From Periweissella cryptocerci (lineage in GTDB: Bacteria > Bacillota > Bacilli > Lactobacillales > Lactobacillaceae), in the NCBI RefSeq assembly GCF_004358325.1, contig NZ_CP037940.1:744001-808000 (forward strand): a DNA stretch of 64,000 bases, in the 5' to 3' direction. The notes under the pieces are model-generated. The model was not told the DNA's origin. It saw only the letters and a program-made list of their open reading frames with translations, and did no database searches. The position numbers and the translations under genes were made by a program. Shown in pieces: positions 1 through 64,000 of this stretch. Each line of letters begins with the position of its first letter. Within the stretch, counting starts at the first letter, position 1.

Positions 1-132
1 CTGATAATTCCAGCCAATCCCCTTCGTAATCGCCGCAAAGACCCCAATATTAATGATCGTTGTCACACCACCAAAAAATAAATATAAAATTTGTGCCCGA
101 TATTTATCGAACAGCTCTAACAATTTTTGCAT
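1..132 (-). CDS. GtrA-like small membrane protein, N-terminal part (runs off the window)
   Basis: The minus strand reads MQKLLELFDKYRAQILYLFF and continues with GGVTTIINIGVFAAITKGIGW to the window edge. This is the N-terminus and first membrane segment of the GtrA/GtcA family, four-helix proteins thought to help flip undecaprenyl-phosphate-linked sugars for teichoic acid or O-antigen glycosylation. The start at 130-132 is preceded by an AGGAG-type ribosome binding site. Only 44 residues are visible, so the family call rests on the N-terminus alone. A link to the CsbB-like transferases and YfhO elsewhere in the window is inference. Confidence 0.75.
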   Translation of the reverse strand, partial: MQKLLELFDKYRAQILYLFFGGVTTIINIGVFAAITKGIGWNYQ

Positions 133-175
133 TATGCTTTTACTTGCTCCTAAGTAATTTCAGTATTTGCGCGGT

Positions 176-195
176 GTCCCTGATTTTCAGGGGAC
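176..195. other. Short GTCCC/GGGAC hairpin upstream of the GtrA-like gene
   Basis: An imperfect inverted repeat (GTCCCTGA, loop, TCAGGGGAC) lies about 45 bases upstream of the GtrA-like start codon. A T6 run follows about ten bases later on the plus strand. It could be a weak terminator or leader structure. No known riboswitch was recognised. Confidence 0.3.
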
Positions 196-251
196 CTATC
201 GCTCTTTTTTGCTCCGCTTATTCTAGCATATTTTGGCGTTATTAAATGAAA

Positions 252-276
252 AAATCGAGATTCTTATCCCGATTTT
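252..276 (-). terminator. Weak intrinsic terminator overlapping the stop of the 275-961 gene
   Basis: AAAATCG and CGATTTT arms flank a short loop. The stem overlaps the stop codon of the minus-strand gene, with A/T tracts on both sides. Confidence 0.5.
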
Positions 277-961
277 AGAAAGTTATCTTAACTTGATATG
301 GCACAAACTTCGTCGTCAAATCGTAATTTAAGTACGTACCGCCAGAAATATCAATCGCGTGGGGTTGTTGCTCTGGTAAATCAAGAGCGCGAATCCAGCC
401 AATATTCCAAAATTTACCATTGGCATCTGGCATCCCGATTGACGTTGTCCCATTATCATTTTCAACTAGTTTGATGCTCATATTATTGTATGGCACATTT
501 TCAAAACGCCGTAATGCCGTCGTGCCAATCATCGCTTGTAAATCCGTCGCCTTGTTAATCCCGCGGTAAGCCAGAATGTTGGCTTTGCGCGCAGCGGTGT
601 ATTCATAGTTAGCAATGATTGCCTGTGCTTCCCGATTCAGTTCCACCGTGTGCACTTCAACGTTCGTGACCTCGGCATGTTGTGAACCATATGTTGCTTT
701 ACGCTTGTTTACCGGCCGATTCTGCTGACGTTGCCCACTTACTGAGCGTTGTTGTGATGGCGCCGTTACTTGCTTGCTCCGACTATGTTGTTGCACTTGG
801 TTACGCACATTACGTGATGTTTGTTGGGCCTGGGACGTATTCCGTTGCACAGCTTGTTGCTGCTCTGGTGTTGTTGGCACCCCATTTTCCGCCAACAATT
901 CCCCTAGAATTTTTTCTAAACCTTTACCATTGACGACATCTTCGATAATTTTAGTTAACAT
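275..961 (-). CDS. Unrecognised 228-residue protein with Gln-rich linker
   Basis: Function unknown. Residues 1-35 are a predicted helical head (MLTKIIEDVVNGKGLEKIL). About 36-90 is a low-complexity Gln/Ser/Arg-rich linker. Residues 95-228 look like a folded domain beginning around HAEVTNVEVHTVELN and ending FVPYQVKITF. There is no signal peptide or membrane segment, so it is probably cytoplasmic. The ATG follows a strong AGGGGG ribosome binding site. A head-linker-domain layout could suit an assembly or binding protein, but nothing here identifies a function. Confidence 0.7.
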   Translation of the reverse strand: MLTKIIEDVVNGKGLEKILGELLAENGVPTTPEQQQAVQRNTSQAQQTSRNVRNQVQQHSRSKQVTAPSQQRSVSGQRQQNRPVNKRKATYGSQHAEVTNVEVHTVELNREAQAIIANYEYTAARKANILAYRGINKATDLQAMIGTTALRRFENVPYNNMSIKLVENDNGTTSIGMPDANGKFWNIGWIRALDLPEQQPHAIDISGGTYLNYDLTTKFVPYQVKITF

Positions 962-1739
962 GGTTTTCCCCCTATTATTCTGTTAAAACTCGCTGTCACT
1001 AACAATGTACCATTAAGGCACCTGACCTGTATTATTTTACGTGAAATGGATTTCGCCAAACATGCAGGATACCAACGTTTTGGATACCCTAACTATATGA
1101 AATACTTTTATGTTCCTTAACTATTGAAAGCCCTGAATGCCCTAATGAAAAGCATTAATCACTTTTTATTATACCGTACCGAACCCATTATTGAGTACGT
1201 TAAAAATTATCATATTTTTCAACGCTAGAAAATGAACAACCCTATTCCCAACAGCTCGGAAGAATAAGTAACTGATTTTTGAGACAAATGTGTTCAAAAC
1301 CTAATTGAACACATGCATAACAACTTAACTAGTTTTGATTATCGCTATTTTCCCATACAATGTCGTACTCGTGGCATTAATTATGCGCCATTACCCACAA
1401 AGACTTCATACTACGATGTAGAGTGTGCATATTACCAAACAAAAAAGTGAACTTCAACTAATCAATCCGGTCTTGAATTACGTATTTACGTTTACTTAAT
1501 TCCGGGTGTGTTTTAACTTTTAAAATAACTCACTCAGCAGTTTGTCTGGTATTTACCCACTTTGAGATTTGCCTGTGGCGTCCCGTTATCCACTTGATTA
1601 TTTTTGCACCATGCTTTGCTGCCAATGCAATAACTTTAAACATAAACTGGAATTTTCTTTCGTTAATCCCAATACATAATTACAAGAGATACTGTTGAAA
1701 CACATAAATTATTTCTATAGTATAAGGAGATTTCATAAC
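962..1739. other. Gene-poor, apparently decayed stretch
   Basis: No convincing gene. Two short open stretches look like remnants: 1046-1120 (+), open further upstream and reading HAGYQRFGYPNYMKYFYVP to a stop, and 1313-1450 (+), reading MHNNLTSFDYRYFPIQC onward. Neither has a ribosome binding site. A perfect 9-bp inverted repeat (ATGTGTTCA / TGAACACAT) lies at 1288-1314. At 1226-1236 an AACGCTAGAAAAT string resembles, in reverse, the left end of the dispersed repeat family found elsewhere in the window. Confidence 0.4.
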
Positions 1740-1997
1740 ATGAAAATTACTATTGCACTCTGGGGATCAATTATTATTATGTATGTCTTACAGCGATACG
1801 TCTTTGCTCGCCTTTCAAGCTCACTGTCCGCCTACGTTATTCCTGGGTTAGTAGTAATTCTGTGGTTTGTTGCACTATTTAGGTATCATGCCTTTGGATT
1901 CATTTCAGCATATTTAGCACTAGGTGGGGTTCTCGTGTTGTTGGCACTTGCTTCTGAAGCGCATGAAGATAGTGAGAATGCAAAAAATCATAATTAA
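1740..1997 (+). CDS. Small membrane protein, likely with the downstream ABC transporter
   Basis: A protein of 85 residues with about three hydrophobic segments (roughly 5-20, 28-45 and 52-70) and an acidic, hydrophilic tail ending EDSENAKNHN. The ATG at 1740 is chosen because AAGGAG sits 11 bases upstream; a start at 1695 lacks a site. It is followed after 123 bases by an ABC permease and ATPase on the same strand, so it may be an accessory or regulatory subunit. No family was recognised. Confidence 0.6.
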   Translation: MKITIALWGSIIIMYVLQRYVFARLSSSLSAYVIPGLVVILWFVALFRYHAFGFISAYLALGGVLVLLALASEAHEDSENAKNHN

Positions 1998-2120
1998 ATA
2001 TAGTAACTATGTGTTCCTTAAGCTAAATATTAAGCAACGTCCAACAAAACCGTGCCGCCTGTTTCTATTTGAATTTACAGAAATTCAAAAACTAATTAGC
2101 ATTAAGAAAGCGTATAGTGA

Positions 2121-2801
2121 ATGATCACAATATTTAAAGACGATTTATTTAAAAGCGTCAAATCGGTTCGTACTATTATCGTGTTAATTCTGTTCATCGG
2201 AACTGTGTTTTTAACCAATAAATATGGATCTAATTTGCCAGTAATTAGCGGTAATGGTAGTATTTCCATTCTGTCAATTATCTTCTCTGTTTTCTCAATC
2301 TTCGGAATTTTATTTTCGTTTATCATTTTTGGGGGAACGATTGTTAAAGAAGTCGAAGATCAAAGTATTCGATATTTACTGCCTTACATTAGCCGAACCA
2401 AAATATTGATTGCCAAATTCCTCAGCATGTTTGTATTTTGGCTTTTAGTAATTGCGGTATCGATATTAATGACGCTGCTTATGCAAAGCTCAACTGTGTT
2501 CCCTTATCAATATGTACTAAACCTTACCGTGTACTTTTTATACGTTAGTTCACTTGTTACCCTAACTAGCGTGATTTTAAGTAAAGAAAAGTTAGTCTCA
2601 TTCACCGGTATCGTTCTTGGTATTGTGGCACCTGTAATCGGTAGTTGGGGACTCGTTTCGCACAATCTTTTCTTAAAAGTAATTAGCTGGGTATTACCTT
2701 TTCGGTATACAGATGCAACATGGCAAATTTTCATATTAATGGGAATTTCGATTATTGTGTTCCTAGCTGCAACTATTCTGTTTAAGAACAAGGAGGTATA
2801 A
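2121..2801 (+). CDS. ABC-2 type transporter permease
   Basis: A 226-residue integral membrane protein with about six hydrophobic segments. It is the membrane half of an ABC-2 type exporter or bacteriocin-immunity-like transporter. The segment FGGTIVKEVEDQSIRYLLPYI, between helices 2 and 3, resembles the cytoplasmic coupling region of this family. The ATPase starts six bases after its stop, so the two surely pair. The start has only a weak site, and the 123 bases upstream hold no GntR regulator, which often heads such operons. Substrate unknown. Confidence 0.8.
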   Translation: MITIFKDDLFKSVKSVRTIIVLILFIGTVFLTNKYGSNLPVISGNGSISILSIIFSVFSIFGILFSFIIFGGTIVKEVEDQSIRYLLPYISRTKILIAKFLSMFVFWLLVIAVSILMTLLMQSSTVFPYQYVLNLTVYFLYVSSLVTLTSVILSKEKLVSFTGIVLGIVAPVIGSWGLVSHNLFLKVISWVLPFRYTDATWQIFILMGISIIVFLAATILFKNKEV

Positions 2802-2806
2802 TTTTT

Positions 2807-3664
2807 ATGATTTCAGTCGATAATGTTTCCGTTCACTTTGGATCAAAAGTTGCCCTTAACGACGTATCATTTTCAGTTAAGAATGGCGCAATCACTTCAC
2901 TGGTTGGAAAAAATGGCGCTGGTAAATCAACCGTAATCAATGTGCTGTCATCATATTTACCACGTTACTCAGGCAAAATTAGTAAACAACGATTGAGCGT
3001 TATGCCAGATGCTGATAATTTGTACCGCGATATGACAGGCTATCATTTCCTAAAAATGATGAATTCAATTAAGAAAAATAAGTCAATGGCACAAACTGAT
3101 GCACTACTTCGTGAGCTAGGAATCTGGGATTCACGCGAAACAAAAATCAAAGACTATTCGTTCGGTATGAAAAAGAAAGTGGCCTTTATTCAAGCATATA
3201 TTGGTAAATTTGACACTTATATTTTCGATGAACCGACTTCTGGTGTGGATTACGCTGCCGCAAAAGTTATGATGGCCCGTGTCCGCACGTTAGCCGAAAA
3301 GGATAAAGCCGTATTAATCACTTCACACGATATGCAAGAAATCGAGAAAGTAAGCGATTCGATTATTCTAATCGCCAACGGACATATTAACTCCCAAGGC
3401 ACGTTAGCCGAAATTTCAGAATTTCTAGCCGATAAAAAACTTCTAACTTTTGTATCGTTGCCCGAGGATCAGGTGAAATTGGTGGCTTTGTTCAACAAAT
3501 TGGGATATATCACAGTGATTGATGACCAAACCTCAAAAACTAGCGTCAAAAATGCACCCGCGGATGCCACGGAATTACTACAAAAAATCATTGAAAATAA
3601 TATTACTCTCAAAGGGTTTTATGAAGAACTTCCTAGTCTGATTGATGTCATGGACGCAATTTAA
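2807..3664 (+). CDS. ABC transporter ATP-binding protein
   Basis: A 285-residue ABC ATPase. Visible motifs are Walker A GKNGAGKS (about 34-41), a degenerate signature YSFGMKKK in place of LSGGQ, Walker B with TYIFDEPTSGVD, and the switch His in SHD. The C-terminal 80 residues form an accessory domain. The start is preceded by AAGGAGG and lies six bases after the permease stop. The degenerate signature and short partner fit the YtrB/CcmA-like ABC-2 subgroup, which often act in export or self-protection. A terminator follows, so the operon ends here. Confidence 0.88.
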   Translation: MISVDNVSVHFGSKVALNDVSFSVKNGAITSLVGKNGAGKSTVINVLSSYLPRYSGKISKQRLSVMPDADNLYRDMTGYHFLKMMNSIKKNKSMAQTDALLRELGIWDSRETKIKDYSFGMKKKVAFIQAYIGKFDTYIFDEPTSGVDYAAAKVMMARVRTLAEKDKAVLITSHDMQEIEKVSDSIILIANGHINSQGTLAEISEFLADKKLLTFVSLPEDQVKLVALFNKLGYITVIDDQTSKTSVKNAPADATELLQKIIENNITLKGFYEELPSLIDVMDAI

Positions 3665-3679
3665 GCGAATCTATTTATT

Positions 3680-3710
3680 AAGACGTTGGAATTTCATTCC
3701 ACGTCTTTTT
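3680..3710 (+). terminator. Intrinsic terminator of the ABC operon
   Basis: AAGACGTTGGAA pairs with TTCCACGTCTT (one bulge), followed by a T run. Confidence 0.85.
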
Positions 3711-3777
3711 ATTTTCCACATTATTAGTATAAAGACTGCAACGTTGGCAATATATTCCACCGGTATGTGAAATATCT

Positions 3778-4053
3778 GGCTAAATTTTTTCTAGCGTGTA
3801 ATTTGGATATGTGTCCCATATTGATTCCCACTGCGAGGCTAGAACCAGTCTGGACACCGTGATGGAAGACAAGCATTTGAAGCCAAAGTGCGGTCTTCAA
3901 TTGTTTGCGAAGCTTGGCTCGCTAACGCGGTAACCATCTTCACAAATCCATAATCAGTAACGAAACCCGTTACTGATTATGCCATCACGGTGCAAGCTAC
4001 AGTCCAGCCTCTTCGTTAGTTTGCGTAGGCATTCTGACTAGTAATATGCCTTA
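3778..4053. repeat. Dispersed structured repeat, copy 1 (module A, right end lost)
   Basis: About 260 bases closely matching 13551-13850 and 60533-60835. The left end (GGCTAAATTTTTTCTAGCG) resembles the inverted-repeat ends of the other copies. The core has a perfect 11-bp outer stem (CACCGTGATGG at 3855-3865 with CCATCACGGTG at 3982-3992). Inside are hairpins CATTTGAAG/CTTCAATTG (one mismatch), GCGA/TCGC, and an 11-bp AATCAGTAACG/CGTTACTGATT stem. No open reading frame. Similarity stops after GACTAGTAATATGCC and no right inverted repeat is seen. It lies between the ABC-operon terminator and tRNA-Arg. Confidence 0.85.
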
Positions 4054-4136
4054 CAATAAAAAAGTCGCCATTTCTGACGACAATCGAATTTGTACAAATC
4101 TTCGGTTCTATTAATACTGGATACTCACTACTATTA

Positions 4137-4209
<73 letters not shown>

Positions 4210-4246
4210 AGTTAGCTAGCCCAATTGGACTAACTATTTTATTTTA

Positions 4247-4654
4247 TCATAACTCATTTACAATTAATTGCATTTCGACTGGATTTATTCCTAATTGAAT
4301 GTGATCCCCCACTAAAAAGCGGACAAATGCTAATAATTGAACTTTGCCGTCACCCGCTGCAAATGCCGAATTATCGACTAAACGCGCCGCCACAAACCGG
4401 ACAGTTGTATCTGACCAGTCGTTTGGTTCGCGCCAAAAAATTGCATATTGGTCCGTAATGAAATGGGCCAAAACATCTTGGATAGCAGCTTGGTGGTCGC
4501 CAAAATCATTTAACGCCACAAATGTCATTGAAACTTGATTGGCAAAATATGCCACTTGGGTTTCAACTTGTTGACTGTATTCGCGACCAAACATTGGGGC
4601 ATCAGTCGTTACCCGCAATTGGGTAGCCGTCGCCTGAGTCATTAACTCAGTCAT
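4247..4654 (-). CDS. Unrecognised 135-residue protein, coupled to the helicase gene
   Basis: Function unknown. The start at 4654 (MTELMTQATATQLRV) overlaps the last eight bases of the helicase gene, which suggests translational coupling. A longer frame upstream only reads helicase sequence in another frame and was discarded. The protein is soluble, with predicted helices around HQAAIQDVLAHFITDQYAIFW and a C-terminal domain rich in hydrophobic residues (VQLLAFVRFLVGDHIQLGI). No catalytic motif seen. The overlap implies a role or stoichiometry tied to the helicase, but this is inference. Confidence 0.7.
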   Translation of the reverse strand: MTELMTQATATQLRVTTDAPMFGREYSQQVETQVAYFANQVSMTFVALNDFGDHQAAIQDVLAHFITDQYAIFWREPNDWSDTTVRFVAARLVDNSAFAAGDGKVQLLAFVRFLVGDHIQLGINPVEMQLIVNEL

Positions 4655-6026
4655 GCTTGGCTGCCTTTTCTGCTTGCGCGGCTTTGTCAGCCCACTTCTT
4701 CCGCATACCCTTGTTCTTAGAGGCACCCTTTTTTGAAGCGGCTTTCTTCTTAGCAGCAATCTGTTCCTTTTTTGACAACACTTTTTCAGGAACAACCGTA
4801 ACTTTAGCGCCGGTCTTAGCAGCTTTGGCCGTACCAGCTTTCACACTACCCTTTGCAGGTGTAGCAGCCTTAACATCTGTCTTAGTTGCTTGTTTTACGG
4901 CAACAGCAACTGGGGTCGTGCCTTCAGGACGTACATCAACTAATTGGTTATTCGCAAAGTACATTGGCTTTAATTCAATCGTTGCTGGAACTGCCTTCTT
5001 TAAGTTCCGCAAATCATGAGCATTACCGAAGTTCACAACCAACCCCTTGCGTCCCATCCGACCAGTCCGCCCAACCCGGTGAGTATACACAACCCCATCT
5101 TGTGGCAAGTCGTAATTAATTACGGCTGGCAAATCAGCAATATCTAACCCACGGGCGGCCACGTCAGTCGTCAATAGGAATTGAATTTCACCCTTACGGA
5201 ACTTGCGCAAGGCATCAGCGCGGTCAGTCCCACGTTGCTTACCACCAAGTGGCGCAACTTTGACGTGTTCGTGGCGTAATGAACTAGCTGCGCGTTCCAT
5301 ATCTTGGAGCTTGTTGAAGAACACAAGTGCCTTAAACTTTTTAATGTGGCTAAAACGACGCAACATTTGGACACGTTGTGGACCGGCAATTGTCATCATT
5401 CCATGACGAACTTCACCTTGAGAGTGGTCAATCGCACGGACATCAATAGTTTCAACTGGCAAGCCAAAGGTTGATTCTAAGTCTTCGAGCACTGGTGTTG
5501 TCGTGGCTGAAAAGAAGCCAAATTGTGCTTCGTTATCAGCTTGGCTAACAATTTCTTTGATTTCAACTAAAGTTTCATCAACCAAAAGTTCATCAGCTTC
5601 GTCAATTACGACCGCTAACAAACGGTGCAATTTAAGTTTCCGGTCATTGACCATGTTCAAGATACGGCCGGGTGTCCCAACAATGATTTCTGGATTTTCA
5701 CGAAGCTTTTCCATTTGACGTTTAACATTGGCGCCACCAGTAATTGAAGCAACCTTAACACCTACTAAACTTGCCCATTCGCGCATCACGTTCGTCGTTT
5801 GCATCGCGAGTTCTTGTGATGGTGCGATTACTAAGACTTGCGTGCCATCGTCAGGCACAATCTTGCTCAATAATGGCAACGTGAATGCCACTGTTTTACC
5901 TGAACCAGTTGGTGCCAAACCTAAAACTGATTCACCTTGGGTCATTGGTTCCCAAACTGCCTTTTGAATCGCGGTTTGTTCCGTATAACCTAATTTTTCA
6001 AAATGCTCTTGTAACACTGCTAACAT
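4647..6026 (-). CDS. DEAD-box ATP-dependent RNA helicase
   Basis: A 459-residue cytoplasmic RNA helicase. Numbering from the chosen start: motif I APTGSGKT at 38-45, Ia PSQELAMQ near 69, TPGR near 118, DEAD at 142-145, SAT at 173-175, TDVAARGLDI near 287 and HRVGRTGR at 316-323. A basic Lys/Ala-rich tail (from about 375) probably binds RNA. It resembles the YfmL/CshB-like helicases of Firmicutes that act in ribosome assembly or RNA turnover. The ATG at 6026 (MLAVLQEHFEKLGY) is preferred because an upstream ATG at 6059 lies inside the terminator hairpin of the preceding gene. Confidence 0.93.
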   Translation of the reverse strand: MLAVLQEHFEKLGYTEQTAIQKAVWEPMTQGESVLGLAPTGSGKTVAFTLPLLSKIVPDDGTQVLVIAPSQELAMQTTNVMREWASLVGVKVASITGGANVKRQMEKLRENPEIIVGTPGRILNMVNDRKLKLHRLLAVVIDEADELLVDETLVEIKEIVSQADNEAQFGFFSATTTPVLEDLESTFGLPVETIDVRAIDHSQGEVRHGMMTIAGPQRVQMLRRFSHIKKFKALVFFNKLQDMERAASSLRHEHVKVAPLGGKQRGTDRADALRKFRKGEIQFLLTTDVAARGLDIADLPAVINYDLPQDGVVYTHRVGRTGRMGRKGLVVNFGNAHDLRNLKKAVPATIELKPMYFANNQLVDVRPEGTTPVAVAVKQATKTDVKAATPAKGSVKAGTAKAAKTGAKVTVVPEKVLSKKEQIAAKKKAASKKGASKNKGMRKKWADKAAQAEKAAKHD

Positions 6027-6053
6027 ATTTTGCTCTTTTCTTTTAAAAATAAT

Positions 6054-6078
6054 GTCCATTCAGCAATGCTAAATGGAC
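6054..6078 (-). terminator. Intrinsic terminator of the 6089-7084 oxidoreductase gene
   Basis: GTCCATT/AATGGAC arms extended by AGC/GCT, followed on the minus strand by ATTATTTTT. Confidence 0.8.
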
Positions 6079-6088
6079 GAGAATTTGT

Positions 6089-7084
6089 TTACTTATCAGC
6101 GGGGAATACGATACCGGCTGACTTCCGTAAATCATATAAGACTAAGTTCACGCGTTGGCTCAAAACCAACAAGTCATTGTATTCGGTTTGGTGATTATCA
6201 AAATCATTAATGATATCAGCAAATACATTAGCTTCAGTTGTCATTGGATTTGCAGGAGCCGGTGTACCGATGTTTTCGGCGTGTTTTCCATCGGTGTGAT
6301 ACGTCACCGTGTTCAATTCGGCAACGTTATCCATCACAATCGTGTCTTGCAAGCCGTAAATTTCTGATGATAAATATGAGTTTGAGTTTTTACCAAAAAT
6401 CAAAGTAACATCAAAATCAGCATAACGTAAGATTGCGGTTCCGCGGGCGTCACCGCCGTTGTTCAATGGTGTTGCAAAATACGTTGATGACTTAGGCAAA
6501 CCAAACCAAGCAATCGCGGCGTACAAAGGATACACACCCAGATCAGCCAAGGCCCCACCCGCAAAAGCTGGGTTCAGCACATTTGGATTTTCACCACGTA
6601 AATAGGCATCATAGCGTGATGAGTATTTGTTATAAACTAACGTGGCTCCTTGGATAAGTTCCATTTTTGCCATTTGTGCGGTAATTGCCTTGAAATTGGC
6701 TTGGTGAATATGGCGTGCCGCTTCAAAGTAGCGCACATTTGGATGTTGGCGCAACGTTGAGTAAACTTTTTCAAATTCTTTAGGGTTTGCAACGGCAGGC
6801 TTTTCCACGATTACATGCTTTTCATTTTCAATCGCCAGCATGATTTGTTCGAAGTGTAAACCATTTGGTGAGGCAATGTAGACAACATCAAAGTCGGCCG
6901 CCATAAAGGTCGCCAAATCAGTGTAGGTCGTTGCCTGATTATTGTTTTGCGCATTGAATTCGTCAGCGCGCTCTTGGTGTCGTGAATAAATTGCAGCTAG
7001 CTCGTACTTACCTGTTTCATGAACGGCATCAATAAATTGTTGCGTAATCCAACTTGTTCCGATAATTCCAACCGTGAGTGTCAT
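6089..7084 (-). CDS. Gfo/Idh/MocA family NAD(P)-dependent oxidoreductase
   Basis: A 331-residue protein. An N-terminal Rossmann fold opens MTLTVGIIGTSWITQQFIDA (GxxGxS-type dinucleotide loop), and VIVEKPAVANPKEFEKV carries the family's EKP motif. The C-terminal alpha/beta domain begins around 120 and contains GALADLGVYPLYAAIAWFG. It is expected to oxidise or reduce a sugar, inositol or related substrate; the substrate cannot be read from sequence. The start at 7084 has AAAGGGG seven bases upstream; a longer frame to 7123 has no site. It is a single gene ended by its own terminator. Confidence 0.88.
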   Translation of the reverse strand: MTLTVGIIGTSWITQQFIDAVHETGKYELAAIYSRHQERADEFNAQNNNQATTYTDLATFMAADFDVVYIASPNGLHFEQIMLAIENEKHVIVEKPAVANPKEFEKVYSTLRQHPNVRYFEAARHIHQANFKAITAQMAKMELIQGATLVYNKYSSRYDAYLRGENPNVLNPAFAGGALADLGVYPLYAAIAWFGLPKSSTYFATPLNNGGDARGTAILRYADFDVTLIFGKNSNSYLSSEIYGLQDTIVMDNVAELNTVTYHTDGKHAENIGTPAPANPMTTEANVFADIINDFDNHQTEYNDLLVLSQRVNLVLYDLRKSAGIVFPADK

Positions 7085-7218
7085 GTCATTGCCCCTTTTA
7101 TTCTGAATTAATAGATAACACAATTATAACATATCCACTAGTCGCAATTAACAACGTGAAATCTTTTTCTGGTAGTTTGAAAGTTAGCATATGCTATCTG
7201 CATTAATCCTATGAATAA

Positions 7219-7731
7219 CAGATTCTAGCATAGGATTGTTGTTTCTGTATGTTTGTTTAAGAATACTCACGTACCACGGAATATCTCTTGTACTAGTTTA
7301 AGCACATCACATAATCAGCCCTAACTGATTTGATTGAACCTGCCCCAGCGACTTTTTTTGCTAGTTTGAACATTATTCCTAACTAACGGAGTGGCTGGAA
7401 ATTGCTTGGCGGGCGTAGCCTTTACACCGCGACTGGGGGACTATGTGTGCAGCACATATTTCCGCTGAGGATAAGATGAGGAATCTTAGGAATTTATTCC
7501 TTAGAGTCCCAGCTTGTCCGAACCTCCCAAGACAGACATTCAGCCTGCAAGGCTAATCTAATCACGTTAGGATTAGATTCAGTATTTTGTGCAACAAAAT
7601 GCTGGGATGTTTTGCGTTGCCGGTTCGCAGGCATAAGCACAGACTGGCTTGAACATGTGCTTCCAGCGCGGTGCGCCAAGTAATTTACTGACACGTAGTG
7701 GTCACAATCCCACGCCAGACGGAATACAGCC
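7219..7731. repeat. Dispersed structured repeat, copy 2 (modules C + B, both ends present)
   Basis: The left end is TTCTAGCATAGGATTG. The right end at 7706-7731 (AATCCCACGCCAGACG plus GAATACAGCC) matches the right inverted repeat of the 60.9-kb copy at most positions. Module C (about 7235-7385) repeats at 55941-56125, with an AATCAG/CTGATT hairpin and a long interrupted stem. Module B (about 7385-7700) repeats at 13880-14250. It is a chain of hairpins: GCGG/CCGC, ATGTG/CACAT, a 13-base imperfect stem near 7480-7510, AATCTAATC/GATTAGATT and ATTTTGT/ACAAAAT. A minus-strand frame at 7494-7784 is a by-product of this sequence. Confidence 0.82.
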
Positions 7732-7735
7732 GAAA

Positions 7736-7779
7736 AAAGCGCCGAGAATCCACACATGTCGTGCGATTCTCGGCGCTTT
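7736..7779 (-). terminator. Strong bidirectional terminator after pgsA
   Basis: Perfect 15-bp stem (AAAGCGCCGAGAATC / GATTCTCGGCGCTTT) with a T run on the minus strand. The right end of repeat copy 2 lies only four bases away. Confidence 0.9.
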
Positions 7780-7799
7780 ATCATTTTTACTATGAATGT

Positions 7800-8384
7800 T
7801 TATTTAAAACCATCTGCGAAAACAGAACGGTTCTGGATGAAGTAGTCAATCCCACTATAAATAGTGAAGAATAAAGCTACCCATAACATAATTTGGGCAA
7901 ATGGAACGTTGATTGGCGCAAAGAAGGCATTATTTAAGTAGAAGAAGATGATTGCCACCATTTGTGACGTTGTCTTAATCTTACCAGGCATTGCTGCGGC
8001 CATAACTTTACCGTCATTTTCAACAATCAACAAGCGCAAACCAGTCACCGCTAATTCGCGAATGACAATAATTGAGATAACCCACGCTGATGCCTTGCCA
8101 AACTGTACCAAGAAAATCAAGGCTGTCATCACCAGTAACTTGTCCGCTAGTGGATCCGCAAATTTCCCGAAATTGGTGACCAAATGTTTAGCCCGCGCAA
8201 TCTTACCATCAAGCAAATCTGTCAATGACGCAATAATAAAGACAATTGCGGCCAAGACCATGTTCAATGAAGTTCCCGCTGCTCCAAGGGCGTTGACGGT
8301 TCCTAAACTTGGAATCTCCAACAAAACGATGAATACAGGAATTAAAATCATCCGGAATACAGTTAATTTATTAGGTAAATTCAT
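7800..8384 (-). CDS. pgsA: CDP-diacylglycerol--glycerol-3-phosphate 3-phosphatidyltransferase
   Basis: A 194-residue membrane enzyme that makes phosphatidylglycerol phosphate from CDP-diacylglycerol and glycerol-3-phosphate, the committed step of phosphatidylglycerol and cardiolipin synthesis. The CDP-alcohol phosphotransferase motif is complete: D56, D59-G60, A63-R64, G73, D77 and D81. There are about five or six membrane segments and usual length. It starts two bases after rodZ ends, so it is the last gene of the ymfF-ymfH-rodZ-pgsA operon. Cardiolipin synthase, a user of its product, lies at 12-13.5 kb. Confidence 0.96.
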   Translation of the reverse strand: MNLPNKLTVFRMILIPVFIVLLEIPSLGTVNALGAAGTSLNMVLAAIVFIIASLTDLLDGKIARAKHLVTNFGKFADPLADKLLVMTALIFLVQFGKASAWVISIIVIRELAVTGLRLLIVENDGKVMAAAMPGKIKTTSQMVAIIFFYLNNAFFAPINVPFAQIMLWVALFFTIYSGIDYFIQNRSVFADGFK

Positions 8385-8386
8385 AA

Positions 8387-9319
8387 TTAGTTACCACTCT
8401 TCGATGCATTAGTGTCGTTAAAAGTAAATTCAAAGTTACGCGTAGTTAAAGTGCTATCAGGCACTTTGACGTTCTTTTTATCAAGTTTCAAAGTCGTACC
8501 CAAAGCATAACCTGAACGGATTGTAACTGTCCCAACTGTCGCTGGCAAAGTTACCTTCTTAGATGTGTTAGGTGCTAACATTTCACTTGCCAAGGTCTTG
8601 CCATCATCAGTGCTAATTGTCAACCATGTCTTGTACTTTGTACCAACTGTCAGCGTGTGCTTAGTTGCTTTGGCAGCTTTCACCTTGTAACTTGTTGAAG
8701 CACCATCAACTGTTGGCTTAGCAATCGTCAACTTTTTAGCAGCGGCTTTTTTAGAAGATGCTTTGACGTCGGCCTTTGATGAAGCGGCATCAGCTTCGGC
8801 AGCCTTCTTATCGGCTTCAACCTTTTGCTTGTCAACAACCTTAGAACTTGAAACAGAAACATTAGATGAATCTGCCTTACGTGCGGTGTGTGATGATGAA
8901 CCAAGTTGGCTCACCGCCCAAATCCCACCTAAGACCAAAACTACTAGAACAGCAATAATCACCTTGGGCACAATTGATTGAACTTTTTCGGCCTTGGTAA
9001 CTTGGTTATTCATCCCTGTTCGCGTCACGTTATCTAAATCAGTCCGTGATTCGCTCAAGTCTGTTTGGGGCGCAGCAACTTCTTGTGGGGCAGTTGCTAA
9101 TAATTCATCTGCGTTAATATCCACTGCTGTAGCAAATTGCTTCGTAAAGGCTCTCACGTAGAAATCACCAGGTAGTTGATCAAATTCACCATTTTCAATG
9201 GCATTTAAATAACGTTTTTGAATTTTTGTTTGTTGTTGTAGGTCATCAAGCGTTAAACCTTTCGCTTGGCGGGCAGCGCGTAACTTTTCCCCAATTTCAG
9301 TATATTGTTGTTCGCTCAT
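8387..9319 (-). CDS. rodZ: RodZ/YmfM-like cell-shape protein
   Basis: A 310-residue bitopic membrane protein. Residues 8-70 form a helix-turn-helix domain (HTH_25 type: IGEKLRAARQAKGLTLDDLQ). A single membrane helix lies at about 118-137 (VPKVIIAVLVVLVLGGIWAV), followed by an Ala/Ser/Lys-rich linker. About 210-300 is a beta-rich extracellular domain (DUF4115-like). RodZ links the elongation machinery to the cytoskeleton in rods; in ovoid lactic bacteria it acts in peripheral wall growth. The start at 9319 follows GGAG; a longer start at 9349 has no site. Position between ymfH and pgsA is typical of Firmicutes. Confidence 0.92.
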   Translation of the reverse strand: MSEQQYTEIGEKLRAARQAKGLTLDDLQQQTKIQKRYLNAIENGEFDQLPGDFYVRAFTKQFATAVDINADELLATAPQEVAAPQTDLSESRTDLDNVTRTGMNNQVTKAEKVQSIVPKVIIAVLVVLVLGGIWAVSQLGSSSHTARKADSSNVSVSSSKVVDKQKVEADKKAAEADAASSKADVKASSKKAAAKKLTIAKPTVDGASTSYKVKAAKATKHTLTVGTKYKTWLTISTDDGKTLASEMLAPNTSKKVTLPATVGTVTIRSGYALGTTLKLDKKNVKVPDSTLTTRNFEFTFNDTNASKSGN

Positions 9320-9427
9320 TTTATCTTCATATCTCCATAACTTCGGCATTTTATATCTAAGCTAGTATACCATAAGCGAGCAAACGAAAAGAACGTTAGG
9401 CCGACAGTTTTAATAAGTCTTTAACAA

Positions 9428-10717
9428 TTAAACTGTTTGTGGGTTCACAACAACCGTTGCAATTTGACCTTGGCCGATAAATTCATCTGCCACTGCCAAA
9501 ATATCTGCAAAGGTTACGCTTTCCAACAAGGCGACTTCATCGAGTAAATTAGCCCCATCAAACAGCTCCCCATCGTACTGGTTGGCCGTTGCTTCGAGCG
9601 AATTTAACATTGATAACGTTGAGCCAATTGCTTCTTTTTTCACTAACTCAAATTCTGACATACTTTCTTGCAAATTGGCTTTAGCATTGTTCAAAATATC
9701 ATGCACGGCCGTCACAAACGCTTCAGTTTCATTTGTTTCACCACTAATGGTAGCAAAATGGAACCCGCGCTGTAATTCAAAATCATAACTAAAACTATCG
9801 TCGATAATTCCATCATTATATAAGTCTAAGTAACGCTTGGCAGTATCACCTAAAAGTAAATCCAAGAGCATACTTGCGACTAAACTATACTTCAAACCAG
9901 CCTGTCCTGCTGGCACAGCATCAAATCCACGTACACCAATTGCAACTTTTGGTCGTTGTACGGTTAATGCTAAATCAGTATGTGCAACCACTGGTTCATT
10001 TAGCGTCACCGCACCGCGTTCAATTGCAGCAGGTGCAGAAAATTCCTTGGCATTTTGATTTTCTTCAATCCACGTCAAGACATTCTCTGGTTCAATGTTC
10101 CCAACTACGAATAAGTTCATATTGCTAGGGTGGTAAAATGTTTCGTAGTTTTGATACAACATGTCGGCGGTAATTTCACTGATTGATTCAATCGTACCCG
10201 CAATATCATTGCTCAAAGCTTGGTTTGGGTACATCGCTTGTAATAATGCGGTGTAGACCCGCCAATTGGGCTCGTCGGCGTACATTTGAATTTCTTGGCC
10301 AATAATACCTTGTTCTTTAGCAACCGAGCTCGCACTAAAATAAGGGTCTTGCACAAAATCAAGCAAGATATCCAAGTTTTCCTTCAAATAGCGAGTCGTG
10401 GAAAACAAATAACTCGTGCGGGTAAAACTCGTATAAGCATTTGCGCTCGCACCATATTCACCAAATAGCTCAAAGGCATCATGGTCGGCTTTTTCAAACA
10501 TTTTGTGCTCTAAAAAGTGGGCAATCCCAGCTGGCATCGTCACTAATTCTTTTTGTCCACGCGGCACAAATGCCAAATCCAAGGCACCAAAATCAGTGGT
10601 TAACACCGCATAAGTTTTATGAAATCCCGGTTTGGGTAACAGGTTGATTTGGAGACCATTAGGTAACGTGGTTTTGTAGAGGGTTTCATCGAGATTCGTA
10701 TACTTAATCTTTTCCAT
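9428..10717 (-). CDS. ymfH: M16-family zinc peptidase, YmfH-like
   Basis: A 429-residue M16 peptidase carrying the inverted zinc motif HFLEH at 67-71, so it is the likely catalytic partner of the YmfF-like protein encoded just upstream. These pairs resemble the alpha and beta subunits of processing peptidases. Their Firmicutes role is uncertain; peptide degradation or maturation is usual. The ATG at 10717 is chosen because GGGGG sits six bases before it; an ATG two codons earlier abuts that site. It overlaps the upstream gene by 14 bases, indicating coupled translation. Confidence 0.9.
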   Translation of the reverse strand: MEKIKYTNLDETLYKTTLPNGLQINLLPKPGFHKTYAVLTTDFGALDLAFVPRGQKELVTMPAGIAHFLEHKMFEKADHDAFELFGEYGASANAYTSFTRTSYLFSTTRYLKENLDILLDFVQDPYFSASSVAKEQGIIGQEIQMYADEPNWRVYTALLQAMYPNQALSNDIAGTIESISEITADMLYQNYETFYHPSNMNLFVVGNIEPENVLTWIEENQNAKEFSAPAAIERGAVTLNEPVVAHTDLALTVQRPKVAIGVRGFDAVPAGQAGLKYSLVASMLLDLLLGDTAKRYLDLYNDGIIDDSFSYDFELQRGFHFATISGETNETEAFVTAVHDILNNAKANLQESMSEFELVKKEAIGSTLSMLNSLEATANQYDGELFDGANLLDEVALLESVTFADILAVADEFIGQGQIATVVVNPQTV

Positions 10718-11969
10718 TGTCATCCCCCGTCAAAAAATAGATTGCTTGTAAGTTAAGGTGTTGGGCAACTGCCATCACTTCGGCTTTCGTCACTGCTTCG
10801 ATTTTATCCAGCCATGAGTTAACCGATGTTTGGCGGCCAGTGATTGATTGGACCGCTGCCCGTTCAATCATCATCCGTGGTGAATCCAGTGATGACTCAT
10901 ATGAATTAACCAAGTTGGCAATCACATTTTTTAAATCTTCATCGGTGAAATCACCTGTTTGAATTGCTTTGATTTGTTCATCAATAATAGCCAAGACAAG
11001 CTCTAGATTCTGTCCTTCAATCCCCGTCTGAACTGTTAATGACTGAGTAGTTGTGCTTAATTGACTTGACGCATAATACGCCAGACTCGCCTTTTCACGG
11101 ACGTTAACAAACAACTTCGACAATGGTGAGGCGCCAAACAACGCATTAAATACAGTTGCCGCAAAGCGTTCATCTGTTTTTATATCAACTGGAAATTGAT
11201 ATGCCAAGTTCAATTTGGCTTGGCTAACATCAAAATGATCCGTTTCGCGCAGAACTGTTGGCTTACTTGCTTGTTGATAGTTCACGTTAGTCGTCAACTT
11301 TGGGCGTGCTTCAAATGGGAGCGCACTCAATTTAGTCACGACTGCATCTGGTTCAACATCCCCCAGCACAAACATATCAACTTGATCTTGGGCTAACATT
11401 TCCTGATAATACGCCAACAATGAAGCTGGGGTAATTTCATCTAAATCAGCCGCTTGCCCGTAACTCGGAATTGCTTGGTCATCACCAAAGTACAAATCCG
11501 CAAGCTTTTGGGCGGCATAGCTTTGTTTATCATCAATGATACTAGCAAAATCAGCCGCCATATTGGCTTTTTGCCGATCAAAAATAGCTTGGTCAAAGCC
11601 AGTATCAGTGACCAGTGGTTCAAAAATCATCGTTTTAACAAAATCCAGTGCCGTGTCCATCAAATCATCCGTACTCGTTAAGAATTTTTCGTTCGGAATA
11701 CTAATGATGAAGCGGAAACTGTGAACTGTGCCGTATTTGTGTAAATCAGTCCCAAAACTAGCGCCGTACATTTCGGCTAATTTACGGGCGACAATATTTT
11801 GATCAGGGTAACGCATTGAACCCAGTTCCACTAAATTTGCTAGTAATGAACGTTGGGTGACTGTTGCTCGTTCGTGAGGTGCAGTGAGGTTAATGACCAC
11901 CTGCGTAGTTTTAAATTGTTTAGTCGGAATGACATGGAGTGCCACCCCTTCGCGTAATTGATAATCCAA
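10704..11969 (-). CDS. ymfF: M16-family peptidase homologue lacking the zinc motif, YmfF-like
   Basis: A 421-residue M16-fold protein. The region where HxxEH is expected reads LLANLVELGSMRYPDQN, with no His pair, as usual for the non-catalytic YmfF half of the heterodimer. The later domain has the conserved-looking PLSKLFVNVREKASLAYYAS, equivalent to the substrate-binding R/Y region of the family. It is first gene of the ymfF-ymfH-rodZ-pgsA run and overlaps ymfH. An AGAGGA site lies about 12 bases before the start. Confidence 0.9.
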   Translation of the reverse strand: MDYQLREGVALHVIPTKQFKTTQVVINLTAPHERATVTQRSLLANLVELGSMRYPDQNIVARKLAEMYGASFGTDLHKYGTVHSFRFIISIPNEKFLTSTDDLMDTALDFVKTMIFEPLVTDTGFDQAIFDRQKANMAADFASIIDDKQSYAAQKLADLYFGDDQAIPSYGQAADLDEITPASLLAYYQEMLAQDQVDMFVLGDVEPDAVVTKLSALPFEARPKLTTNVNYQQASKPTVLRETDHFDVSQAKLNLAYQFPVDIKTDERFAATVFNALFGASPLSKLFVNVREKASLAYYASSQLSTTTQSLTVQTGIEGQNLELVLAIIDEQIKAIQTGDFTDEDLKNVIANLVNSYESSLDSPRMMIERAAVQSITGRQTSVNSWLDKIEAVTKAEVMAVAQHLNLQAIYFLTGDDNGKD

Positions 11970-12061
11970 GTATGGATTCCTCTTCTCTTAAGTTAGTTGT
12001 TTTTGTGATTTGCATAAAACGCTTTGCAAGAACGCAATACCGTGTAGCCAATCGTGCAGGC

Positions 12062-13528
12062 TCACAGAATTGGACTGAGCAAGCGGCTGAATTTTTGCTT
12101 GAATGATTGCCACTTTGATTGTTTCTTGAAATCTTGTAGCGTCAACGGATGTGATTTTGCTAAGTCGTCATGGAAATTTCCAATCAAACGACCGGCAATG
12201 TCACGGTCATACATAAATGCATTGGCTTCAAAATTCAAGCGGAACGAACGAATATCCATGTTAGCTGAGCCGACTGATGCAATCTTATCATCGACAACGA
12301 CGACCTTGGTGTGTAAAAAGCCACCATCATAGATTGATACTTTGGCGCCATTTTCAAGAATTTCGTGTGCGTAATACTTCGTTGCTTGGTAGACAAATGG
12401 GTGATCGGGCATGTGTGGAATCATCAAGTGAACTTTAATTCCGGCCAACGCGGCGTTTTGCAAAACTTCCAACATGCCTTCATCTGGAATAAAGTATGGT
12501 GTCTGAATTACGATTGACTTGCGCGCCGCGGTGAACATTTGCATGTAGCCACGTTTAACTTGTTGTAACTCCCCGTCTGGTCCAGAAGAAACAATTTGCA
12601 TTGAGGTATCACCATCTGAGATGCCGGTACCAATTTCGGGAAAGTATTTATCATTGAACTTCACACTGGCGTTTTTGTGGGTAGCGTTCCAATCCATGAA
12701 GAACCGTGATTGCAGGGCTAGCACACCATCGCCTTGAATCCGGAGATGTGTATCGCGCCAGGGACCAAACTTCTTCGATAATCCAAGATATTGATCACCG
12801 ACGTTGTAGCCCCCAATGTAACCGACTTTCCCATCAATAATCACAAGTTTCCGGTGATCTCGGAAGTTCACCCGAAATGTTAGCGCCTGAAAACGTCCTG
12901 TCAAGAATGGTTCAACTTCACCGCCAAGTTCAACTAGGTGTTTAAATAGTTTTGTTTTACGACCATGTGAACCAAATTGATCATAAATCACCCGAACTTC
13001 AATCCCCGCCGCCGCCCGTTCTTCAAGTACACGGACTAATTCATTGCCAATCCCATCATCATAAATTGTGAAGTATTCAATGTTAATGTGGTGCTTGGCT
13101 TCACGCATATCTGCAAATAATTGGTCGAATTTTTTACGACCATCTGTAAAAATTTCAACTTTGTTCTTGTGTGTTAACACGGCTTTATCAGTCCGTAAAA
13201 ACATGTTAATCATTTCTTTTGCCCCTGCAGTAATATCAAGGGTTTTAACTAATTCACCATTTTTTAGACGTTTCTTTTGGTTTCTGACCATTTGATCAAG
13301 CCCCATACGTGCTTGACCTTGCATATTAAAAATCTTTTTATCAGTTAAGCGGCGGCCAAAGATGGCATAGAACAAAAAGCCGATAACTGGGAAAACGAGT
13401 AGCACCAATAACCAGGCCCAAATCGCCGAAATGTCACGTTTTTCCCGAAAAATGGTTGCGACAGCACCGATGGTATTTAAGATCACAACCCCAACTAAAA
13501 TTTCAATAATAATTTGTGCTGTCAACAT
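12062..13528 (-). CDS. cls: Cardiolipin synthase
   Basis: A 488-residue phospholipase D-superfamily enzyme that joins two phosphatidylglycerols into cardiolipin. Two N-terminal membrane helices (about 5-25 and 35-57) precede two HKD motifs: H225-K227-D232 (HRKLVIID) and H406-K408-D413 (HTKVVVVD). Length and layout are typical of the Firmicutes ClsA type. The start follows AGAAAGGGAAA. It appears monocistronic; repeat copy 3 begins 23 bases upstream of its start codon, so that element occupies the region where the promoter would be expected. Confidence 0.95.
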   Translation of the reverse strand: MLTAQIIIEILVGVVILNTIGAVATIFREKRDISAIWAWLLVLLVFPVIGFLFYAIFGRRLTDKKIFNMQGQARMGLDQMVRNQKKRLKNGELVKTLDITAGAKEMINMFLRTDKAVLTHKNKVEIFTDGRKKFDQLFADMREAKHHINIEYFTIYDDGIGNELVRVLEERAAAGIEVRVIYDQFGSHGRKTKLFKHLVELGGEVEPFLTGRFQALTFRVNFRDHRKLVIIDGKVGYIGGYNVGDQYLGLSKKFGPWRDTHLRIQGDGVLALQSRFFMDWNATHKNASVKFNDKYFPEIGTGISDGDTSMQIVSSGPDGELQQVKRGYMQMFTAARKSIVIQTPYFIPDEGMLEVLQNAALAGIKVHLMIPHMPDHPFVYQATKYYAHEILENGAKVSIYDGGFLHTKVVVVDDKIASVGSANMDIRSFRLNFEANAFMYDRDIAGRLIGNFHDDLAKSHPLTLQDFKKQSKWQSFKQKFSRLLSPIL

Positions 13529-13550
13529 ACGATTTCCCTTTCTATTTAAA

Positions 13551-14259
13551 CGCTAAAATTTTTCTAGCGTGGAATTTGGATATGTGTCTCAAATTGATTC
13601 CCACTACGAGGCTGGAACCAGTCTGGACACCGTGATGGAAGACAAGCATTTGAAGCCACAGTGCGGTCTTCAAATGTTTGCGAAGCTTGGTTCGCTAACG
13701 CGGTAACCATCTTCACAAATCCATAATCAGTAACGAAACCTGTTACTGATTATGCCATCACGGTGCGAGCTAAAGTCCAGCCTGTTTCCAGCCTCTTCGT
13801 TAGTTTGAGCAGGCTGTCTGACTAGTAATATGCCGTAATCCTTGTCGTTGCAAGTTTAGCGGTAATCAATAATTCCACGCATATCTAGCGGAGTGACTGA
13901 AAATCACTTTGTGGCCGGCAGGCTTTACACTTGACACGTGTCGCGAGCCGACCGGCCTTATTTGTCCAGCGTAGCTACAAATGTGAGCAGTCTTTTGGCT
14001 TTAGCCATTAGACTGCCAGCTATCCCGAATTGCCCAAGACAGACATTCAGCCTGGAAGGCTAATCTAATCGGGTTTTGATTAGATTCAGTTGTTTGTTGC
14101 AAACAAACTGCTGGAATGTTTTGCGTTGCCGTACCTCAGGCATAAGCAAGCGGCTTGGGCATGTGCTTCCATCTCGGTGCACAATGTGATTTTCTGGCAC
14201 GCAGTGGCATCATACATCTCATCACATTTAATAAATTTCATGTCAAACGAAATAGAGCC
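13551..14259. repeat. Dispersed structured repeat, copy 3 (modules A + B, both ends present)
   Basis: The largest copy. The left end (TTTTTCTAGCGTGGAATT) and the right end at 14234-14259 (AATTTCATGTCAAACGAAAT plus AGAGCC) are degenerate inverted repeats. Module A (13601-13860) has the 11-bp CACCGTGATGG/CCATCACGGTG stem and AATCAGTAAC/GTTACTGATT, with one C-to-T change that keeps a G-U pair. An internal AATTCCACGC followed by TCTAGCG near 13870-13890 looks like a junction of two element ends. Module B (13880-14250) has stems GGCCGG/CCGGCC, ATTTGT/ACAAAT, GCAGTCT/AGACTGC, AATCTAATC/GATTAGATT and TTGTTTG/CAAACAA. No gene inside. Confidence 0.85.
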
Positions 14260-14324
14260 ATTTAAACGTGCGCAGTAGATGAAACGTTTATTAATATTCT
14301 ACAAGTTATTGCTTACATAAGCAA

Positions 14325-14355
14325 AGGGACTGACACATAAGTTGTGCCAGCCCCT
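14325..14355 (-). terminator. Terminator-like hairpin after ddl
   Basis: AGGG-CTG-CACA arms pair with TGTG-CAG-CCCT, with single mismatches between the paired blocks. The T tract is short. Confidence 0.65.
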
Positions 14356-14393
14356 CACTTTATTAAATAGCGGTTCTGTTAATTGTAAAATTG

Positions 14394-15539
14394 TTAGGCT
14401 TTATCTGCGTTGTAACGCTTTTCACCAACATGTTCGTCACCAAGTGATACGAAGTCGTATGAAATTTTAGTGTTACGTTCAAATTCAGCAAAACCATATT
14501 CGATAATCTTGTCTAACAAGTCTGAATATGAAATCCCAGATACTTCCCACATTTGTGGGTAAAGTGAGATGTTAGTCATCCCTGGCAATGTGTTGGGTTC
14601 ACCCAAGTAAGGGACACCGTTAGCATCAACCAAGAAGTCAATCCGCGTTAAGCCTTTAAGTTCGAGGGCTTGGTATGCACGGAGCGCCATGTCAGTGATT
14701 TCAGCTTCCAATTCAGGTTCAACGACGGCTGGTAAGTCAAAGACCACCCCAGAAGCATCGACGAACTTGTTGTTGTAGTCATAGAAAGCATCTGATTCTG
14801 GCACAATAACTTCACCAAGCTTAGATGCCTTAGGTGCTTCGTTACCAAGAATTGAGATTTCTAATTCACGGGGGTGCAAGATAGTTTCTTCGATAATAAC
14901 TTTGAAGTCATATTGCAAAGCATCGGCAAGCGCGCGGTCATATTCTTCGGCGTTCTTAACCATTGCCATCCCTACAGATGAACCTTGCTTAGCTGGCTTA
15001 ACAAATAAAGTTTCACCCAACTTTGCCGCAACCGTTGCGTAGTCGTTTTCACTCTTGTTTTCAGGAGTAACCAAAACATAGTTAGTGTTGCGCACACCAG
15101 CTTGGTTCATGATACGCTTGGTCAATTCCTTGTCAAAAGCCATCCCTGAAGCCGTTTGTGGTGCACCGATAAATGGCTTGTTCAACAACTTGAAGAGGCC
15201 TTGAATAGTACCATCTTCACCCAAGTTACCGTGGATAACTGGCCAGAAAATATCAATATCCTTGATATCACTCAAAGCGGCAATTGGTGCCAATACGTTT
15301 GACATGTCCATCTTGGCCATTTCTTCAGCCACAACAGCATCTTCATTTTCACCATTCCAGATGCGTAATGAAGCTTCCTTGCCCATCAAAATTCCGGCTT
15401 TTGAGAACATGAAGATGTCAACATCATATAAATCCTTCTTCAATGCGTCAAATACGTTGTGCGCAGAGCGCTTTGATACGTCGTGTTCAGATGAGTTACC
15501 ACCAAAAAGTAACGCAACGTGAGTCTTCTTTGCTGCCAT
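14394..15539 (-). CDS. ddl: D-alanine--D-alanine/D-lactate ligase
   Basis: A 381-residue ATP-grasp ligase making the D-Ala-D-X end of the peptidoglycan precursor. It shows LLFGGNSSEHDVS at the N-terminus, HGNLGEDGTIQG near 103, KPAKQGSSVGM at 181-191, EETILHPRELEISI, and the metal-binding GEPNTLPGMT near the C-terminus. The omega-loop residue in AFYDYNNKF is F259. In well-studied ligases Tyr here gives D-Ala-D-Ala and Phe, as in Leuconostoc, gives D-Ala-D-Lac, so intrinsic vancomycin insensitivity is inferred. Monocistronic. Confidence 0.95.
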   Translation of the reverse strand: MAAKKTHVALLFGGNSSEHDVSKRSAHNVFDALKKDLYDVDIFMFSKAGILMGKEASLRIWNGENEDAVVAEEMAKMDMSNVLAPIAALSDIKDIDIFWPVIHGNLGEDGTIQGLFKLLNKPFIGAPQTASGMAFDKELTKRIMNQAGVRNTNYVLVTPENKSENDYATVAAKLGETLFVKPAKQGSSVGMAMVKNAEEYDRALADALQYDFKVIIEETILHPRELEISILGNEAPKASKLGEVIVPESDAFYDYNNKFVDASGVVFDLPAVVEPELEAEITDMALRAYQALELKGLTRIDFLVDANGVPYLGEPNTLPGMTNISLYPQMWEVSGISYSDLLDKIIEYGFAEFERNTKISYDFVSLGDEHVGEKRYNADKA

Positions 15540-15600
15540 TTTATTATCGTCCGTCCTTTATATCTAAATTAATTCACAATGTGAAATATTATATCATAAT

Positions 15601-16572
15601 TTAGCCCATGTAATCACGTGTTGAGCGCAAAAATTCTTCAATTTCTTCAGGTAAATCATCTCGAAGTAAAAATGCTTGCGTTAAACGATTACGATTGAAA
15701 ATTTTATTCCATGCACCTTCATCAATTGGCGCTGGTGCCATCACCGTTTCACGACGTAATTCTTTCAATTCCATCAAGAAATAGTCGCTATACAAAGGAT
15801 TTTTATCCATAATGTCAACGAAATAACTAGCCACCCGTTCAGTTTCACCTGCAACTAGTGGTGTTTGGAGGTGCTTGTACCGCGCAAATAGTAAGCTCAT
15901 GAAGAAAATTTTATCACTCCGAGGCAATAAATCATTTTCATTCAATTCGTCTAAAATATTACCAATGTGGGTAAATGCGTGTGCCCAACCATTTGTCCCA
16001 ATCCAACCACGGGTATCTTGTTCAGCCGCGACGTATACCGTCATTTGACTAATCAAGCGTTCAACCATCTCTGGTTCCAAGAATTTGTAACCAATCCGGT
16101 CAGCATATAAGAGCAATGACAGAATCATCACCGCAAATGATCGCCCATACACCGCATCATTTTCATTTTCCAAGATGTGGTTAAACAAGATACGGTCTTG
16201 AATTAAGTAATTGAAGGCCAAACGTAATTGTTCTGACGTGAAAATCTTCCGTTGCAGTGCATCGTTGAAGAAAAAGAAAATTCCCCGGTCGCGAACTTGT
16301 AAATCTGGTGAACCTAAATGTTCCAGCAACGTAACTAATTGCTCATCAGCGATATCTTCTAACTCGCCTGCTTGCATCCCTTCGTTAAGTTCCGCTAGCA
16401 AGTCACTGATACCATCTGTATCATCGGGTAATTCGACTGCGGTTGCTGGTGTTAATTTGATGTCAGCCACAAACTGCCCAAGTTCAATTCCTAACCGTTG
16501 GTACAATTGACCGCGGTGTACATCATCGCGAAATTCAGTCAAGCCAAGGCGGATTTCATTAATTGTCTTCAT
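15601..16572 (-). CDS. DUF2785 family protein
   Basis: A 323-residue soluble helical protein. The segment TRGWIGTNGWAHAFTHIGNIL at about 197-217 is the hallmark of DUF2785, a family of unknown function in Firmicutes. The rest is helical (for example DRILFNHILENENDAVYGRSF). No signal or membrane segment. Monocistronic, with ddl downstream. Molecular function unknown. Confidence 0.8.
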   Translation of the reverse strand: MKTINEIRLGLTEFRDDVHRGQLYQRLGIELGQFVADIKLTPATAVELPDDTDGISDLLAELNEGMQAGELEDIADEQLVTLLEHLGSPDLQVRDRGIFFFFNDALQRKIFTSEQLRLAFNYLIQDRILFNHILENENDAVYGRSFAVMILSLLLYADRIGYKFLEPEMVERLISQMTVYVAAEQDTRGWIGTNGWAHAFTHIGNILDELNENDLLPRSDKIFFMSLLFARYKHLQTPLVAGETERVASYFVDIMDKNPLYSDYFLMELKELRRETVMAPAPIDEGAWNKIFNRNRLTQAFLLRDDLPEEIEEFLRSTRDYMG

Positions 16573-16786
16573 TTTTATTGTCCTTTATTTCACTGGATTC
16601 ATAGGCTGCCCGCGCAATTACCATTCCACACTAAACAGCTTATTTTCATCAGTATACTCATTCCATTATATCAGTAGTAGTTACTGAATGGTATTTGTTT
16701 GCTTACAAAAAGTCAATGCAAGTTTGATTAGTCATCCGTGCTCGCCAATGTCACTGCCTTCCTGCAAATCACTTTGCACACCACGT

Positions 16787-16811
16787 AATTTCCAGCCACT
16801 CCGTTAGTTTG
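16787..16811 (-). repeat. Short fragment resembling the start of repeat module B (reverse orientation)
   Basis: Read on the minus strand, AAACTAACGGAGTGGCTGGA and the next bases match 7381-7403 almost exactly. Similarity fades after that. It is probably a relic of a degraded repeat copy between the DUF2785 gene and glf. Confidence 0.45.
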
Positions 16812-16820
16812 AAAAAAAAA

Positions 16821-17978
16821 TTAGTTTTGATCAAAACGATAATCATCTGCTAAATCAAATTCTTCGCGGATTGCATTGAACGTCGCATTAATGACTTGAT
16901 CCATGTCGAAGTAGCGGTAACCACCTAAACGACCGCCGAATAAAACTTGCTTGTTAGTCCGGGCTTCTTTAGCGTACTGCTTGTAAAGCGCCGTGTTCTT
17001 TTCATCGTTAACTGGGTAATAAGCTTCCTTCGTACGATCCCAATCCTGTGGATATTCACGGGTGATAATCGTCTTATCTTCACTGGCACCTTTGTAATCA
17101 AAGTGCTTCCATTCCATCACACGTGTGTATGGTGTTTCAGCATCGGTGTAGTTAACTACTGAATTACCTTGATAATTATCGGTATCAATTGTTTCCGTTT
17201 CAAAACGTAATGACCGGTATTCAAGCTCACCAAACTTGTAGTCGTAGAACTTATCAATCATCCCGGTGTACAACACACGTGGGAATTCAGCCAAATACGC
17301 GTCCTTGTTATCGAAGAAGTCGACACCAGTTTGCACATCAATTAAGTCATTATCCAATAACTTGTCGAAAATTTGAGTATATCCACCAGTTGGAATTCCT
17401 TGGTAACGGTGGTTAAAGTAGTTGTTGTCGTAAATGAAACGGACGGGCAAACGCTTAATGATAAACGCTGGCAATTCAGTTGCCTTACGTCCCCATTGCT
17501 TTTCCGTATAACCTTTGATGAGCTTTTCGTAGATGTCTGTCCCAATCAATGAGATTGCTTGTTCTTCCAGGTTCTTAGGTGACCCTGAGATACCAGCAGC
17601 GGCCTTTTGTTCTTCAATCTTGGCCTTAGCTTCTGCTGGCGTCTTTGTGCCCCACATTTCATAGAAGGTATTCATGTTGAATGGCAAGTTATACAAGTCA
17701 CCCTTGTAGTTGGCAATCACTTGATTCGTGAAGCCGTTGAATTCGGCGAACTTGTTGATGTAATTCCAGACTTCTTTATTGTCAGTATGGAAGATGTGCG
17801 CACCGAAATCGTGGACTTGAATACCCTCTTCAGTGTGCGTGTACATGTTCCCACCGATGTGGTCGCGCTTTTCGATAATCAATGACCGCTTGCCAAGCTT
17901 AGCTGCTTCGTGCGCGAAGATTGAACCAAATGGACCAGCTCCAACGATTAAGTAGTCGTAATTTTTTGTATTTAACAT
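16821..17978 (-). CDS. glf: UDP-galactopyranose mutase
   Basis: A 385-residue flavoenzyme that interconverts UDP-galactopyranose and UDP-galactofuranose, the donor for galactofuranose in surface polysaccharides. The FAD-binding GAGPFG is at 13-18, followed by EKRDHIGGN. The family's conserved HDFGAHIFHT and KQWGRKATELPAFIIKRLPVR segments are present, and length is usual. It is the last gene of the glycopolymer block. Its presence suggests a Galf-containing polymer, though no obvious galactofuranosyltransferase was seen here. Confidence 0.96.
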   Translation of the reverse strand: MLNTKNYDYLIVGAGPFGSIFAHEAAKLGKRSLIIEKRDHIGGNMYTHTEEGIQVHDFGAHIFHTDNKEVWNYINKFAEFNGFTNQVIANYKGDLYNLPFNMNTFYEMWGTKTPAEAKAKIEEQKAAAGISGSPKNLEEQAISLIGTDIYEKLIKGYTEKQWGRKATELPAFIIKRLPVRFIYDNNYFNHRYQGIPTGGYTQIFDKLLDNDLIDVQTGVDFFDNKDAYLAEFPRVLYTGMIDKFYDYKFGELEYRSLRFETETIDTDNYQGNSVVNYTDAETPYTRVMEWKHFDYKGASEDKTIITREYPQDWDRTKEAYYPVNDEKNTALYKQYAKEARTNKQVLFGGRLGGYRYFDMDQVINATFNAIREEFDLADDYRFDQN

Positions 17979-18053
17979 TATTTATTTTCCCCTTATTCAA
18001 TCTGCATCATATGTAATAAAAAAGATGATGCTATTAACATCATCTAGTATACA

Positions 18054-20888
18054 TTATTTTGTTGTTTTGCGACGGCGTTTCAAAACCAATACCACAATCT
18101 GCCAAATGAAAAACAAGCCAGCTGTGATAAGTGAGATTTTCGCTCCTAACAAAACTCGTGGGCTTGCATAACGCATCGTGACTGCAGCATCACCTGTCGT
18201 GTTTAGCTTCACACCGATAAACGCATTGTTAACCTTCACAACCTTGGCATTTGCCCCATTAATCTTGGCAGTCCAACCATCCGAATACGGAATCGTGGTT
18301 ACCATAATTGTGCCCTTTTGCGCCGAAATGGTACCGGCTAAGCGGTTGGACGTTAATTTCAAATTGCGAATTGCATTGGCATCATTTTTGTGGGCAATAT
18401 TTGTCAGCGGTTTGCCAACTGGCACTGCCACAACTTGAACATTACCGCTAAACTTACCGATTTGTTTTAAGCCGAGTTTGATAACTTTTGGCATGTTTTT
18501 AGGCGAACCAAAATTCCCAGTAAATGATTCAAACTTACTATAACCAGACAGCGACTCAAAACCCGGTTGTCGCATTTTTACTGGTTTTAGCTGTGCTCCC
18601 TTCGCAAACAACGAGTACGAAGTATCTGTTGCGAGCATCAATTTTAACATTAAGTTTTGGCGGCCAACTACATTAGTCACCATGCCCCGTTTGAAACTTT
18701 TAGAATCATCTGGTATGCCTTTAACTAGTAAATTATGTTTCTCCATAATCGTTGCTGGCACATACTTCGGGTTAGTAACCTCAATATGGTATTCATATTT
18801 TTGTTTTTTATCCAATCCGTGCGTGTCCAAATTCAGAGCAATTCCACCGTTGCCAGCCAGCGTATCAATATTAATTTCATCACCAACTTGGCTAGCGACC
18901 TTACTAGTCAACTTAAATGGAATCACAATTGGTTTAACTTGCATCGCTGCATCAAGCGTCGTCGTTCCATCAGTATTACTAATTGCTGCGGCTTGTGAAT
19001 ATGCTAATTCTTTACCAGAAGAATCTAGTTGATTAAACTCATTTTCAGTAACAACGTTGCTTTGGACATACGCCATTGGCATCGCATTTTGATTCAAGAT
19101 AATTCGGTTGTGCGCATTCTTACGGACAACATCATGATCACCAGCCAATCCTGAACGTCGCCCAATATTAGTTACCACGTATTTAACACCTAATGTATCA
19201 AATAACACTTGGCGGTTACCGAGACTCCCGAGTGGCCGAGTATACGTAAAGTCAGTTATCCCCATGTCGCGCCCAATTGCGGTCAAGCCAGGTAATTGGG
19301 TCGAAAAGTACGTATTTACAGTATTGTTTCGGGCAATTAAATCATTCCGTGCGGTATTAGAGCCACCGCCATACTTAAACCCTTTCGCAAAGGCCACATG
19401 CTTGCCATCAGTCAAATTCTTAGCGAAGAATTTGTTAAATCCCGTGGGGTCCTTCAACCGGGCTTTCAAACTGGTAGCAACCGTCATTCGATTGTTCCAC
19501 ATCCGTTGCCCTGGAATAAACACGTGTAAGCCTAATTGCAGAATCACAAGCCCGACTAACGCAATCCCAAGATACCGCCCCACATTTTGTGGCTTTTCGA
19601 AGAAGCGTTGACCGATTATCATGAGGAGGATAATTGCGGCAAAACTAACGAGAACTAACGTCGTAGCGCGTGTTTGACTGGTAATCATCGCTGCCGTAAT
19701 ACCCACAGCATATAGAATCACATATACGCGCACGAAATTTTTAAGTTGTCGTTTCGTTGCATCGCGCACCGCATCAATCACGAAGATAAACATGATCGCT
19801 GACAATGCGTTCACCATAAACATCCAACGGTCAGATGGATTGGCCGTACCGTTCCAAATCGACGTCGTAATTGGTGATAATGCTGAAATAAACGCAATTA
19901 AATACAAAGTAAACGCGACTTTATATTTTTTCGGATTCGTAAACACCCACGCAATGACAATTCCAACCACTGGAATCCAATAGTATGGCATCCAGAACAA
20001 TGTTCCTTCACTCGCTAACCCTGTCATATTCATGGTTAAGTTTAAATAGTATTTAAGCGGAAATAACAAACCTGCCGCTGTTATACCAGAGCCAACACGA
20101 CCAGAGCCAAACATGAATGTGACCACTGGCAACATCATCACTGCTGACATCAGCAAGCCGACGACGGCCGCACCAATAAGTTTCAACCACAGTTTAAGGC
20201 CTTCTTTACCAGCCACACGATAGTTAAAAATATACACAACTACTGTATAGACCGCCGTGCCCAAGCCCATTATTAGCGCCAAATAAAAATTATTAATTAG
20301 CGTTAGGGCAATAATAATGCTAAACCAGCCGAATCGCTTAAGTTGCAATGCCCGTTCAACTGACCAAATCAACAACGGCAGTAAAATCAATGCATTTAAA
20401 AAGAACGGCTGAAATTCAAACGCCCAAATCCCAAAGGACGCAAATAGGTAAACCATTGTCGATAGCACGGCTTTTACCGGTGAGAAACGATAATGACTCA
20501 CCAAGAACATGAAGGACAATCCAGCCAAAAAGAAACGCAGAATTTGAATGAATTCATAACCAATCAGTAAATGGTTGGTTGAAAAGAAGCCAATCAGATA
20601 TGCTAATGGATCACCCAAAACATAGTATGAAAAATTCTGAAAGACATCCGTTCCTAGGCCTAAATGCCAATCCCAGGTTGCCAGCGCGCCAGCTGAGCCA
20701 ATACTGTGTAGGCGCTGCTGCAAATATCCCATGATTGGTAAATGCTGCCAAACAGAATCTCCCATCCCAACGATTGTGTAGCCGAGTTTCATTTGACCAA
20801 AAACCATTCCACCAACTAGTACGATGAACATAATGCTGTAAAACAGTAAATGTTTCCACGTAAACTGTTTCTTTGAAAACGAAATCAT
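18054..20888 (-). CDS. YfhO family membrane glycosyltransferase-like protein
   Basis: A 944-residue protein with an N-terminal multi-helix membrane half (about 15-480, at least twelve helices), a large extracellular part (about 480-905), and a final membrane helix before a basic KRRRKTTK end. This is the YfhO architecture. YfhO proteins are GT-C transferases that move a sugar from undecaprenyl phosphate onto lipoteichoic or wall teichoic acid outside the membrane, working with a CsbB-like GT2 and a GtcA/GtrA flippase. Both partner types occur in this window, but not next to it. The 312-base leader has no gene. Confidence 0.88.
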   Translation of the reverse strand: MISFSKKQFTWKHLLFYSIMFIVLVGGMVFGQMKLGYTIVGMGDSVWQHLPIMGYLQQRLHSIGSAGALATWDWHLGLGTDVFQNFSYYVLGDPLAYLIGFFSTNHLLIGYEFIQILRFFLAGLSFMFLVSHYRFSPVKAVLSTMVYLFASFGIWAFEFQPFFLNALILLPLLIWSVERALQLKRFGWFSIIIALTLINNFYLALIMGLGTAVYTVVVYIFNYRVAGKEGLKLWLKLIGAAVVGLLMSAVMMLPVVTFMFGSGRVGSGITAAGLLFPLKYYLNLTMNMTGLASEGTLFWMPYYWIPVVGIVIAWVFTNPKKYKVAFTLYLIAFISALSPITTSIWNGTANPSDRWMFMVNALSAIMFIFVIDAVRDATKRQLKNFVRVYVILYAVGITAAMITSQTRATTLVLVSFAAIILLMIIGQRFFEKPQNVGRYLGIALVGLVILQLGLHVFIPGQRMWNNRMTVATSLKARLKDPTGFNKFFAKNLTDGKHVAFAKGFKYGGGSNTARNDLIARNNTVNTYFSTQLPGLTAIGRDMGITDFTYTRPLGSLGNRQVLFDTLGVKYVVTNIGRRSGLAGDHDVVRKNAHNRIILNQNAMPMAYVQSNVVTENEFNQLDSSGKELAYSQAAAISNTDGTTTLDAAMQVKPIVIPFKLTSKVASQVGDEINIDTLAGNGGIALNLDTHGLDKKQKYEYHIEVTNPKYVPATIMEKHNLLVKGIPDDSKSFKRGMVTNVVGRQNLMLKLMLATDTSYSLFAKGAQLKPVKMRQPGFESLSGYSKFESFTGNFGSPKNMPKVIKLGLKQIGKFSGNVQVVAVPVGKPLTNIAHKNDANAIRNLKLTSNRLAGTISAQKGTIMVTTIPYSDGWTAKINGANAKVVKVNNAFIGVKLNTTGDAAVTMRYASPRVLLGAKISLITAGLFFIWQIVVLVLKRRRKTTK

Positions 20889-21200
20889 GAGTGCCTCACC
20901 CTTTAATATTATTTATATATTTGCCATAACAAGGTCGCTGTTACTGTGCTTCGCATGCAATAAAAATTGATTGTTGTTTAACTTCAAGATAACCATTGCC
21001 ACTGTAGTGAGTAATAACTGAATTCTACTAATCCAGCTAAAAATCTCTTTGGCTTTGGAGAAGTGCTTATCTTCAGGCATTGAATTCTTACTTAACACAG
21101 AGCAGTACCTTGTTTGTTTAAGAAATTGCTGTTCACAGTATACACTGTTTAGTGGGGGATAATTCAATTATTAAGGTATTTTTATTGAATTATAATATGA
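20889..21200. other. Leader region of the yfhO gene, no gene seen
   Basis: About 310 bases between the yfhO start and the terminator of the next gene. A minus-strand frame at 20913-21167 has no ribosome binding site and starts with TTG, so it was not called. TATACT near 21135 on the minus strand could be a -10 box but lacks a well-spaced -35. Confidence 0.4.
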
Positions 21201-21201
21201 G

Positions 21202-21241
21202 AAAGAGACTATTGCGGGATATGTGTGCAATAGTCTCTTTT
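21202..21241 (-). terminator. Strong terminator of the TagF-like/TarJ/TarI operon
   Basis: Perfect 14-bp stem AAAGAGACTATTGC / GCAATAGTCTCTTT, usable in both directions. Confidence 0.9.
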
Positions 21242-21247
21242 AGATGT

Positions 21248-23776
21248 TTAATTAATAAAATATTTACGTAGTGCTTCTCGGTTATTCGTTGGCACATTAA
21301 AAAATGTTGCCTCACGTTGTTGATACAACTCGCTAACTCCATGCTGTTGAAATTGTTCAAGAGTATCAATCAATTCATCAGCCGAATGACTAATTGGTCC
21401 AAAACCATCCTCAAGCGGTAAATCTAAGCGGTTATATGTGTGATTTCCATTTGCAAATTCATTTTCATCCATCAAGTAATAAAATATCGGTACTTGACCA
21501 TACACAAAATCAAAAACAAATGACGAATAATCTGTAATATAAGCCGCATAACTGGCCGGTTGACCATTAACTCTCACAAATTTAATCCGATCTGAAGACA
21601 GCTTAAAATTCTTTTCATAATCACGGAAATTGGGGTGCAATTTCACATCTAGGTACATATCATTTGACTCAAGGAAAATAGCTAACTTAGCACTATTCAA
21701 CAATGCCATTACGCCTGCATAAAATTCCGATTCTCGTAAGTATGCATCGTTTAATTGCCACTTTCCGTCTACATAACCCGATGAAAGCTTGGCTCGCCAT
21801 GTGGGACCATACAATATGTGATTAGATTTTGTAACATTTTCAGCTAATTGAGAATCAAACCGTGGTGCACCAAGTAGCACAACTTGTGTTTCATCATAAT
21901 GATAATTATCAATCAAATTTTGTTTTTCAAATTCTGAAGACGCAACAACGTAATCAAAAATAGTTTTCTCACGCGAATAAAGACGGGTAAAATGTGCATG
22001 TAACACACCGTGACCGAAGTAGATAATTTTTGTTTGAATCATTGAGCCCAGCATACCGTATTCTAAACGATCAAATGGTGAGAAGCGATTATAATCAGTA
22101 AATGAAGTAAATTCATATTTTGCATGCACGTATAACGCTTTGTGCGCCGCCGACCCACGAACGACTAATTTATCCTCATCAATATTTGCCACTTGCTCTG
22201 CTTGAACAGTATCTGGTGTATATACATAGTAACGACTCACACCATCATCCACATTAATATCATGTTGAAATTGAATAAACCCGTTATCCGTAACATTTAA
22301 ATCATCTGAATATAGCCAAACTTCAGTGTTCATTTGACTAGCGTTAACAACCGCCTCAATTAAATCTGGATGGGTCGTCTCAAGCGCCTTCATTTTTGCA
22401 TCATCAAGTTTAGCGGCTTCCTCATCTGAAACCTGCTCAACTTTAATTGCATTCTTAGTCTTCGTAAATGATAACCCTTCGTATGCTACTGTTTGAACAT
22501 TCAGCGGGTCAGACCACACACGGTTGTTAACATAAATAAACTCTGTTGATAGATACTCATGTCCGTTAATCAGATAACGAATTTTCAATTCCGTATCGTT
22601 AAGATTCGCTAACTTCAGTGAATAATCAAAACCGTTAAAGTAGTTTGTCTCATTTCGTGAGTGGAAATTTCCAAAACCTGAATGGTACAATCGTAAATCA
22701 ATTACTTCATCATTCAATAATAATTGTACCTTCAAATCAAAACGCTCTTGATATGGTAATCGAGCATACCCAGAGAAGCTCAATAGTCCATCACGCAATA
22801 CAATGTCAGTTATTGTTGTCTCAAATCCCTTTTCTTTACCAATTCTTGTCAAATCATGTTCAAAGACAATTCCGTCTTCTTCATACAAATATGTTACTGG
22901 AGTACTTTGCATTCCAATTAGTTCATATTTGTGTAACCGATCAACGCCTGGAAAACGCATAATTGATTTTTCATCGACTAAATCAAGGTAATTCGCTAGC
23001 TTATTCTTTGACTCTTCCAACATAACACCGGTTAAAGATTGATCAATTAAGTAACTATTCACGAAACGATCAGCAACCTGCTTTACCAAGAGTTGTTGGG
23101 CATAACGCATTAATGACCCATTCTTACGAGTATAGTTAGCTTTTAATTTATCAAAATATGGCACTAATCCATCAATACCACCAAGCTCGCTTAAGTAACT
23201 GCTGGCAATAGCTGGTCCGTTTTCCATAACGCCGGCCTTAAACGCCAAACCAATTGACTTAGACTTTGCAATATAGTGGGCAAAGTAGTCATCTACAGCT
23301 TGATACTTAATGCTCCCATCGAACAAATAACCATCATTTTCTACAATAACACTGCGTAGTTCAGGTACATAAAATGTTCGTAACTCACTCGTGAACACAT
23401 ATACATCAGTTTCCTGAGTGAATTTCTCGTCATTATTTGCAATACGCTTATATAATTTCTCGCGTTGCTCAGTTAGGACATTGGTTCCATTATCATCGAT
23501 AGTAAATGCACTTAACTGCATAACCTTCGTTTTATCCCAAGTGGAATCATTTAACAAAGTCTTCAAAGTCTTTGCTAACACTTCATCCCCCGCTTGTAAA
23601 AATAATAAATACTTGGTTGTAGCGCTCGTAATTGCATTATTTCGTTCTTCCAATGAACCATTCGTCAGAACATAATCGTAGCTAAAAAACAATCCTTGCT
23701 TCTTCAATGATGCCAGTGTCTTTGCAACGTCACCATCATTTTGATTATCAATAATAACGGTCGCTAATTTAGCCAT
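21248..23776 (-). CDS. TagF-like CDP-polyol glycerophosphotransferase (teichoic acid polymerase)
   Basis: An 842-residue protein. Residues 1-230 resemble a small GT2-like or accessory domain (MAKLATVIIDNQNDGDVAKT). About 300-480 is a beta-rich linker with LLSFSGYARLPYQ. The C-terminal 350 residues are the CDP-glycerol:polyglycerophosphate transferase domain, with FGHGVLHAHF, LGAPRF, YGPTWR, KLHPNF and ITDYSSFVFDF. It should polymerise polyol-phosphate units of wall teichoic acid on the inner membrane face. The start at 23776 is chosen for its GGAAGG site; it overlaps tarJ. TarI/TarJ upstream suggest CDP-ribitol as a donor, though glycerol is possible. Confidence 0.85.
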   Translation of the reverse strand: MAKLATVIIDNQNDGDVAKTLASLKKQGLFFSYDYVLTNGSLEERNNAITSATTKYLLFLQAGDEVLAKTLKTLLNDSTWDKTKVMQLSAFTIDDNGTNVLTEQREKLYKRIANNDEKFTQETDVYVFTSELRTFYVPELRSVIVENDGYLFDGSIKYQAVDDYFAHYIAKSKSIGLAFKAGVMENGPAIASSYLSELGGIDGLVPYFDKLKANYTRKNGSLMRYAQQLLVKQVADRFVNSYLIDQSLTGVMLEESKNKLANYLDLVDEKSIMRFPGVDRLHKYELIGMQSTPVTYLYEEDGIVFEHDLTRIGKEKGFETTITDIVLRDGLLSFSGYARLPYQERFDLKVQLLLNDEVIDLRLYHSGFGNFHSRNETNYFNGFDYSLKLANLNDTELKIRYLINGHEYLSTEFIYVNNRVWSDPLNVQTVAYEGLSFTKTKNAIKVEQVSDEEAAKLDDAKMKALETTHPDLIEAVVNASQMNTEVWLYSDDLNVTDNGFIQFQHDINVDDGVSRYYVYTPDTVQAEQVANIDEDKLVVRGSAAHKALYVHAKYEFTSFTDYNRFSPFDRLEYGMLGSMIQTKIIYFGHGVLHAHFTRLYSREKTIFDYVVASSEFEKQNLIDNYHYDETQVVLLGAPRFDSQLAENVTKSNHILYGPTWRAKLSSGYVDGKWQLNDAYLRESEFYAGVMALLNSAKLAIFLESNDMYLDVKLHPNFRDYEKNFKLSSDRIKFVRVNGQPASYAAYITDYSSFVFDFVYGQVPIFYYLMDENEFANGNHTYNRLDLPLEDGFGPISHSADELIDTLEQFQQHGVSELYQQREATFFNVPTNNREALRKYFIN

Positions 23777-23781
23777 GCTAA

Positions 23782-24807
23782 CTAGACCTTCCATTCCATA
23801 ATTGTTTTACCCCATCCATTGCTATTATCCGCCTCGAATGCAGCAATAGCATCCTCAACAGAAGTTACCGGAACTTTAAGAGAAACTAACAAACGCATTT
23901 CTTCCAGTAATTCATCTTTTCCTGATAGCAACTTAACAACATCTTCAAAATCTTGTTTCGTCGAACGGCTGCTTCCAATGAGCGTTAATCCTTTTTCTAA
24001 GATCATTCGGGTATTAACTGGGATTTCGTTCTCAGAAACCCCCATCAATACTACCGATCCTTCAGGTTTAATGTGGTCAATAATTTGAGAAATTGCATCG
24101 TGTGAACCATTTCCACCAGTCGCCTCAACGGCCATGCTTAATTCTAAGTCATCTGGGATTGCATCAGTCACATAAGTTTTCGTAGCAAATGAATAGTAGC
24201 TCAATTTATAGTCATGATGACCAAATACGTAAATTTTCATTTCAGGAAGCAATACATGTAATATTGCTGCAGTCATGTAGCTAACGTTCCCATCACCCCA
24301 GATTCCAACACTCTCTCGATCTGGACCAGCCACACGTAACAAGCGAGTAGCTGCTTGATAACCAACCGAAATCATTTCAGTAAATGCTGCAACTTCACTA
24401 TCAAAATCAGTAGGTAATTTAACAACTCGTTCTGCATCTGAAATAACATATTCTTGCATCAATCCATCAAAACCTGAAGAACGAAATTTTGAACTAGGTA
24501 AGTAATTTTCGGCAATAGTATCACTATGTTCAACTGGGGTTGTTGGTACAATAATTACTTCATCCCCTGGATTAAATTCAGGGCTTTTTGATTCAACAAC
24601 AGTCCCCATACCTTCATGAATCAGTGCCATTGGTATTTTTTTTGCAAGAACTTCTGGGCTACGTTGAAATGCATAGTACCGTTGATCCGCATGGCAAAGT
24701 GACAAAAGTTTTGGACGTACAACAACCTGTCCTTCTTTTAAATTCTCCTCAATCAGAGCAACCTCAAATTGTTTAGCTGAAACCAATCGGTAAACGTGGT
24801 TTAACAT
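23782..24807 (-). CDS. tarJ: Ribulose-5-phosphate reductase (ribitol-5-phosphate dehydrogenase), TarJ-like
   Basis: A 341-residue zinc-type medium-chain dehydrogenase. Likely catalytic zinc ligands are C38 and H64-E65 (LIHEG), and a nucleotide fold follows with GIWGDGNVSYMTAAIL. TarJ reduces ribulose-5-phosphate with NADPH to ribitol-5-phosphate, which TarI activates. The pairing with tarI (three bases between them) and with two phosphotransferases makes the TarJ assignment firm compared with other alcohol dehydrogenases. Confidence 0.93.
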   Translation of the reverse strand: MLNHVYRLVSAKQFEVALIEENLKEGQVVVRPKLLSLCHADQRYYAFQRSPEVLAKKIPMALIHEGMGTVVESKSPEFNPGDEVIIVPTTPVEHSDTIAENYLPSSKFRSSGFDGLMQEYVISDAERVVKLPTDFDSEVAAFTEMISVGYQAATRLLRVAGPDRESVGIWGDGNVSYMTAAILHVLLPEMKIYVFGHHDYKLSYYSFATKTYVTDAIPDDLELSMAVEATGGNGSHDAISQIIDHIKPEGSVVLMGVSENEIPVNTRMILEKGLTLIGSSRSTKQDFEDVVKLLSGKDELLEEMRLLVSLKVPVTSVEDAIAAFEADNSNGWGKTIMEWKV

Positions 24808-24810
24808 TTA

Positions 24811-25518
24811 CTAGTCCTCCCGTTTGCCAACTAAGGCTTGTGCCATGTTTAAATCAAAACTTGTTGTTACCTTAAAGTTTGACTGATCCCCCGTAACGAT
24901 ATGAACACCATCTCCCTTAAGCACCATAATTTTGGCCGCATCAGTTAATGTTTCTTTTTCATCATCAGTTAGTGAAGCAAATGCTGTAACTAGTTTTTTG
25001 ATGTTAAATGATTGTGGCGTTTGACCTTGATACATGGCTGACCGCTGTGGAATATCAGTTAAAATATTATCGTGTGCCTCCACAATTGTATCAATAGCTG
25101 GAATTACGGTATCCACAGCACCATATTCCAATACACCGTCAATATTATCTTCAATGATTCGATGTGTGATAAATGGACGTACTGAATCATGCGTGATAAT
25201 TACGTCATCATCGTTCAAGCCAAATTCATTATCAATTGCCTTGATACCATTCATTAAAGTAGCATTACGGTCTGCACCACCCTCTACCACTCGAATCCGT
25301 TCGTCAGAATCTAAAAATTCTTTTACGAGATTTTTCATATAGCTAACCCATGCCATAGGTACTACTACTACAATTACATTAAAACGTGAATTTAAAAGAA
25401 ATTTTTCCAATGTGTGAATCACAATTGGCTTAGTACCTAATGTTAAAAATTGTTTTGGCATCGGAACATTGCCCATTCGGGTACCTTTACCACCAGCTAA
25501 AATTTCTGCATAAATCAT
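24811..25518 (-). CDS. tarI: Ribitol-5-phosphate cytidylyltransferase, TarI-like
   Basis: A 235-residue nucleotidyltransferase of the IspD/TarI family. The N-terminal nucleotide-binding loop GGKGTRMGNVPMPKQF lies at 9-24, and DSVRPFITHRIIEDNI and DIPQRSAMYQGQTPQ follow. It makes CDP-ribitol for wall teichoic acid. The neighbouring tarJ argues for TarI over IspD, whose substrate is methylerythritol phosphate. The gene is first in a tarI-tarJ-tagF-like operon behind an extended -10 promoter. Confidence 0.93.
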   Translation of the reverse strand: MIYAEILAGGKGTRMGNVPMPKQFLTLGTKPIVIHTLEKFLLNSRFNVIVVVVPMAWVSYMKNLVKEFLDSDERIRVVEGGADRNATLMNGIKAIDNEFGLNDDDVIITHDSVRPFITHRIIEDNIDGVLEYGAVDTVIPAIDTIVEAHDNILTDIPQRSAMYQGQTPQSFNIKKLVTAFASLTDDEKETLTDAAKIMVLKGDGVHIVTGDQSNFKVTTSFDLNMAQALVGKRED

Positions 25519-25558
25519 TTTTATATTCTCCTCTATGATTAATTATTTTAATAACTCT

Positions 25559-25567
25559 ATTATATCA
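25559..25567 (-). promoter_or_regulatory. Extended -10 promoter for tarI operon
   Basis: The minus strand reads TGATATAAT (TGnTATAAT), 41 bases upstream of the tarI start. No good -35 box is seen, as is usual for extended -10 promoters. Confidence 0.55.
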
Positions 25568-25775
25568 AAGTTTACTTCTGCTCTTTGAAAATAAATGCCT
25601 GCTTGCAAAGACGAGTACAAATAACAAGTGAACTCCTACAATTATATTATTACCTCTTACTTTTTGCCAATTTCATCAGATTGCGCATTTCAATTCAGTC
25701 AAAATCTATATTGCTCACAATCGATTGATTTGCATACGTTCAATTAAGTCTCAAGTTGAGCCAACTTCTTTATAA

Positions 25776-25816
25776 AAAAACAGATAATCCCGCAAGAATA
25801 TGGATTACCTGTTTTT
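25776..25816 (-). terminator. Terminator of the phosphotransferase-HAD fusion gene
   Basis: AAAAACAG-TAATCC pairs with GGATTA-CTGTTTTT around a short loop. Confidence 0.85.
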
Positions 25817-25886
25817 AATTTATTAAAATTAAGATGACTCAGCGGATTATTAAGTTTTCCGCCATGTTTTTTCTTAATTATTAGGT

Positions 25887-28800
25887 TTAATTCTTTTTAT
25901 CCTTAAGACGCTTACGTTTTCGTTGCCATGCTGCAAATTCTATTTTTCGCTCAATAATAAATTGAACTTTTTTACTTGAACGAGCCACTGACATATCAAA
26001 TGAACGAGTTCCACGTTTCAATTCTTTAATTGGCTTAAAGAGTGCACTTTTGGCGCGGATTAATGGTGCATACTGTTCCGGTGTACCATCTAGTGCAATG
26101 TTGTCTTCAAGTGGTGCAAATACACGAATAATATTTTCATCGTCGGGATTTTCATGGAAATAATTAATTGCGAAATCAAATAATTCACGATCCAATAAAA
26201 TGCGATTTTTAACCTCTAACCGGGCATACCGTTTTGCAAACGATACCGTATGTTTAGAAAATTTACGAGCAAATTTATTTGGCCGATCCTCAATAACTGG
26301 TACGACTTTACCATCTGCAGTTCGTTCGTATTCAGTCAAAGAATTCATTGGCACTCGTGCAAAAATTGATTCAATAAACGTCAAACTAGCAGCATCCGAC
26401 GTAAATCGAGTCCTTATGGAATGGCCCGTTGTACCATAAATGCTTCGAGCATAATAAAATTCTGTTGGAATTTCCCGCCCTGCTGCATCTTCAAGTAAGT
26501 TGGTTAAACTATCTTGTGTGTATCCACGTCCCCAAAATTCTACAAAGACAAATTTTTCATCAAAGTTAATTTCACTTTTCAAATAGTCTCGAACTAATTC
26601 ACGTCGTTCTGCACCGATTTTTACTAAGTGTTCACGATACCCTTTTGAATTTTTGGCTGCGCTACGAATACGATCACGATCACGTCCCGTATATGGTGTT
26701 TGCTTAACTTTCAAATCACCAAGCATAGGGAAAAATTCATCAAATTCATCATCTGTAAGAATCCCAGTTCGAAGAATATCCTCGTATTTTTTAACACTAC
26801 TCTGAAACAATCCAAAGACACTAAATGCAGCGTCATCAACTTCGTGGACATAACCTGGAATTCGCCATGCCTTACGAGAACCGTAAATCAACTTTGTTTT
26901 CATTGATAATCCCTGCTCATCAATAATTGCATCTGCAAGTTCTTTCAAAAACACCCCATCTCGAGAGATAAAGTACATCGTATCAACATTATCGTTAATT
27001 GCTCGACGAATTGCCCAATCAACGTAAGGAACTAAATACAACCCAGTGTAGCCTTTAGCAAAATAGCGTTCAGCTCGAACTTGTGTGTTAGCATCTACAT
27101 ATGTTTTACTACGACGATCCTTACGGAAAATATTGGCAACCAAATAGCTCTCATAGCTACGAACTTTCTCTACTAAAGATTGTTCATAATCATTAAATCC
27201 CATTAATTTATGGTTAACTGTTTCGATTCCCAACCGTTTAGGTGCACGTTTATCCGCTCTTGGATTATCTCCGTAATGAACCCAATGCTCAAAGTGATAA
27301 CGCATATTGAAAAACACGTACTTAAACAGCAATAGTGTAGTTTTTTGATACCCAACATCCGTTGATAAATATAATGGAAGCTTATCGAGTCGTGCATCAG
27401 CATGATGTAACATTGCCTTGACTGTTTCATATGGCAAATACATATCACTGATTAGTACAACCTCATCACCATTTGCTAATTGTTCTTCAATTTGTTCAAT
27501 TCGCCAATCAATAGGATCCGCGTTCTTAATTTCAATTTCTTTTTCTTTTTCAGCTAGAAAATTCACTTGTTCTTGATTGAGAGAATGAATTTCAGCCATC
27601 CGATTAAAGATATCCATAAATTCAATTTCAATAACATCTGATTCACGTTCAAATTGCGTTTTACGTTTGTAATCACGCGCATCAAATTCCGCTTGATGTC
27701 GAACTTCAGGGTAATTATCAATCACATATCTTGGGAAATTCAGACCACTTTCTCGCAGTTGTTCTTGAACGTAAAAAAATATTCCCTCTGGAACTCCAAC
27801 AGTTCGTTTAATTAACGTGTCAAAAATATCGTATGAATGTAAAGTTGGTAGTCCTTCGTTCGCTGGCAATTTGTATTGCAAAACAAAATCAATCATCGCA
27901 TCGATTCCATCACGCCCATTGGCATGACTGAAAAAATATTCTTGAATACGATTACGGGCCGCTGTGTCAAGCATGGCATCCATATTAGGACTACGAAGTA
28001 TTTGTAATAGCGTCTCAAAATCATTTACCACTTCACCATAAGTTTCATCGTAATAACGTTCCATAAGTGGTTGATATGATAAATATTCTTCAAAATCAGG
28101 TGTGTATCGAACAAAATGATCTTGCCCACTAGCCATTAAATCATAAAAAATTGATGAATAATCAATGATTGTGTAGTCAATCTGATTAAACAATTCATAA
28201 ATATCTTGTCCGTTTTCAATAAAGACAGTTCGTGGCTTATCAACAAACTCCTTTAAAATTTGTTGATAGGTTCCGTCAGTTCGCATCTTTGGATGCAAAT
28301 TGATAATCAACATTGAATTACTTGCTTCTAACGCATCGTAAACCGCGTTCATATCTGGAATGAGCATATCAAAAGAACCTGTAATACCAGCATCCCGATA
28401 TGTCGGTGCAAACATTACAACTTTAGTATCTGAACTCACCCCAGCTGCTTGACGTAAATCAACAGCATTTGAATTGACAATTTTATTCAATTCAACGCGA
28501 GGATATCCACCTTTTATAAATCGTTCCTCGGGCACCATCACATTGTCCGCAAAATGTTTGTCCATTTCTTCCGATGTACTAAGGAATAACGTTCGCCGTG
28601 AAAAAATGTCAGTATACTTAATATACTTCTTCATAATTCGTGTAGATAATGTACCGTTAAATGGCGAGTTCATTTCAATTTTCTTTAATCCAACGCCATG
28701 CCATAAATTCAAAAACACTATGTTTTCATTAAGTTCTTCAGGGTAATATTCGCGGAATTGATCCTCCACGTATACTGAAGCAGTTTTGTACAGACGACTA

Positions 28801-28985
28801 GCTTGTGTACTATCACGTAATACGATATTAATTTCTGGGTTTGCTTTTTTAATTTCTTGTAGGCGATTTTTATTATCAGCAATCCACCATATTTCAATAT
28901 CATTTCGGAATTGATTAATGTATTGGTATAGCCACTTGGGATTACCAATAAAATCACTTGCACCGAATATCCACGTATTCTTCAT
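25887..28985 (-). CDS. CDP-polyol phosphotransferase fused to a HAD-superfamily region
   Basis: A 1032-residue protein. Residues 1-370 are a TagF/TagB-like phosphotransferase: NLWHGVGLKKIE with H96, KGGYPRVE near 158, FAPTYRDAG near 192, NLHPKM with H231, and IDYSSIFYDL around D275. From about 383 a HAD-type domain begins with SYDIFDTLIKRT (DIFDT 386-390), SDMYLP at 513-518 and a later YGDN motif. The last 390 residues include FISRDGVFLKELAD and are not assigned. It probably adds polyol phosphate to a wall polymer. The HAD part may remove or transfer a phosphate. Separate transcription from tarI is suggested by flanking gaps and its own terminator. Confidence 0.85.
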   Translation of the reverse strand: MKNTWIFGASDFIGNPKWLYQYINQFRNDIEIWWIADNKNRLQEIKKANPEINIVLRDSTQASRLYKTASVYVEDQFREYYPEELNENIVFLNLWHGVGLKKIEMNSPFNGTLSTRIMKKYIKYTDIFSRRTLFLSTSEEMDKHFADNVMVPEERFIKGGYPRVELNKIVNSNAVDLRQAAGVSSDTKVVMFAPTYRDAGITGSFDMLIPDMNAVYDALEASNSMLIINLHPKMRTDGTYQQILKEFVDKPRTVFIENGQDIYELFNQIDYTIIDYSSIFYDLMASGQDHFVRYTPDFEEYLSYQPLMERYYDETYGEVVNDFETLLQILRSPNMDAMLDTAARNRIQEYFFSHANGRDGIDAMIDFVLQYKLPANEGLPTLHSYDIFDTLIKRTVGVPEGIFFYVQEQLRESGLNFPRYVIDNYPEVRHQAEFDARDYKRKTQFERESDVIEIEFMDIFNRMAEIHSLNQEQVNFLAEKEKEIEIKNADPIDWRIEQIEEQLANGDEVVLISDMYLPYETVKAMLHHADARLDKLPLYLSTDVGYQKTTLLLFKYVFFNMRYHFEHWVHYGDNPRADKRAPKRLGIETVNHKLMGFNDYEQSLVEKVRSYESYLVANIFRKDRRSKTYVDANTQVRAERYFAKGYTGLYLVPYVDWAIRRAINDNVDTMYFISRDGVFLKELADAIIDEQGLSMKTKLIYGSRKAWRIPGYVHEVDDAAFSVFGLFQSSVKKYEDILRTGILTDDEFDEFFPMLGDLKVKQTPYTGRDRDRIRSAAKNSKGYREHLVKIGAERRELVRDYLKSEINFDEKFVFVEFWGRGYTQDSLTNLLEDAAGREIPTEFYYARSIYGTTGHSIRTRFTSDAASLTFIESIFARVPMNSLTEYERTADGKVVPVIEDRPNKFARKFSKHTVSFAKRYARLEVKNRILLDRELFDFAINYFHENPDDENIIRVFAPLEDNIALDGTPEQYAPLIRAKSALFKPIKELKRGTRSFDMSVARSSKKVQFIIERKIEFAAWQRKRKRLKDKKN

Positions 28986-29519
28986 TCCTAAATCTCCTTA
29001 ACGTAATTAACTACAAATAAAGCTCAAATACTGCTATAAATCATTATGTACTGCAATGATATATGGCCATCAAGTAACGTAGCACAAGATGTTTTATAAA
29101 CTCATTTAATACTGACACGAATAAGGATAATCTTTTATTAACCCTATCCTTATCAATTATGACATTACGCATGTCATTATTCAATTTACGATTTCATTTC
29201 AACTTTTTTAATCTTACTACAATATTGATATAACCTTAAAAATATTTAAACTTATATCGGTGATTTTTACTTCGTTAGTTCTTATCCTGATTTTCATCCT
29301 GATGATATTCTGATAATTCAATTTCGGTGCTATATCGTTGATACTACTATGTTCACATTAAATCTACGTCACGCCATGGTATCTTGTCCATAAATGTAAA
29401 TACTTCATAAAGTTTAGATAATATGTTTTTTTATTGAATCTGTGCGCAATTCATATTTTCTTCATTTAAATTTGAAATACTTAGTATAGTAGAAAAATAT
29501 TTATAGAAGGAGAATTATT
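28986..29519. other. Divergent intergenic region with inverted repeats
   Basis: About 530 AT-rich bases between two divergent genes, so it must carry promoters for both. Two inverted repeats lie next to each other: ATAAGGATA/TATCCTTAT (29121-29153) and ATGACAT/ATGTCAT (29159-29177). They could be operator sites or a weak terminator. The plus-strand gene has AGAAGGAG eight bases before its start. No gene seen. Confidence 0.45.
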
Positions 29520-31664
29520 ATGATAAAGAACAGAAAAAAAATCCGAAATGTGATGGTTACAAGTTTTGCTCTCTTAGCATTAGTTGCCGTACCAATTGGT
29601 GCAGACGCAAAGAAAAAAATAAAACCAAAACAAGTTACTATCACAGTGAAATATATTAGCGATAAGGGTGAGCAGTTATCACAAAATTATTCAGTTAAGG
29701 TAAAATATGGCAAAACGTATAAACTAAAAGTCCCCTCACGAAGTGTTAAGGGCTATCAATTAATTACTACAAAAAAAATATATACTATAAAAAAGGTTAA
29801 AAAAGCAAAAACAATCACCATCAAATATACCCCAAAGACCTATTCAATTAAGTATGAAGCCTGGAGTAATGGCAAAAAATTAGGGGATATTTATACTAAT
29901 GCAAATGCAAAATATGGTTCAAAATATAATTATACAAATAAAAAAGATTTTTATGGTTATAACCGAACTACGCAGGAAAACACAAAATCAAAAACGGTTA
30001 CTGGAAATCACGTTATTCGTTTTCAATATTCACGTAATCGCTACAAGGTAACTGAAATTGGGAAAGTAGATGGAAAACAACTGTATAAAAACGAATTCAA
30101 TGTAAATTACCTAGATTCCATTGACAGAACTCCGCTAGAAGCTCCTGGATATGAAGCAACAAACGGAAAAATAACTACTACAATTGAGCGTGATACAACT
30201 ATTACTCACCAATATAAAAACATAGGTGGTGTAACATATGAACCCATTAGTGTAAATCCAACTAGGTTAGAGTTTGGCACAAAGCAACTGACAGGGAATA
30301 CAATTACAGGAACCCGCATTATTAGTGCAAACCAAGGTAAGGGTCGTGTTGAAGTTCTCTTGAACAACAAAATTATTGGAACAGCTAACGTTGGTAGCAA
30401 CGGAACATATAATGTGAGTTTGAATCAGCCAATCAGTAAAGGGAGCACTTTTTTGATTCGAACGATTGATCGTGATAGTGAAGCAGTTGTTAATTCTGAA
30501 ACATTCACTACGCCATCTTGGAATATGCCCGCCGCATCCACATTAGGGTCGGTTACGAATTTGTCAGACATTATGAACAATGTCAAAACCCTCGCTACCA
30601 CTATTAATACTATTTCAACTGGGCTAAGTTTTACAGATACTCCAAATATCATCCATTCAACAAATCATACAAGCGCAAACAACTTTTATGAGACTACAGC
30701 GAACACACTAACACCAATTTCTCCAAGTACCAATTTAGCAAGAAGTTTTAGCACGGCATTTTTCCTACCTGACGAAACAATACCGGGATTTCCATTTTCT
30801 GCACCACAAAATATGATGATTGTTGGCAATTATCTATATGAAGTGATTGCGAGTGGTAACAAAGGACGAATCGTTCGTTATGACATGGAAACAATGAAAA
30901 ATGCCGGTTTAGACGCAAATGGCAATAATGCAGATGTATTGCGAAAAATAGCAACGAGCGTCCGTTACAATCGCTTTGTAACAAACAAACAATACGATTT
31001 GATGCAACAGCATGTTTTGATTGGTAACGAATTTAATCTAGGTCATGGACAAGGTTTCGCAGTAAACTATCAAGATAATTCTCTGTGGTTCTTAGCCAAT
31101 CCAGATGGTGTAACCAAAAACAGACTTTACAAAATTAACGCAAACTCGTTAACTCCAGAAAAAGAATATAGTTTTACCATAACAAACCCTTGGGGAACTG
31201 AACTAAACGGCCCCAAAAATTTTGCATTTGATGATCAAGGCAATTTTTTCATTGCATTTAAGCATACTGGTGCAGATGGTAATGATCGTAAAAATGGCGA
31301 TCTTTTCTTCTACAAAGGAACTTTCAATAATGAAACTTCAACGATGGTGATGGAACAAGATACACAAGTTATTAACTCAGTTCCTGGTAACAATATTCAA
31401 GCAATTGCCTTTAATAAACATAATGGTAATTTGTATGTTCAAACTGATGGGGCATATATTGCTCTTCCAGCTACTGCAATTGTGAATGATACCTTGACCA
31501 CAGATGACATAACAACTGCGGTGTATGGAACAATGACTGGCGGTGTTCGTGAATCAGAAGGCATGTCTTTTGATGACGATGGTTACGCCTATCAATTATT
31601 TAACTACGGTGCGGAAATTATGAAGTCAATTAATCCAGATAATGGAATACCAGATTCGGATTAA
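29520..31664 (+). CDS. Large secreted protein: MucBP-like repeats, Ig-like domain, C-terminal propeller-like domain
   Basis: A 714-residue exported protein. A signal peptide covers about 1-30, ending GADA before KKK. Residues 36-105 and about 106-172 are MucBP-like repeats (VTITVKYISDKGEQLSQ), with a third at about 173-235. Residues 245-332 resemble a bacterial Ig-like domain (GKGRVEVLLNNKIIGTANV). About 410-714 is a domain shared with the 51957-54059 protein: FFLP, GRIVRYDMETMKNAGLD, GHGQGFAVNYQDNSLWFL, FAFDDQGNFF. Repeating strand patterns suggest a beta-propeller. No LPXTG or C-terminal membrane anchor is present. Probably an adhesin or wall-associated protein; ligand unknown. Confidence 0.82.
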   Translation: MIKNRKKIRNVMVTSFALLALVAVPIGADAKKKIKPKQVTITVKYISDKGEQLSQNYSVKVKYGKTYKLKVPSRSVKGYQLITTKKIYTIKKVKKAKTITIKYTPKTYSIKYEAWSNGKKLGDIYTNANAKYGSKYNYTNKKDFYGYNRTTQENTKSKTVTGNHVIRFQYSRNRYKVTEIGKVDGKQLYKNEFNVNYLDSIDRTPLEAPGYEATNGKITTTIERDTTITHQYKNIGGVTYEPISVNPTRLEFGTKQLTGNTITGTRIISANQGKGRVEVLLNNKIIGTANVGSNGTYNVSLNQPISKGSTFLIRTIDRDSEAVVNSETFTTPSWNMPAASTLGSVTNLSDIMNNVKTLATTINTISTGLSFTDTPNIIHSTNHTSANNFYETTANTLTPISPSTNLARSFSTAFFLPDETIPGFPFSAPQNMMIVGNYLYEVIASGNKGRIVRYDMETMKNAGLDANGNNADVLRKIATSVRYNRFVTNKQYDLMQQHVLIGNEFNLGHGQGFAVNYQDNSLWFLANPDGVTKNRLYKINANSLTPEKEYSFTITNPWGTELNGPKNFAFDDQGNFFIAFKHTGADGNDRKNGDLFFYKGTFNNETSTMVMEQDTQVINSVPGNNIQAIAFNKHNGNLYVQTDGAYIALPATAIVNDTLTTDDITTAVYGTMTGGVRESEGMSFDDDGYAYQLFNYGAEIMKSINPDNGIPDSD

Positions 31665-31740
31665 TTCGTTCAAAAATTATGCTAAAAAGAACTGGTACAA
31701 TTGTCTAATTGTAGACCCATATTAACGGTTAAATAAAAAT

Positions 31741-31787
31741 AAGATCCCGCCATTTACGTTTTAACAAACGTAAATGGCGGGATCTTT
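31741..31787. terminator. Bidirectional terminator between convergent genes
   Basis: A perfect 21-bp stem (AAGATCCCGCCATTTACGTT and T, pairing with its reverse complement) around a TAAC loop. Confidence 0.93.
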
Positions 31788-31817
31788 GATATTTTAGGGG
31801 TTGTGGCCCCTTTTTAA

Positions 31818-33437
31818 CTAGTTATGCCTATTACTCTCACTTTTACCGTGATATATTACTTTATTGTTTTGCTGAGCCAAAAAATTTTTTATTCCGATCG
31901 CAACAAGAGGTAAATACAATGGCATAAATTGAATTAAGTAGCGAGAACGTCCACCTTCAAACATAAGTAAGAACATCATTCCACCTAAAAAGCTTAACCG
32001 TAAAACACGTATCGCAAAACTCCCATCGGCAAAACTCATAATCATCATTAGTAATACAAACACCCATATAACTTGGAAATACGTCTGACGATACTTTTGT
32101 TGCGCACCATATGGCCAAACAAACATCTGAATATACTTTGTCAATTTATTTAAATTATCTTGCTTTGGAATTGCAGTTCCTGAAATTCCCCAAGCAAAGC
32201 TTCCATCAGCAGTGTTCACAAAATTCTTTTTAACAAGAAATTTGACAAAGCCAACTACACCAAATTTGCGAAGTCTATTCCTTATTTCTGTCCATCCAAA
32301 CTGTGCCCGATCTTTTTCCGGGACTTCAACCATCGCCCGATCGTCTGGCGAATTATGACCACCAAGAAAATCAGTTATATTTCCTTTTTTTAGTGGTTCA
32401 TCATATAATCCAATGTAAATCCAAAAATTAAATGGCATTTTATCTTTTACTTCTAATCTGACAATTTGTTGGTGTTGATTAAATTCAGATAACCCTTTTT
32501 GTAGCCCAGCAATTCCCATAACCATAACAAAAAGCACAACCAATAATTTTACTAGATTTCTTTTACTAAAGTACATTACTAGATAGGCAACCCCAATAAT
32601 AACAAGTGCCATAAAAGGAATTACACTTGATGGTTTAATAATAAAGGCTAATCCCACACTTACTGCAAAAACTAACAGTAACACAATATTTTTTAATGAC
32701 ATCTCAAACTTTTTCATCACTAAAACCAACATAAAGAATGCTAATGATACGAAAAAAGTAACCATTGTATCAGTGTACGGAATAATGACAAATGGAGACA
32801 TACCATAAAATAAAACACCCACTATCATCACGACATATCCAACATTTTTACCTATTAACTTATGAGCGGCTAATGACGAGAACATGAGCGTCCCATCAAT
32901 AAATAGTATATTAAATGCGACTTCAACGTACCACTGTCCCTCATTCGCAATTGACGTAGGTAACACTACTAACCAATGGCTTAAAAAATAGAACCAATAA
33001 AAAAGCGGCAAATTGTTTGGAAATTTCGATAAATAATACGAATAATCACCATGCGGTAACATCAACGCCGCATCATGAACACCGCCAACATCAGCCTTTA
33101 AAACGGATACACCATTAGTCAGCATGATTAGCTGATAGACTATCATTGCGGCTACTGCAATCAACACGATTGGACGAATACGAAATTTCACCCACATCAA
33201 TATTCGTTGCATAAGCTCATTCCCTTTAGTTTTCCAAACAACAAATAAGAAAATAAAAACTGCTAATATTAACGGATAGAATAATAATTGGTAGTTAGAC
33301 TGTAAATTAACTTGTAAACCTTGTGGAAATACAATCGTACTTTGTAAGACATGCGGAAATATAATAGCACCGAACAAAATAATTACCAAAGATATCGCAG
33401 TAAGCCAATCAAAAAACTTCAAAAATAATTTCATCAT
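31818..33437 (-). CDS. GT-C type membrane glycosyltransferase-like protein
   Basis: A 539-residue protein with about twelve membrane helices and one large outside loop (about 365-445). The start MMKLFLKFFDWLTAISLVII and the first loop VLKADVGGVHDAALMLPHGD (Asp in the first external loop) fit the PMT/ArnT-like GT-C superfold, which uses lipid-linked sugars outside the membrane. Its start overlaps the stop of the upstream GT2 gene by one base, so a GT2 makes a polyprenyl-phosphate sugar and this protein probably transfers it. Acceptor unknown. Confidence 0.8.
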   Translation of the reverse strand: MMKLFLKFFDWLTAISLVIILFGAIIFPHVLQSTIVFPQGLQVNLQSNYQLLFYPLILAVFIFLFVVWKTKGNELMQRILMWVKFRIRPIVLIAVAAMIVYQLIMLTNGVSVLKADVGGVHDAALMLPHGDYSYYLSKFPNNLPLFYWFYFLSHWLVVLPTSIANEGQWYVEVAFNILFIDGTLMFSSLAAHKLIGKNVGYVVMIVGVLFYGMSPFVIIPYTDTMVTFFVSLAFFMLVLVMKKFEMSLKNIVLLLVFAVSVGLAFIIKPSSVIPFMALVIIGVAYLVMYFSKRNLVKLLVVLFVMVMGIAGLQKGLSEFNQHQQIVRLEVKDKMPFNFWIYIGLYDEPLKKGNITDFLGGHNSPDDRAMVEVPEKDRAQFGWTEIRNRLRKFGVVGFVKFLVKKNFVNTADGSFAWGISGTAIPKQDNLNKLTKYIQMFVWPYGAQQKYRQTYFQVIWVFVLLMMIMSFADGSFAIRVLRLSFLGGMMFLLMFEGGRSRYLIQFMPLYLPLVAIGIKNFLAQQNNKVIYHGKSESNRHN

Positions 33438-34399
33438 TATTTATCTACCTTGGTGTATGTATCATCTTGAATCGTGAATCGTGGACGGTGTTTAACTTCA
33501 TTAAATATTTTACCAATATATTCTCCAATCACTGATATACCAATCAACTGCACACCGCCAAGAAACCAAAGAGAAATCATCAATGATGACCATCCTTGAG
33601 CTGTATTCCCACGTGCATGTTCAAGGACCGCATAGACTAAAATACCTACTGCAACGATAACAACCGCAACTCCAAGCGTCATAATTGCTCGAATTGGCAC
33701 AACCGAAAATGATGAAATACCATCCCAAGCAAATTTAAGCATCTTTTTTAATGGATACTTTGATTCACCAGCAAATCGTTCTTTACGGGCATAATAAACC
33801 TTTGTACTTGGAAAACCAACTAACGGAACAATACCTCGGATAAATAAATTTTCTTCTTTGAATTTCAAAAACTCGAGTACTGCGCGTTGGCTCATTAAAC
33901 GATAATCCGCATGATTAGGAACCATATCAACGCCTAATTTCTTCATGATGCCGTAAAATGTGAGCGCTGTCGACCGCTTGAATGCAGTATCAGTATCACG
34001 ATTATCACGAACTCCATAAACCACATCGAAGCCTGCGTAATATTGATCAACCATTTTTTCAATTGCATTAACATCATCTTGTAAATCTGCATCAATAGTA
34101 ATCATCATATCCGCATCTTTAGACGCAGTAACTAATCCAGCTACTAAAGCATTTTGGTGCCCAAAATTACGACTGAAATTAATTCCGGTTACTAATTCAT
34201 TATTTTTTTGTTCATTAATTATTAAATTCCAAGTGTTATCCTTTGAACCGTCATTAACAAATAATATTTTACTATCCGCGCTCACCTTATTACTGCTAAT
34301 CATTCCTTCAAGTATTTCGGTTATTTCTTTCACTGTTTCCGGAAAAACTTCTTCTTCGTTATATGCGGGAATGACAATCACTAATTTTTTTACGACCAC
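33437..34399 (-). CDS. Polyprenyl-phosphate glycosyltransferase, GtrB/CsbB-like (GT2)
   Basis: A 320-residue GT2 enzyme: catalytic domain KLVIVIPAYNEEEVFPET, the DxD-type DADLQDD near 113, then two C-terminal membrane helices (about 225-250 and 260-285). It should move a sugar from a nucleotide onto undecaprenyl phosphate. The start is a GTG at 34397-34399 with GAGG eight bases upstream. The ATG at 34418-34420 has no site and would add seven charged residues (MKEEERA). It overlaps the GT-C gene, forming a two-gene glycosylation unit. Confidence 0.88.
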   Translation of the reverse strand: MVVKKLVIVIPAYNEEEVFPETVKEITEILEGMISSNKVSADSKILFVNDGSKDNTWNLIINEQKNNELVTGINFSRNFGHQNALVAGLVTASKDADMMITIDADLQDDVNAIEKMVDQYYAGFDVVYGVRDNRDTDTAFKRSTALTFYGIMKKLGVDMVPNHADYRLMSQRAVLEFLKFKEENLFIRGIVPLVGFPSTKVYYARKERFAGESKYPLKKMLKFAWDGISSFSVVPIRAIMTLGVAVVIVAVGILVYAVLEHARGNTAQGWSSLMISLWFLGGVQLIGISVIGEYIGKIFNEVKHRPRFTIQDDTYTKVDK

Positions 34400-34768
34400 T
34401 GCTCTTTCCTCTTCTTTCATTTCACGTGTAATATATATTGCACTATATTTTGTTCACATAGGTTTTCATTTCGTTAACTATGTTATTATTTTAACCATTA
34501 TCAACGAATCATTTCTTACATCCAATACCATTAAATTTCCATAAACTTACTCAACTTCTTCGTATTTGTATACCAATATGATAATTAATGAATTAATTTT
34601 CTAACTACTAGCACTTTATATGTAAGCATGGCACAACCTTTTTGATTTTAGCATAGATACACTTCCAACTTAAGTAAATAGCTCATGTTGTTACAACATT
34701 TTAATACTGCATATCCAAATTTTATATAAAATGAGTAAATATAGAATCACCACAACTAGGGGGAACTC
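34400..34768. other. Divergent AT-rich intergenic region, no gene seen
   Basis: About 370 bases between the GT2 gene and the phosphatase-like gene on the opposite strand. It should carry both promoters. No clear -35/-10 pair or structured element was recognised. Confidence 0.4.
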
Positions 34769-35521
34769 ATGAAAAAAATATTTTTATTATTTATATCTCC
34801 ACTCATTGCCTTAATGATAGCTACATGTATTGTTCATCAAACGGCCTCACATGTTTCTAATCAGCCACTCAACATCTATCTAGTACGTCATGGGCAAACC
34901 ATTTTAAATACGCATAGCCGAATTCAGGGTTGGAGCGATTCACCTTTAACCGCTACAGGTATCGCTCAGGCATCAACAGTTGGTAAAAATATGCACAAAC
35001 TCAATTTTATTGCGGCGTATTCTGCTGACAATCAACGTACTAATGACACAGCACGCTTGATTCTCAAAAATGCTAATGATTCAGTTAAAATTCAAAAGTT
35101 AAAATATCTCCGTGAAGGATATTACGGTAGCTTCGAAGGTGATAAAACAACTACCTATACCAACAAATTGCCAAAAGTATATGATTTAAATTCTGACACA
35201 CAATTGCGACAAAAATATTCATCTACTTACTGGCAACACATTCAAAATGCATACGCTAAATTGGATACATCACATGAAGCTGAAGCATCTAGCAAAGCCG
35301 TTTCACGATTCAACACTGCATTAAAAAAAATTACGGCCAAGCACACCCATGGTAACGTACTCGTTGTGTCTTCTGGCATGGTTACCATGGAATGGCTCGA
35401 ATCGCAACACATCAGAATTGATACCGTACGTATGTTGCCAAATAACAGTGTCACCAAACTCACTTACATAGATGGCAAGCTCAAGGTCGATTACTTTGGT
35501 AGTGAAGCATTCTTAAAATAA
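34769..35521 (+). CDS. Secreted histidine-phosphatase superfamily protein with one catalytic His replaced
   Basis: A 250-residue exported protein with an N-terminal hydrophobic segment (4-22). The phosphohistidine motif RHG is at 40-42, R90 lies in DNQRTNDTA, and the acidic residue E116 in LREGYYGSFEG. The second catalytic histidine, expected as VSHG, reads VSSG (S202). The enzyme may have reduced or altered phosphatase activity. Family members outside the cell hydrolyse small phosphate esters; the substrate here is unknown. AGGGGG precedes the ATG. Own terminator. Confidence 0.87.
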   Translation: MKKIFLLFISPLIALMIATCIVHQTASHVSNQPLNIYLVRHGQTILNTHSRIQGWSDSPLTATGIAQASTVGKNMHKLNFIAAYSADNQRTNDTARLILKNANDSVKIQKLKYLREGYYGSFEGDKTTTYTNKLPKVYDLNSDTQLRQKYSSTYWQHIQNAYAKLDTSHEAEASSKAVSRFNTALKKITAKHTHGNVLVVSSGMVTMEWLESQHIRIDTVRMLPNNSVTKLTYIDGKLKVDYFGSEAFLK

Positions 35522-35563
35522 AATCAGCACAACAACTCAAACTTGAGATGTTGTGCTGATTTT
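35520..35563 (+). terminator. Terminator after the phosphatase-like gene
   Basis: Perfect 15-bp stem AAAATCAGCACAACA / TGTTGTGCTGATTTT. It also serves the convergent GT2 gene. Confidence 0.92.
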
Positions 35564-35592
35564 GTTTATTCAAATGCTCACACAATATCCAA

Positions 35593-36516
35593 TCATTTCA
35601 CTTCCCGCGCCAAATAAATCGGGCGGTGCTTAACTTCAAGATAAATATTCCCGATGTAACGTCCGATAATGCCTAAAACAAGCAATTGGATGCCACCAAT
35701 AAATAAGAAGATTGAAACCATTGATGGCCAGCCACCGACACTGGTATTGTTGACTAGCGCCCGTACGACGACAACTATCAGTGAAACACCTGAGATGGCA
35801 GCCATGACTGCTCCGAGGCCTGAGGCGATTAACAAAGGTGCCTCTGAAAAGGTTACGATACCTTCAATGGCGTACTTCAACAAGCTCCAGAATGACCATG
35901 AAGTAGTACCGGCGACTCGTTCGATATTTTTATATTCGAGGTATTTGGTTTTGAAGCCTACCCAACTGAAAATCCCCTTTGAGAAACGATTATATTCGGG
36001 CATTTCTAAAACTGCGTCAACCATTTGGCGGGACATGACCCGAAAATCGCGGGCACCATCGACCATTTCAGTTGATGAAATGCGGTTGATGAACTTATAG
36101 AACATCTTGGCAAAGAATGAGCGGATTTTTGACTCACCGTCACGTGTTACACGCCGGGTCCCGACTGCATCCCATTCACCAGAACGTACACCGGCAATCA
36201 TTTCCGGCAATAATGTTGGTGGATCTTGCAAATCAATATCCATCACTGTCACTAACTCACCCGTTGCATGTTCTAAGCCAGCGTATAAGGCGGCTTCTTT
36301 ACCAAAATTCCGGGAAAAAGTTACATAGTGCACATTGTCGTCAATTGCACTTAATTTCTTGATTTCGGCCAGCGTGTTGTCTTTTGATCCATCATCAACA
36401 AACCAATATTCATATTCAATATCGGTTAATGTCTTATGTACATCTTCCATCGCATTATAAAAAATACTTACCGTTTCTTCTTCATTATGAGAAGGCACAA
36501 TAATTGATAATTTCAT
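35593..36516 (-). CDS. Polyprenyl-phosphate glycosyltransferase, CsbB-like (GT2)
   Basis: A 307-residue GT2 with MKLSIIVPSHNEEETVSIF, a DxD-type DIDLQDPP motif near 90, and two C-terminal membrane helices (about 220-245 and 255-280) ending RYIGNIYLEVKHRPIYL. It should make undecaprenyl-phosphate-sugar. The start at 36516 has GGGAG upstream; a longer frame to 36576 has no site. Such proteins work with a YfhO-type transferase on teichoic acid, and one is encoded at 18-20.9 kb. Confidence 0.9.
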   Translation of the reverse strand: MKLSIIVPSHNEEETVSIFYNAMEDVHKTLTDIEYEYWFVDDGSKDNTLAEIKKLSAIDDNVHYVTFSRNFGKEAALYAGLEHATGELVTVMDIDLQDPPTLLPEMIAGVRSGEWDAVGTRRVTRDGESKIRSFFAKMFYKFINRISSTEMVDGARDFRVMSRQMVDAVLEMPEYNRFSKGIFSWVGFKTKYLEYKNIERVAGTTSWSFWSLLKYAIEGIVTFSEAPLLIASGLGAVMAAISGVSLIVVVVRALVNNTSVGGWPSMVSIFLFIGGIQLLVLGIIGRYIGNIYLEVKHRPIYLAREVK

Positions 36517-36777
36517 CTGTTTTTCTCCCATTGTATTGCTGTTGACTAGGCATTTACGTACCATCAGCAAATTCATCCATGCTTATTTTAGCATAGATTA
36601 AAATCAAGACCAAAAATCTGCTAGATTGTAATCACAACTTAATTAATTGCACATGTTTTGATTAACACGGTTGGCTTTGTACAAATGGAGCCATTTCGTT
36701 AATTCCTATTCAGGTTTGCCTTACCCTCGCATCAAAAAGCACAGTTCTCCATTCCCCAATGAGTCACTTCAATCTAA

Positions 36778-36924
36778 CTACATAATGGCATCCTTAAAGG
36801 TGTCATTTTTTGAATCTTTCGCTCCGCATGAAGTTCCATTACCATCTCTGCGCGTTGGCACATGCCATGTTTCAGCCAATCGCCAAATTTCGTTGAGACG
36901 CTCACTTCCGCTTTGTGCTAGCAT
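36778..36924 (-). pseudogene. Probable frameshifted small gene
   Basis: The minus strand opens with a decent AAAGGGA site and reads MLAQSGSERLNEIWRLAETW then HVPT. After that the reading frame continues poorly, while another frame immediately gives RAEMVMELHAERKIQKMTPL. Joining the two gives a helical protein of about 50 residues, so a one-base frameshift is likely. Family not recognised. Confidence 0.4.
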
Positions 36925-36948
36925 TTAATATCCCTTTGCAACAAAAAA

Positions 36949-36979
36949 CTCGCTTTCCCCTTAACAAAAGAAAAACGAG
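36949..36979 (-). terminator. Terminator of the 44-residue protein gene
   Basis: CTCGTTTTTC pairs with GGAAAGCGAG (two wobble pairs), followed by TTTTTT on the minus strand. Confidence 0.8.
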
Positions 36980-36993
36980 CCACACAAATACAT

Positions 36994-37128
36994 TTATTTT
37001 TTATCTGCCTTTTTTGTCTGGAACTTGGCCAGCAATTCGGCTTTGGCGGCTTGCTTTTGCTTCAAGCGGTCAGCTGGTTTGGCATTAACATCGCCCTTAC
37101 CTGGTTTGTTATTGATTGTCATTTTCAT
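36994..37128 (-). CDS. Small basic protein, 44 residues
   Basis: Reads MKMTINNKPGKGDVNAKPAD then RLKQKQAAKAELLAKFQTKK to the stop. It is highly charged, rich in Lys and Ala, and probably helical in the second half. AAGGGA lies upstream and a good terminator downstream, so it is very likely a real gene. A start two codons later is possible. Nucleic-acid or ribosome association would fit the composition, but function is unknown. Confidence 0.72.
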   Translation of the reverse strand: MKMTINNKPGKGDVNAKPADRLKQKQAAKAELLAKFQTKKADKK

Positions 37129-37257
37129 AATTATTGATTCCCTTCACAATGCATTTGACTCGGTTAATCTAAACGATACTTACGTGAACTACCCTATTAA
37201 TGATACACGGTCTTACGCGCGTAGTCATGTAATTTATCTACGGACCTGCCAATGTAG

Positions 37258-37962
37258 CTAATCATCAGCTTTTGATTGTTGGGCAATCAGCAGTGCTTGA
37301 ATTTCATCCAGCTGGTTTTGGATTTGATCGAAGCGGTCATCTTCTTCCTCAGAAACGAAAAAATTAGTCACCGCACTTGTTAACGAACTAATTAAGCCAA
37401 TCCCCATGAACATCAATACGACGCCAATCATCTTACCAACCGGCGTATGTGGCACCACGTCGCCATAGCCCACGGTGGTTACCGTTGAAATCGCCCACCA
37501 AAACGCATTGATTAGTGTATCGTGCTCAATCGCGGCAAAACCAATTCCACTGACCACAATCAGTGTTGACGTGACATATACGACATAAATGAAACCTGTT
37601 TTATATAAGAATGCTTTCCAACGCGTCATGAACCGGCCAGTGAAGCTAAACAGCCGGAAAAGCTTGAATAAGCGTGCCAATCTTGAAATTCGAAAGACGC
37701 TAAACATGACATCAAATGGCATGATTGATAATAAATCAAAAATATTGCCTTTAAAAAATCTCCATTTGTCCTTCGCGATTGCAAAACGCACGACGTAATC
37801 AAGGGTAAATATTGCTAAAATAATTTTATCTAATAAATAGTACGGCTCGGCATTGATAGTAATCACCGCTGCCAAATCCAGCAAGACAATTATCACCGAA
37901 ACTGAAGCGAGCACTGCACTGAGGATATCGTAAATTTTCTGCCATTTGGTCAATTTTTCCAT
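37258..37962 (-). CDS. Voltage-gated-like potassium channel (ion transporter family)
   Basis: A 234-residue channel subunit with six membrane helices. The S4-like helix carries spaced Arg/Lys (RISRLARLFKLFRLF, about 91-105). The pore loop contains the K+ selectivity filter TTVGYGD at 162-168. A short acidic tail (EEEDDRFDQIQNQLDEIQAL) is likely a coiled coil that helps tetramer assembly. The start at 37962 follows AGGGAG; a longer frame to 38034 has no site. Monocistronic. Confidence 0.92.
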   Translation of the reverse strand: MEKLTKWQKIYDILSAVLASVSVIIVLLDLAAVITINAEPYYLLDKIILAIFTLDYVVRFAIAKDKWRFFKGNIFDLLSIMPFDVMFSVFRISRLARLFKLFRLFSFTGRFMTRWKAFLYKTGFIYVVYVTSTLIVVSGIGFAAIEHDTLINAFWWAISTVTTVGYGDVVPHTPVGKMIGVVLMFMGIGLISSLTSAVTNFFVSEEEDDRFDQIQNQLDEIQALLIAQQSKADD

Positions 37963-38128
37963 CACTTGCTGTGCTCCCTTCGTAGTTGTCTTATCCTTAT
38001 TATCCCAATTAAATGTGAACAATTTTAGGGACATTTTTGAATATATCCCCCAAATAACTAAATCGACTATCCGGTTCCATTGCGTTAATGGTATGCTTTT
38101 ATTAAATAACTCAAGGATGGTATATCTA

Positions 38129-39046
38129 ATGTCAACTCAATTCACTGATTTATGGACACACGCCGGTACCTTTCACGCTGATGAAGTGTTTGCCACGGCC
38201 ATGCTTTTAACCCTCCAACCTAACGCTGCTGTGCACCGTGTTAATGCGGTGCCTGCAGACATTGACACCGCTGCTGACAACGGTGCGATTGTCTACGATA
38301 TTGGCGGTGGGCGCTTTGATCATCACCAACGGGGCGGTAATGGTGCGCGAGAAAATGAAGTCTCGTATGCATCGGCTGGTTTGATTTGGCAACATTTTGG
38401 CGCTGAGATTATCGCAACTGCACAAACTAGCGCTGATACTGATTTGCAACGCGTAGTGGATAATGTTGATAAACGCTTAATTCAAGGACTTGACCTCCAA
38501 GATACCGGCGAATTACAAGATGCGGGGGTTGCAATGACTGTTGGTACAGCCATTGCTAACTTCAACCCAGGTTGGGATAGCAATGATGATGCTAATACTC
38601 GTTTTGACGAAGCCGTCCACGTTGCCGCAATGATTCTTGAGAACACAATTAACCGTGCCCTTGGCTCACTGAAAGCTGAAGTAATCGTCAAAGCTAGTTT
38701 GGCGACCGCAACGGATGGTTTGCTCGTACTGAATCGTTATTTACCATACCAAGGTGTCCTCTTTGATTTAGCGGATGACACTATTTTGGTAGTTGTCTAC
38801 CCAAGTAATCGTGGTGGTTATAACTGGAAAGTCACCAACGTGGAACCCCACTCATTTGAAGCAAAAATTCTCGCCCCCGAAAATTGGCGTGGCCTCAAAG
38901 ATGCTGAATTGCAAGCTGTCACTGGTGTTGCTACGGCTTCATTTGTGCACACAGCCGGCTTCATCGGTGGTGCGCAAACGCTTGCCGATACTATCAAAAT
39001 GGCACAGCTGATTATTACGCAAAATGAAAAACCCGGTCTTGCCTAA
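38129..39046 (+). CDS. MYG1 family (DHH-like) exonuclease
   Basis: A 305-residue MYG1 protein. Metal-binding motifs are HAGTFHADEVFATAML at the N-terminus, DIGGGRFDHHQRGG near 55, and a late HTAGFIGGAQTLADT. MYG1 proteins are DHH-related 3'-5' RNA exonucleases in eukaryotes; the bacterial role is unknown. The start follows CAAGGAT; an upstream in-frame extension to 37946 overlaps the channel gene on the other strand and is not used. Confidence 0.9.
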   Translation: MSTQFTDLWTHAGTFHADEVFATAMLLTLQPNAAVHRVNAVPADIDTAADNGAIVYDIGGGRFDHHQRGGNGARENEVSYASAGLIWQHFGAEIIATAQTSADTDLQRVVDNVDKRLIQGLDLQDTGELQDAGVAMTVGTAIANFNPGWDSNDDANTRFDEAVHVAAMILENTINRALGSLKAEVIVKASLATATDGLLVLNRYLPYQGVLFDLADDTILVVVYPSNRGGYNWKVTNVEPHSFEAKILAPENWRGLKDAELQAVTGVATASFVHTAGFIGGAQTLADTIKMAQLIITQNEKPGLA

Positions 39047-39077
39047 ACTTCTAGTTCTAACGGTATTTAACATAGAG

Positions 39078-39113
39078 AAAAAAGCTTAACCAAACTTGCG
39101 GTTAAGCTTTTTT
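39078..39113. terminator. Bidirectional terminator between convergent genes
   Basis: Perfect 14-bp stem AAAAAAGCTTAACC / GGTTAAGCTTTTTT. Confidence 0.93.
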
Positions 39114-39127
39114 CTTGTAATAACATG

Positions 39128-39451
39128 TTATTCTGCGTCGGGACCAAACTGGGCTTCAGCCAAACTTTCGCTCAAGCTTTCAATGGTCTCATCATTTAGC
39201 ATCCCCATCCATGCGTCCACGTTATCCTTGTTCTTATCACCAAGGGCATTCCCAATGGTCGTGAACATGCCACCAGCGACTTGCTGCCACAGCTTTTCAA
39301 CTGCCCGCGTCATTTTCGCATCATTCCATTTTTTCGCCATTCCACGACCAGCATTCTTACGTTCTTCGTCGGCATAAGCGTTTTCAAACCATGACTCTAC
39401 CCCGCTCTTAGCATTGGCTTCGATGTAGGCGATAAATTCTTTTTCGTTCAT
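39128..39451 (-). CDS. Unrecognised small helical protein, 107 residues
   Basis: Starts MNEKEFIAYIEANAKSGVES with an AAGGGGG site seven bases upstream. It is acidic and fully helical in appearance, with WFENAYADEERKNAGRGMAK and a C-terminal SLSESLAEAQFGPDAE. No signal or membrane segment. Function unknown. A longer frame to 39472 has no site. Confidence 0.72.
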   Translation of the reverse strand: MNEKEFIAYIEANAKSGVESWFENAYADEERKNAGRGMAKKWNDAKMTRAVEKLWQQVAGGMFTTIGNALGDKNKDNVDAWMGMLNDETIESLSESLAEAQFGPDAE

Positions 39452-39671
39452 TGTTGCCCCCTTCAATATCATTTGCTATGGAACATTCTAGTATCCTTTA
39501 GTTCCCCAAGATCTTGCAGCAACCCGAAACCTCCGTGCTCCGGCCTTAACAAATGGCTTCATCGGTTAATTTATATGCATTAACCATACCACAATGCCAA
39601 ACAAAAAGGAGCCGTTTTCCAGCCCCAAATTAACTATTCTAAATTTAAGCAGCAGCCGTTCTGACAGCAAA

Positions 39672-39800
39672 TTACTTAGCTGGTTGCGCAATTAATTCCA
39701 TTGCATGCTCACCATCAGCTTGTGTCAAAATGTAGTAAATATCTTCGATTTGATCATAGTCTTTCAACATGTCTGTATTAATACTCCTCAAGATTTTCAT
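39672..39800 (-). CDS. Small protein (42 residues), possibly truncated relative of the neighbouring Cse60-like protein
   Basis: Reads MKILRSINTDMLKDYDQIED then IYYILTQADGEHAMELIAQ. The GAGGAG lies inside the frame, so the true start may be the ATG at 39768-39770, giving 32 residues. The pattern resembles the end of Cse60-type proteins such as that at 39927-40094. Either a small gene or a decaying duplicate. Confidence 0.45.
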   Translation of the reverse strand: MKILRSINTDMLKDYDQIEDIYYILTQADGEHAMELIAQPAK

Positions 39801-39865
39801 GGGATTTAGTATGGCTTTGAATTAAGCAAGCGGCGCTCATATCAAAATTTCCATACTAAACGACA

Positions 39866-39907
39866 GAAACGCATCAACTTCAACCTCAGTCAAACTTGAT
39901 GCGTTTC
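39866..39907 (-). terminator. Hairpin after the Cse60-like gene
   Basis: Perfect 12-bp stem GAAACGCATCAA / TTGATGCGTTTC. The T tract on the minus strand is weak. Confidence 0.7.
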
Positions 39908-39926
39908 AAAAATATTTCTTACATGC

Positions 39927-40094
39927 TTAAACTTGCTTAATACGGAAAACGGCTAAAGCATCGTAGCTATTTTCAGTAATGTTGAATGTTACTTTTTCAA
40001 TTTCATATTCTGAATTTTGTGAAAGGTAATCATTGATTCGTGAATCAACATTTGGGTTTTGGCGTTCTGAACGGAATAATTTTACGTGTTGCAT
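39927..40094 (-). CDS. Cse60-like small protein, 55 residues
   Basis: Reads MQHVKLFRSERQNPNVDSRI then NDYLSQNSEYEIEKVTFNIT and SYDALAVFRIKQV. The beta-alpha-beta-beta pattern and length resemble Cse60/DUF2758 proteins, found in spore-forming and other Firmicutes, role unknown. A clean GAGGAG lies seven bases before the ATG. Confidence 0.65.
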   Translation of the reverse strand: MQHVKLFRSERQNPNVDSRINDYLSQNSEYEIEKVTFNITENSYDALAVFRIKQV

Positions 40095-40475
40095 TAAGAT
40101 CTCCTCTGTAGTGGTGACGAATTGTCAAGTTATGTTGTTTCCATCTTAACCGAATAGTCGTCCCCATTACCACCAATAACCCCCAGCTTCACAAAAGCTA
40201 CTAACCTCATGCTATGCATTCATGAAAGCTTCAAGGTTAAGGTGCAGCGTACACGAATTTTCCCAACATTCCTACCATATGCGCATGTTATCGCCGCATG
40301 AAAACTGATTCATAACGGTGATTTATCAGGTTAAATTAACATTTTGCTTTTCTTGTCCACTACATACGTACGTTTATACAAATTTCGTTACATTTAATTC
40401 GTATTATGCATACATTTTGGCTTTTAAATCTGTTATTATTAAGGTATTAATTCAAAAACAGAAGGAATCTACCTC
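40095..40475. other. Intergenic region, no gene seen
   Basis: About 380 bases between divergent genes. Nothing beyond weak AT-rich promoter-like stretches was recognised. Confidence 0.35.
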
Positions 40476-40952
40476 ATGCATAAACAAACAGTCTACTTAG
40501 CTGGTCCATTTTTCTCCGATGCCCAAATTGATCGCGTACGGAAAGTCGAAGCACTCCTCAAAGCAAATGATACAATCGACGTTGATAACATTTTTGTGCC
40601 AATGGATCACCCTACTTCACAATACGCTTTTGGTTCTGTTGAATGGAAACGCGCCACGTTCCAACACGACATTCGCCAAATTGATAATTCTGACGTGATG
40701 GTCTTGATTCTTGATTACAAGCTCGAAGAAGGTAATTTGGAACCTGACAGTGGCACCATGATGGAACTTGGGTATGCATTTGCTCATAATACGCCAATTA
40801 TTATTGTGCAATTCGATGCAAATGAAGCGCCCGTCAACTTGATGGCTGCCGAAGCGTACACCGCATTCTTCTGGAAAGAGGAAGTCGACCACCTCAAATA
40901 CTACGATTTCAACACACTCGAATACAAAGCCGTTGAACGTAGTGTAATTTAA
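40476..40952 (+). CDS. ntd: Nucleoside 2-deoxyribosyltransferase
   Basis: A 158-residue enzyme that exchanges bases between deoxynucleosides, part of nucleoside salvage in lactic acid bacteria. The N-terminus VYLAGPFFSDAQ forms the base-binding loop. DSGTMMELGYA includes the nucleophile, by family analogy E97 (E98 in the Lactobacillus leichmannii enzyme). Length is typical. A GAAGGAATC site precedes the ATG. Cytoplasmic, monocistronic. Confidence 0.95.
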   Translation: MHKQTVYLAGPFFSDAQIDRVRKVEALLKANDTIDVDNIFVPMDHPTSQYAFGSVEWKRATFQHDIRQIDNSDVMVLILDYKLEEGNLEPDSGTMMELGYAFAHNTPIIIVQFDANEAPVNLMAAEAYTAFFWKEEVDHLKYYDFNTLEYKAVERSVI

Positions 40953-40970
40953 CGAATTAAAACAGAAATA

Positions 40971-40996
40971 AGCTCATCATTCGTGGTGAGTTTTTT
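40971..40996 (+). terminator. Terminator of ntd
   Basis: CTCATCA/TGGTGAG stem with a TTCG tetraloop and T6. Confidence 0.9.
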
Positions 40997-41054
40997 GTTT
41001 TGCATGGCCTAGTCCGCATGGCAAAGCTAATTTGTTTATGCCCAATTCTTGTTC

Positions 41055-41063
41055 TGGTATAAT
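41055..41063 (+). promoter_or_regulatory. Extended -10 promoter of the 41125 gene
   Basis: TGGTATAAT (TGnTATAAT), 61 bases before the start codon. No clear -35. Confidence 0.55.
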
Positions 41064-41124
41064 TAGGTTATAAAAACAACGAATCATTCCTGAATGCAAC
41101 AAAGCCATGAAGGAGGAAATCATC

Positions 41125-41583
41125 ATGAAAACATGTAGAAAATTAATTTTATACATTTTGACAATCACGTTGGTTTTAGGTATCGGTAGTGCGGTTATTC
41201 CGACAACTTCAGCCGACGCTAGTTTAAAAGTCGTCAAAAAATTACCAAAATCAATTGCCAAAACTTGGTATACGTCTGGTGAAAGCCGTGGGATTCCAGT
41301 CACTGCGACAACTAGTTTCAGCAAGAAAACATTCAAGCTTTCCATCAAAGTTGGCGCTAACAAAGAAACTACGACTTTCAAAATTGCAAAAATCTTGAAA
41401 CATTCTAACAATAAGTACACAATCGTTTCCAAAAAAGATGGCAACCTAACCTTTAAATTAGTGACCAAAAAATTTAAAGGAAAAAAGTACAAGGTGTTAG
41501 CTGTCGATGACGAATCACTGACAATCTTATTCTTTACCACTGCCACCAAAGCTAAAGCGACGGGTTACAACTTTATGCAATGA
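41125..41583 (+). CDS. Small secreted protein, 152 residues
   Basis: The signal peptide MKTCRKLILYILTITLVLGI ends at about residue 30 (TSADA). The mature part contains LPKSIAKTWYTSG and alternating strands, including FKIAKILKHSNNKYTIVSKK and LTILFFTTATKAKATGYNF. This resembles small extracellular beta-barrel proteins common in Weissella and lactobacilli, function unknown. AGGAGG precedes the start at 41125; an earlier ATG at 41107 overlaps that site. The remnant at 43422-43537 has a similar strand pattern. Confidence 0.8.
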   Translation: MKTCRKLILYILTITLVLGIGSAVIPTTSADASLKVVKKLPKSIAKTWYTSGESRGIPVTATTSFSKKTFKLSIKVGANKETTTFKIAKILKHSNNKYTIVSKKDGNLTFKLVTKKFKGKKYKVLAVDDESLTILFFTTATKAKATGYNFMQ

Positions 41584-41617
41584 CTAGTACCTAAGTAAAT
41601 ATTTTGATTCAGAACGC

Positions 41618-41654
41618 AAAAGACGCTGACACTTAATGTGCCAACGTCTTTTTT
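41618..41654. terminator. Bidirectional terminator between convergent genes
   Basis: AAAAGACG-TG-CAC arms pair with GTG-CA-CGTCTTTT. Confidence 0.88.
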
Positions 41655-41658
41655 ATGC

Positions 41659-41964
41659 TTACTTTTCAGCGTCTTCTGCTTCTTCGTCTTCGGGGTCAAT
41701 ATCTGGGTGCCCACGTCGTTCGAGCAATTCAGTATCAGCCTTCTTAACAATCATCCGGTACAACAAGTTTTCCATTTCCTTGGCGTCAATTGGATCAAAA
41801 TCATTAACATCAATTTGGAAAGTAAAATTGTTCACTTTTGTGATGACCCCAGTGAATGGTTTCGTAATACCTTCATAAGGAAGGCTCTTACTAAAACTAA
41901 TCAAATCGTCCACGTAGTAGTCTGGAAGATCATCCATTTTTGCTTGGTCTTTGTTACTTGCCAT
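41659..41964 (-). CDS. Unrecognised acidic protein, 101 residues
   Basis: Begins MASNKDQAKMDDLPDYYVDD and has a probable small beta domain (GVITKVNNFTFQIDVNDF), followed by a helix and a very acidic tail (DIDPEDEEAEDAEK). No signal or membrane segment. GGGG upstream. Function unknown. Confidence 0.72.
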   Translation of the reverse strand: MASNKDQAKMDDLPDYYVDDLISFSKSLPYEGITKPFTGVITKVNNFTFQIDVNDFDPIDAKEMENLLYRMIVKKADTELLERRGHPDIDPEDEEAEDAEK

Positions 41965-42172
41965 TTTGCTGTTACCCCGTTTCTAATAGTGCACACAATT
42001 TGCTTACTCTATTATGGACTTTTTTTCGACAAATTGCATGCTATTAATCTTAGTTAATGAATATTTGTCCCACAAAAGCTGAAACTTCTGTGAACACAAG
42101 GGTTATTGGTATGTGAATCTTTTTAATTAAGCTAACATTATATTAACAAATAAATATCTTGAGGAGTATTTT

Positions 42173-43240
42173 ATGAGCAACTCGATTGCAGAAGCCCGCG
42201 TTTCACGTTTACCTGAATCTGCTACTAAATTCAAAATCGGTATGCTACAACATAGCATGCAATCATTTCCTGATTCAATTGAAAAGACCGTGGCTGCAAA
42301 CATCGCAACCGCCACTAAGCAAATTGAAACCCTTGCCCAAGCTGGTGCTAAAGTAATTTGTACCACCGAGCTTTTTAATGGCCCATACTTTTGCCAAGTC
42401 GAAGATCCCGAGTTCTTGCGTCTTTACGCGGAACCATCACCTGCCAATGTTGGTGGTAAAAAAGTTTATCCGGCAGGACACACCAATGCGCAGATGGCTC
42501 AATTAGCTGCCAAGCTTGAAGTCTTCATTGTTTCATCTTGGTACGAATTAAACATCGACAGCGCTGGTACGGAACACTTCTACAACACCTTGTCATTATT
42601 TGATGACACAGGCGCCGAAATCGGGACTTATCGAAAACATCACATCCCCCGTGGCCCTAACTATTTCGAAGATTATTATTTTGAAGCGTCTGGCGATGCC
42701 CAAGACGATGGCTATGTTGTCGTGCCAACCAAATACGGTAATATTGGCCTGTTAATTTGTTGGGATGAATGGTTCAGTGAACCTTCCCGCATTCTCGCCA
42801 TGAAGGGTGCCGATTACATTTTCTATCCATCAGCAATTGGCACCGATGCCGCTTTTGAAAATGACAACTTGAGCAAAGCCCACATGTGGCAAAACGCAAT
42901 TCGTTCACACGCCGTGCAAAATAATATTTATACCTGTGCAAGTAATCGCGTGGGAACCGAATATATTACCGATTTGCCAACTAACTTAACTGGCCCAGCA
43001 AACGGCCGTGAATTCATTCCATTTTTCGGGAATGGTTTTGTCGCTGACCCATCAGGTGAGTTGGTATCACGTTACGCCGGCAAAAATGATACCGATACCG
43101 CTGCAATGGGTGAAGTGGCTGAAGCCCCCCTCATCGCAGACATCGACCTTGATATGCTCGACGATTATCGCAAGAGCTTCCACTTCTTAACCTTCCGCCG
43201 CCCAGAAACCTATGATTTACTTACTGAACCGCTTGATTAA
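42173..43240 (+). CDS. Nitrilase-superfamily amidase, AguB-like (N-carbamoylputrescine amidase family)
   Basis: A 355-residue carbon-nitrogen hydrolase with the complete Glu-Lys-Cys triad: E66 (CTTELF), K155 (TYRKHHIP) and C196 (ICWDEWF). The start KIGMLQHSM and the end RKSFHFLTFRRPETYDLL resemble N-carbamoylputrescine amidases, which make putrescine. About 20 extra residues precede the fold. No agmatine deiminase is nearby, so the substrate is uncertain. GAGGAG lies seven bases before the start. Confidence 0.9.
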   Translation: MSNSIAEARVSRLPESATKFKIGMLQHSMQSFPDSIEKTVAANIATATKQIETLAQAGAKVICTTELFNGPYFCQVEDPEFLRLYAEPSPANVGGKKVYPAGHTNAQMAQLAAKLEVFIVSSWYELNIDSAGTEHFYNTLSLFDDTGAEIGTYRKHHIPRGPNYFEDYYFEASGDAQDDGYVVVPTKYGNIGLLICWDEWFSEPSRILAMKGADYIFYPSAIGTDAAFENDNLSKAHMWQNAIRSHAVQNNIYTCASNRVGTEYITDLPTNLTGPANGREFIPFFGNGFVADPSGELVSRYAGKNDTDTAAMGEVAEAPLIADIDLDMLDDYRKSFHFLTFRRPETYDLLTEPLD

Positions 43241-43279
43241 CTGTGGTACGAAACATTATCATTCCGAATATTAATCGAG

Positions 43280-43306
43280 GCGCTCGCAATTATGCGGGTG
43301 TTTTTT
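43280..43306 (+). terminator. Terminator of the amidase gene
   Basis: A nine-pair stem GCGCTCGCA/TGCGGGTGT with wobble pairs, followed by TTTTTTATTTTTT. Confidence 0.85.
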
Positions 43307-43349
43307 ATTTTTTGTAAAATCGTATTAATTTTTGAACGGTCATGCTAAA

Positions 43350-43377
43350 AAGTGCTAATTCATTTGAACTAGCACTT
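43350..43377 (-). terminator. Terminator downstream of the 43422-43537 gene remnant
   Basis: AAGTGCTA/TAGCACTT stem followed by TTTTTAG on the minus strand. Confidence 0.75.
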
Positions 43378-43421
43378 GTCTTTGAATTTGAAGTATTAGA
43401 ACCGCTCCATTAATTATCACA

Positions 43422-43537
43422 TTACTGTTTCGTGAACTTCATGCCAGATTCGGTGAATGATTGCTTGTCCTTAGACAAAGTTGCCGTTTCAGAATCATTA
43501 CCAATCTTGATTGTCAGCTTGTCACCTTTAAATGTAA
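43422..43537 (-). pseudogene. 3' remnant of a secreted-protein gene
   Basis: The minus strand reads VTFKGDKLTIKIGNDSETAT then LSKDKQSFTESGMKFTKQ to a stop. It has clear coding character and a proper terminator after it. Upstream the frame hits a stop immediately, so only the C-terminal 38 codons survive. The strand pattern suggests kinship with the small secreted proteins nearby. Confidence 0.6.
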
Positions 43538-43648
43538 CTCAGCTGGCAAGTTTTAATAGTCTACAACATTGCTATATATAATTCATAGGCATATATCAAT
43601 TATATACTTTAAAGTATAATCAACTCATATAGAAAGAAGGACTTTGTC

Positions 43649-44263
43649 ATGGCAAAAGCATTATGTATGAATTGTAAGAAACCTATCAACGAATTTAAAG
43701 ACCTTAACGCAACGAAAACTTTGGATAAAATTTATCTTTGTGGCCCTTGTATGGAGGAATTTAATTTATCTTCGGACATCGTTAACCAAGCGAGTGCTGA
43801 AGAAATTTTGCTCCTTATTAATAATCCGGCAGAACGTGAAGCGATGCTTGAAGCTATCACTCGACACACTTCAAACATGGAAACCGTGGAAGCAGGTCAA
43901 TCGGCTTATTCAGCTGAGCGCATCAAAGCATATCGTGCACATCAAGACATATTGGTTGAAAATGAGAATGAAATCAATCAATACTTCTTGTCACAAGCAA
44001 CAACAAAAACTCAATATAAGACTTTAAAGTTTAAAGATTCTCGGTGGGGCGCACTTGATACAAGTCAAATTGATGAAGCATTAAATATTGAAGCAGCATT
44101 TGGGTGGCGTGTGTCTGCTGTTTCAACAAATGAATTGGGTAAAAATTCCGGAAGTGTGCCTCTAAACCTTGGCAGTATCGGAATTCAAGCAGGCGTAAAC
44201 GCAACAGTTGACGTAACTCTAATTATTCTTGAACGACAAGTACCTTTAGAATTATTGAAATAG
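43649..44263 (+). CDS. Zinc-ribbon protein with a DUF4177-like C-terminal domain
   Basis: A 204-residue cytoplasmic protein. The N-terminus has a four-Cys zinc ribbon (CMNCKKPINEF...CGPC, about 6-36). A helical middle (about 45-110) follows. The C-terminal 75 residues, with EAAFGWRVSAVSTNELG and ATVDVTLIILER, form a ferredoxin-like alpha/beta domain resembling DUF4177. AGAAAGAAGG precedes the start. Function unknown; zinc ribbons with such tails occur in small regulatory or stress proteins. Confidence 0.75.
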   Translation: MAKALCMNCKKPINEFKDLNATKTLDKIYLCGPCMEEFNLSSDIVNQASAEEILLLINNPAEREAMLEAITRHTSNMETVEAGQSAYSAERIKAYRAHQDILVENENEINQYFLSQATTKTQYKTLKFKDSRWGALDTSQIDEALNIEAAFGWRVSAVSTNELGKNSGSVPLNLGSIGIQAGVNATVDVTLIILERQVPLELLK

Positions 44264-44433
44264 CAATTGAATAATCAATCTTATTTTATCTGTTTGTGAT
44301 AAATTCTATTGGAACCGCCCCAGTAAGAAACATGAAATCGAAACGTTATCAGCATAATAGACATGGCCATTCTTTTTATTTACGGGGAACATGGTATTCT
44401 ACGTGGGTTATTAATTGAACTGGAGCATTAAGG

Positions 44434-44781
44434 ATGAAGAAAATTATTGTCACATTGTTAACTGTTCTAGCGTTCACTACATTAGGGAGTACAGCCGTAT
44501 CAGCCAAGGAATACATGCCGATACAAGGTGTGTACTATGTGAAGCTTACTAAGCGTGTAAAGGTGGTCAAGATACGCAACACTTACCCACTAGCAAACTC
44601 ATATGCTGTTAAAACTTTTTACTTAAAAAAAGGTACTAAGATTAAGATAACTCAACCAGCAAGTTATAACTGGGTCCGAGTCGTTAAGCCAACTAAGTAT
44701 ACTTATGCGATTGATAAACCTTATACTGATACTAAATGGTTTAAGGCCATCAAGAAATATCCTAACTTCTACCAGAGCTAA
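44434..44781 (+). CDS. Small secreted protein, 115 residues
   Basis: The signal peptide (about 1-24) reads MKKIIVTLLTVLAFTTLGST and VSA before KEY. The mature 90 residues are basic and aromatic (VYYVKLTKRVKVVKIRNTYP, NWVRVVKPTKYTYAIDK), like SLAP-type wall-binding repeats. GGAG lies eight bases upstream. It could be a free wall-associated protein; function unknown. Confidence 0.78.
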   Translation: MKKIIVTLLTVLAFTTLGSTAVSAKEYMPIQGVYYVKLTKRVKVVKIRNTYPLANSYAVKTFYLKKGTKIKITQPASYNWVRVVKPTKYTYAIDKPYTDTKWFKAIKKYPNFYQS

Positions 44782-44797
44782 TCTAAGCACGTCTAAG

Positions 44798-44825
44798 ACC
44801 ATCGAATATAAACGGTGTTTTTTTT
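44798..44825 (+). terminator. Weak terminator after the 44434 gene
   Basis: An imperfect ACCATCG/CGGTGT stem followed by about ten Ts. Confidence 0.5.
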
Positions 44826-44983
44826 TATTATGCCCATCGTTAAATATTCACACGAATTATGCTCTCCCTACCATTGAAGCGAAACTGCTAATCTTTCACG
44901 CTGAACATCCTTGCCACTTTCTTGCATAGATTTCGCTTTTGAGTCCAAAAAACAGAACGGTCATTCATTTATGTGCAATAAAA

Positions 44984-45005
44984 AAACCACCAACAGGGGT
45001 GGTTT
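44984..45005 (-). terminator. Terminator of the 45014-46120 gene
   Basis: AAACCACC/GGTGGTTT stem with a T7 run on the minus strand. Confidence 0.9.
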
Positions 45006-45013
45006 AGTTGATG

Positions 45014-46120
45014 TTAATTATTTGCATTATTGACTTTCCAAGCATATGACTCGGTTTCGGAATTATAGCCCGTTTTCCAAATAGTTATGTTATCTTTTCC
45101 GTTTGAAGGCGTATACTGAATCCACGTTCGCCCTAGATATGGTGGAATTTGATTCAAAAATTCGGTAGGTGCTTTTTTTGAATAATACTCGCTGAGACCA
45201 TATTCTTGATATGTGTCAGTATTAAATAGGTCAAAGCTACGGCCATTGAATAGTGATTCTGAATAGAATTTTTGCCCATTATAGATGACAAAATTATCGA
45301 ACGTTAGAACAGTTGCGCCAGTCTTGATAGTAACTGGTCGTAAACATTCTACGTCTTTATATATTATGGTGTCACATATTGTAAACTCTTTTTTGAATAA
45401 ACTATCATTATTACCGGAAATCATCTTATTTGCTTTGCTGATGTCATCGAGTAGTGATTGGGTTATAATTCCGATGACTTTTAGATTTTCTGGCGAATTC
45501 GGCCTTTCAGAATTAATATCATCAAGCAAAAATCCTGATAAGGTTATTAAAGAATCAGTAGTATTTTCCCCGATGACCGAACTCGGATATCTGTCAGTGA
45601 TATATTTCGCCTGCGTAATTGCGTTTTTTGCATCAGTAAACAATTTACTATGATCTTGTTGATACTTTACAATAAAGTTTCGATCGTGTCTAATCGTAAT
45701 CGTTCTAATGTTTTTAGGGGCCATATAGCCAGTGAATGATAATTTCACTGGTGAAAATTGTGTATTAAAGGCAACTTTTGTTGGTACTTGCTTTAGTACT
45801 TTTGAATTTGTTATATATTTGACTGTAACGGTATACGTTCGTATCTTGTACGCAACTTTAATTGTTTGGTTCTTCGTGATTTTAACCGCTTTAATTTTCT
45901 TAGGTGCAAGATAGCCCTTGATATTAAGCTTTTTTGCGACAAACTTCTTTTTCAACTGAACCTTAGTTTTAGCTGTTTTTAAAACTCGTTTACCATCAAC
46001 GTATTTCACGATAACAGTTGCGTTACGCGCAGCTGCATGAGTAGTCGTTGGTGAAACTACGTTAATAAACATCCCTAAAGCTAACGCGGAAGTGACTAGC
46101 AAAGCCGTTGTTTTCTTCAT
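45014..46120 (-). CDS. Secreted protein with two MucBP-like repeats
   Basis: A 368-residue exported protein with a signal peptide at 1-31 (MKKTTALLVTSALALGMFIN, ending THAA). Two MucBP-like repeats follow: ATVIVKYVDGKRVLKTAKTK (about 34-95) and YTVTVKYITNSKVLKQVPTK (about 98-160), both with a GY-AP-KNI/KKI signature. The rest (about 165-368) is an unrecognised domain with DAKNAITQAKYITDRYPS and YLGRTWIQYTPSNG. No anchor seen. A good AGGAGATTCTTTAGGG leader precedes it. Likely binds mucus or wall; inferred only from the repeats. Confidence 0.8.
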   Translation of the reverse strand: MKKTTALLVTSALALGMFINVVSPTTTHAAARNATVIVKYVDGKRVLKTAKTKVQLKKKFVAKKLNIKGYLAPKKIKAVKITKNQTIKVAYKIRTYTVTVKYITNSKVLKQVPTKVAFNTQFSPVKLSFTGYMAPKNIRTITIRHDRNFIVKYQQDHSKLFTDAKNAITQAKYITDRYPSSVIGENTTDSLITLSGFLLDDINSERPNSPENLKVIGIITQSLLDDISKANKMISGNNDSLFKKEFTICDTIIYKDVECLRPVTIKTGATVLTFDNFVIYNGQKFYSESLFNGRSFDLFNTDTYQEYGLSEYYSKKAPTEFLNQIPPYLGRTWIQYTPSNGKDNITIWKTGYNSETESYAWKVNNANN

Positions 46121-46432
46121 CCCTAAAGAATCTCCTAATGCCTTTTAACGTGATTGTAGCACGTAGCTATATTATTGACGATTTAAGCTTATTTGTACAT
46201 AAAAAATACCCACACAGCAAGCTAAAGCATCTTATGAGTATAGTTATTATCAAACTACCGATTGCGGAGTAAAAATACGAGTTAGATATGTAATTCAGCA
46301 ACATAATATCCTAATTTTGAATACGTTCCGACAAAAAAGACATCCCCGGAAGAATGCCGCATCTCGACTACTGCCAGTCTAAATTTTAAGTTTTACTAGT
46401 TCCGATAAGCAGAAAATAGTATAAAACAAAAA
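46121..46432. other. Intergenic region, no gene seen
   Basis: About 310 bases between the MucBP-like gene and tRNA-Arg(CCG). No coding or structured feature was recognised apart from the tRNA terminator at its right edge. Confidence 0.35.
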
Positions 46433-46461
46433 ACGCCGCAAACACTGATATACCAGCGTTT
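46433..46461 (-). terminator. Terminator-like hairpin downstream of tRNA-Arg(CCG)
   Basis: AACGC/GCGTT arms with an inner CTG/CAG pairing, followed by TTTTTTG on the minus strand. Confidence 0.6.
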
Positions 46462-46496
46462 AACGACGTCTAATGATGTATTATAAATACTAATAG

Positions 46497-46568
46497 TGCG
46501 CATGGGGAGAATCGAACTCTCATCTCTGGAACCGGAATCCAGTGTGATATCCATTACACTACACGCGC
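46497..46568 (-). tRNA. tRNA-Arg (anticodon CCG)
   Basis: Minus-strand cloverleaf: acceptor GCGCGTG/CATGCGC, anticodon stem CTGGA/TCCAG with loop TTCCGGT (anticodon CCG), T arm GAGAG-TTCGATT-CTCCC-like. Discriminator A; CCA not encoded. Reads CGG. Confidence 0.93.
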
Positions 46569-46718
46569 ATTCGTTTTAACAACAATATTAATTATACACA
46601 TAATTCGAAGTTCAAGCAACAATTTTTCATATCCGAGTCGTCCCCCGTTTGTATTACCCATTTTTTAAATTTCCCCTTTGCAGTAATCCAATAAAATGCT
46701 AAAATATCCTTTGTTAAC

Positions 46719-46808
46719 GGAGAATTACCCAAGTCCGGCTGAAGGGAATGGTCTAGAAAACCATCAGGTCATGAAAGTGGCGCGAGGGTTCGAATCCCTC
46801 ATTCTCCT
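46719..46808 (+). tRNA. tRNA-Ser (anticodon AGA)
   Basis: A class II tRNA. The acceptor stem GGAGAAT/ATTCTCC is perfect, and the D stem is CCC/GGG. The anticodon stem ATGGT/ACCAT closes the loop CTAGAAA, giving U33 and anticodon AGA. The long variable arm has GTCA/TGGC, and the T arm is GAGGG-TTCGAAT-CCCTC. The A34 anticodon is unusual in bacteria. The base after the acceptor stem is T, where serine tRNAs normally carry G73. CCA is not encoded. Confidence 0.9.
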
Positions 46809-46867
46809 TACTAGAACTTCGCCGATTTCAGAGATAGTGACTGAATGGCTAAGCTTGCTACAACATC

Positions 46868-46916
46868 AAAAAATCGTCATGCCTGCGCTTTAATCAGCGT
46901 TGGCATGACGATTTTT
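46868..46916. terminator. Bidirectional terminator after tRNA-Ser and the LPXTG gene
   Basis: AAAAATCGTCATGCC pairs with GGCATGACGATTTTT, with an inner CGC/GCG. Confidence 0.92.
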
Positions 46917-46966
46917 CATTTTCAAACTACTTTATTTCACATAATCAATACAAATACATTAACTGA

Positions 46967-49453
46967 CTATTTGTCACCCTTCTTACGACGTTTTGCCGCA
47001 CCAAGGCCTAAGAATCCCAATAATGTGACACCTAATGCAGCCAACCAGTTATCGCTCTTTGATTCACCAGTTTGTGGCAAGCGATTTTGGTTGCTTCCAG
47101 TAGCTGATGAAAGTGGTGTAGTTGCTGTCTTAGTTTCAACATTCGTCGCCAAATTCGTGGGCATTGCCGTCGTGATGGTTGTTCCCCCACCTACCGTAGC
47201 AGTCGGTGTTGTCGCAACTTCAGAAATTAATGGTGCTTTTTTTGGTGTGCTTGGGGCAACTTTTTTAATGTCCTCAGGGATATTACTTGTTGGTGGCACA
47301 GGAACATCTTCGCCCGGTGTCCGCGTAATATCTTCATTAGGGAATGGTGTCAATGGTGCTTCCGGTGTAACAGGTTCACCTGGTATCTCCGGATTTGTTG
47401 GCGTATCTGGTTCCGCTGGTACTTCCGGATTCGTTGGCGTATCAGGTTTTGCTGGTACTTCCGGATTCGTTGGTGTGTCAGGTTCCGCCGGTACTTCCGG
47501 TGTTATTGGTGTATCAGGAACCTTATCCTTACCCGTTGCCTTGGCGTTAAACCAAGTGTAATCGTGAGTAGTTGTCGTGTAAGTGTATTGCGTATACGTT
47601 ACCTTTGTTTCTTGTTTGGTTGAAGTATACGTTGGCCGGACAACATCAAATAATTGTGCTGGTGCTTGCACGCTCATGCGGAAATCCATCCCGTAATTTG
47701 ATGCGCCAGTAGCAAAATCTTGATCATCAGAGCCAGCTGCAAGTTCAAACATGCTAGCGTGGTGAGTGTAGAACGAACCGTTATAATTGTTCCAATCAAT
47801 CACGACAATTGCGTGCCGACCGCCAGCAACTGCTGGAATATCGTAGTAGCCGGTATATACCTTACCATTTATGTTAATTGATCCGGCATTATACGTCCCT
47901 TGAGCTGGAATTCCGTTAAATTGAATATTCAGCGCATTAAAGATTTGCGCCACAAGTTGTGGGTTATATGATGATGACGCTGGATTAATCGCTTGATCAA
48001 ACGCACCGCTGTTAACTGCATCTTGCGTAATTTGCACCGTAATATTGGAGTTGAAGGTACCCTTAGTTGTGCCATCACCCGTATTAACAGATTGTTGTGA
48101 ATCAGAATTAAGCACACTAATTGGCGCCGTTGTTGTACTTGATGAAGCCACGACTTTTGCATCATTAAAAGTCCCCTTCAATGCATCAGCAGCAGCTTGC
48201 GTCAAGCCAGATCCGCCACTAACAACCGCAGTACTACCAGTTGCAACCGCATTTGAGCCAGGTGTCAATTGATCTTTAAAGACTGGCGTGGTATCAACTG
48301 GTACCGTTGAAGTAGTTGATGTGTAACTACCAGCTGGTAATCCTGGCACCATATCAACATTGGTAAATGTTTGTTGCCCAGTTACCGTCACATCGGTATC
48401 GGCCGCCACATCCTTAGTTGGATCCACGTAACTTGTTTTAGGATCACTTGTGGTTGTTTGGTCGTTGAACAGACCGGCCGCTTGTAAGTCTGCAGGAACA
48501 TCAGCTAGACTAGTCGAATTTCCCATCGTCGTTGCGCCATCAAGTTGAATGTCTTCTTGATCAGGGTTCGCATTGGTGTAATCAGCAATCGCCTTAGCCT
48601 CAGTCTTAGCTTGTAAATCAGCCAATGAATCTGTTGCAGCTACAGCCGGCGCTGCCGTCTTCAATGCGGTTACGCTAGCAGTAGTAACTACCGGTGTTGC
48701 GACTGCTGCTTGAACTACTGGTGTGGCTGCAGTATCAGCCTGAACTGCCGGTGTACTTGCTTCAGCTTGAACGGCTGGAGTAGCGGCTTGTGTCGTTGCA
48801 ACTGCAGTTGTATCTGCTATTTTTTCAGTCGCCGTAGTGTCATCGGCGTCTTTATCAGCTGCAATGTTTGCGTGCAACTTAATGTTAATTTTATCTTTCT
48901 TAGCTCCAGTTGTAGCTTTAACTGGGAGACTAACCGTTGCATTTTGGTCATCAGTTTTTTCAACTGATGTTGGTTCATCTTCATCATAGACAGTTGAAGC
49001 GTTCAACTTCACCCCTGCGGCTTTACCAATCGTTTGCTTACCGACCCGTGTGCCGGCACCATATTTGGCAGCTGCTTTGGTAACTCCATCAAAGTGCTTA
49101 ACCGCATCTTCTTTTGATACAGCATTTGAATAGTTGACGTTAACTGTATTGTGTTCCGTCTTATATCCGGTTTGGGTTGAAGTTGCATTCTCGTAGTTGG
49201 CAGTCTGACCTTCATCAACCCCTTGGGCAGTTACGGCAGCTTGGGCATCTGAATCATCTTGCGTGTTACCATCGTTACTACCGCTAGTTGAATCAGCCGA
49301 AACGCCAGCAATATTTGAATTACTCATCATAAACATTGAGGCAGCCGCAACCCCAGCACCTAACCAAATTTTTGTGTTTTTTGAGTTCTTAGCATTTTTT
49401 ATTTCTGTGTCTTCAGTTGTTTGCATTTTCAAATCTTTTTCATTCACTGTCAT
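46967..49453 (-). CDS. LPXTG-anchored cell-surface protein
   Basis: An 828-residue surface protein. The N-terminal signal (about 1-53) has the extended form KNAKNSKNTKIWLGAGVAAA seen in large Gram-positive surface proteins. A disordered Ala/Thr/Val-rich region (about 60-290) follows. A folded part (about 480-640) contains GRHAIVVIDWNNYNGSFYTH. Pro-rich repeats (PEVPAEPDTPTN units, four copies near 655-710) span the wall. The sorting signal is LPQTG at about 792-796 with a membrane helix and RRKKGDK tail. Sortase should link it to peptidoglycan. The leader carries a 38-bp tandem repeat. Confidence 0.9.
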   Translation of the reverse strand: MTVNEKDLKMQTTEDTEIKNAKNSKNTKIWLGAGVAAASMFMMSNSNIAGVSADSTSGSNDGNTQDDSDAQAAVTAQGVDEGQTANYENATSTQTGYKTEHNTVNVNYSNAVSKEDAVKHFDGVTKAAAKYGAGTRVGKQTIGKAAGVKLNASTVYDEDEPTSVEKTDDQNATVSLPVKATTGAKKDKINIKLHANIAADKDADDTTATEKIADTTAVATTQAATPAVQAEASTPAVQADTAATPVVQAAVATPVVTTASVTALKTAAPAVAATDSLADLQAKTEAKAIADYTNANPDQEDIQLDGATTMGNSTSLADVPADLQAAGLFNDQTTTSDPKTSYVDPTKDVAADTDVTVTGQQTFTNVDMVPGLPAGSYTSTTSTVPVDTTPVFKDQLTPGSNAVATGSTAVVSGGSGLTQAAADALKGTFNDAKVVASSSTTTAPISVLNSDSQQSVNTGDGTTKGTFNSNITVQITQDAVNSGAFDQAINPASSSYNPQLVAQIFNALNIQFNGIPAQGTYNAGSININGKVYTGYYDIPAVAGGRHAIVVIDWNNYNGSFYTHHASMFELAAGSDDQDFATGASNYGMDFRMSVQAPAQLFDVVRPTYTSTKQETKVTYTQYTYTTTTHDYTWFNAKATGKDKVPDTPITPEVPAEPDTPTNPEVPAKPDTPTNPEVPAEPDTPTNPEIPGEPVTPEAPLTPFPNEDITRTPGEDVPVPPTSNIPEDIKKVAPSTPKKAPLISEVATTPTATVGGGTTITTAMPTNLATNVETKTATTPLSSATGSNQNRLPQTGESKSDNWLAALGVTLLGFLGLGAAKRRKKGDK

Positions 49454-49464
49454 TTTCGTATTTT

Positions 49465-49618
49465 CTCCTCATAATTTCATTAAATTCGGATAGCCCGGAC
49501 GGCTCCTCATAATTTCATTGTATTCGGATAGCCCAGATGGCTCCTCATAATTTCAATAAACTCAGAACTGATTCTTTAAATCGACACGTAGTCGATTTCG
49601 TAGACCAGATGGCTCCTC
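49465..49618 (-). repeat. Tandem repeats of a leader containing the ribosome binding site
   Basis: The block with ATGAAATTATGAGGAG on the minus strand occurs at 49465, 49503, 49541 and, diverged, 49613 (plus-strand CTCCTC positions). Spacings are 38, 38 and 72 bases. The first sits at the ribosome binding site of the LPXTG gene, so the Shine-Dalgarno sequence has been copied upstream three times. The units include AGCC/GGCT pairs that could fold against the site. A perfect AAATCGAC/GTCGATTT hairpin lies between the last two units. Confidence 0.85.
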
Positions 49619-49641
49619 AGCATTTCATTATCTGTTTAATT

Positions 49642-49757
49642 GCTATTTATTCTAGCGTGGGATTGTCGTTTCCGTACTTTTCAAGTATCGAATTACCGAG
49701 TTTCTATTGTCGGTGTTGTTTTTTTCGTGCTACTACGGTCTCAGACGAAATAAACCC
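49642..49757. repeat. Dispersed structured repeat, miniature copy (both ends, inner part mostly lost)
   Basis: The left end TTCTAGCGTGGGATTGTCG, then TTTCCGTACTTTTC, matches the left part of module C. The right end CTCAGACGAAATAAACCC matches the outer right inverted repeat (CAGACGAAATAGAGCC). Only about 116 bases separate the outer limits. It lies immediately after the stop of the 49773-50774 gene. Confidence 0.6.
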
Positions 49758-49772
49758 TTTATTTGCTCAGCT

Positions 49773-50774
49773 TCAACCCGATATTGGTTGGAGTTGGTCG
49801 ATTTGCTTGAATAATGTCCCTATTTCGGGCTTGGTAGTCACATTTTGTAACTTAGTTTCTACTTCATCTAGAGCATTCGCTAAGTCATGCGGCATAACCC
49901 GATTATGATTGGCATAATAGTTTCGGATAAACTCAATTAATGATTCACAATGCGCCCTCGCGTCATCAACCGTCATTTTCCGTGCTGTACTAAGCATGAC
50001 CGCTTCGCTTAAGTCATTGATTGCCTCAACAACACCGACAAAATCACGGGGCACAATCGCTTGGCCAATCATTAAGTCAACTTTTTGGATTTGTTGGACC
50101 ACACTATAATCTGTCGAAACAAAATTAGTATAAGCACCGTAATGAATCGGCATCAACAAGCTAGTAACATATTCTCGGCATTCTTCCTTAAACGTTGGTA
50201 AGAGCGCAGTAAAATCCTCTAACGCCTGGCATAACTGGTGATTTTCCATCACGACATCAGGTGTCGTTAACGCCACTTGATAAGCTGATTGTAGCGCTTG
50301 ATACTGGGTGCTAATCGTTTCATCGGTTTGAGCCACATCGTAGTCATCCAATAAATTTTTCGCAAGTTCAAGTGCAACATCCATTGATTGAATTTTGACG
50401 TCGCGAGTCTTCGATGAAATGAGATCTTGATACGTACGTAAATCCGTACTTATTTTTTCAATATCATCCCCAGGCTCGAGCGCCTTTATTTGTTGTTTCA
50501 CGTGTTGATATAGTGCCACGATTTCTGGGTCACTATTCAACTTACGTTCGGCTGCTTTTTGATTCAAATGACTCAATAAGCCCGTGATAAATGCGCGGAC
50601 TTTTTGGATATGCGCAACATCGTCTAACTTCGGCACATCCAAAAAATCCGCCGCGTCGTCAACTAAATAACGCAAGGTCCCACCCATTGTTAAGTAGGTC
50701 ATATTTTGATTTCCAAGATCTTTTCCAGACTTAAAAAAATCTACGTTTGCTTGATCTATTTCCTTTGCTACCAT
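49773..50774 (-). CDS. Unrecognised helical protein, 333 residues
   Basis: Function unknown. It begins MVAKEIDQANVDFFKSGKDL and is almost entirely helical, with coiled-coil-like stretches such as IEKISTDLRTYQDLISSKTR and DARAHCESLIEFIRNYYANH. No signal peptide, membrane segment or catalytic motif. A structural or 5-bromo-4-chloroindolyl phosphate hydrolysis-type helper protein is possible, but nothing here supports it. GGGG upstream; monocistronic. Confidence 0.72.
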   Translation of the reverse strand: MVAKEIDQANVDFFKSGKDLGNQNMTYLTMGGTLRYLVDDAADFLDVPKLDDVAHIQKVRAFITGLLSHLNQKAAERKLNSDPEIVALYQHVKQQIKALEPGDDIEKISTDLRTYQDLISSKTRDVKIQSMDVALELAKNLLDDYDVAQTDETISTQYQALQSAYQVALTTPDVVMENHQLCQALEDFTALLPTFKEECREYVTSLLMPIHYGAYTNFVSTDYSVVQQIQKVDLMIGQAIVPRDFVGVVEAINDLSEAVMLSTARKMTVDDARAHCESLIEFIRNYYANHNRVMPHDLANALDEVETKLQNVTTKPEIGTLFKQIDQLQPISG

Positions 50775-51030
50775 ATTTTTTACCCCGCATCATTTAGTTT
50801 TTCGCTCATTATAATTATCTCATTATTTTGACAAATGAGCCCTTTACAAGGCTTGTGAAATAAAAGCCAACGTTGTCATAGCAGTAGCTACACCTAATGA
50901 TAAGCAGCAATTTAAGCTATTAAAACTTAAATCTTTTTAAATACCGCTGTTCCCATTGAAAAGCGTTCCGCTAACGAGTAGGATAGTCGTTTGGAGCTAT
51001 TATATTATTGATTGAAAGAAGACACATCTC

Positions 51031-51714
51031 ATGAACAAAAAACTACCATTAATTCTAAGCTTAGTTGCTGCATTTGGATTATTATGTGTACCAATTACCT
51101 CGCATGCTGCGGTTAACCTCAGCGAAAACAGTCACAAGGCCGTTGCCGCTAAAGTTATCAAGACCACGAAAATTCCTGCCACCAACGTTTTTCCTAAAAG
51201 CTACAAAAATGCCACTCTTATCAAAAGTGGTACACATTTCTATCAAGCCTCAAGTTACATTAAATCAGTGTATTACGCTGCTGGTACCTTTGTCGTGAAC
51301 AAGCGTGTCATGATTAAATATCACGGCAAGTCACATGCTTTCTACCAAGTTCGTAACCTATTACTTGAAAATGATCCTGAAGGTACTGACCACGAAACGT
51401 TTGTCCCTGTTAGTGCCGTTAAGCGCGGAATTAACCCCCAACAAACAGCCGTTGTTTTACACGCAAAAGCCATCAATCCACATTTGGAAACTGTGAAAAA
51501 ATTAACACCTACGTATCAAATTCAAGGCTCTAACGTATTCAAAAATGCGGCCATGGTTAAGATTGATACCTTACCTAAGGGATTCACCTACTCACGAACT
51601 GGTTACCAAGTATTCTTGGCTGAACACGATGGTAACGTGCAACTTTACAATGAAATCAAATCAGGCGTAAACTTTTATTACATCAAAGTCGGTCAATACA
51701 ACCTGGCCGATTAG
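51031..51714 (+). CDS. Secreted protein with two diverged repeats, 227 residues
   Basis: The signal peptide MNKKLPLILSLVAAFGLLCV ends at about 27 (SHA-AV). Two related halves follow. The first (about 45-125) contains NVFPKSYKNATLIKSGTHFY and the second (about 150-227) contains SNVFKNAAMVKIDTLPKGFT. The repeats are basic and aromatic, like SLAP-type wall-binding modules. No anchor. AAAGAAG upstream. Function unknown, likely wall-associated. Confidence 0.78.
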   Translation: MNKKLPLILSLVAAFGLLCVPITSHAAVNLSENSHKAVAAKVIKTTKIPATNVFPKSYKNATLIKSGTHFYQASSYIKSVYYAAGTFVVNKRVMIKYHGKSHAFYQVRNLLLENDPEGTDHETFVPVSAVKRGINPQQTAVVLHAKAINPHLETVKKLTPTYQIQGSNVFKNAAMVKIDTLPKGFTYSRTGYQVFLAEHDGNVQLYNEIKSGVNFYYIKVGQYNLAD

Positions 51715-51733
51715 CAATACTTAACATTAGCAG

Positions 51734-51766
51734 CGGTATGTGGAACTAATTCCCATACCGTTTTTT
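51734..51766 (+). terminator. Terminator of the 51031 gene
   Basis: CGGTATG-GGAA pairs with TTCC-ATACCG, then T6. Confidence 0.9.
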
Positions 51767-51910
51767 GATACAAAAATTACGTTCCTGTGTCAATTTTTTC
51801 CACAGATACTGCTCAAAAAATAATTACTTATCATTATCGAACTCCCAACTAATACGAAAAGCCCTCTTTGTACCACTATTATATCACCCTAATTGTTAGT
51901 ATAGTAAAAA

Positions 51911-51945
51911 GAGCGAGATAGTTTAACCGCTAAACTATCTCGCTC
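51911..51945 (-). terminator. Terminator of the 51957-54059 gene
   Basis: Perfect 15-bp stem GAGCGAGATAGTTTA / TAAACTATCTCGCTC with TTTTTAC on the minus strand. Confidence 0.93.
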
Positions 51946-51956
51946 CGAAAAATTAT

Positions 51957-54059
51957 TTAATTAAAAGATGCTTGTAAGATTTCAACGCCTTTGTTCATTA
52001 GGAAGTGCCCTTGCCCTTTGGCGAAGAATCCACCTTCCCATTCACGTCCATACGTCCCGCTCCCAGACTTGAACGTCCAGTAAGACAAGTCCTTCTTAGC
52101 TAAGCCACCAACTTTACCCAGTGGCATGCTCATCAACGCGTCATCAGATTCAATGTACATTTTTTGGTTTTGCAAATCAAGCATCAAACCTTGCTTGCAA
52201 GTACCAATACTATTCTTAATTACTTGTGCCAAACTCAATTGAACAACATTGTCATCCAAGATTTGTCCGCGATAAATCTTAATTGAGGAATCAGAATAAC
52301 TGTATGAATAGAAGTTACCGCTGTTATCGAATGCCAAATTGTGCAATGGCGGAATGACCGTGCCACTACTATTCTTCGTTGTATAGTTAATCGTGTAGTC
52401 AGCCTTCAATGATGTCATATTGATTCGTTGGAGGACTGATTTGGTTTCGGTATATGATTTATCCTTGTTCTGCTTATCAAGATACATCCATAAATGGCCG
52501 TCCTTGGGATTATAAGCCAGCGCTTGACCGTGACCAATCGTAATCAACGGACCAACTTTCACCCACTGGTTGTAGCTTGCGCGGTCAGCATCAGAAACGG
52601 CATACTTTCCGTTCTTATCATTGCCGTAACGCGCAATATAGTATAAGTTATAAGCAATTTGACGTAACTTCGCAAAGTTAGCCGTCGTATCTAAGCCAGC
52701 GGCCTTCATTGCTGAATAATCGTACCGCATAATCCGGCCTTGGTTGTTACCAGCGTCATAACTCACCATTGCGTAAAGGTAACGGCTTTGATCATAGGCT
52801 AATGATTGGACATTATCAAAACCGTTATAATTGCCGACACCATTACCAGTTGATCCGGTGCTGTATTTATCATTTTCGGCACTCGCAATTGGTAAGAAAA
52901 ATTCTGTCGTTAACGTCATGCGGCTCGCGTTAATATTTTTCTTTGAAGTATACACATTCGCTACCGACTCAGTGTGCGCGTTGTCACCATAATTAGCTGA
53001 TGTTGCATAATCTTTAAAGTTGTTGGGTGCCTTCACAAAAGCGGGCGCATTGCTGTTATTCACAGTTGGAACTTTACTCAAGGCGTAATTAGCGAGCGGG
53101 TTCGTCGTCATTGTCGTCGTGGTAGCGGACTTAGTGTATTGTGCTTGAAGCGCACTGGTCGGCACATATCCGACTAAACTCGTCCCATCTTGCTTAACTT
53201 CATAATACGTTGCGTTTTTCTTGTTAGTTTGGTTGACCGTCACTTGTTTACGAATTGTAAAACGTTGCTTGGCACCACGCGTGGCTTTCCCAGCTTTTTT
53301 CATCGTAAATGACTTCTTAATTGAGCCACTAAACTTATTAACCGTCGCATTGCTTACTAATAAAGTTTTCCGGTTACTGATGTTTTTGGTTTTGGTCACC
53401 TTGTTGACGGCTTTAGTCATCTGGTTAATCGCAACGTAACGATTGCCACTCAACTTGTAATATTGTTGCTTCTGCCCGTTACTTTTACGGACAGTTATCA
53501 GTTGCTTGACCGTCCAAACGGTATGTTGATAGCTTTTTAAATTACCAGATTTCTTAAATTTAAAAGTCTTTTTTACGTTCTTACCGCTAAATTTATATAA
53601 TTGGCCTTTTTTAACCTTGGTGATTAATTTACGTGAACTAATTTTTTTCGTTTTAGTAACTTGATTCTTGCCAGTTGTGCGGACAGCTTTTTTCTTGGCG
53701 GCGACTTTCTTCAAATCAGTCGTTTTCACATAACCATTTTTCTTGCCAAACTTCGCTGCGTAATACGTAACGTTTTTCTTGCCTTGTCGTACCACGACTT
53801 GTTTCTTTACCATGATTGTTTGCTTGCTATATTTTTTCAAACTTTGCAAATTTTTAATGGTGACCCGCCGACCTTTTTTAGTCGTACTAAGTTTAACTTG
53901 CTTAACTTTAGTATTTTTAATGCGGTACTTGGTGGCTTTCTTGTTTGTCGTTTTGACAATGGTTCCCCGGGTGCTGGCGCTAATCGTACCAGTAGTAGGA
54001 ACGCTGCCGACAATTAATGCCGCTGCTAAAATTGCAATCGTACAAGTTTTTTTATTCAT
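51957..54059 (-). CDS. Large secreted protein: SLAP-like repeats plus C-terminal propeller-like domain
   Basis: A 700-residue exported protein. Signal peptide about 1-29 (MNKKTCTIAILAAALIVGSV). Residues 32-310 hold four basic SLAP/SH3-like wall-binding repeats ending with Y-Y and GY-V/AI-Q patterns (VTYYAAKFGKKNGYV, QQYYKLSGNRYVAI, ATYYEVKQDGTSLVGYV). About 380-700 is the domain shared with the 29520-31664 protein: FFLP, GRIMRYDYSAMKAAGLD, GHGQALAYNPKDGHLWMY and LAFDNSGNFY. AAGGAG precedes the start. Probably bound to the wall through the repeats, displaying the C-terminal domain. Confidence 0.85.
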   Translation of the reverse strand: MNKKTCTIAILAAALIVGSVPTTGTISASTRGTIVKTTNKKATKYRIKNTKVKQVKLSTTKKGRRVTIKNLQSLKKYSKQTIMVKKQVVVRQGKKNVTYYAAKFGKKNGYVKTTDLKKVAAKKKAVRTTGKNQVTKTKKISSRKLITKVKKGQLYKFSGKNVKKTFKFKKSGNLKSYQHTVWTVKQLITVRKSNGQKQQYYKLSGNRYVAINQMTKAVNKVTKTKNISNRKTLLVSNATVNKFSGSIKKSFTMKKAGKATRGAKQRFTIRKQVTVNQTNKKNATYYEVKQDGTSLVGYVPTSALQAQYTKSATTTTMTTNPLANYALSKVPTVNNSNAPAFVKAPNNFKDYATSANYGDNAHTESVANVYTSKKNINASRMTLTTEFFLPIASAENDKYSTGSTGNGVGNYNGFDNVQSLAYDQSRYLYAMVSYDAGNNQGRIMRYDYSAMKAAGLDTTANFAKLRQIAYNLYYIARYGNDKNGKYAVSDADRASYNQWVKVGPLITIGHGQALAYNPKDGHLWMYLDKQNKDKSYTETKSVLQRINMTSLKADYTINYTTKNSSGTVIPPLHNLAFDNSGNFYSYSYSDSSIKIYRGQILDDNVVQLSLAQVIKNSIGTCKQGLMLDLQNQKMYIESDDALMSMPLGKVGGLAKKDLSYWTFKSGSGTYGREWEGGFFAKGQGHFLMNKGVEILQASFN

Positions 54060-54224
54060 CGTGCACTCCTTGAAAATTTATGTATACTGTTTAACCAGTA
54101 TTTTTACTAATAATTTCATAATAGCACTCTCAAGTAACAATAACATTGCAGGTGCTTTAAACTAAATTACGTGAGAAGTCATTCCGACTACAAACTACGA
54201 CCGTTTTTGATATATAATAGGCGT

Positions 54225-54689
54225 ATGAAAAAATTTGAAGTCAACACAGCTGAAGCTACACAAGCAATTGGCGAACGCCTCGGTGCGCTCGTCACAGCCG
54301 GCGATGTCATCTTACTAGATGGCGATTTGGGTGCCGGCAAAACAACCTTCACTAAAGGCCTCGCCCTTGGTTTAGGTATCAAACGTAATATTAAAAGCCC
54401 CACCTTCACGATTATCCGTGAATATCAAACTGGTCGCCTGCCGCTTTACCATATGGACGTTTATCGTCTCGAAGATGGTAGTGGTGATGAATTAGGTTTA
54501 GAAGAATATTTTAATGGTGATGGTGTTAGCGTGGTCGAATGGTCACAATTTGTTGCTGATGAATTGCCAGCAAACTACATGAAGCTATCATTTAAACGCG
54601 ATGATGCCGACCTCGATTCAACTAAGCGGACCATTACGATTACCGCCGTGGGCGACCACTTTAACCAAGTTTTGGAGCAATTATCATGA
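54225..54689 (+). CDS. tsaE: tRNA threonylcarbamoyladenosine biosynthesis protein TsaE
   Basis: A 154-residue ATPase that acts with TsaB and TsaD in making t6A37 of ANN-decoding tRNAs. The P-loop GDLGAGKTT is at 33-41, followed by KSPTFTIIREYQTG and YRLEDGSGDELGLEEYF. The start at 54225 (MKKFEVNTAE) lies only six bases after a TATAAT box at 54213-54218, so the mRNA may have little or no leader. It overlaps the following GNAT gene by four bases. Confidence 0.93.
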   Translation: MKKFEVNTAEATQAIGERLGALVTAGDVILLDGDLGAGKTTFTKGLALGLGIKRNIKSPTFTIIREYQTGRLPLYHMDVYRLEDGSGDELGLEEYFNGDGVSVVEWSQFVADELPANYMKLSFKRDDADLDSTKRTITITAVGDHFNQVLEQLS

Positions 54690-55210
54690 CAGCAGAAGTC
54701 AACATTCGCCCAGCCGTGGGCACCGATGCGTCTGGGTTATTAGCATTACTGGCAACTTTAGCAACCGAATCCGATACTTTTACGGTTTCCGAAGCATCAC
54801 GCCATGTCACAGCTGAACAAGAAGCCCAACAAATTGACGCACTCCACCAAACGACAGCTAACATTATTTTTGTCGCTGAATTTGCTGGCCAACTAGTCGG
54901 CTTAGCCACGGCCACTGAACTCCATGACCAGCATGGTACGAGTGAAGTTGGGGTGGCGGTGCTTGGTGCATTCCAAGGAAATGGGATTGCCCAAGCGTTG
55001 GTCGATGAAATCATTTATTGGGCTGAAACTTTTAGTACCCTCGATAAACTCTTCTTGTCCGTCCAAGAACGGAATCCAGCAGCAATTCACATCTATGAAA
55101 AGCTCGGTTTCACGCCTATTCCAGATTCAACAAAAAGCGTGGCGGATATGGATGGCGAAGTAATTCCCGCCTTTGACATGCAATACACATTGGCGCCGTT
55201 GGTTGGCTAA
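54686..55210 (+). CDS. GNAT family N-acetyltransferase
   Basis: A 174-residue GNAT. It opens VNIRPAVGTDASGLLALLAT. The acetyl-CoA loop appears in modified form (VLGAFQGNGIAQALVDEII), and SVQERNPAAIHIYEKLGFTP is the typical motif B. It overlaps tsaE by four bases (ATGA). Ribosomal protein or metabolite acetylation is possible; the substrate is not predictable. Confidence 0.9.
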   Translation: MTAEVNIRPAVGTDASGLLALLATLATESDTFTVSEASRHVTAEQEAQQIDALHQTTANIIFVAEFAGQLVGLATATELHDQHGTSEVGVAVLGAFQGNGIAQALVDEIIYWAETFSTLDKLFLSVQERNPAAIHIYEKLGFTPIPDSTKSVADMDGEVIPAFDMQYTLAPLVG

Positions 55211-55332
55211 TAATTGGGGCGTAGTTTACGGGAGTATTGATAATCACCTAAAACGCTAACTACCATACATGGCAAGCAACCGACTACACCCCACAAGACT
55301 ACCAAAACTCAACATTTGAAAGGATACCTCAT

Positions 55333-55866
55333 ATGAATTTCGTTGCAATGGATTTTGAAACTGCCGGCCCTGAACGTCATAGTGCCGTTTCGCTCGCCCT
55401 CGTCGTCGTGCGCAATAACCAAGTTGTCGATGAATTTTACTCACTAATTAAGCCCGAAACCCCATTTCATTGGCGCAACATTCAAATTCATGGCATTCAT
55501 GAAAAAGACGTCGCCGACGCTCCCAAGTTTCCTGAAGTCTGGCAAACAATCCAACAATTCTATACACCGGATAAACTAGTTATCGCGCATAATGCGCCCT
55601 TTGACAATGGTGTGTTGAAGAGCACGTTGGAATACTATGGCATTCCAGCACCACATTATTTATCATTAGACACGGCGCGGACAAGTCGGAAACTATTTCC
55701 AGAGTTTCCCAATCACAAGTTAAACACTGTTGCCGCACAGTTGGGCATTAATCTTGAACATCACCACAATGCGTTAGACGATAGTTTAGCAGCGGCCAAT
55801 ATTCTAATTTACGAGGATGAACATTTCGGCCCCGACCAATTAAAAAAACTGGTCAAAGTTATCTGA
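55333..55866 (+). CDS. DnaQ-like 3'-5' exonuclease (DEDDh)
   Basis: A 177-residue exonuclease. Metal ligands are D7 and E9 (MDFET), D91 (AHNAPFD), and the H/D pair in HHNALDDSLAAA. It lacks polymerase or other domains, so it is a free-standing DNA polymerase III epsilon-like nuclease for proofreading or nucleic-acid trimming. An AAAGGATA site precedes the start. Confidence 0.92.
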   Translation: MNFVAMDFETAGPERHSAVSLALVVVRNNQVVDEFYSLIKPETPFHWRNIQIHGIHEKDVADAPKFPEVWQTIQQFYTPDKLVIAHNAPFDNGVLKSTLEYYGIPAPHYLSLDTARTSRKLFPEFPNHKLNTVAAQLGINLEHHHNALDDSLAAANILIYEDEHFGPDQLKKLVKVI

Positions 55867-55869
55867 ACT

Positions 55870-55925
55870 AAAAAAGAAAGTGGGACAAAAGGCGGTTTGC
55901 AGCCTTTTGTCCCACTTTCTTTTTT
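55870..55925 (+). terminator. Very strong terminator of the DnaQ-like gene
   Basis: A perfect 24-bp stem (AAAAAAGAAAGTGGGACAAA and AGGC with their reverse complement) around ggtttgca. Confidence 0.95.
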
Positions 55926-55940
55926 GCTCTTGTACGAATT

Positions 55941-56144
55941 TTTTATTCTAGCGTAGGATTCTCATTTCTGTACTTTGGTTTAAGGATATTCATGTACCCA
56001 CGGAATATACCTTAAGCACTCGTTTTTGCACATCACAAAATCAGCGATAACTGATTTGATTGAATCTACACCTTACGATTGTTTTTTCTAGTTAGCGAAT
56101 TATTACTAACTAACGCAGTGGCCAATTTTATTCAATTCCACGTT
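55941..56144. repeat. Dispersed structured repeat, copy 4 (module C only, both ends present)
   Basis: The left end ATTCTAGCGTAGGATT and the right end AATTCCACGTT (56134-56144) are degenerate inverted repeats. Module C matches 7223-7385. Its long stem TTAAGG-ATATTC / GAATAT-CCTTAA contains AAGG/CCTT where the 7.2-kb copy has AAGA/TCTT. The AATCAG/CTGATT hairpin near 56040 is also shared. The right end joins the next terminator directly. No gene inside. Confidence 0.78.
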
Positions 56145-56182
56145 AAAAAGCTCGATTTCTTCTTACAGAAATCGAGCTTTTT
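56145..56182 (-). terminator. Terminator of the antiporter gene
   Basis: Perfect 15-bp stem AAAAAGCTCGATTTC / GAAATCGAGCTTTTT. Confidence 0.93.
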
Positions 56183-56217
56183 GCTGTTATCCGAATTTTT
56201 GGTTCTATTTACTCTAA

Positions 56218-58314
56218 TTACTCTTCCGTTGGATCAACCAAAGTTGCATTTTCGGCATAATTAATATATTGCCGTAATGAAATCGCCGTTTGACGAGAGA
56301 TCCGATGTTGTTCGTACAACTGTTGTACCCCTTCACGCTGCGTCGATAAAGCCGCTACTTCAAGCTCGGCACGTTGATGGTCATATTGCGTTTGATTATC
56401 TAATTTACTATCTTTAACTTTTTCAATTCGATTTCGATATTGAATAATCAAATTATAAACGGCGTGATAATCATAAACTTTATCGCTATCTTTCTTATCG
56501 AGATACGCCGATAAACCTTTAATGGCAGCCTTCGCCGTTTCATGGCGAACCAAATCGTATTGTGCTTGGAGCGCCGTCGTATGATCGTCACTAAGCCAAA
56601 TTCTAGCATTCCGGAAGAAGCGACGAATCGCCAATTCAATCCATTTGCTTGAAAATGTTGGATGTTGGTGAATATAATTTTCAAGATCAGCCTCAGCCCG
56701 ATCAATCCGACGCGTTTCAGAGTGATAGACAAGCATTGAGATTTCCTCATCCGCCAGCAACTTCATCAACCGATTCCGTTCGATTTCCAAACCAATCGTC
56801 CGCAACTCAACTTCATCCCGAATAATGGGCGTTAGTGCTGTGTTTGACTGATATTTTAGCTGAATACGGCGAATCAAGAATTGATACTCCAAGATTAAAT
56901 CATAGGCTGCTGATTGATTAGTCTCGCGCCGCAAGTTTTCCAACGTTCGGACGGCTAATTGTAAAATAAAAATCCGGGCCCGCGCTTCGGTCATGAATTG
57001 CGGTGCTGGTGCTAATCCTTCAGCAAATAATTTTTTCAAATTAGCGATATCGGGGTTAACCACTTTATCGGCTCGAGTCATGATTGGCAATGCAATCGCG
57101 GCCACCACTAAACTAATTAAAATCGTCATCGCGGCAATGGACAACATTAAATCGTGCGTTGGAAAGCGCGTCCCATCATCCATGAACGCTGGTACTGAAA
57201 GCACCCCCGCCATCGTAATAGCTCCACGAACCCCAGTTAATCCTGATAAAATTGCGACCCGCCACGTTGGCTTTTCGCTATTTTCGTCCTTAGTAAATAT
57301 CCGGTGTGTTACTTGACTTAAGTAGGCCCAGAGCACCCGAATGATAAAGATTACCAACCACACGGCTGCCGCATAACCAACTGCTGACAAAATATTAACT
57401 TCGGAACTACCGTGACCAATATGTGTTGCTACCGGGAGTTCAATCCCTAAAATCACAAACAAAATCCCATTCAAAATGTAGGCAACAATGCTCCAAGTAC
57501 TAAAACCGACGAGCGTTAGTTCTGGTGAATCTTCCACGTTTTTATCCGTATGGACATTTGCTAAAATCCCAGCAGCCACCACGGCAATTACACCTGAAGC
57601 GTGGAGTAATTCTTCAGCAACAAAGAAAATAATAAATGGGCTTAGTAACTGTAACACCACGTGGAAGACGACATCATCAATCCCTTTACGCCGTAATAAA
57701 TCACGTACCCAATTGATGGCCATCATCATGACTAATCCGATGACGACCCCAAAAACTGCCATATAGAAGAATGTTCCCGTCGCCGTCATTATGTGGAACG
57801 TTCCTGTCAACGTCGCCGCTAACGCAAATTTGAACGCCACCAAACCACTGGCATCATTAATCAGACTTTCACCGGCAACTAAGTGCATAATGTTATCCGG
57901 TAAATTCGCTGATTTGGCAATTGCTTGCACCGCCACTGGATCGGTTGGTGATAAAATCGCCGCTAATGCAAATGCGACTGACATCGGCATTGGCGGAATC
58001 ATCCAGTGAATCATCAAACCACCAACAAACGTCGTAATAAATACTAAGAAAATTGCATTCCCAAAAATTGGGCCGCGCAGTTCCCATAATTCACGTTTCG
58101 GAAACCGATAGGCATCATTAAACAATAACGGTGCAATAAATAATAGTAAGAACCAATCAGTATCGAGGTGAATCGTCGTATGCATAAACAGGGCTGCGAT
58201 AAACCCTAATACAATTTGGATAATACTGACCGGCAGTTTCGGAATAAAATGCGAAATTACATTTCCGAGAATCACTAATGTAATTAATAAAATAATTAAC
58301 TCAAGTATTGGCAA
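56218..58314 (-). CDS. Na+/H+ antiporter, CPA1 (NhaP/YjcE-like) family
   Basis: A 698-residue protein. The N-terminal 400 residues have about twelve membrane helices with the CPA1 ion-site motif SPTDPVAVQAIAKSA and GESLINDASGLVAF. A long cytosolic helical tail (about 400-698) probably regulates it. It exports Na+ for H+. A TTG start at 58312-58314 is chosen since AGGAG sits eight bases before it and translation then opens MPILELIILLITLVILGN. Longer ATG starts (58338, 58371) have no site. Confidence 0.93.
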   Translation of the reverse strand: MPILELIILLITLVILGNVISHFIPKLPVSIIQIVLGFIAALFMHTTIHLDTDWFLLLFIAPLLFNDAYRFPKRELWELRGPIFGNAIFLVFITTFVGGLMIHWMIPPMPMSVAFALAAILSPTDPVAVQAIAKSANLPDNIMHLVAGESLINDASGLVAFKFALAATLTGTFHIMTATGTFFYMAVFGVVIGLVMMMAINWVRDLLRRKGIDDVVFHVVLQLLSPFIIFFVAEELLHASGVIAVVAAGILANVHTDKNVEDSPELTLVGFSTWSIVAYILNGILFVILGIELPVATHIGHGSSEVNILSAVGYAAAVWLVIFIIRVLWAYLSQVTHRIFTKDENSEKPTWRVAILSGLTGVRGAITMAGVLSVPAFMDDGTRFPTHDLMLSIAAMTILISLVVAAIALPIMTRADKVVNPDIANLKKLFAEGLAPAPQFMTEARARIFILQLAVRTLENLRRETNQSAAYDLILEYQFLIRRIQLKYQSNTALTPIIRDEVELRTIGLEIERNRLMKLLADEEISMLVYHSETRRIDRAEADLENYIHQHPTFSSKWIELAIRRFFRNARIWLSDDHTTALQAQYDLVRHETAKAAIKGLSAYLDKKDSDKVYDYHAVYNLIIQYRNRIEKVKDSKLDNQTQYDHQRAELEVAALSTQREGVQQLYEQHRISRQTAISLRQYINYAENATLVDPTEE

Positions 58315-58541
58315 GTCTTCATCTCCTTTAATTTTCATTAACTGTAAATAATAAATGCCATTCCGTTGCATTTATCCTATCAACATAACGAAATGGCTAT
58401 CAAATAACATGTAGAATGGCCTTAGTAATTCAGCTTGCTATTTTACGCGTATATACTATAAGTGTAATGGAGCCGTCACCAAAAAACAAATTTAATTACT
58501 GGCGCTTTAACTAAAACTGGCCACTAAATTTACAAATCACA

Positions 58542-58582
58542 AAAATCCGCCGACTACCTTGTTCAAGTAGCAAGCGGATTTT
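58542..58582 (-). terminator. Terminator of murB
   Basis: AAAATCCGC/GCGGATTTT arms with inner pairings. Confidence 0.85.
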
Positions 58583-58599
58583 CCACAAACTTAAGCTAA

Positions 58600-59496
58600 T
58601 TAATCTTCGCCCATAATGCGTACTTCTGGTTCTAACAAGACGTGATCTTTTTGCGCAACAACTTCCTGCACGTGTTTGATGACGTCTAAGAAATCTTGGG
58701 CCGTGGCGTGATCAATGTTGACCACGAAACCAGCATGCTTCCGTGAAACTTCAGCACCACCAGCGCGAAAACCTTGTAAACCAGCGTCCATAATCAACTT
58801 ACCAGCAAAGTGCCCTTCTGGTCGTTTAAATGTCGAGCCAGCAGAAGGCAATTCGAGTGGCTGTTTAGCAGCACGGCGGGCATTAAAGTCATCCATTTGT
58901 TCCCGGATAACGACTTTATCGCCGACTTGCAATTGGAATGTCGCCGCGAGAATAACATCATGCGTGTGTTGCATAATGCTGTCACGGTACGCCAATTGTG
59001 CTTCAGCTAATGTGTAGGTCTTGAATTCCCCATCGCGCGATAACACGTCGACAGTTGCTAACACGTCACTTGTTTCACCACCATAGGCACCAGCATTCAT
59101 GTATACTGCCCCACCGATTGAGCCCGGAATCCCCGCGGCCCATTCGAGACCCGTCAAGCCATGCACGAAGGCAAATTCCGCCGTATCAATCGTTAAACTA
59201 CCGGCCAAAGCAGTCACTGTTTCACCGTCCACACTAAGTCCGGTCAATTCGGTCATCATCACGACGATGCCACGTAAGCCACCATCTTTAATCAGCAAGT
59301 TTGATGAATTACCTAAAACAGTTAGTGCCAGCCCATTTTCGCGCGCAAAATCAACGATTTGTTTTGTTTCTTCTATTGAATGAGGAAAGACCAACCAGTC
59401 AGCAGGTCCCCCAATTTTTGTGTGTGTATAATTTTTTAAAGGTTCATCTTTTAATACTTTAATTGCCGGAAAGGCTTGGATTAAATCAATTGCCAT
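58600..59496 (-). CDS. murB: UDP-N-acetylenolpyruvoylglucosamine reductase
   Basis: A 298-residue FAD enzyme of peptidoglycan precursor synthesis, reducing the enolpyruvyl group to form UDP-MurNAc. Motifs are YTHTKIGGPADWL, GNSSNLLIKDGG near 62, GIPGSIGGAVYMNAGAYGG at 122-140, the catalytic Ser S221 in GSTFKRP, and VSRKHAGFVVN. It is a type II MurB. It starts 14 bases after the upstream oxidoreductase gene, so the two form an operon. Confidence 0.97.
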   Translation of the reverse strand: MAIDLIQAFPAIKVLKDEPLKNYTHTKIGGPADWLVFPHSIEETKQIVDFARENGLALTVLGNSSNLLIKDGGLRGIVVMMTELTGLSVDGETVTALAGSLTIDTAEFAFVHGLTGLEWAAGIPGSIGGAVYMNAGAYGGETSDVLATVDVLSRDGEFKTYTLAEAQLAYRDSIMQHTHDVILAATFQLQVGDKVVIREQMDDFNARRAAKQPLELPSAGSTFKRPEGHFAGKLIMDAGLQGFRAGGAEVSRKHAGFVVNIDHATAQDFLDVIKHVQEVVAQKDHVLLEPEVRIMGED

Positions 59497-59510
59497 TTTT
59501 ATTGGCCTTC

Positions 59511-60431
59511 CTATTCTTTATTTTGGATATCGGTAATAAATTGGTCAGCTAACCGGTGCGTCGCAATCGCAGATGTAGGGTCCACTGGATTTTTACCATG
59601 CTCGGTTACCGCTACTAAAAATGCTTTAACCATTGGTGCAAATCCCCGCACTTCCAAAGTTGGTGTCCAATCTGGAAAATGTTCAACTTGCACACTAGTT
59701 CCTGCTTGCCACGTTGAACTCGTCAAATTATTAATATCGACTAGGCCAGCATCGTAATTAAAGCGCACATGCTCATCATTATATCCAGTCACCATGTTCA
59801 TCGTAACAAACGCCGAGCCTTGTGGTAAAGCTAACGTCGCCGTCGCCCGCAATAAATTACCATCAGCATCGACTTGCACATTGCCATACGCGTACGCTGC
59901 CGTTGGCGCTAAAAATAATGCGGTATCAAACATGTGGAGCATCAAATCATACACGACAAATTTCCATGGTTGATAAGTGCCGATGCGATTTTTTTCAACA
60001 ATTAGTTGATTGGGCACGCCAAGTTCGTGTAAGTTTGCATTCATCGGTGCAAACCGTCGATTGAATCCAACCGTTAACATCAAGTGGCGTTCCTCTGCTA
60101 AGGCGTATAATGCTTCAACTTCAGCTAAATTTTCTGAAAGTGGTTTATCAACGAACACATTAATATCATGCAATAACAAGGTTCGCACAATCATCGCGTG
60201 ACTAGCCGTAGCGGTATGCACCATGACTGCAACCGGCTGTTGCGCAATCAATGCCGCCAAATCCGGTACTGTCGCCTTAAAATTATACTTAGCTTGTAAG
60301 GCGGTCAACTTATTGTGATCGCGGGTTGTTAGCACAAAATAATATTGGTCTTGCAGCGTCGCATAGACTGGTAAATACGCTTTTTGGGCGATTCCGCCTA
60401 AGCCCACGACCCCAATTGTTTGCTTTTCCAT
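59511..60431 (-). CDS. Gfo/Idh/MocA family oxidoreductase
   Basis: A 306-residue NAD(P)-binding dehydrogenase-like protein with TIGVVGLGGIAQKAYLPVYA at the N-terminus (GxGxxG) and FVDKPLSENLAEVEALY carrying the EKP-like DKP. Substrate unknown. The start at 60431 has AGGTGG upstream; an ATG three codons earlier is less well placed. It heads the oxidoreductase-murB pair. Repeat copy 5 lies just upstream. Confidence 0.88.
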   Translation of the reverse strand: MEKQTIGVVGLGGIAQKAYLPVYATLQDQYYFVLTTRDHNKLTALQAKYNFKATVPDLAALIAQQPVAVMVHTATASHAMIVRTLLLHDINVFVDKPLSENLAEVEALYALAEERHLMLTVGFNRRFAPMNANLHELGVPNQLIVEKNRIGTYQPWKFVVYDLMLHMFDTALFLAPTAAYAYGNVQVDADGNLLRATATLALPQGSAFVTMNMVTGYNDEHVRFNYDAGLVDINNLTSSTWQAGTSVQVEHFPDWTPTLEVRGFAPMVKAFLVAVTEHGKNPVDPTSAIATHRLADQFITDIQNKE

Positions 60432-60532
60432 CACATCCACCTACTTTCATAAATCATCTGCCTACATTTTACCAGATTTTCCGGTAGTGCATGCGTCGAA
60501 GTGCTAAATAGTAGCTGCCAAAGCTAATTTTC

Positions 60533-60907
60533 GGTTCTACTTCGTCTGACGTGGAATTGAATAAACTTGACCACTACGAGGCTGGAACCAGTCTGGACAC
60601 CGTGATGGAAGACAAGCATTTGAAGCCACAGTGCGGTCTTCAAATGTTTGCGAAGCTTGGTTCGCTAACGCGGTAACCATCTTCACAAATCCATAATCAG
60701 TAACGAAACCCGTTACTGATTATGCCATCACGGTGCGAGCTAAAGTCCAGCCTGTTTCCAGCCTCTTCGTTAGTTTGCGTAGGCATTCAGACTAGTAATA
60801 TGCCGTAATCCTTGTCGCTGCAAGTTTAGCGGTAATTAATAATTCCACGCAGTGACATCATAAATCTCATCACTTTTTATAAATTCCACGTCAGACGAAA
60901 TAGAGCC
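60533..60907. repeat. Dispersed structured repeat, copy 5 (module A, best terminal inverted repeats)
   Basis: The ends are 26-bp inverted repeats with two mismatches: left 60533-60558 (ends CGTCTGACGTGGAATT), right 60882-60907 (begins AATTCCACGTCAGACG). Module A (about 60571-60840) is nearly identical to that at 13.6 kb, with the 11-bp outer stem and the perfect AATCAGTAACG/CGTTACTGATT stem. After it come an internal AATTCCACGC and the tail CAGTGACATCATAAATCTCA, which is also the end of the 13.6-kb copy. Module B is missing between them. No gene inside. Confidence 0.88.
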
Positions 60908-60942
60908 GATAAATGGCCACTATTTTCAACTCACTACTGCAC

Positions 60943-60969
60943 AAAAAAAGCCCGACATCTCTGCCAGAC
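60943..60969 (-). terminator. Terminator downstream of tRNA-Val
   Basis: GTCTGGCA/TGTCGGGC stem with wobble pairs, then T7 on the minus strand. Confidence 0.75.
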
Positions 60970-60981
60970 CTTTTGATATGA

Positions 60982-61054
60982 TGGAAGATACAGGGCTCGA
61001 ACCTGTGACCCTCTGCTTGTAAGGCAGACGCTCTCCCAACTGAGCTAATCTTCC
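60982..61054 (-). tRNA. tRNA-Val (anticodon TAC)
   Basis: Minus-strand cloverleaf: acceptor GGAAGAT/ATCTTCC, D arm GCTC-AGTTGGGA-GAGC, anticodon stem TCTGC/GCAGA with loop CTTACAA (anticodon TAC), T arm ACAGG-TTCGAGC-CCTGT. Discriminator A; CCA not encoded. Confidence 0.97.
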
Positions 61055-61091
61055 ATATCACTATGCTATTAATTATAGCACAGTGAATTTA

Positions 61092-61532
61092 TTATTCAAT
61101 ACCAAATTTAATTTTTTGTGTGTCTGTTAACCGCCATTGTAAATAATGGTCCGTCAACTCAAGGGCTTTCACCAAATTTTCTTTGGTGTATTCTGGTTCC
61201 AACTCTTTACGTAAATCAGATTCCAACAACCCTTGTACGTCTTCCCACAAAGGCCCAACACCAATCATGATGTTCAACATACCTTTTTCAGTGTGTTGCT
61301 TCGTCTTAAATGAAACTTGGACTCGGGCAGCAAAACTACGATATGCGATAAAATCAGCTGATAAGGTACCTGATTCCCATGAAAATGCTGGAAATACGAC
61401 AACTGAACTACCAAAACGATCTTCAATTGCTTCCGTCACTATTTGTTGTACTTCAACTAAATATAAATCACGTAATTCATCGTTATTACCAACAACTTCT
61501 TGCGCTTCTTTTGCCTGTTTCTTCCCGAACAT
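61092..61532 (-). CDS. Unrecognised protein, 146 residues
   Basis: Begins MFGKKQAKEAQEVVGNNDEL. Predicted alpha/beta, with IVTEAIEDRFGSSVVVFPAF and GMLNIMIGVGPLWEDVQGLL. Soluble, no signal. AGTGAGA-type site upstream. Function unknown. Confidence 0.72.
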   Translation of the reverse strand: MFGKKQAKEAQEVVGNNDELRDLYLVEVQQIVTEAIEDRFGSSVVVFPAFSWESGTLSADFIAYRSFAARVQVSFKTKQHTEKGMLNIMIGVGPLWEDVQGLLESDLRKELEPEYTKENLVKALELTDHYLQWRLTDTQKIKFGIE

Positions 61533-61666
61533 AATCCTATCTCACTTTCCAAACATTTACGTCAATAGCTAATATACTACTAACCCTGCGAAATTTATAG
61601 CGAAAAGTTTACAAATCGTAAAATAACTAACATCCGGTAAGATCCGCTCTGTGAAAATGACTCCAA

Positions 61667-62902
61667 TTACCCATAAATATCCGTCAAATGATCAAAGACT
61701 TTTTGGGCGATTTCGTAGCGCTCACGTAGTTGGTAGGCATCTTCCAAGAAATTTTCATCTGGTAAGAAGTATTGGAATTCACGATTGGCTTCCAGCGCTT
61801 GTTTAAGCACTTCTAGGACGCGGGTGACTTCTGATTCGCTGAGGACCGCTTGCCGGCTCTCACGCACGTTTCTAACCAAGGTATCGTATAAGAAACCGGT
61901 CCGGATGACTTGTTCTGATGATTGATTGTTAATTGTCACATTTTCATTTGGAATCACGAAAACTGGCGCCGCTAATAATTTCACGCGCTCAATATCTTGC
62001 AGGGCGTCACTATCAAAAAGGACCCCTTCAACTGCGGAAATGTGCAAATCATTTTGGCCGGTCACATTTTCTTGGGTCGAACCAATCCGACTCCACTGGC
62101 CATCCCGCGAAATCGTAATTCGTTGTTCCTGCCCTTTACCGGCACCGTAATTTTTGACTTCAATGACGTGAATTCCAAACATCGAAACGACAATAAAATC
62201 GATTTCTGTGGCCCCAACAACATTCCCGTCCGTATCAAATTCCGGTAATGTCGGATTTTGGACATACTGGAGGTGGTGCTGGTCGAGTTTACTTTGAACG
62301 GTCTGCTCACCTTTGACCCCAAAATAACGCCCGCGCTGTTCATAATTCATTTTACGGATGACTTTTTGTAACTCGGTTAAAGGCTCGATTTGTTTTTGCT
62401 TAGGAAGGACATTACGTTTGATTAGGAGTTCTTTTAATTGTGGGTGTTCATCAAAGTAAGTATCAAGTTCGAGCACATTAGAAATCCATTCGTTGATTGT
62501 TGAGAGCATTGTGGCTGGTAACGCATCGTTGTCTTCACCAAATTGTTGCTGGATAGTGTTCAAAGATTCATAAGCTGCTGACATGTTAGTGCTTTGGGCA
62601 GTCACACCTGGGATTGGGAGTAATTTTCGTGATGACTTATAGTTATATTTTTGGAATAGTTGTTTTATATTTGCAGCCATACGTGTTTCATCACGTTGGA
62701 CTGGGTTGGCATGTATGCGCCCTGCCTCATCAAGCTCAGTTTCAAATTCAACGTTATCACCAACTTTTACTGGCTCATATTTGGCCCATGCTAACAGGAA
62801 AAAAATTGATTGATCATTTTCGGCTTGAATGAAGCCATAGCCACCAGTATGTCGCCGATGGTCGTACGGTTTGATTTCGCGGACTTTTCCATGAAATTCC
62901 AT
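61667..62902 (-). CDS. Cold-shock-like domain fused to a NERD nuclease domain
   Basis: A 411-residue protein. Residues 1-70 form an OB/cold-shock-like domain with RNP-type motifs GYGFIQ and IFFLL. A helical linker (about 75-190) follows. The NERD domain starts near 193 (FGVKGEQTVQSKL) with PD-(D/E)xK-like residues E199, D235 (TEIDFIVV) and E248-K250 (VIEVKN). NERD proteins are predicted nucleases linked to DNA processing. The fusion suggests single-strand nucleic-acid binding joined to cleavage. A good AAAGGGAG precedes the ATG. Confidence 0.85.
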   Translation of the reverse strand: MEFHGKVREIKPYDHRRHTGGYGFIQAENDQSIFFLLAWAKYEPVKVGDNVEFETELDEAGRIHANPVQRDETRMAANIKQLFQKYNYKSSRKLLPIPGVTAQSTNMSAAYESLNTIQQQFGEDNDALPATMLSTINEWISNVLELDTYFDEHPQLKELLIKRNVLPKQKQIEPLTELQKVIRKMNYEQRGRYFGVKGEQTVQSKLDQHHLQYVQNPTLPEFDTDGNVVGATEIDFIVVSMFGIHVIEVKNYGAGKGQEQRITISRDGQWSRIGSTQENVTGQNDLHISAVEGVLFDSDALQDIERVKLLAAPVFVIPNENVTINNQSSEQVIRTGFLYDTLVRNVRESRQAVLSESEVTRVLEVLKQALEANREFQYFLPDENFLEDAYQLRERYEIAQKVFDHLTDIYG

Positions 62903-62950
62903 ATTTGTGCTCCCTTTTGAGTTAATGAACTAAGTATATCGCACGACAAC

Positions 62951-62983
62951 AAAAAAGCCCAACCACAACTTGTGTGATTAGAC
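62951..62983 (-). terminator. Terminator of ezrA
   Basis: An 11-pair stem GTCTAATCACA/TGTGGTTGGGC with wobbles, then T6 on the minus strand. Confidence 0.85.
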
Positions 62984-62989
62984 CTTAAA

Positions 62990-64000
62990 CTACATTTGCG
63001 CTTTAATTTTTTCGTAGGCCCCTGCTTCTGCACTATCCACGGCGGCACCGAGAATTTGTTGGGCTTTATCATAATCAAACGTGTGTTGATATTCATCCAT
63101 CGCTTGGTCATATGCGGTCGCGACTTTGTCATTTTGGAGTCGGTAGCGGTTCGCATATTGCATTAATTGTTCAGTCAAATTAGCATTCAACTTCAAACTT
63201 GCCGTTGCTTCATGCAAGGAATCCAAATCACTCTTAATCACGTTCAATTGATTAGCGACATCAGTCATATTGATCCGAATGGCTTGCATGTCGTTATATA
63301 ATTTATCAATTTCACGGGTCACGTTTTGATATTGTTTTTTATAGTTAACTGGTAACCCAGGCAAGTTCCAGTGTTCAACTTCGCGCTTGATGTCACGCAA
63401 ATCAAAGGCAGCTTCTTCAAGGGTGCTTTGTGCTGACTTTTCAGCTTCCGTCAAACCTTGCACACTATCCCAAATGGCAGCGTGATCGTTTTCGATTGCG
63501 GTTAATTGGGCTTGCGCAGCCGCAAATTTTTCAGCAACTTCTGAATAGACCGCTGCATTCATTTGCATGTCCAAACGTTCTTTACGGAAAGTATCGCCGA
63601 CTTTCTTGATTTGTTCGCTTAACTCTCGGGTTGCATCAATTTCACCCTTGGTCATAATGTAACGTTGGCCTAAGCGATCAAGTTCCATCAATAGTGAGTG
63701 ATTTTGGTGCTTAGCGTGTTCAATAAAGCGATCAAGTTGGGCTTCACTTTGTTTAGCTGTTTTCTTAGCATCAAGTTCCAATTGCATTGCATCGTACACG
63801 TCGTCAATTCGTGCTGATAATTTAGTAGTTAAATCAGCTGCCTCATCAACATGCAAATCATTCAAGAGCAGTGCTGTGGATTGACGAGTGTTTTCAAGTT
63901 CAGCAATCTGAGCTGCCATCGCATCACCATCGGGGAAAACATAGCCCTCTGCCAACAGCTTTTGGTATGCGTCTTGCAGTTCGGTAATCTGATCAACGAA
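62990..64000 (-). CDS. ezrA: Septation ring formation regulator EzrA, C-terminal part (runs off the window)
   Basis: At least 336 residues of a long coiled-coil protein, read from the window edge (FVDQITELQDAYQKLLAEGY) to ...AEAGAYEKIKAQM. The spectrin-like repeats, NANLTEQLMQYANRYRLQND and FDYDKAQQILGAAVDSAEAG match the C-terminus of EzrA. EzrA is an N-terminally membrane-anchored regulator of FtsZ rings and peptidoglycan synthesis in Firmicutes. The membrane anchor is outside the window. Confidence 0.9.
   Translation of the reverse strand, partial: FVDQITELQDAYQKLLAEGYVFPDGDAMAAQIAELENTRQSTALLLNDLHVDEAADLTTKLSARIDDVYDAMQLELDAKKTAKQSEAQLDRFIEHAKHQNHSLLMELDRLGQRYIMTKGEIDATRELSEQIKKVGDTFRKERLDMQMNAAVYSEVAEKFAAAQAQLTAIENDHAAIWDSVQGLTEAEKSAQSTLEEAAFDLRDIKREVEHWNLPGLPVNYKKQYQNVTREIDKLYNDMQAIRINMTDVANQLNVIKSDLDSLHEATASLKLNANLTEQLMQYANRYRLQNDKVATAYDQAMDEYQHTFDYDKAQQILGAAVDSAEAGAYEKIKAQM

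Follow-up and report, generated by a model that had tools for sequence, protein, structure and literature searches.

A gene-free mobile repeat family in a Lactobacillaceae genome shares its ends with ISL3 insertion sequences and carries conserved multi-hairpin modules

The window analysed in this work is a stretch of 64 kb, positions 744001-808000 of a single-contig Lactobacillaceae genome of 3.02 Mb, and it contains copies and remnants of a repeat, referred to here as Family A and related elements (Table 1). The copy at 60.5 kb has terminal inverted repeats of 26 bp with exactly two mismatches (24/26), as a preliminary description of this DNA had stated. It is an atypical member, since both of its ends are of the right type and its flanks, TAATTTTC and GATAAATG, form no target duplication. 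When the folding of this copy was compared with that of shuffled sequences, z values of -13.0 and -9.6 were obtained, one per strand and both far below the shuffles. A consensus scan of 60400-61000 revealed no promoter-like or terminator-like sites. Inside the copy lies a folded module, m1, recognised by the model R1; the 33 modules behind this model come from the other genera g4, g16 and g55, and none is from the genome under study. Searched against the window at E <=1, R1 finds exactly three Family A cores, with E values from 9e-6 to 2.6e-5, and nothing else; elsewhere it also finds B copies.

Table 1. Repeat elements and their modules in the 64-kb window (window coordinates)
Feature	Position	Strand	Remarks
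Family A copy without its right half	3778..4053	+	R1 match 3840-4005, E 9e-6
Related element	7219..7731	+	left end decayed, start approximate; good right end
Full-length Family A copy, 709 bp	13551..14259	+	modules m1 and m2; ATTTAAAC on both flanks
Module m1 of the 13.6-kb copy	13601..13800	+	R1 match 13613-13778, E 2.6e-5
Module m2 of the 13.6-kb copy (second, inverted)	13882..14210	-	end approximate
Truncated related element	49639..49757	+	left end and right-end remnant; bounds by eye
Module-less related element	55935..56147	+	decayed right end; bounds by eye
Family A copy, 375 bp	60533..60907	+	both ends right-type, no target duplication
Module m1 of the 60.5-kb copy (folded)	60571..60770	+	R1 match 60583-60748, E 9.1e-6
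Signature hairpin hp1 in the 60.5-kb copy	60617..60646	+	AGCC-loop-CGGTCT with a bulged T

Within the window, two-end detection was passed by 13551-14259 and 60533-60907 only. The flanking duplication of the former is seen when one lost base is allowed, and four mismatches appear without that shift. According to the preliminary description, related ends bound sequences at four further sites; this proved right at 13.6 kb, whereas the left end at 7.2 kb is decayed and the elements at 49.6 and 55.9 kb are truncated. The left end noticed at 3.8 kb does belong to a copy, and the cores described as shared do recur, at 3.8 and 13.6 kb in the window and 76 times genome-wide (core pattern with up to three mismatches; none in the control). 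The element at 7.2 kb includes an m2-like half that shows 79% identity with the 13.6-kb copy across 227 bp. Two other repeats were observed in this region: a tandem repeat with a unit of about 41 bp (GGATAGCCC..GGCTCCTCATAATTTCATT) at 49480-49630, upstream of the 49.6-kb remnant, and two overlapping 83-bp copies, 79% identical, at 47364-47518 within a long reading frame.

Right ends of the family number at least 111 in the genome, with none in the control, and at least 133 in a second listing. Nineteen full-length copies were aligned to give a consensus of 737 bp, and elements reach about 745 bp. The longest open frame of the consensus has 61 codons, and the copies are non-coding, in agreement with the earlier statement that none carries a gene. 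The typical ends, GGCTAAAATTTTTCTAGCGTGGAATTT and GGCTCTATTTCGTCTGACGTGGAATTT, are asymmetric and match at 20 of 27 positions (own count). A weight-matrix scan of fetched stretches yielded 120 end pairs, reduced to 114 by the removal of shared ends and to 109 oriented pairs. Perfect 8-bp target duplications flank 39 of these 109, against a chance expectation of about 2e-5 per pair; they are AT-rich and their logo is symmetric (p 0.86). The right ends often adjoin terminator-like hairpins, yet often they do not, and a confinement of insertion to terminator U-tracts was rejected.

The preliminary description had proposed searches for further copies, target duplications, empty sites and a transposon with the same ends. 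Copies and duplications were found as given above. Empty sites were obtained in part: among 40 copies tested, one has uninterrupted related sites, and these lie elsewhere in the same genome. The copy in question is a 374-bp element inserted in an approximately 80-bp hairpin repeat whose uninterrupted relatives occur elsewhere in the genome. This terminator-like hairpin repeat is a separate one, dispersed in the genome (e.g., at 140229, 1958253 and 2422010). The search for copies in relatives gave the opposite result, as none of four genus mates (genomes of 1.8-2.0 Mb) carries a Family A copy. The genome studied here is larger than theirs, and the 109 paired elements total just 57 kb.

The transposon with the same ends is an ISL3-family insertion sequence. 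A search of the genome for ISL3 transposases gave 22 matches. Both Family A ends, left and right, are present on six complete insertion sequences (1530-1537 bp), and the right end is also present on one fragment. Perfect 8-bp duplications flank all six complete copies, of which three retain an uninterrupted long frame. The 435-aa transposase matches Pfam PF01610 (ISL3) with an E value of 7.2e-45 and 154.1 bits, against a cut-off of 23; its only named relative, at 47% identity, is from Paucilactobacillus nenjiangensis, in a collection that may omit the genome studied here. The ends are all that the repeat and its partner insertion sequence have in common. No module was found in the three partner insertion sequences searched with R1, the one R1 match (L061) being a neighbouring element. 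A second ISL3 group, insertion sequences and fragments ending in TTGACACAGAGCC, was observed at nine loci in mixed orientation by eye (L055, L057, L060, L062, L063, L065/L066, L069/L073, L070/L072 and L071/L076).

The repeats thus constitute a family of non-autonomous, gene-free transposons that have asymmetric ends and 8-bp duplications and are accompanied in the genome by ISL3 elements with the same ends. Four features of a miniature inverted-repeat transposable element (MITE) are present: short non-coding sequence, terminal inverted repeats, target duplication and an autonomous partner sharing the ends. The MITE interpretation offered earlier is supported by copy number, by target duplications, by the one copy with uninterrupted related sites and by this partner, and the family is very probably mobilised by the ISL3 insertion sequence. 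Two features reach further than that interpretation, namely the folded module found across genera and the orientation bias. Rfam, plasmid and literature searches returned no match or description. In Rfam 15, only tRNA was found, both for the window at the gathering threshold and for six loci at E <=1. Three queries gave no module on plasmids, and none was present on viral contigs as an exact pattern.

The elements carry one or two multi-hairpin modules, and these belong to a family present in several Lactobacillaceae genera on carriers with differing outer ends. With up to two mismatches allowed, the hairpin hp1 was detected in 32 of the 397 Lactobacillaceae genomes (the present one included), belonging to 6 of 40 genera, genus g5 being counted on one candidate match alone. 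There are 86 occurrences in the present genome and at most 45 in any other, while the reversed control gives 0 or 1 per genome. By sequence, the core part matches short stretches in 6 of 396 other genomes of the family (E <=0.001). In five of these six, the surroundings are unlike but the multi-hairpin plan is the same, and the stretch forms part of one of the hairpins; in G180, the sixth, this is not so. Among 398 Bacilli genomes, searched with strict filters and including few close kin, a module match was found in the present genome alone.

Conservation of the fold was assessed on hp1 hits, for which the motif AGCC..CGGTCT and three or more flanking pairs were required. From 78 such hits, 55 remained after near-duplicates were dropped, and 33 of these, making up most of those that have three hairpins, entered the alignment. 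Its 21 pairs are formed in 89.8% of cells, and 16 pairs are changed on both sides, a number reached by one of 500 shuffles; the covariation score is 0.381, against 0.140 in shuffles (0/500) and at most 0.141 when the alignment is slid. The choice of sequences by hp1 partly ascertains the inner pairs and the bulge of that hairpin, and covariation was therefore counted on helix P4 alone, which played no part in the selection. In P4, both-side changes affect 9 of 10 pairs (0/500 shuffles), and the score is 0.398 against 0.168 in shuffles (0/500) and at most 0.176 when slid, while the number of further pair types was equalled in 36 of 500 shuffles. Relatedness among modules can inflate such counts. 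The outer stem is an independent support for the fold: at least 12 of 14 positions pair in 38 of 55 modules, as compared with 2 of 150 mixed arms, and the arms are just 32% alike between modules, so that pairing is maintained without sequence conservation.

Irregular positions are conserved as well. The C-T mismatch of P4 is retained in 31 of 33 modules. All 71 hp1 hairpins scanned have a bulge of one base, which is T in 70 of them; the scan would also have accepted no base or two and left the base free, on loci fetched by a pattern holding that T with up to two mismatches. On the motif strand, non-Watson-Crick cells comprise 47 A-C and 14 G-T (cross-genus, two helix sets). Within the present genome, the same asymmetry is confounded by strand mutation bias, and hence the cross-genus count alone was relied upon. 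Of the 55 modules, 50 were folded, and in 41 of these the strand complementary to the hp1 motif folded lower than the motif strand; it is this complement that seems to be the folded strand. Double changes among copies of the present genome are few, 3 cells in m1 and 17 in m2. What recurs in other genera is the shape more than the sequence, which suggests that the fold as such is important.

The carriers of the module differ between genera. In genus g55, convergent module pairs lie in elements of about 390 bp ending in ACGCTTGGTGCTAGTTG. Among the loci scanned there, three 8-bp duplications were seen, two of them perfect and the third with a single mismatch. ISL3 was rejected as the mover of these elements: of three genomes searched, the transposase is absent from G233 and G215, and one is present in G334. 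The module pairs of genus g16 are not bounded by any convincing terminal repeats or target duplications, and inspection by eye of the flanks of six loci revealed none either. Terminal repeats proposed there by script were discarded, those at L048 and L210 being outer-stem arms and those at L225 and L226 weak pairs judged to be chance. An autonomous element between g16 modules 3.8-3.9 kb apart was likewise dismissed, as two such stretches hold ordinary-looking genes and no transposase was recognised. With two g55 genomes lacking the transposase and g16 lacking convincing ends, the ISL3 route is limited to the genome studied here. A detectable module pair, plus then minus, is present in 21 of 49 elements. 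In the present genome, elements with m1 only or with a B-type module only still have perfect duplications, and the pair is thus dispensable for transposition. Short copies at 785, 153622 and 874775 lack the module between the outer-stem arms and represent natural module-less derivatives.

The orientation of the copies is strongly biased. With the origin placed at dnaA (1.585 Mb), 73 of 76 cores follow the polarity of the replication arm, the three exceptions all lying within 20 kb of one another, and so do all 55 second-module matches (a few elements yield two pieces). Paired elements follow it in 58/60 cases for class A, 28/30 for B/other and 5/6 for the insertion sequences. For the module-less short class, separated from B/other by length at 260 bp, the count is 6/13, which takes in copies 785 and 2922385, whose expected polarity near the assumed terminus is uncertain. 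The difference between A plus B/other (86/90) and short elements is significant (Fisher p 2.3e-5). Among the former, 89 of 90 copies have a module by hp1 pattern or BLAST; 14 lack the hp1 pattern, 13 of these matching the module by BLAST and one, 2263353, matching none. As all 14 follow polarity, the link between bias and module is carried by the short class. A tally of 147 right ends in fetched stretches gave, outside A and the insertion sequences, 63 with polarity and 22 against.

The bias also follows the neighbouring genes. Among elements between same-strand genes, taken from own codon-usage calls, 70 of 71 A plus B/other copies and 8 of 12 short elements have the genes running from their right end towards their left end; an earlier, cruder gene set gave 80 versus 2 for tandem genes. 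In gene-symmetric places, i.e., between convergent or divergent genes, the replication arm is followed by 15 of 17 A copies, 4 of 6 B/other copies and 1 of 2 insertion sequences (with the earlier gene set, 4 of 11 non-A elements). For the majority of copies, gene direction and replication are thus confounded. The behaviour of A copies in symmetric places speaks for replication, that of the module-less class for selection acting on the cargo. A and B modules point oppositely relative to the ends and yet show the same bias, a pattern for which a simple RNA-strand model does not account. In g55, modules show no orientation bias relative to genes (6 with, 7 against; own count, crude open-frame calls). 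Target sequence was rejected as a cause of orientation on account of the symmetric duplication logo.

Several other explanations deserve consideration. Hairpins are common in MITEs, and in an ordinary MITE family the fold might have no function and arise simply from nested inverted repeats, with template-switch repair keeping their arms complementary; the scarcity of double changes between copies of the present genome is in line with this. Copying of one arm from the other would, however, erase irregularities, whereas the P4 mismatch and the one-base bulge persist, the non-Watson-Crick cells are skewed between strands, and the helices are kept across genera despite unlike sequences. Such an origin is improbable. 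A somewhat less remote, but still unlikely, alternative sees in the module above all a family of structured RNA genes that several transposons captured and spread. The same fold in elements with unlike outer ends, and in g16 without convincing ends, points in this direction, as does the better folding of the hp1-strand complement. Against it stand the frequent inverted pairs, with one module per strand, and the lack of an Rfam family.

Orientation could, on the other hand, be fixed at insertion by the replication fork, for instance through contact of the transposase with the beta clamp. Replication-linked orientation of transposable elements is generally known, that of IS200/IS605 tracks replication, and a transposase-beta clamp contact is reported to orient other insertion sequences by the fork, according to PMC5371812. 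Adherence of the cores to the replication arm, also among A copies in gene-symmetric places, would fit this mechanism, and the symmetric target duplication implies that target sequence is not the determinant. Moreover, the partner insertion sequences follow polarity in 5 of 6 cases, as compared with 5 of 9 in the second ISL3 group, which has other ends (own count). Nevertheless, the same ends without a module show no bias, B/other copies and insertion sequences in symmetric places follow the arm less clearly, and the transposase C-terminus has no clear QLxLF motif by eye. Fork-determined orientation is doubtful.

The most probable explanation, to which we assign a probability of roughly 0.8 on the basis of sequence analysis, is that this gene-free family is mobilised by the ISL3 element and carries a selected folded cargo; more tentatively, its orientation may reflect tolerance of transcription. 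The ISL3 transposase, as predicted from sequence, would bind the shared ends and move the repeats in trans into AT-rich intergenic sites. The module, whose sequence is unlike that of the insertion sequence, is presumably cargo rather than an end needed for transposition: it is absent from the insertion sequence, and elements with m1 alone or the B-type module alone nonetheless have perfect target duplications. Selection would act on its predicted folded form as a single strand, either RNA or DNA. Module-bearing copies might be tolerated almost solely when transcription enters at the right end, and oppositely oriented copies may have been lost or have shed the module. A bolder proposal, advanced only tentatively and with the odds somewhat against it, is that the modules form a novel class of functional folded nucleic acids residing on unrelated transposons in different Lactobacillaceae genera, with a working copy for each strand; their function, which might for instance be to make an insertion silent towards transcription or replication, would allow the host to tolerate dozens of copies and would select the orientation of these.

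The new part of the finding is the conserved folded cargo common to genera and carriers. Non-coding mobile repeats of bacteria are usually taken for debris, and here they hold a covariation-kept cargo shared between elements with differing ends. The module-less derivatives, being free of orientation bias, permit the role of the folded cargo to be tested, and insertion to be distinguished from selection as the source of orientation. Full-text searches, whose coverage is thin for subscription journals, returned no description of the repeat or the module.

Among known systems, REP/BIME and IS200/IS605-type elements are repeated intergenic hairpins with conserved irregular bases, resembling the modules, and IS200/IS605 shares the replication-linked orientation. 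To our knowledge, these elements lack target duplications and use single-strand transposition, whereas the present repeat has 8-bp duplications and inverted ends, which sets it apart from this type. The partner fits the ISL3 insertion sequences (PF01610, 8-bp duplications); the repeats differ in lacking a transposase and in having the ends alone in common with it. In a large survey, ISL3 elements are over-represented between same-strand genes (PMC9208149). MITEAba12, as presented in PMC6382973, is a 113-bp element with 16-bp repeats and a 9-bp duplication; like the repeat, it is non-coding, with terminal inverted repeats, target duplication and an autonomous insertion sequence proposed as the parent. 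The repeat differs from it in its length of up to about 745 bp, its 8-bp duplication, its conserved multi-hairpin modules and its strong orientation bias. Finally, the modules recall the large ornate RNAs GOLLD (a name that refers to Lactobacillales), ROOL and OLE, which are large conserved multi-helix structures; the module differs in having no Rfam match and in being spread in dozens of mobile copies.
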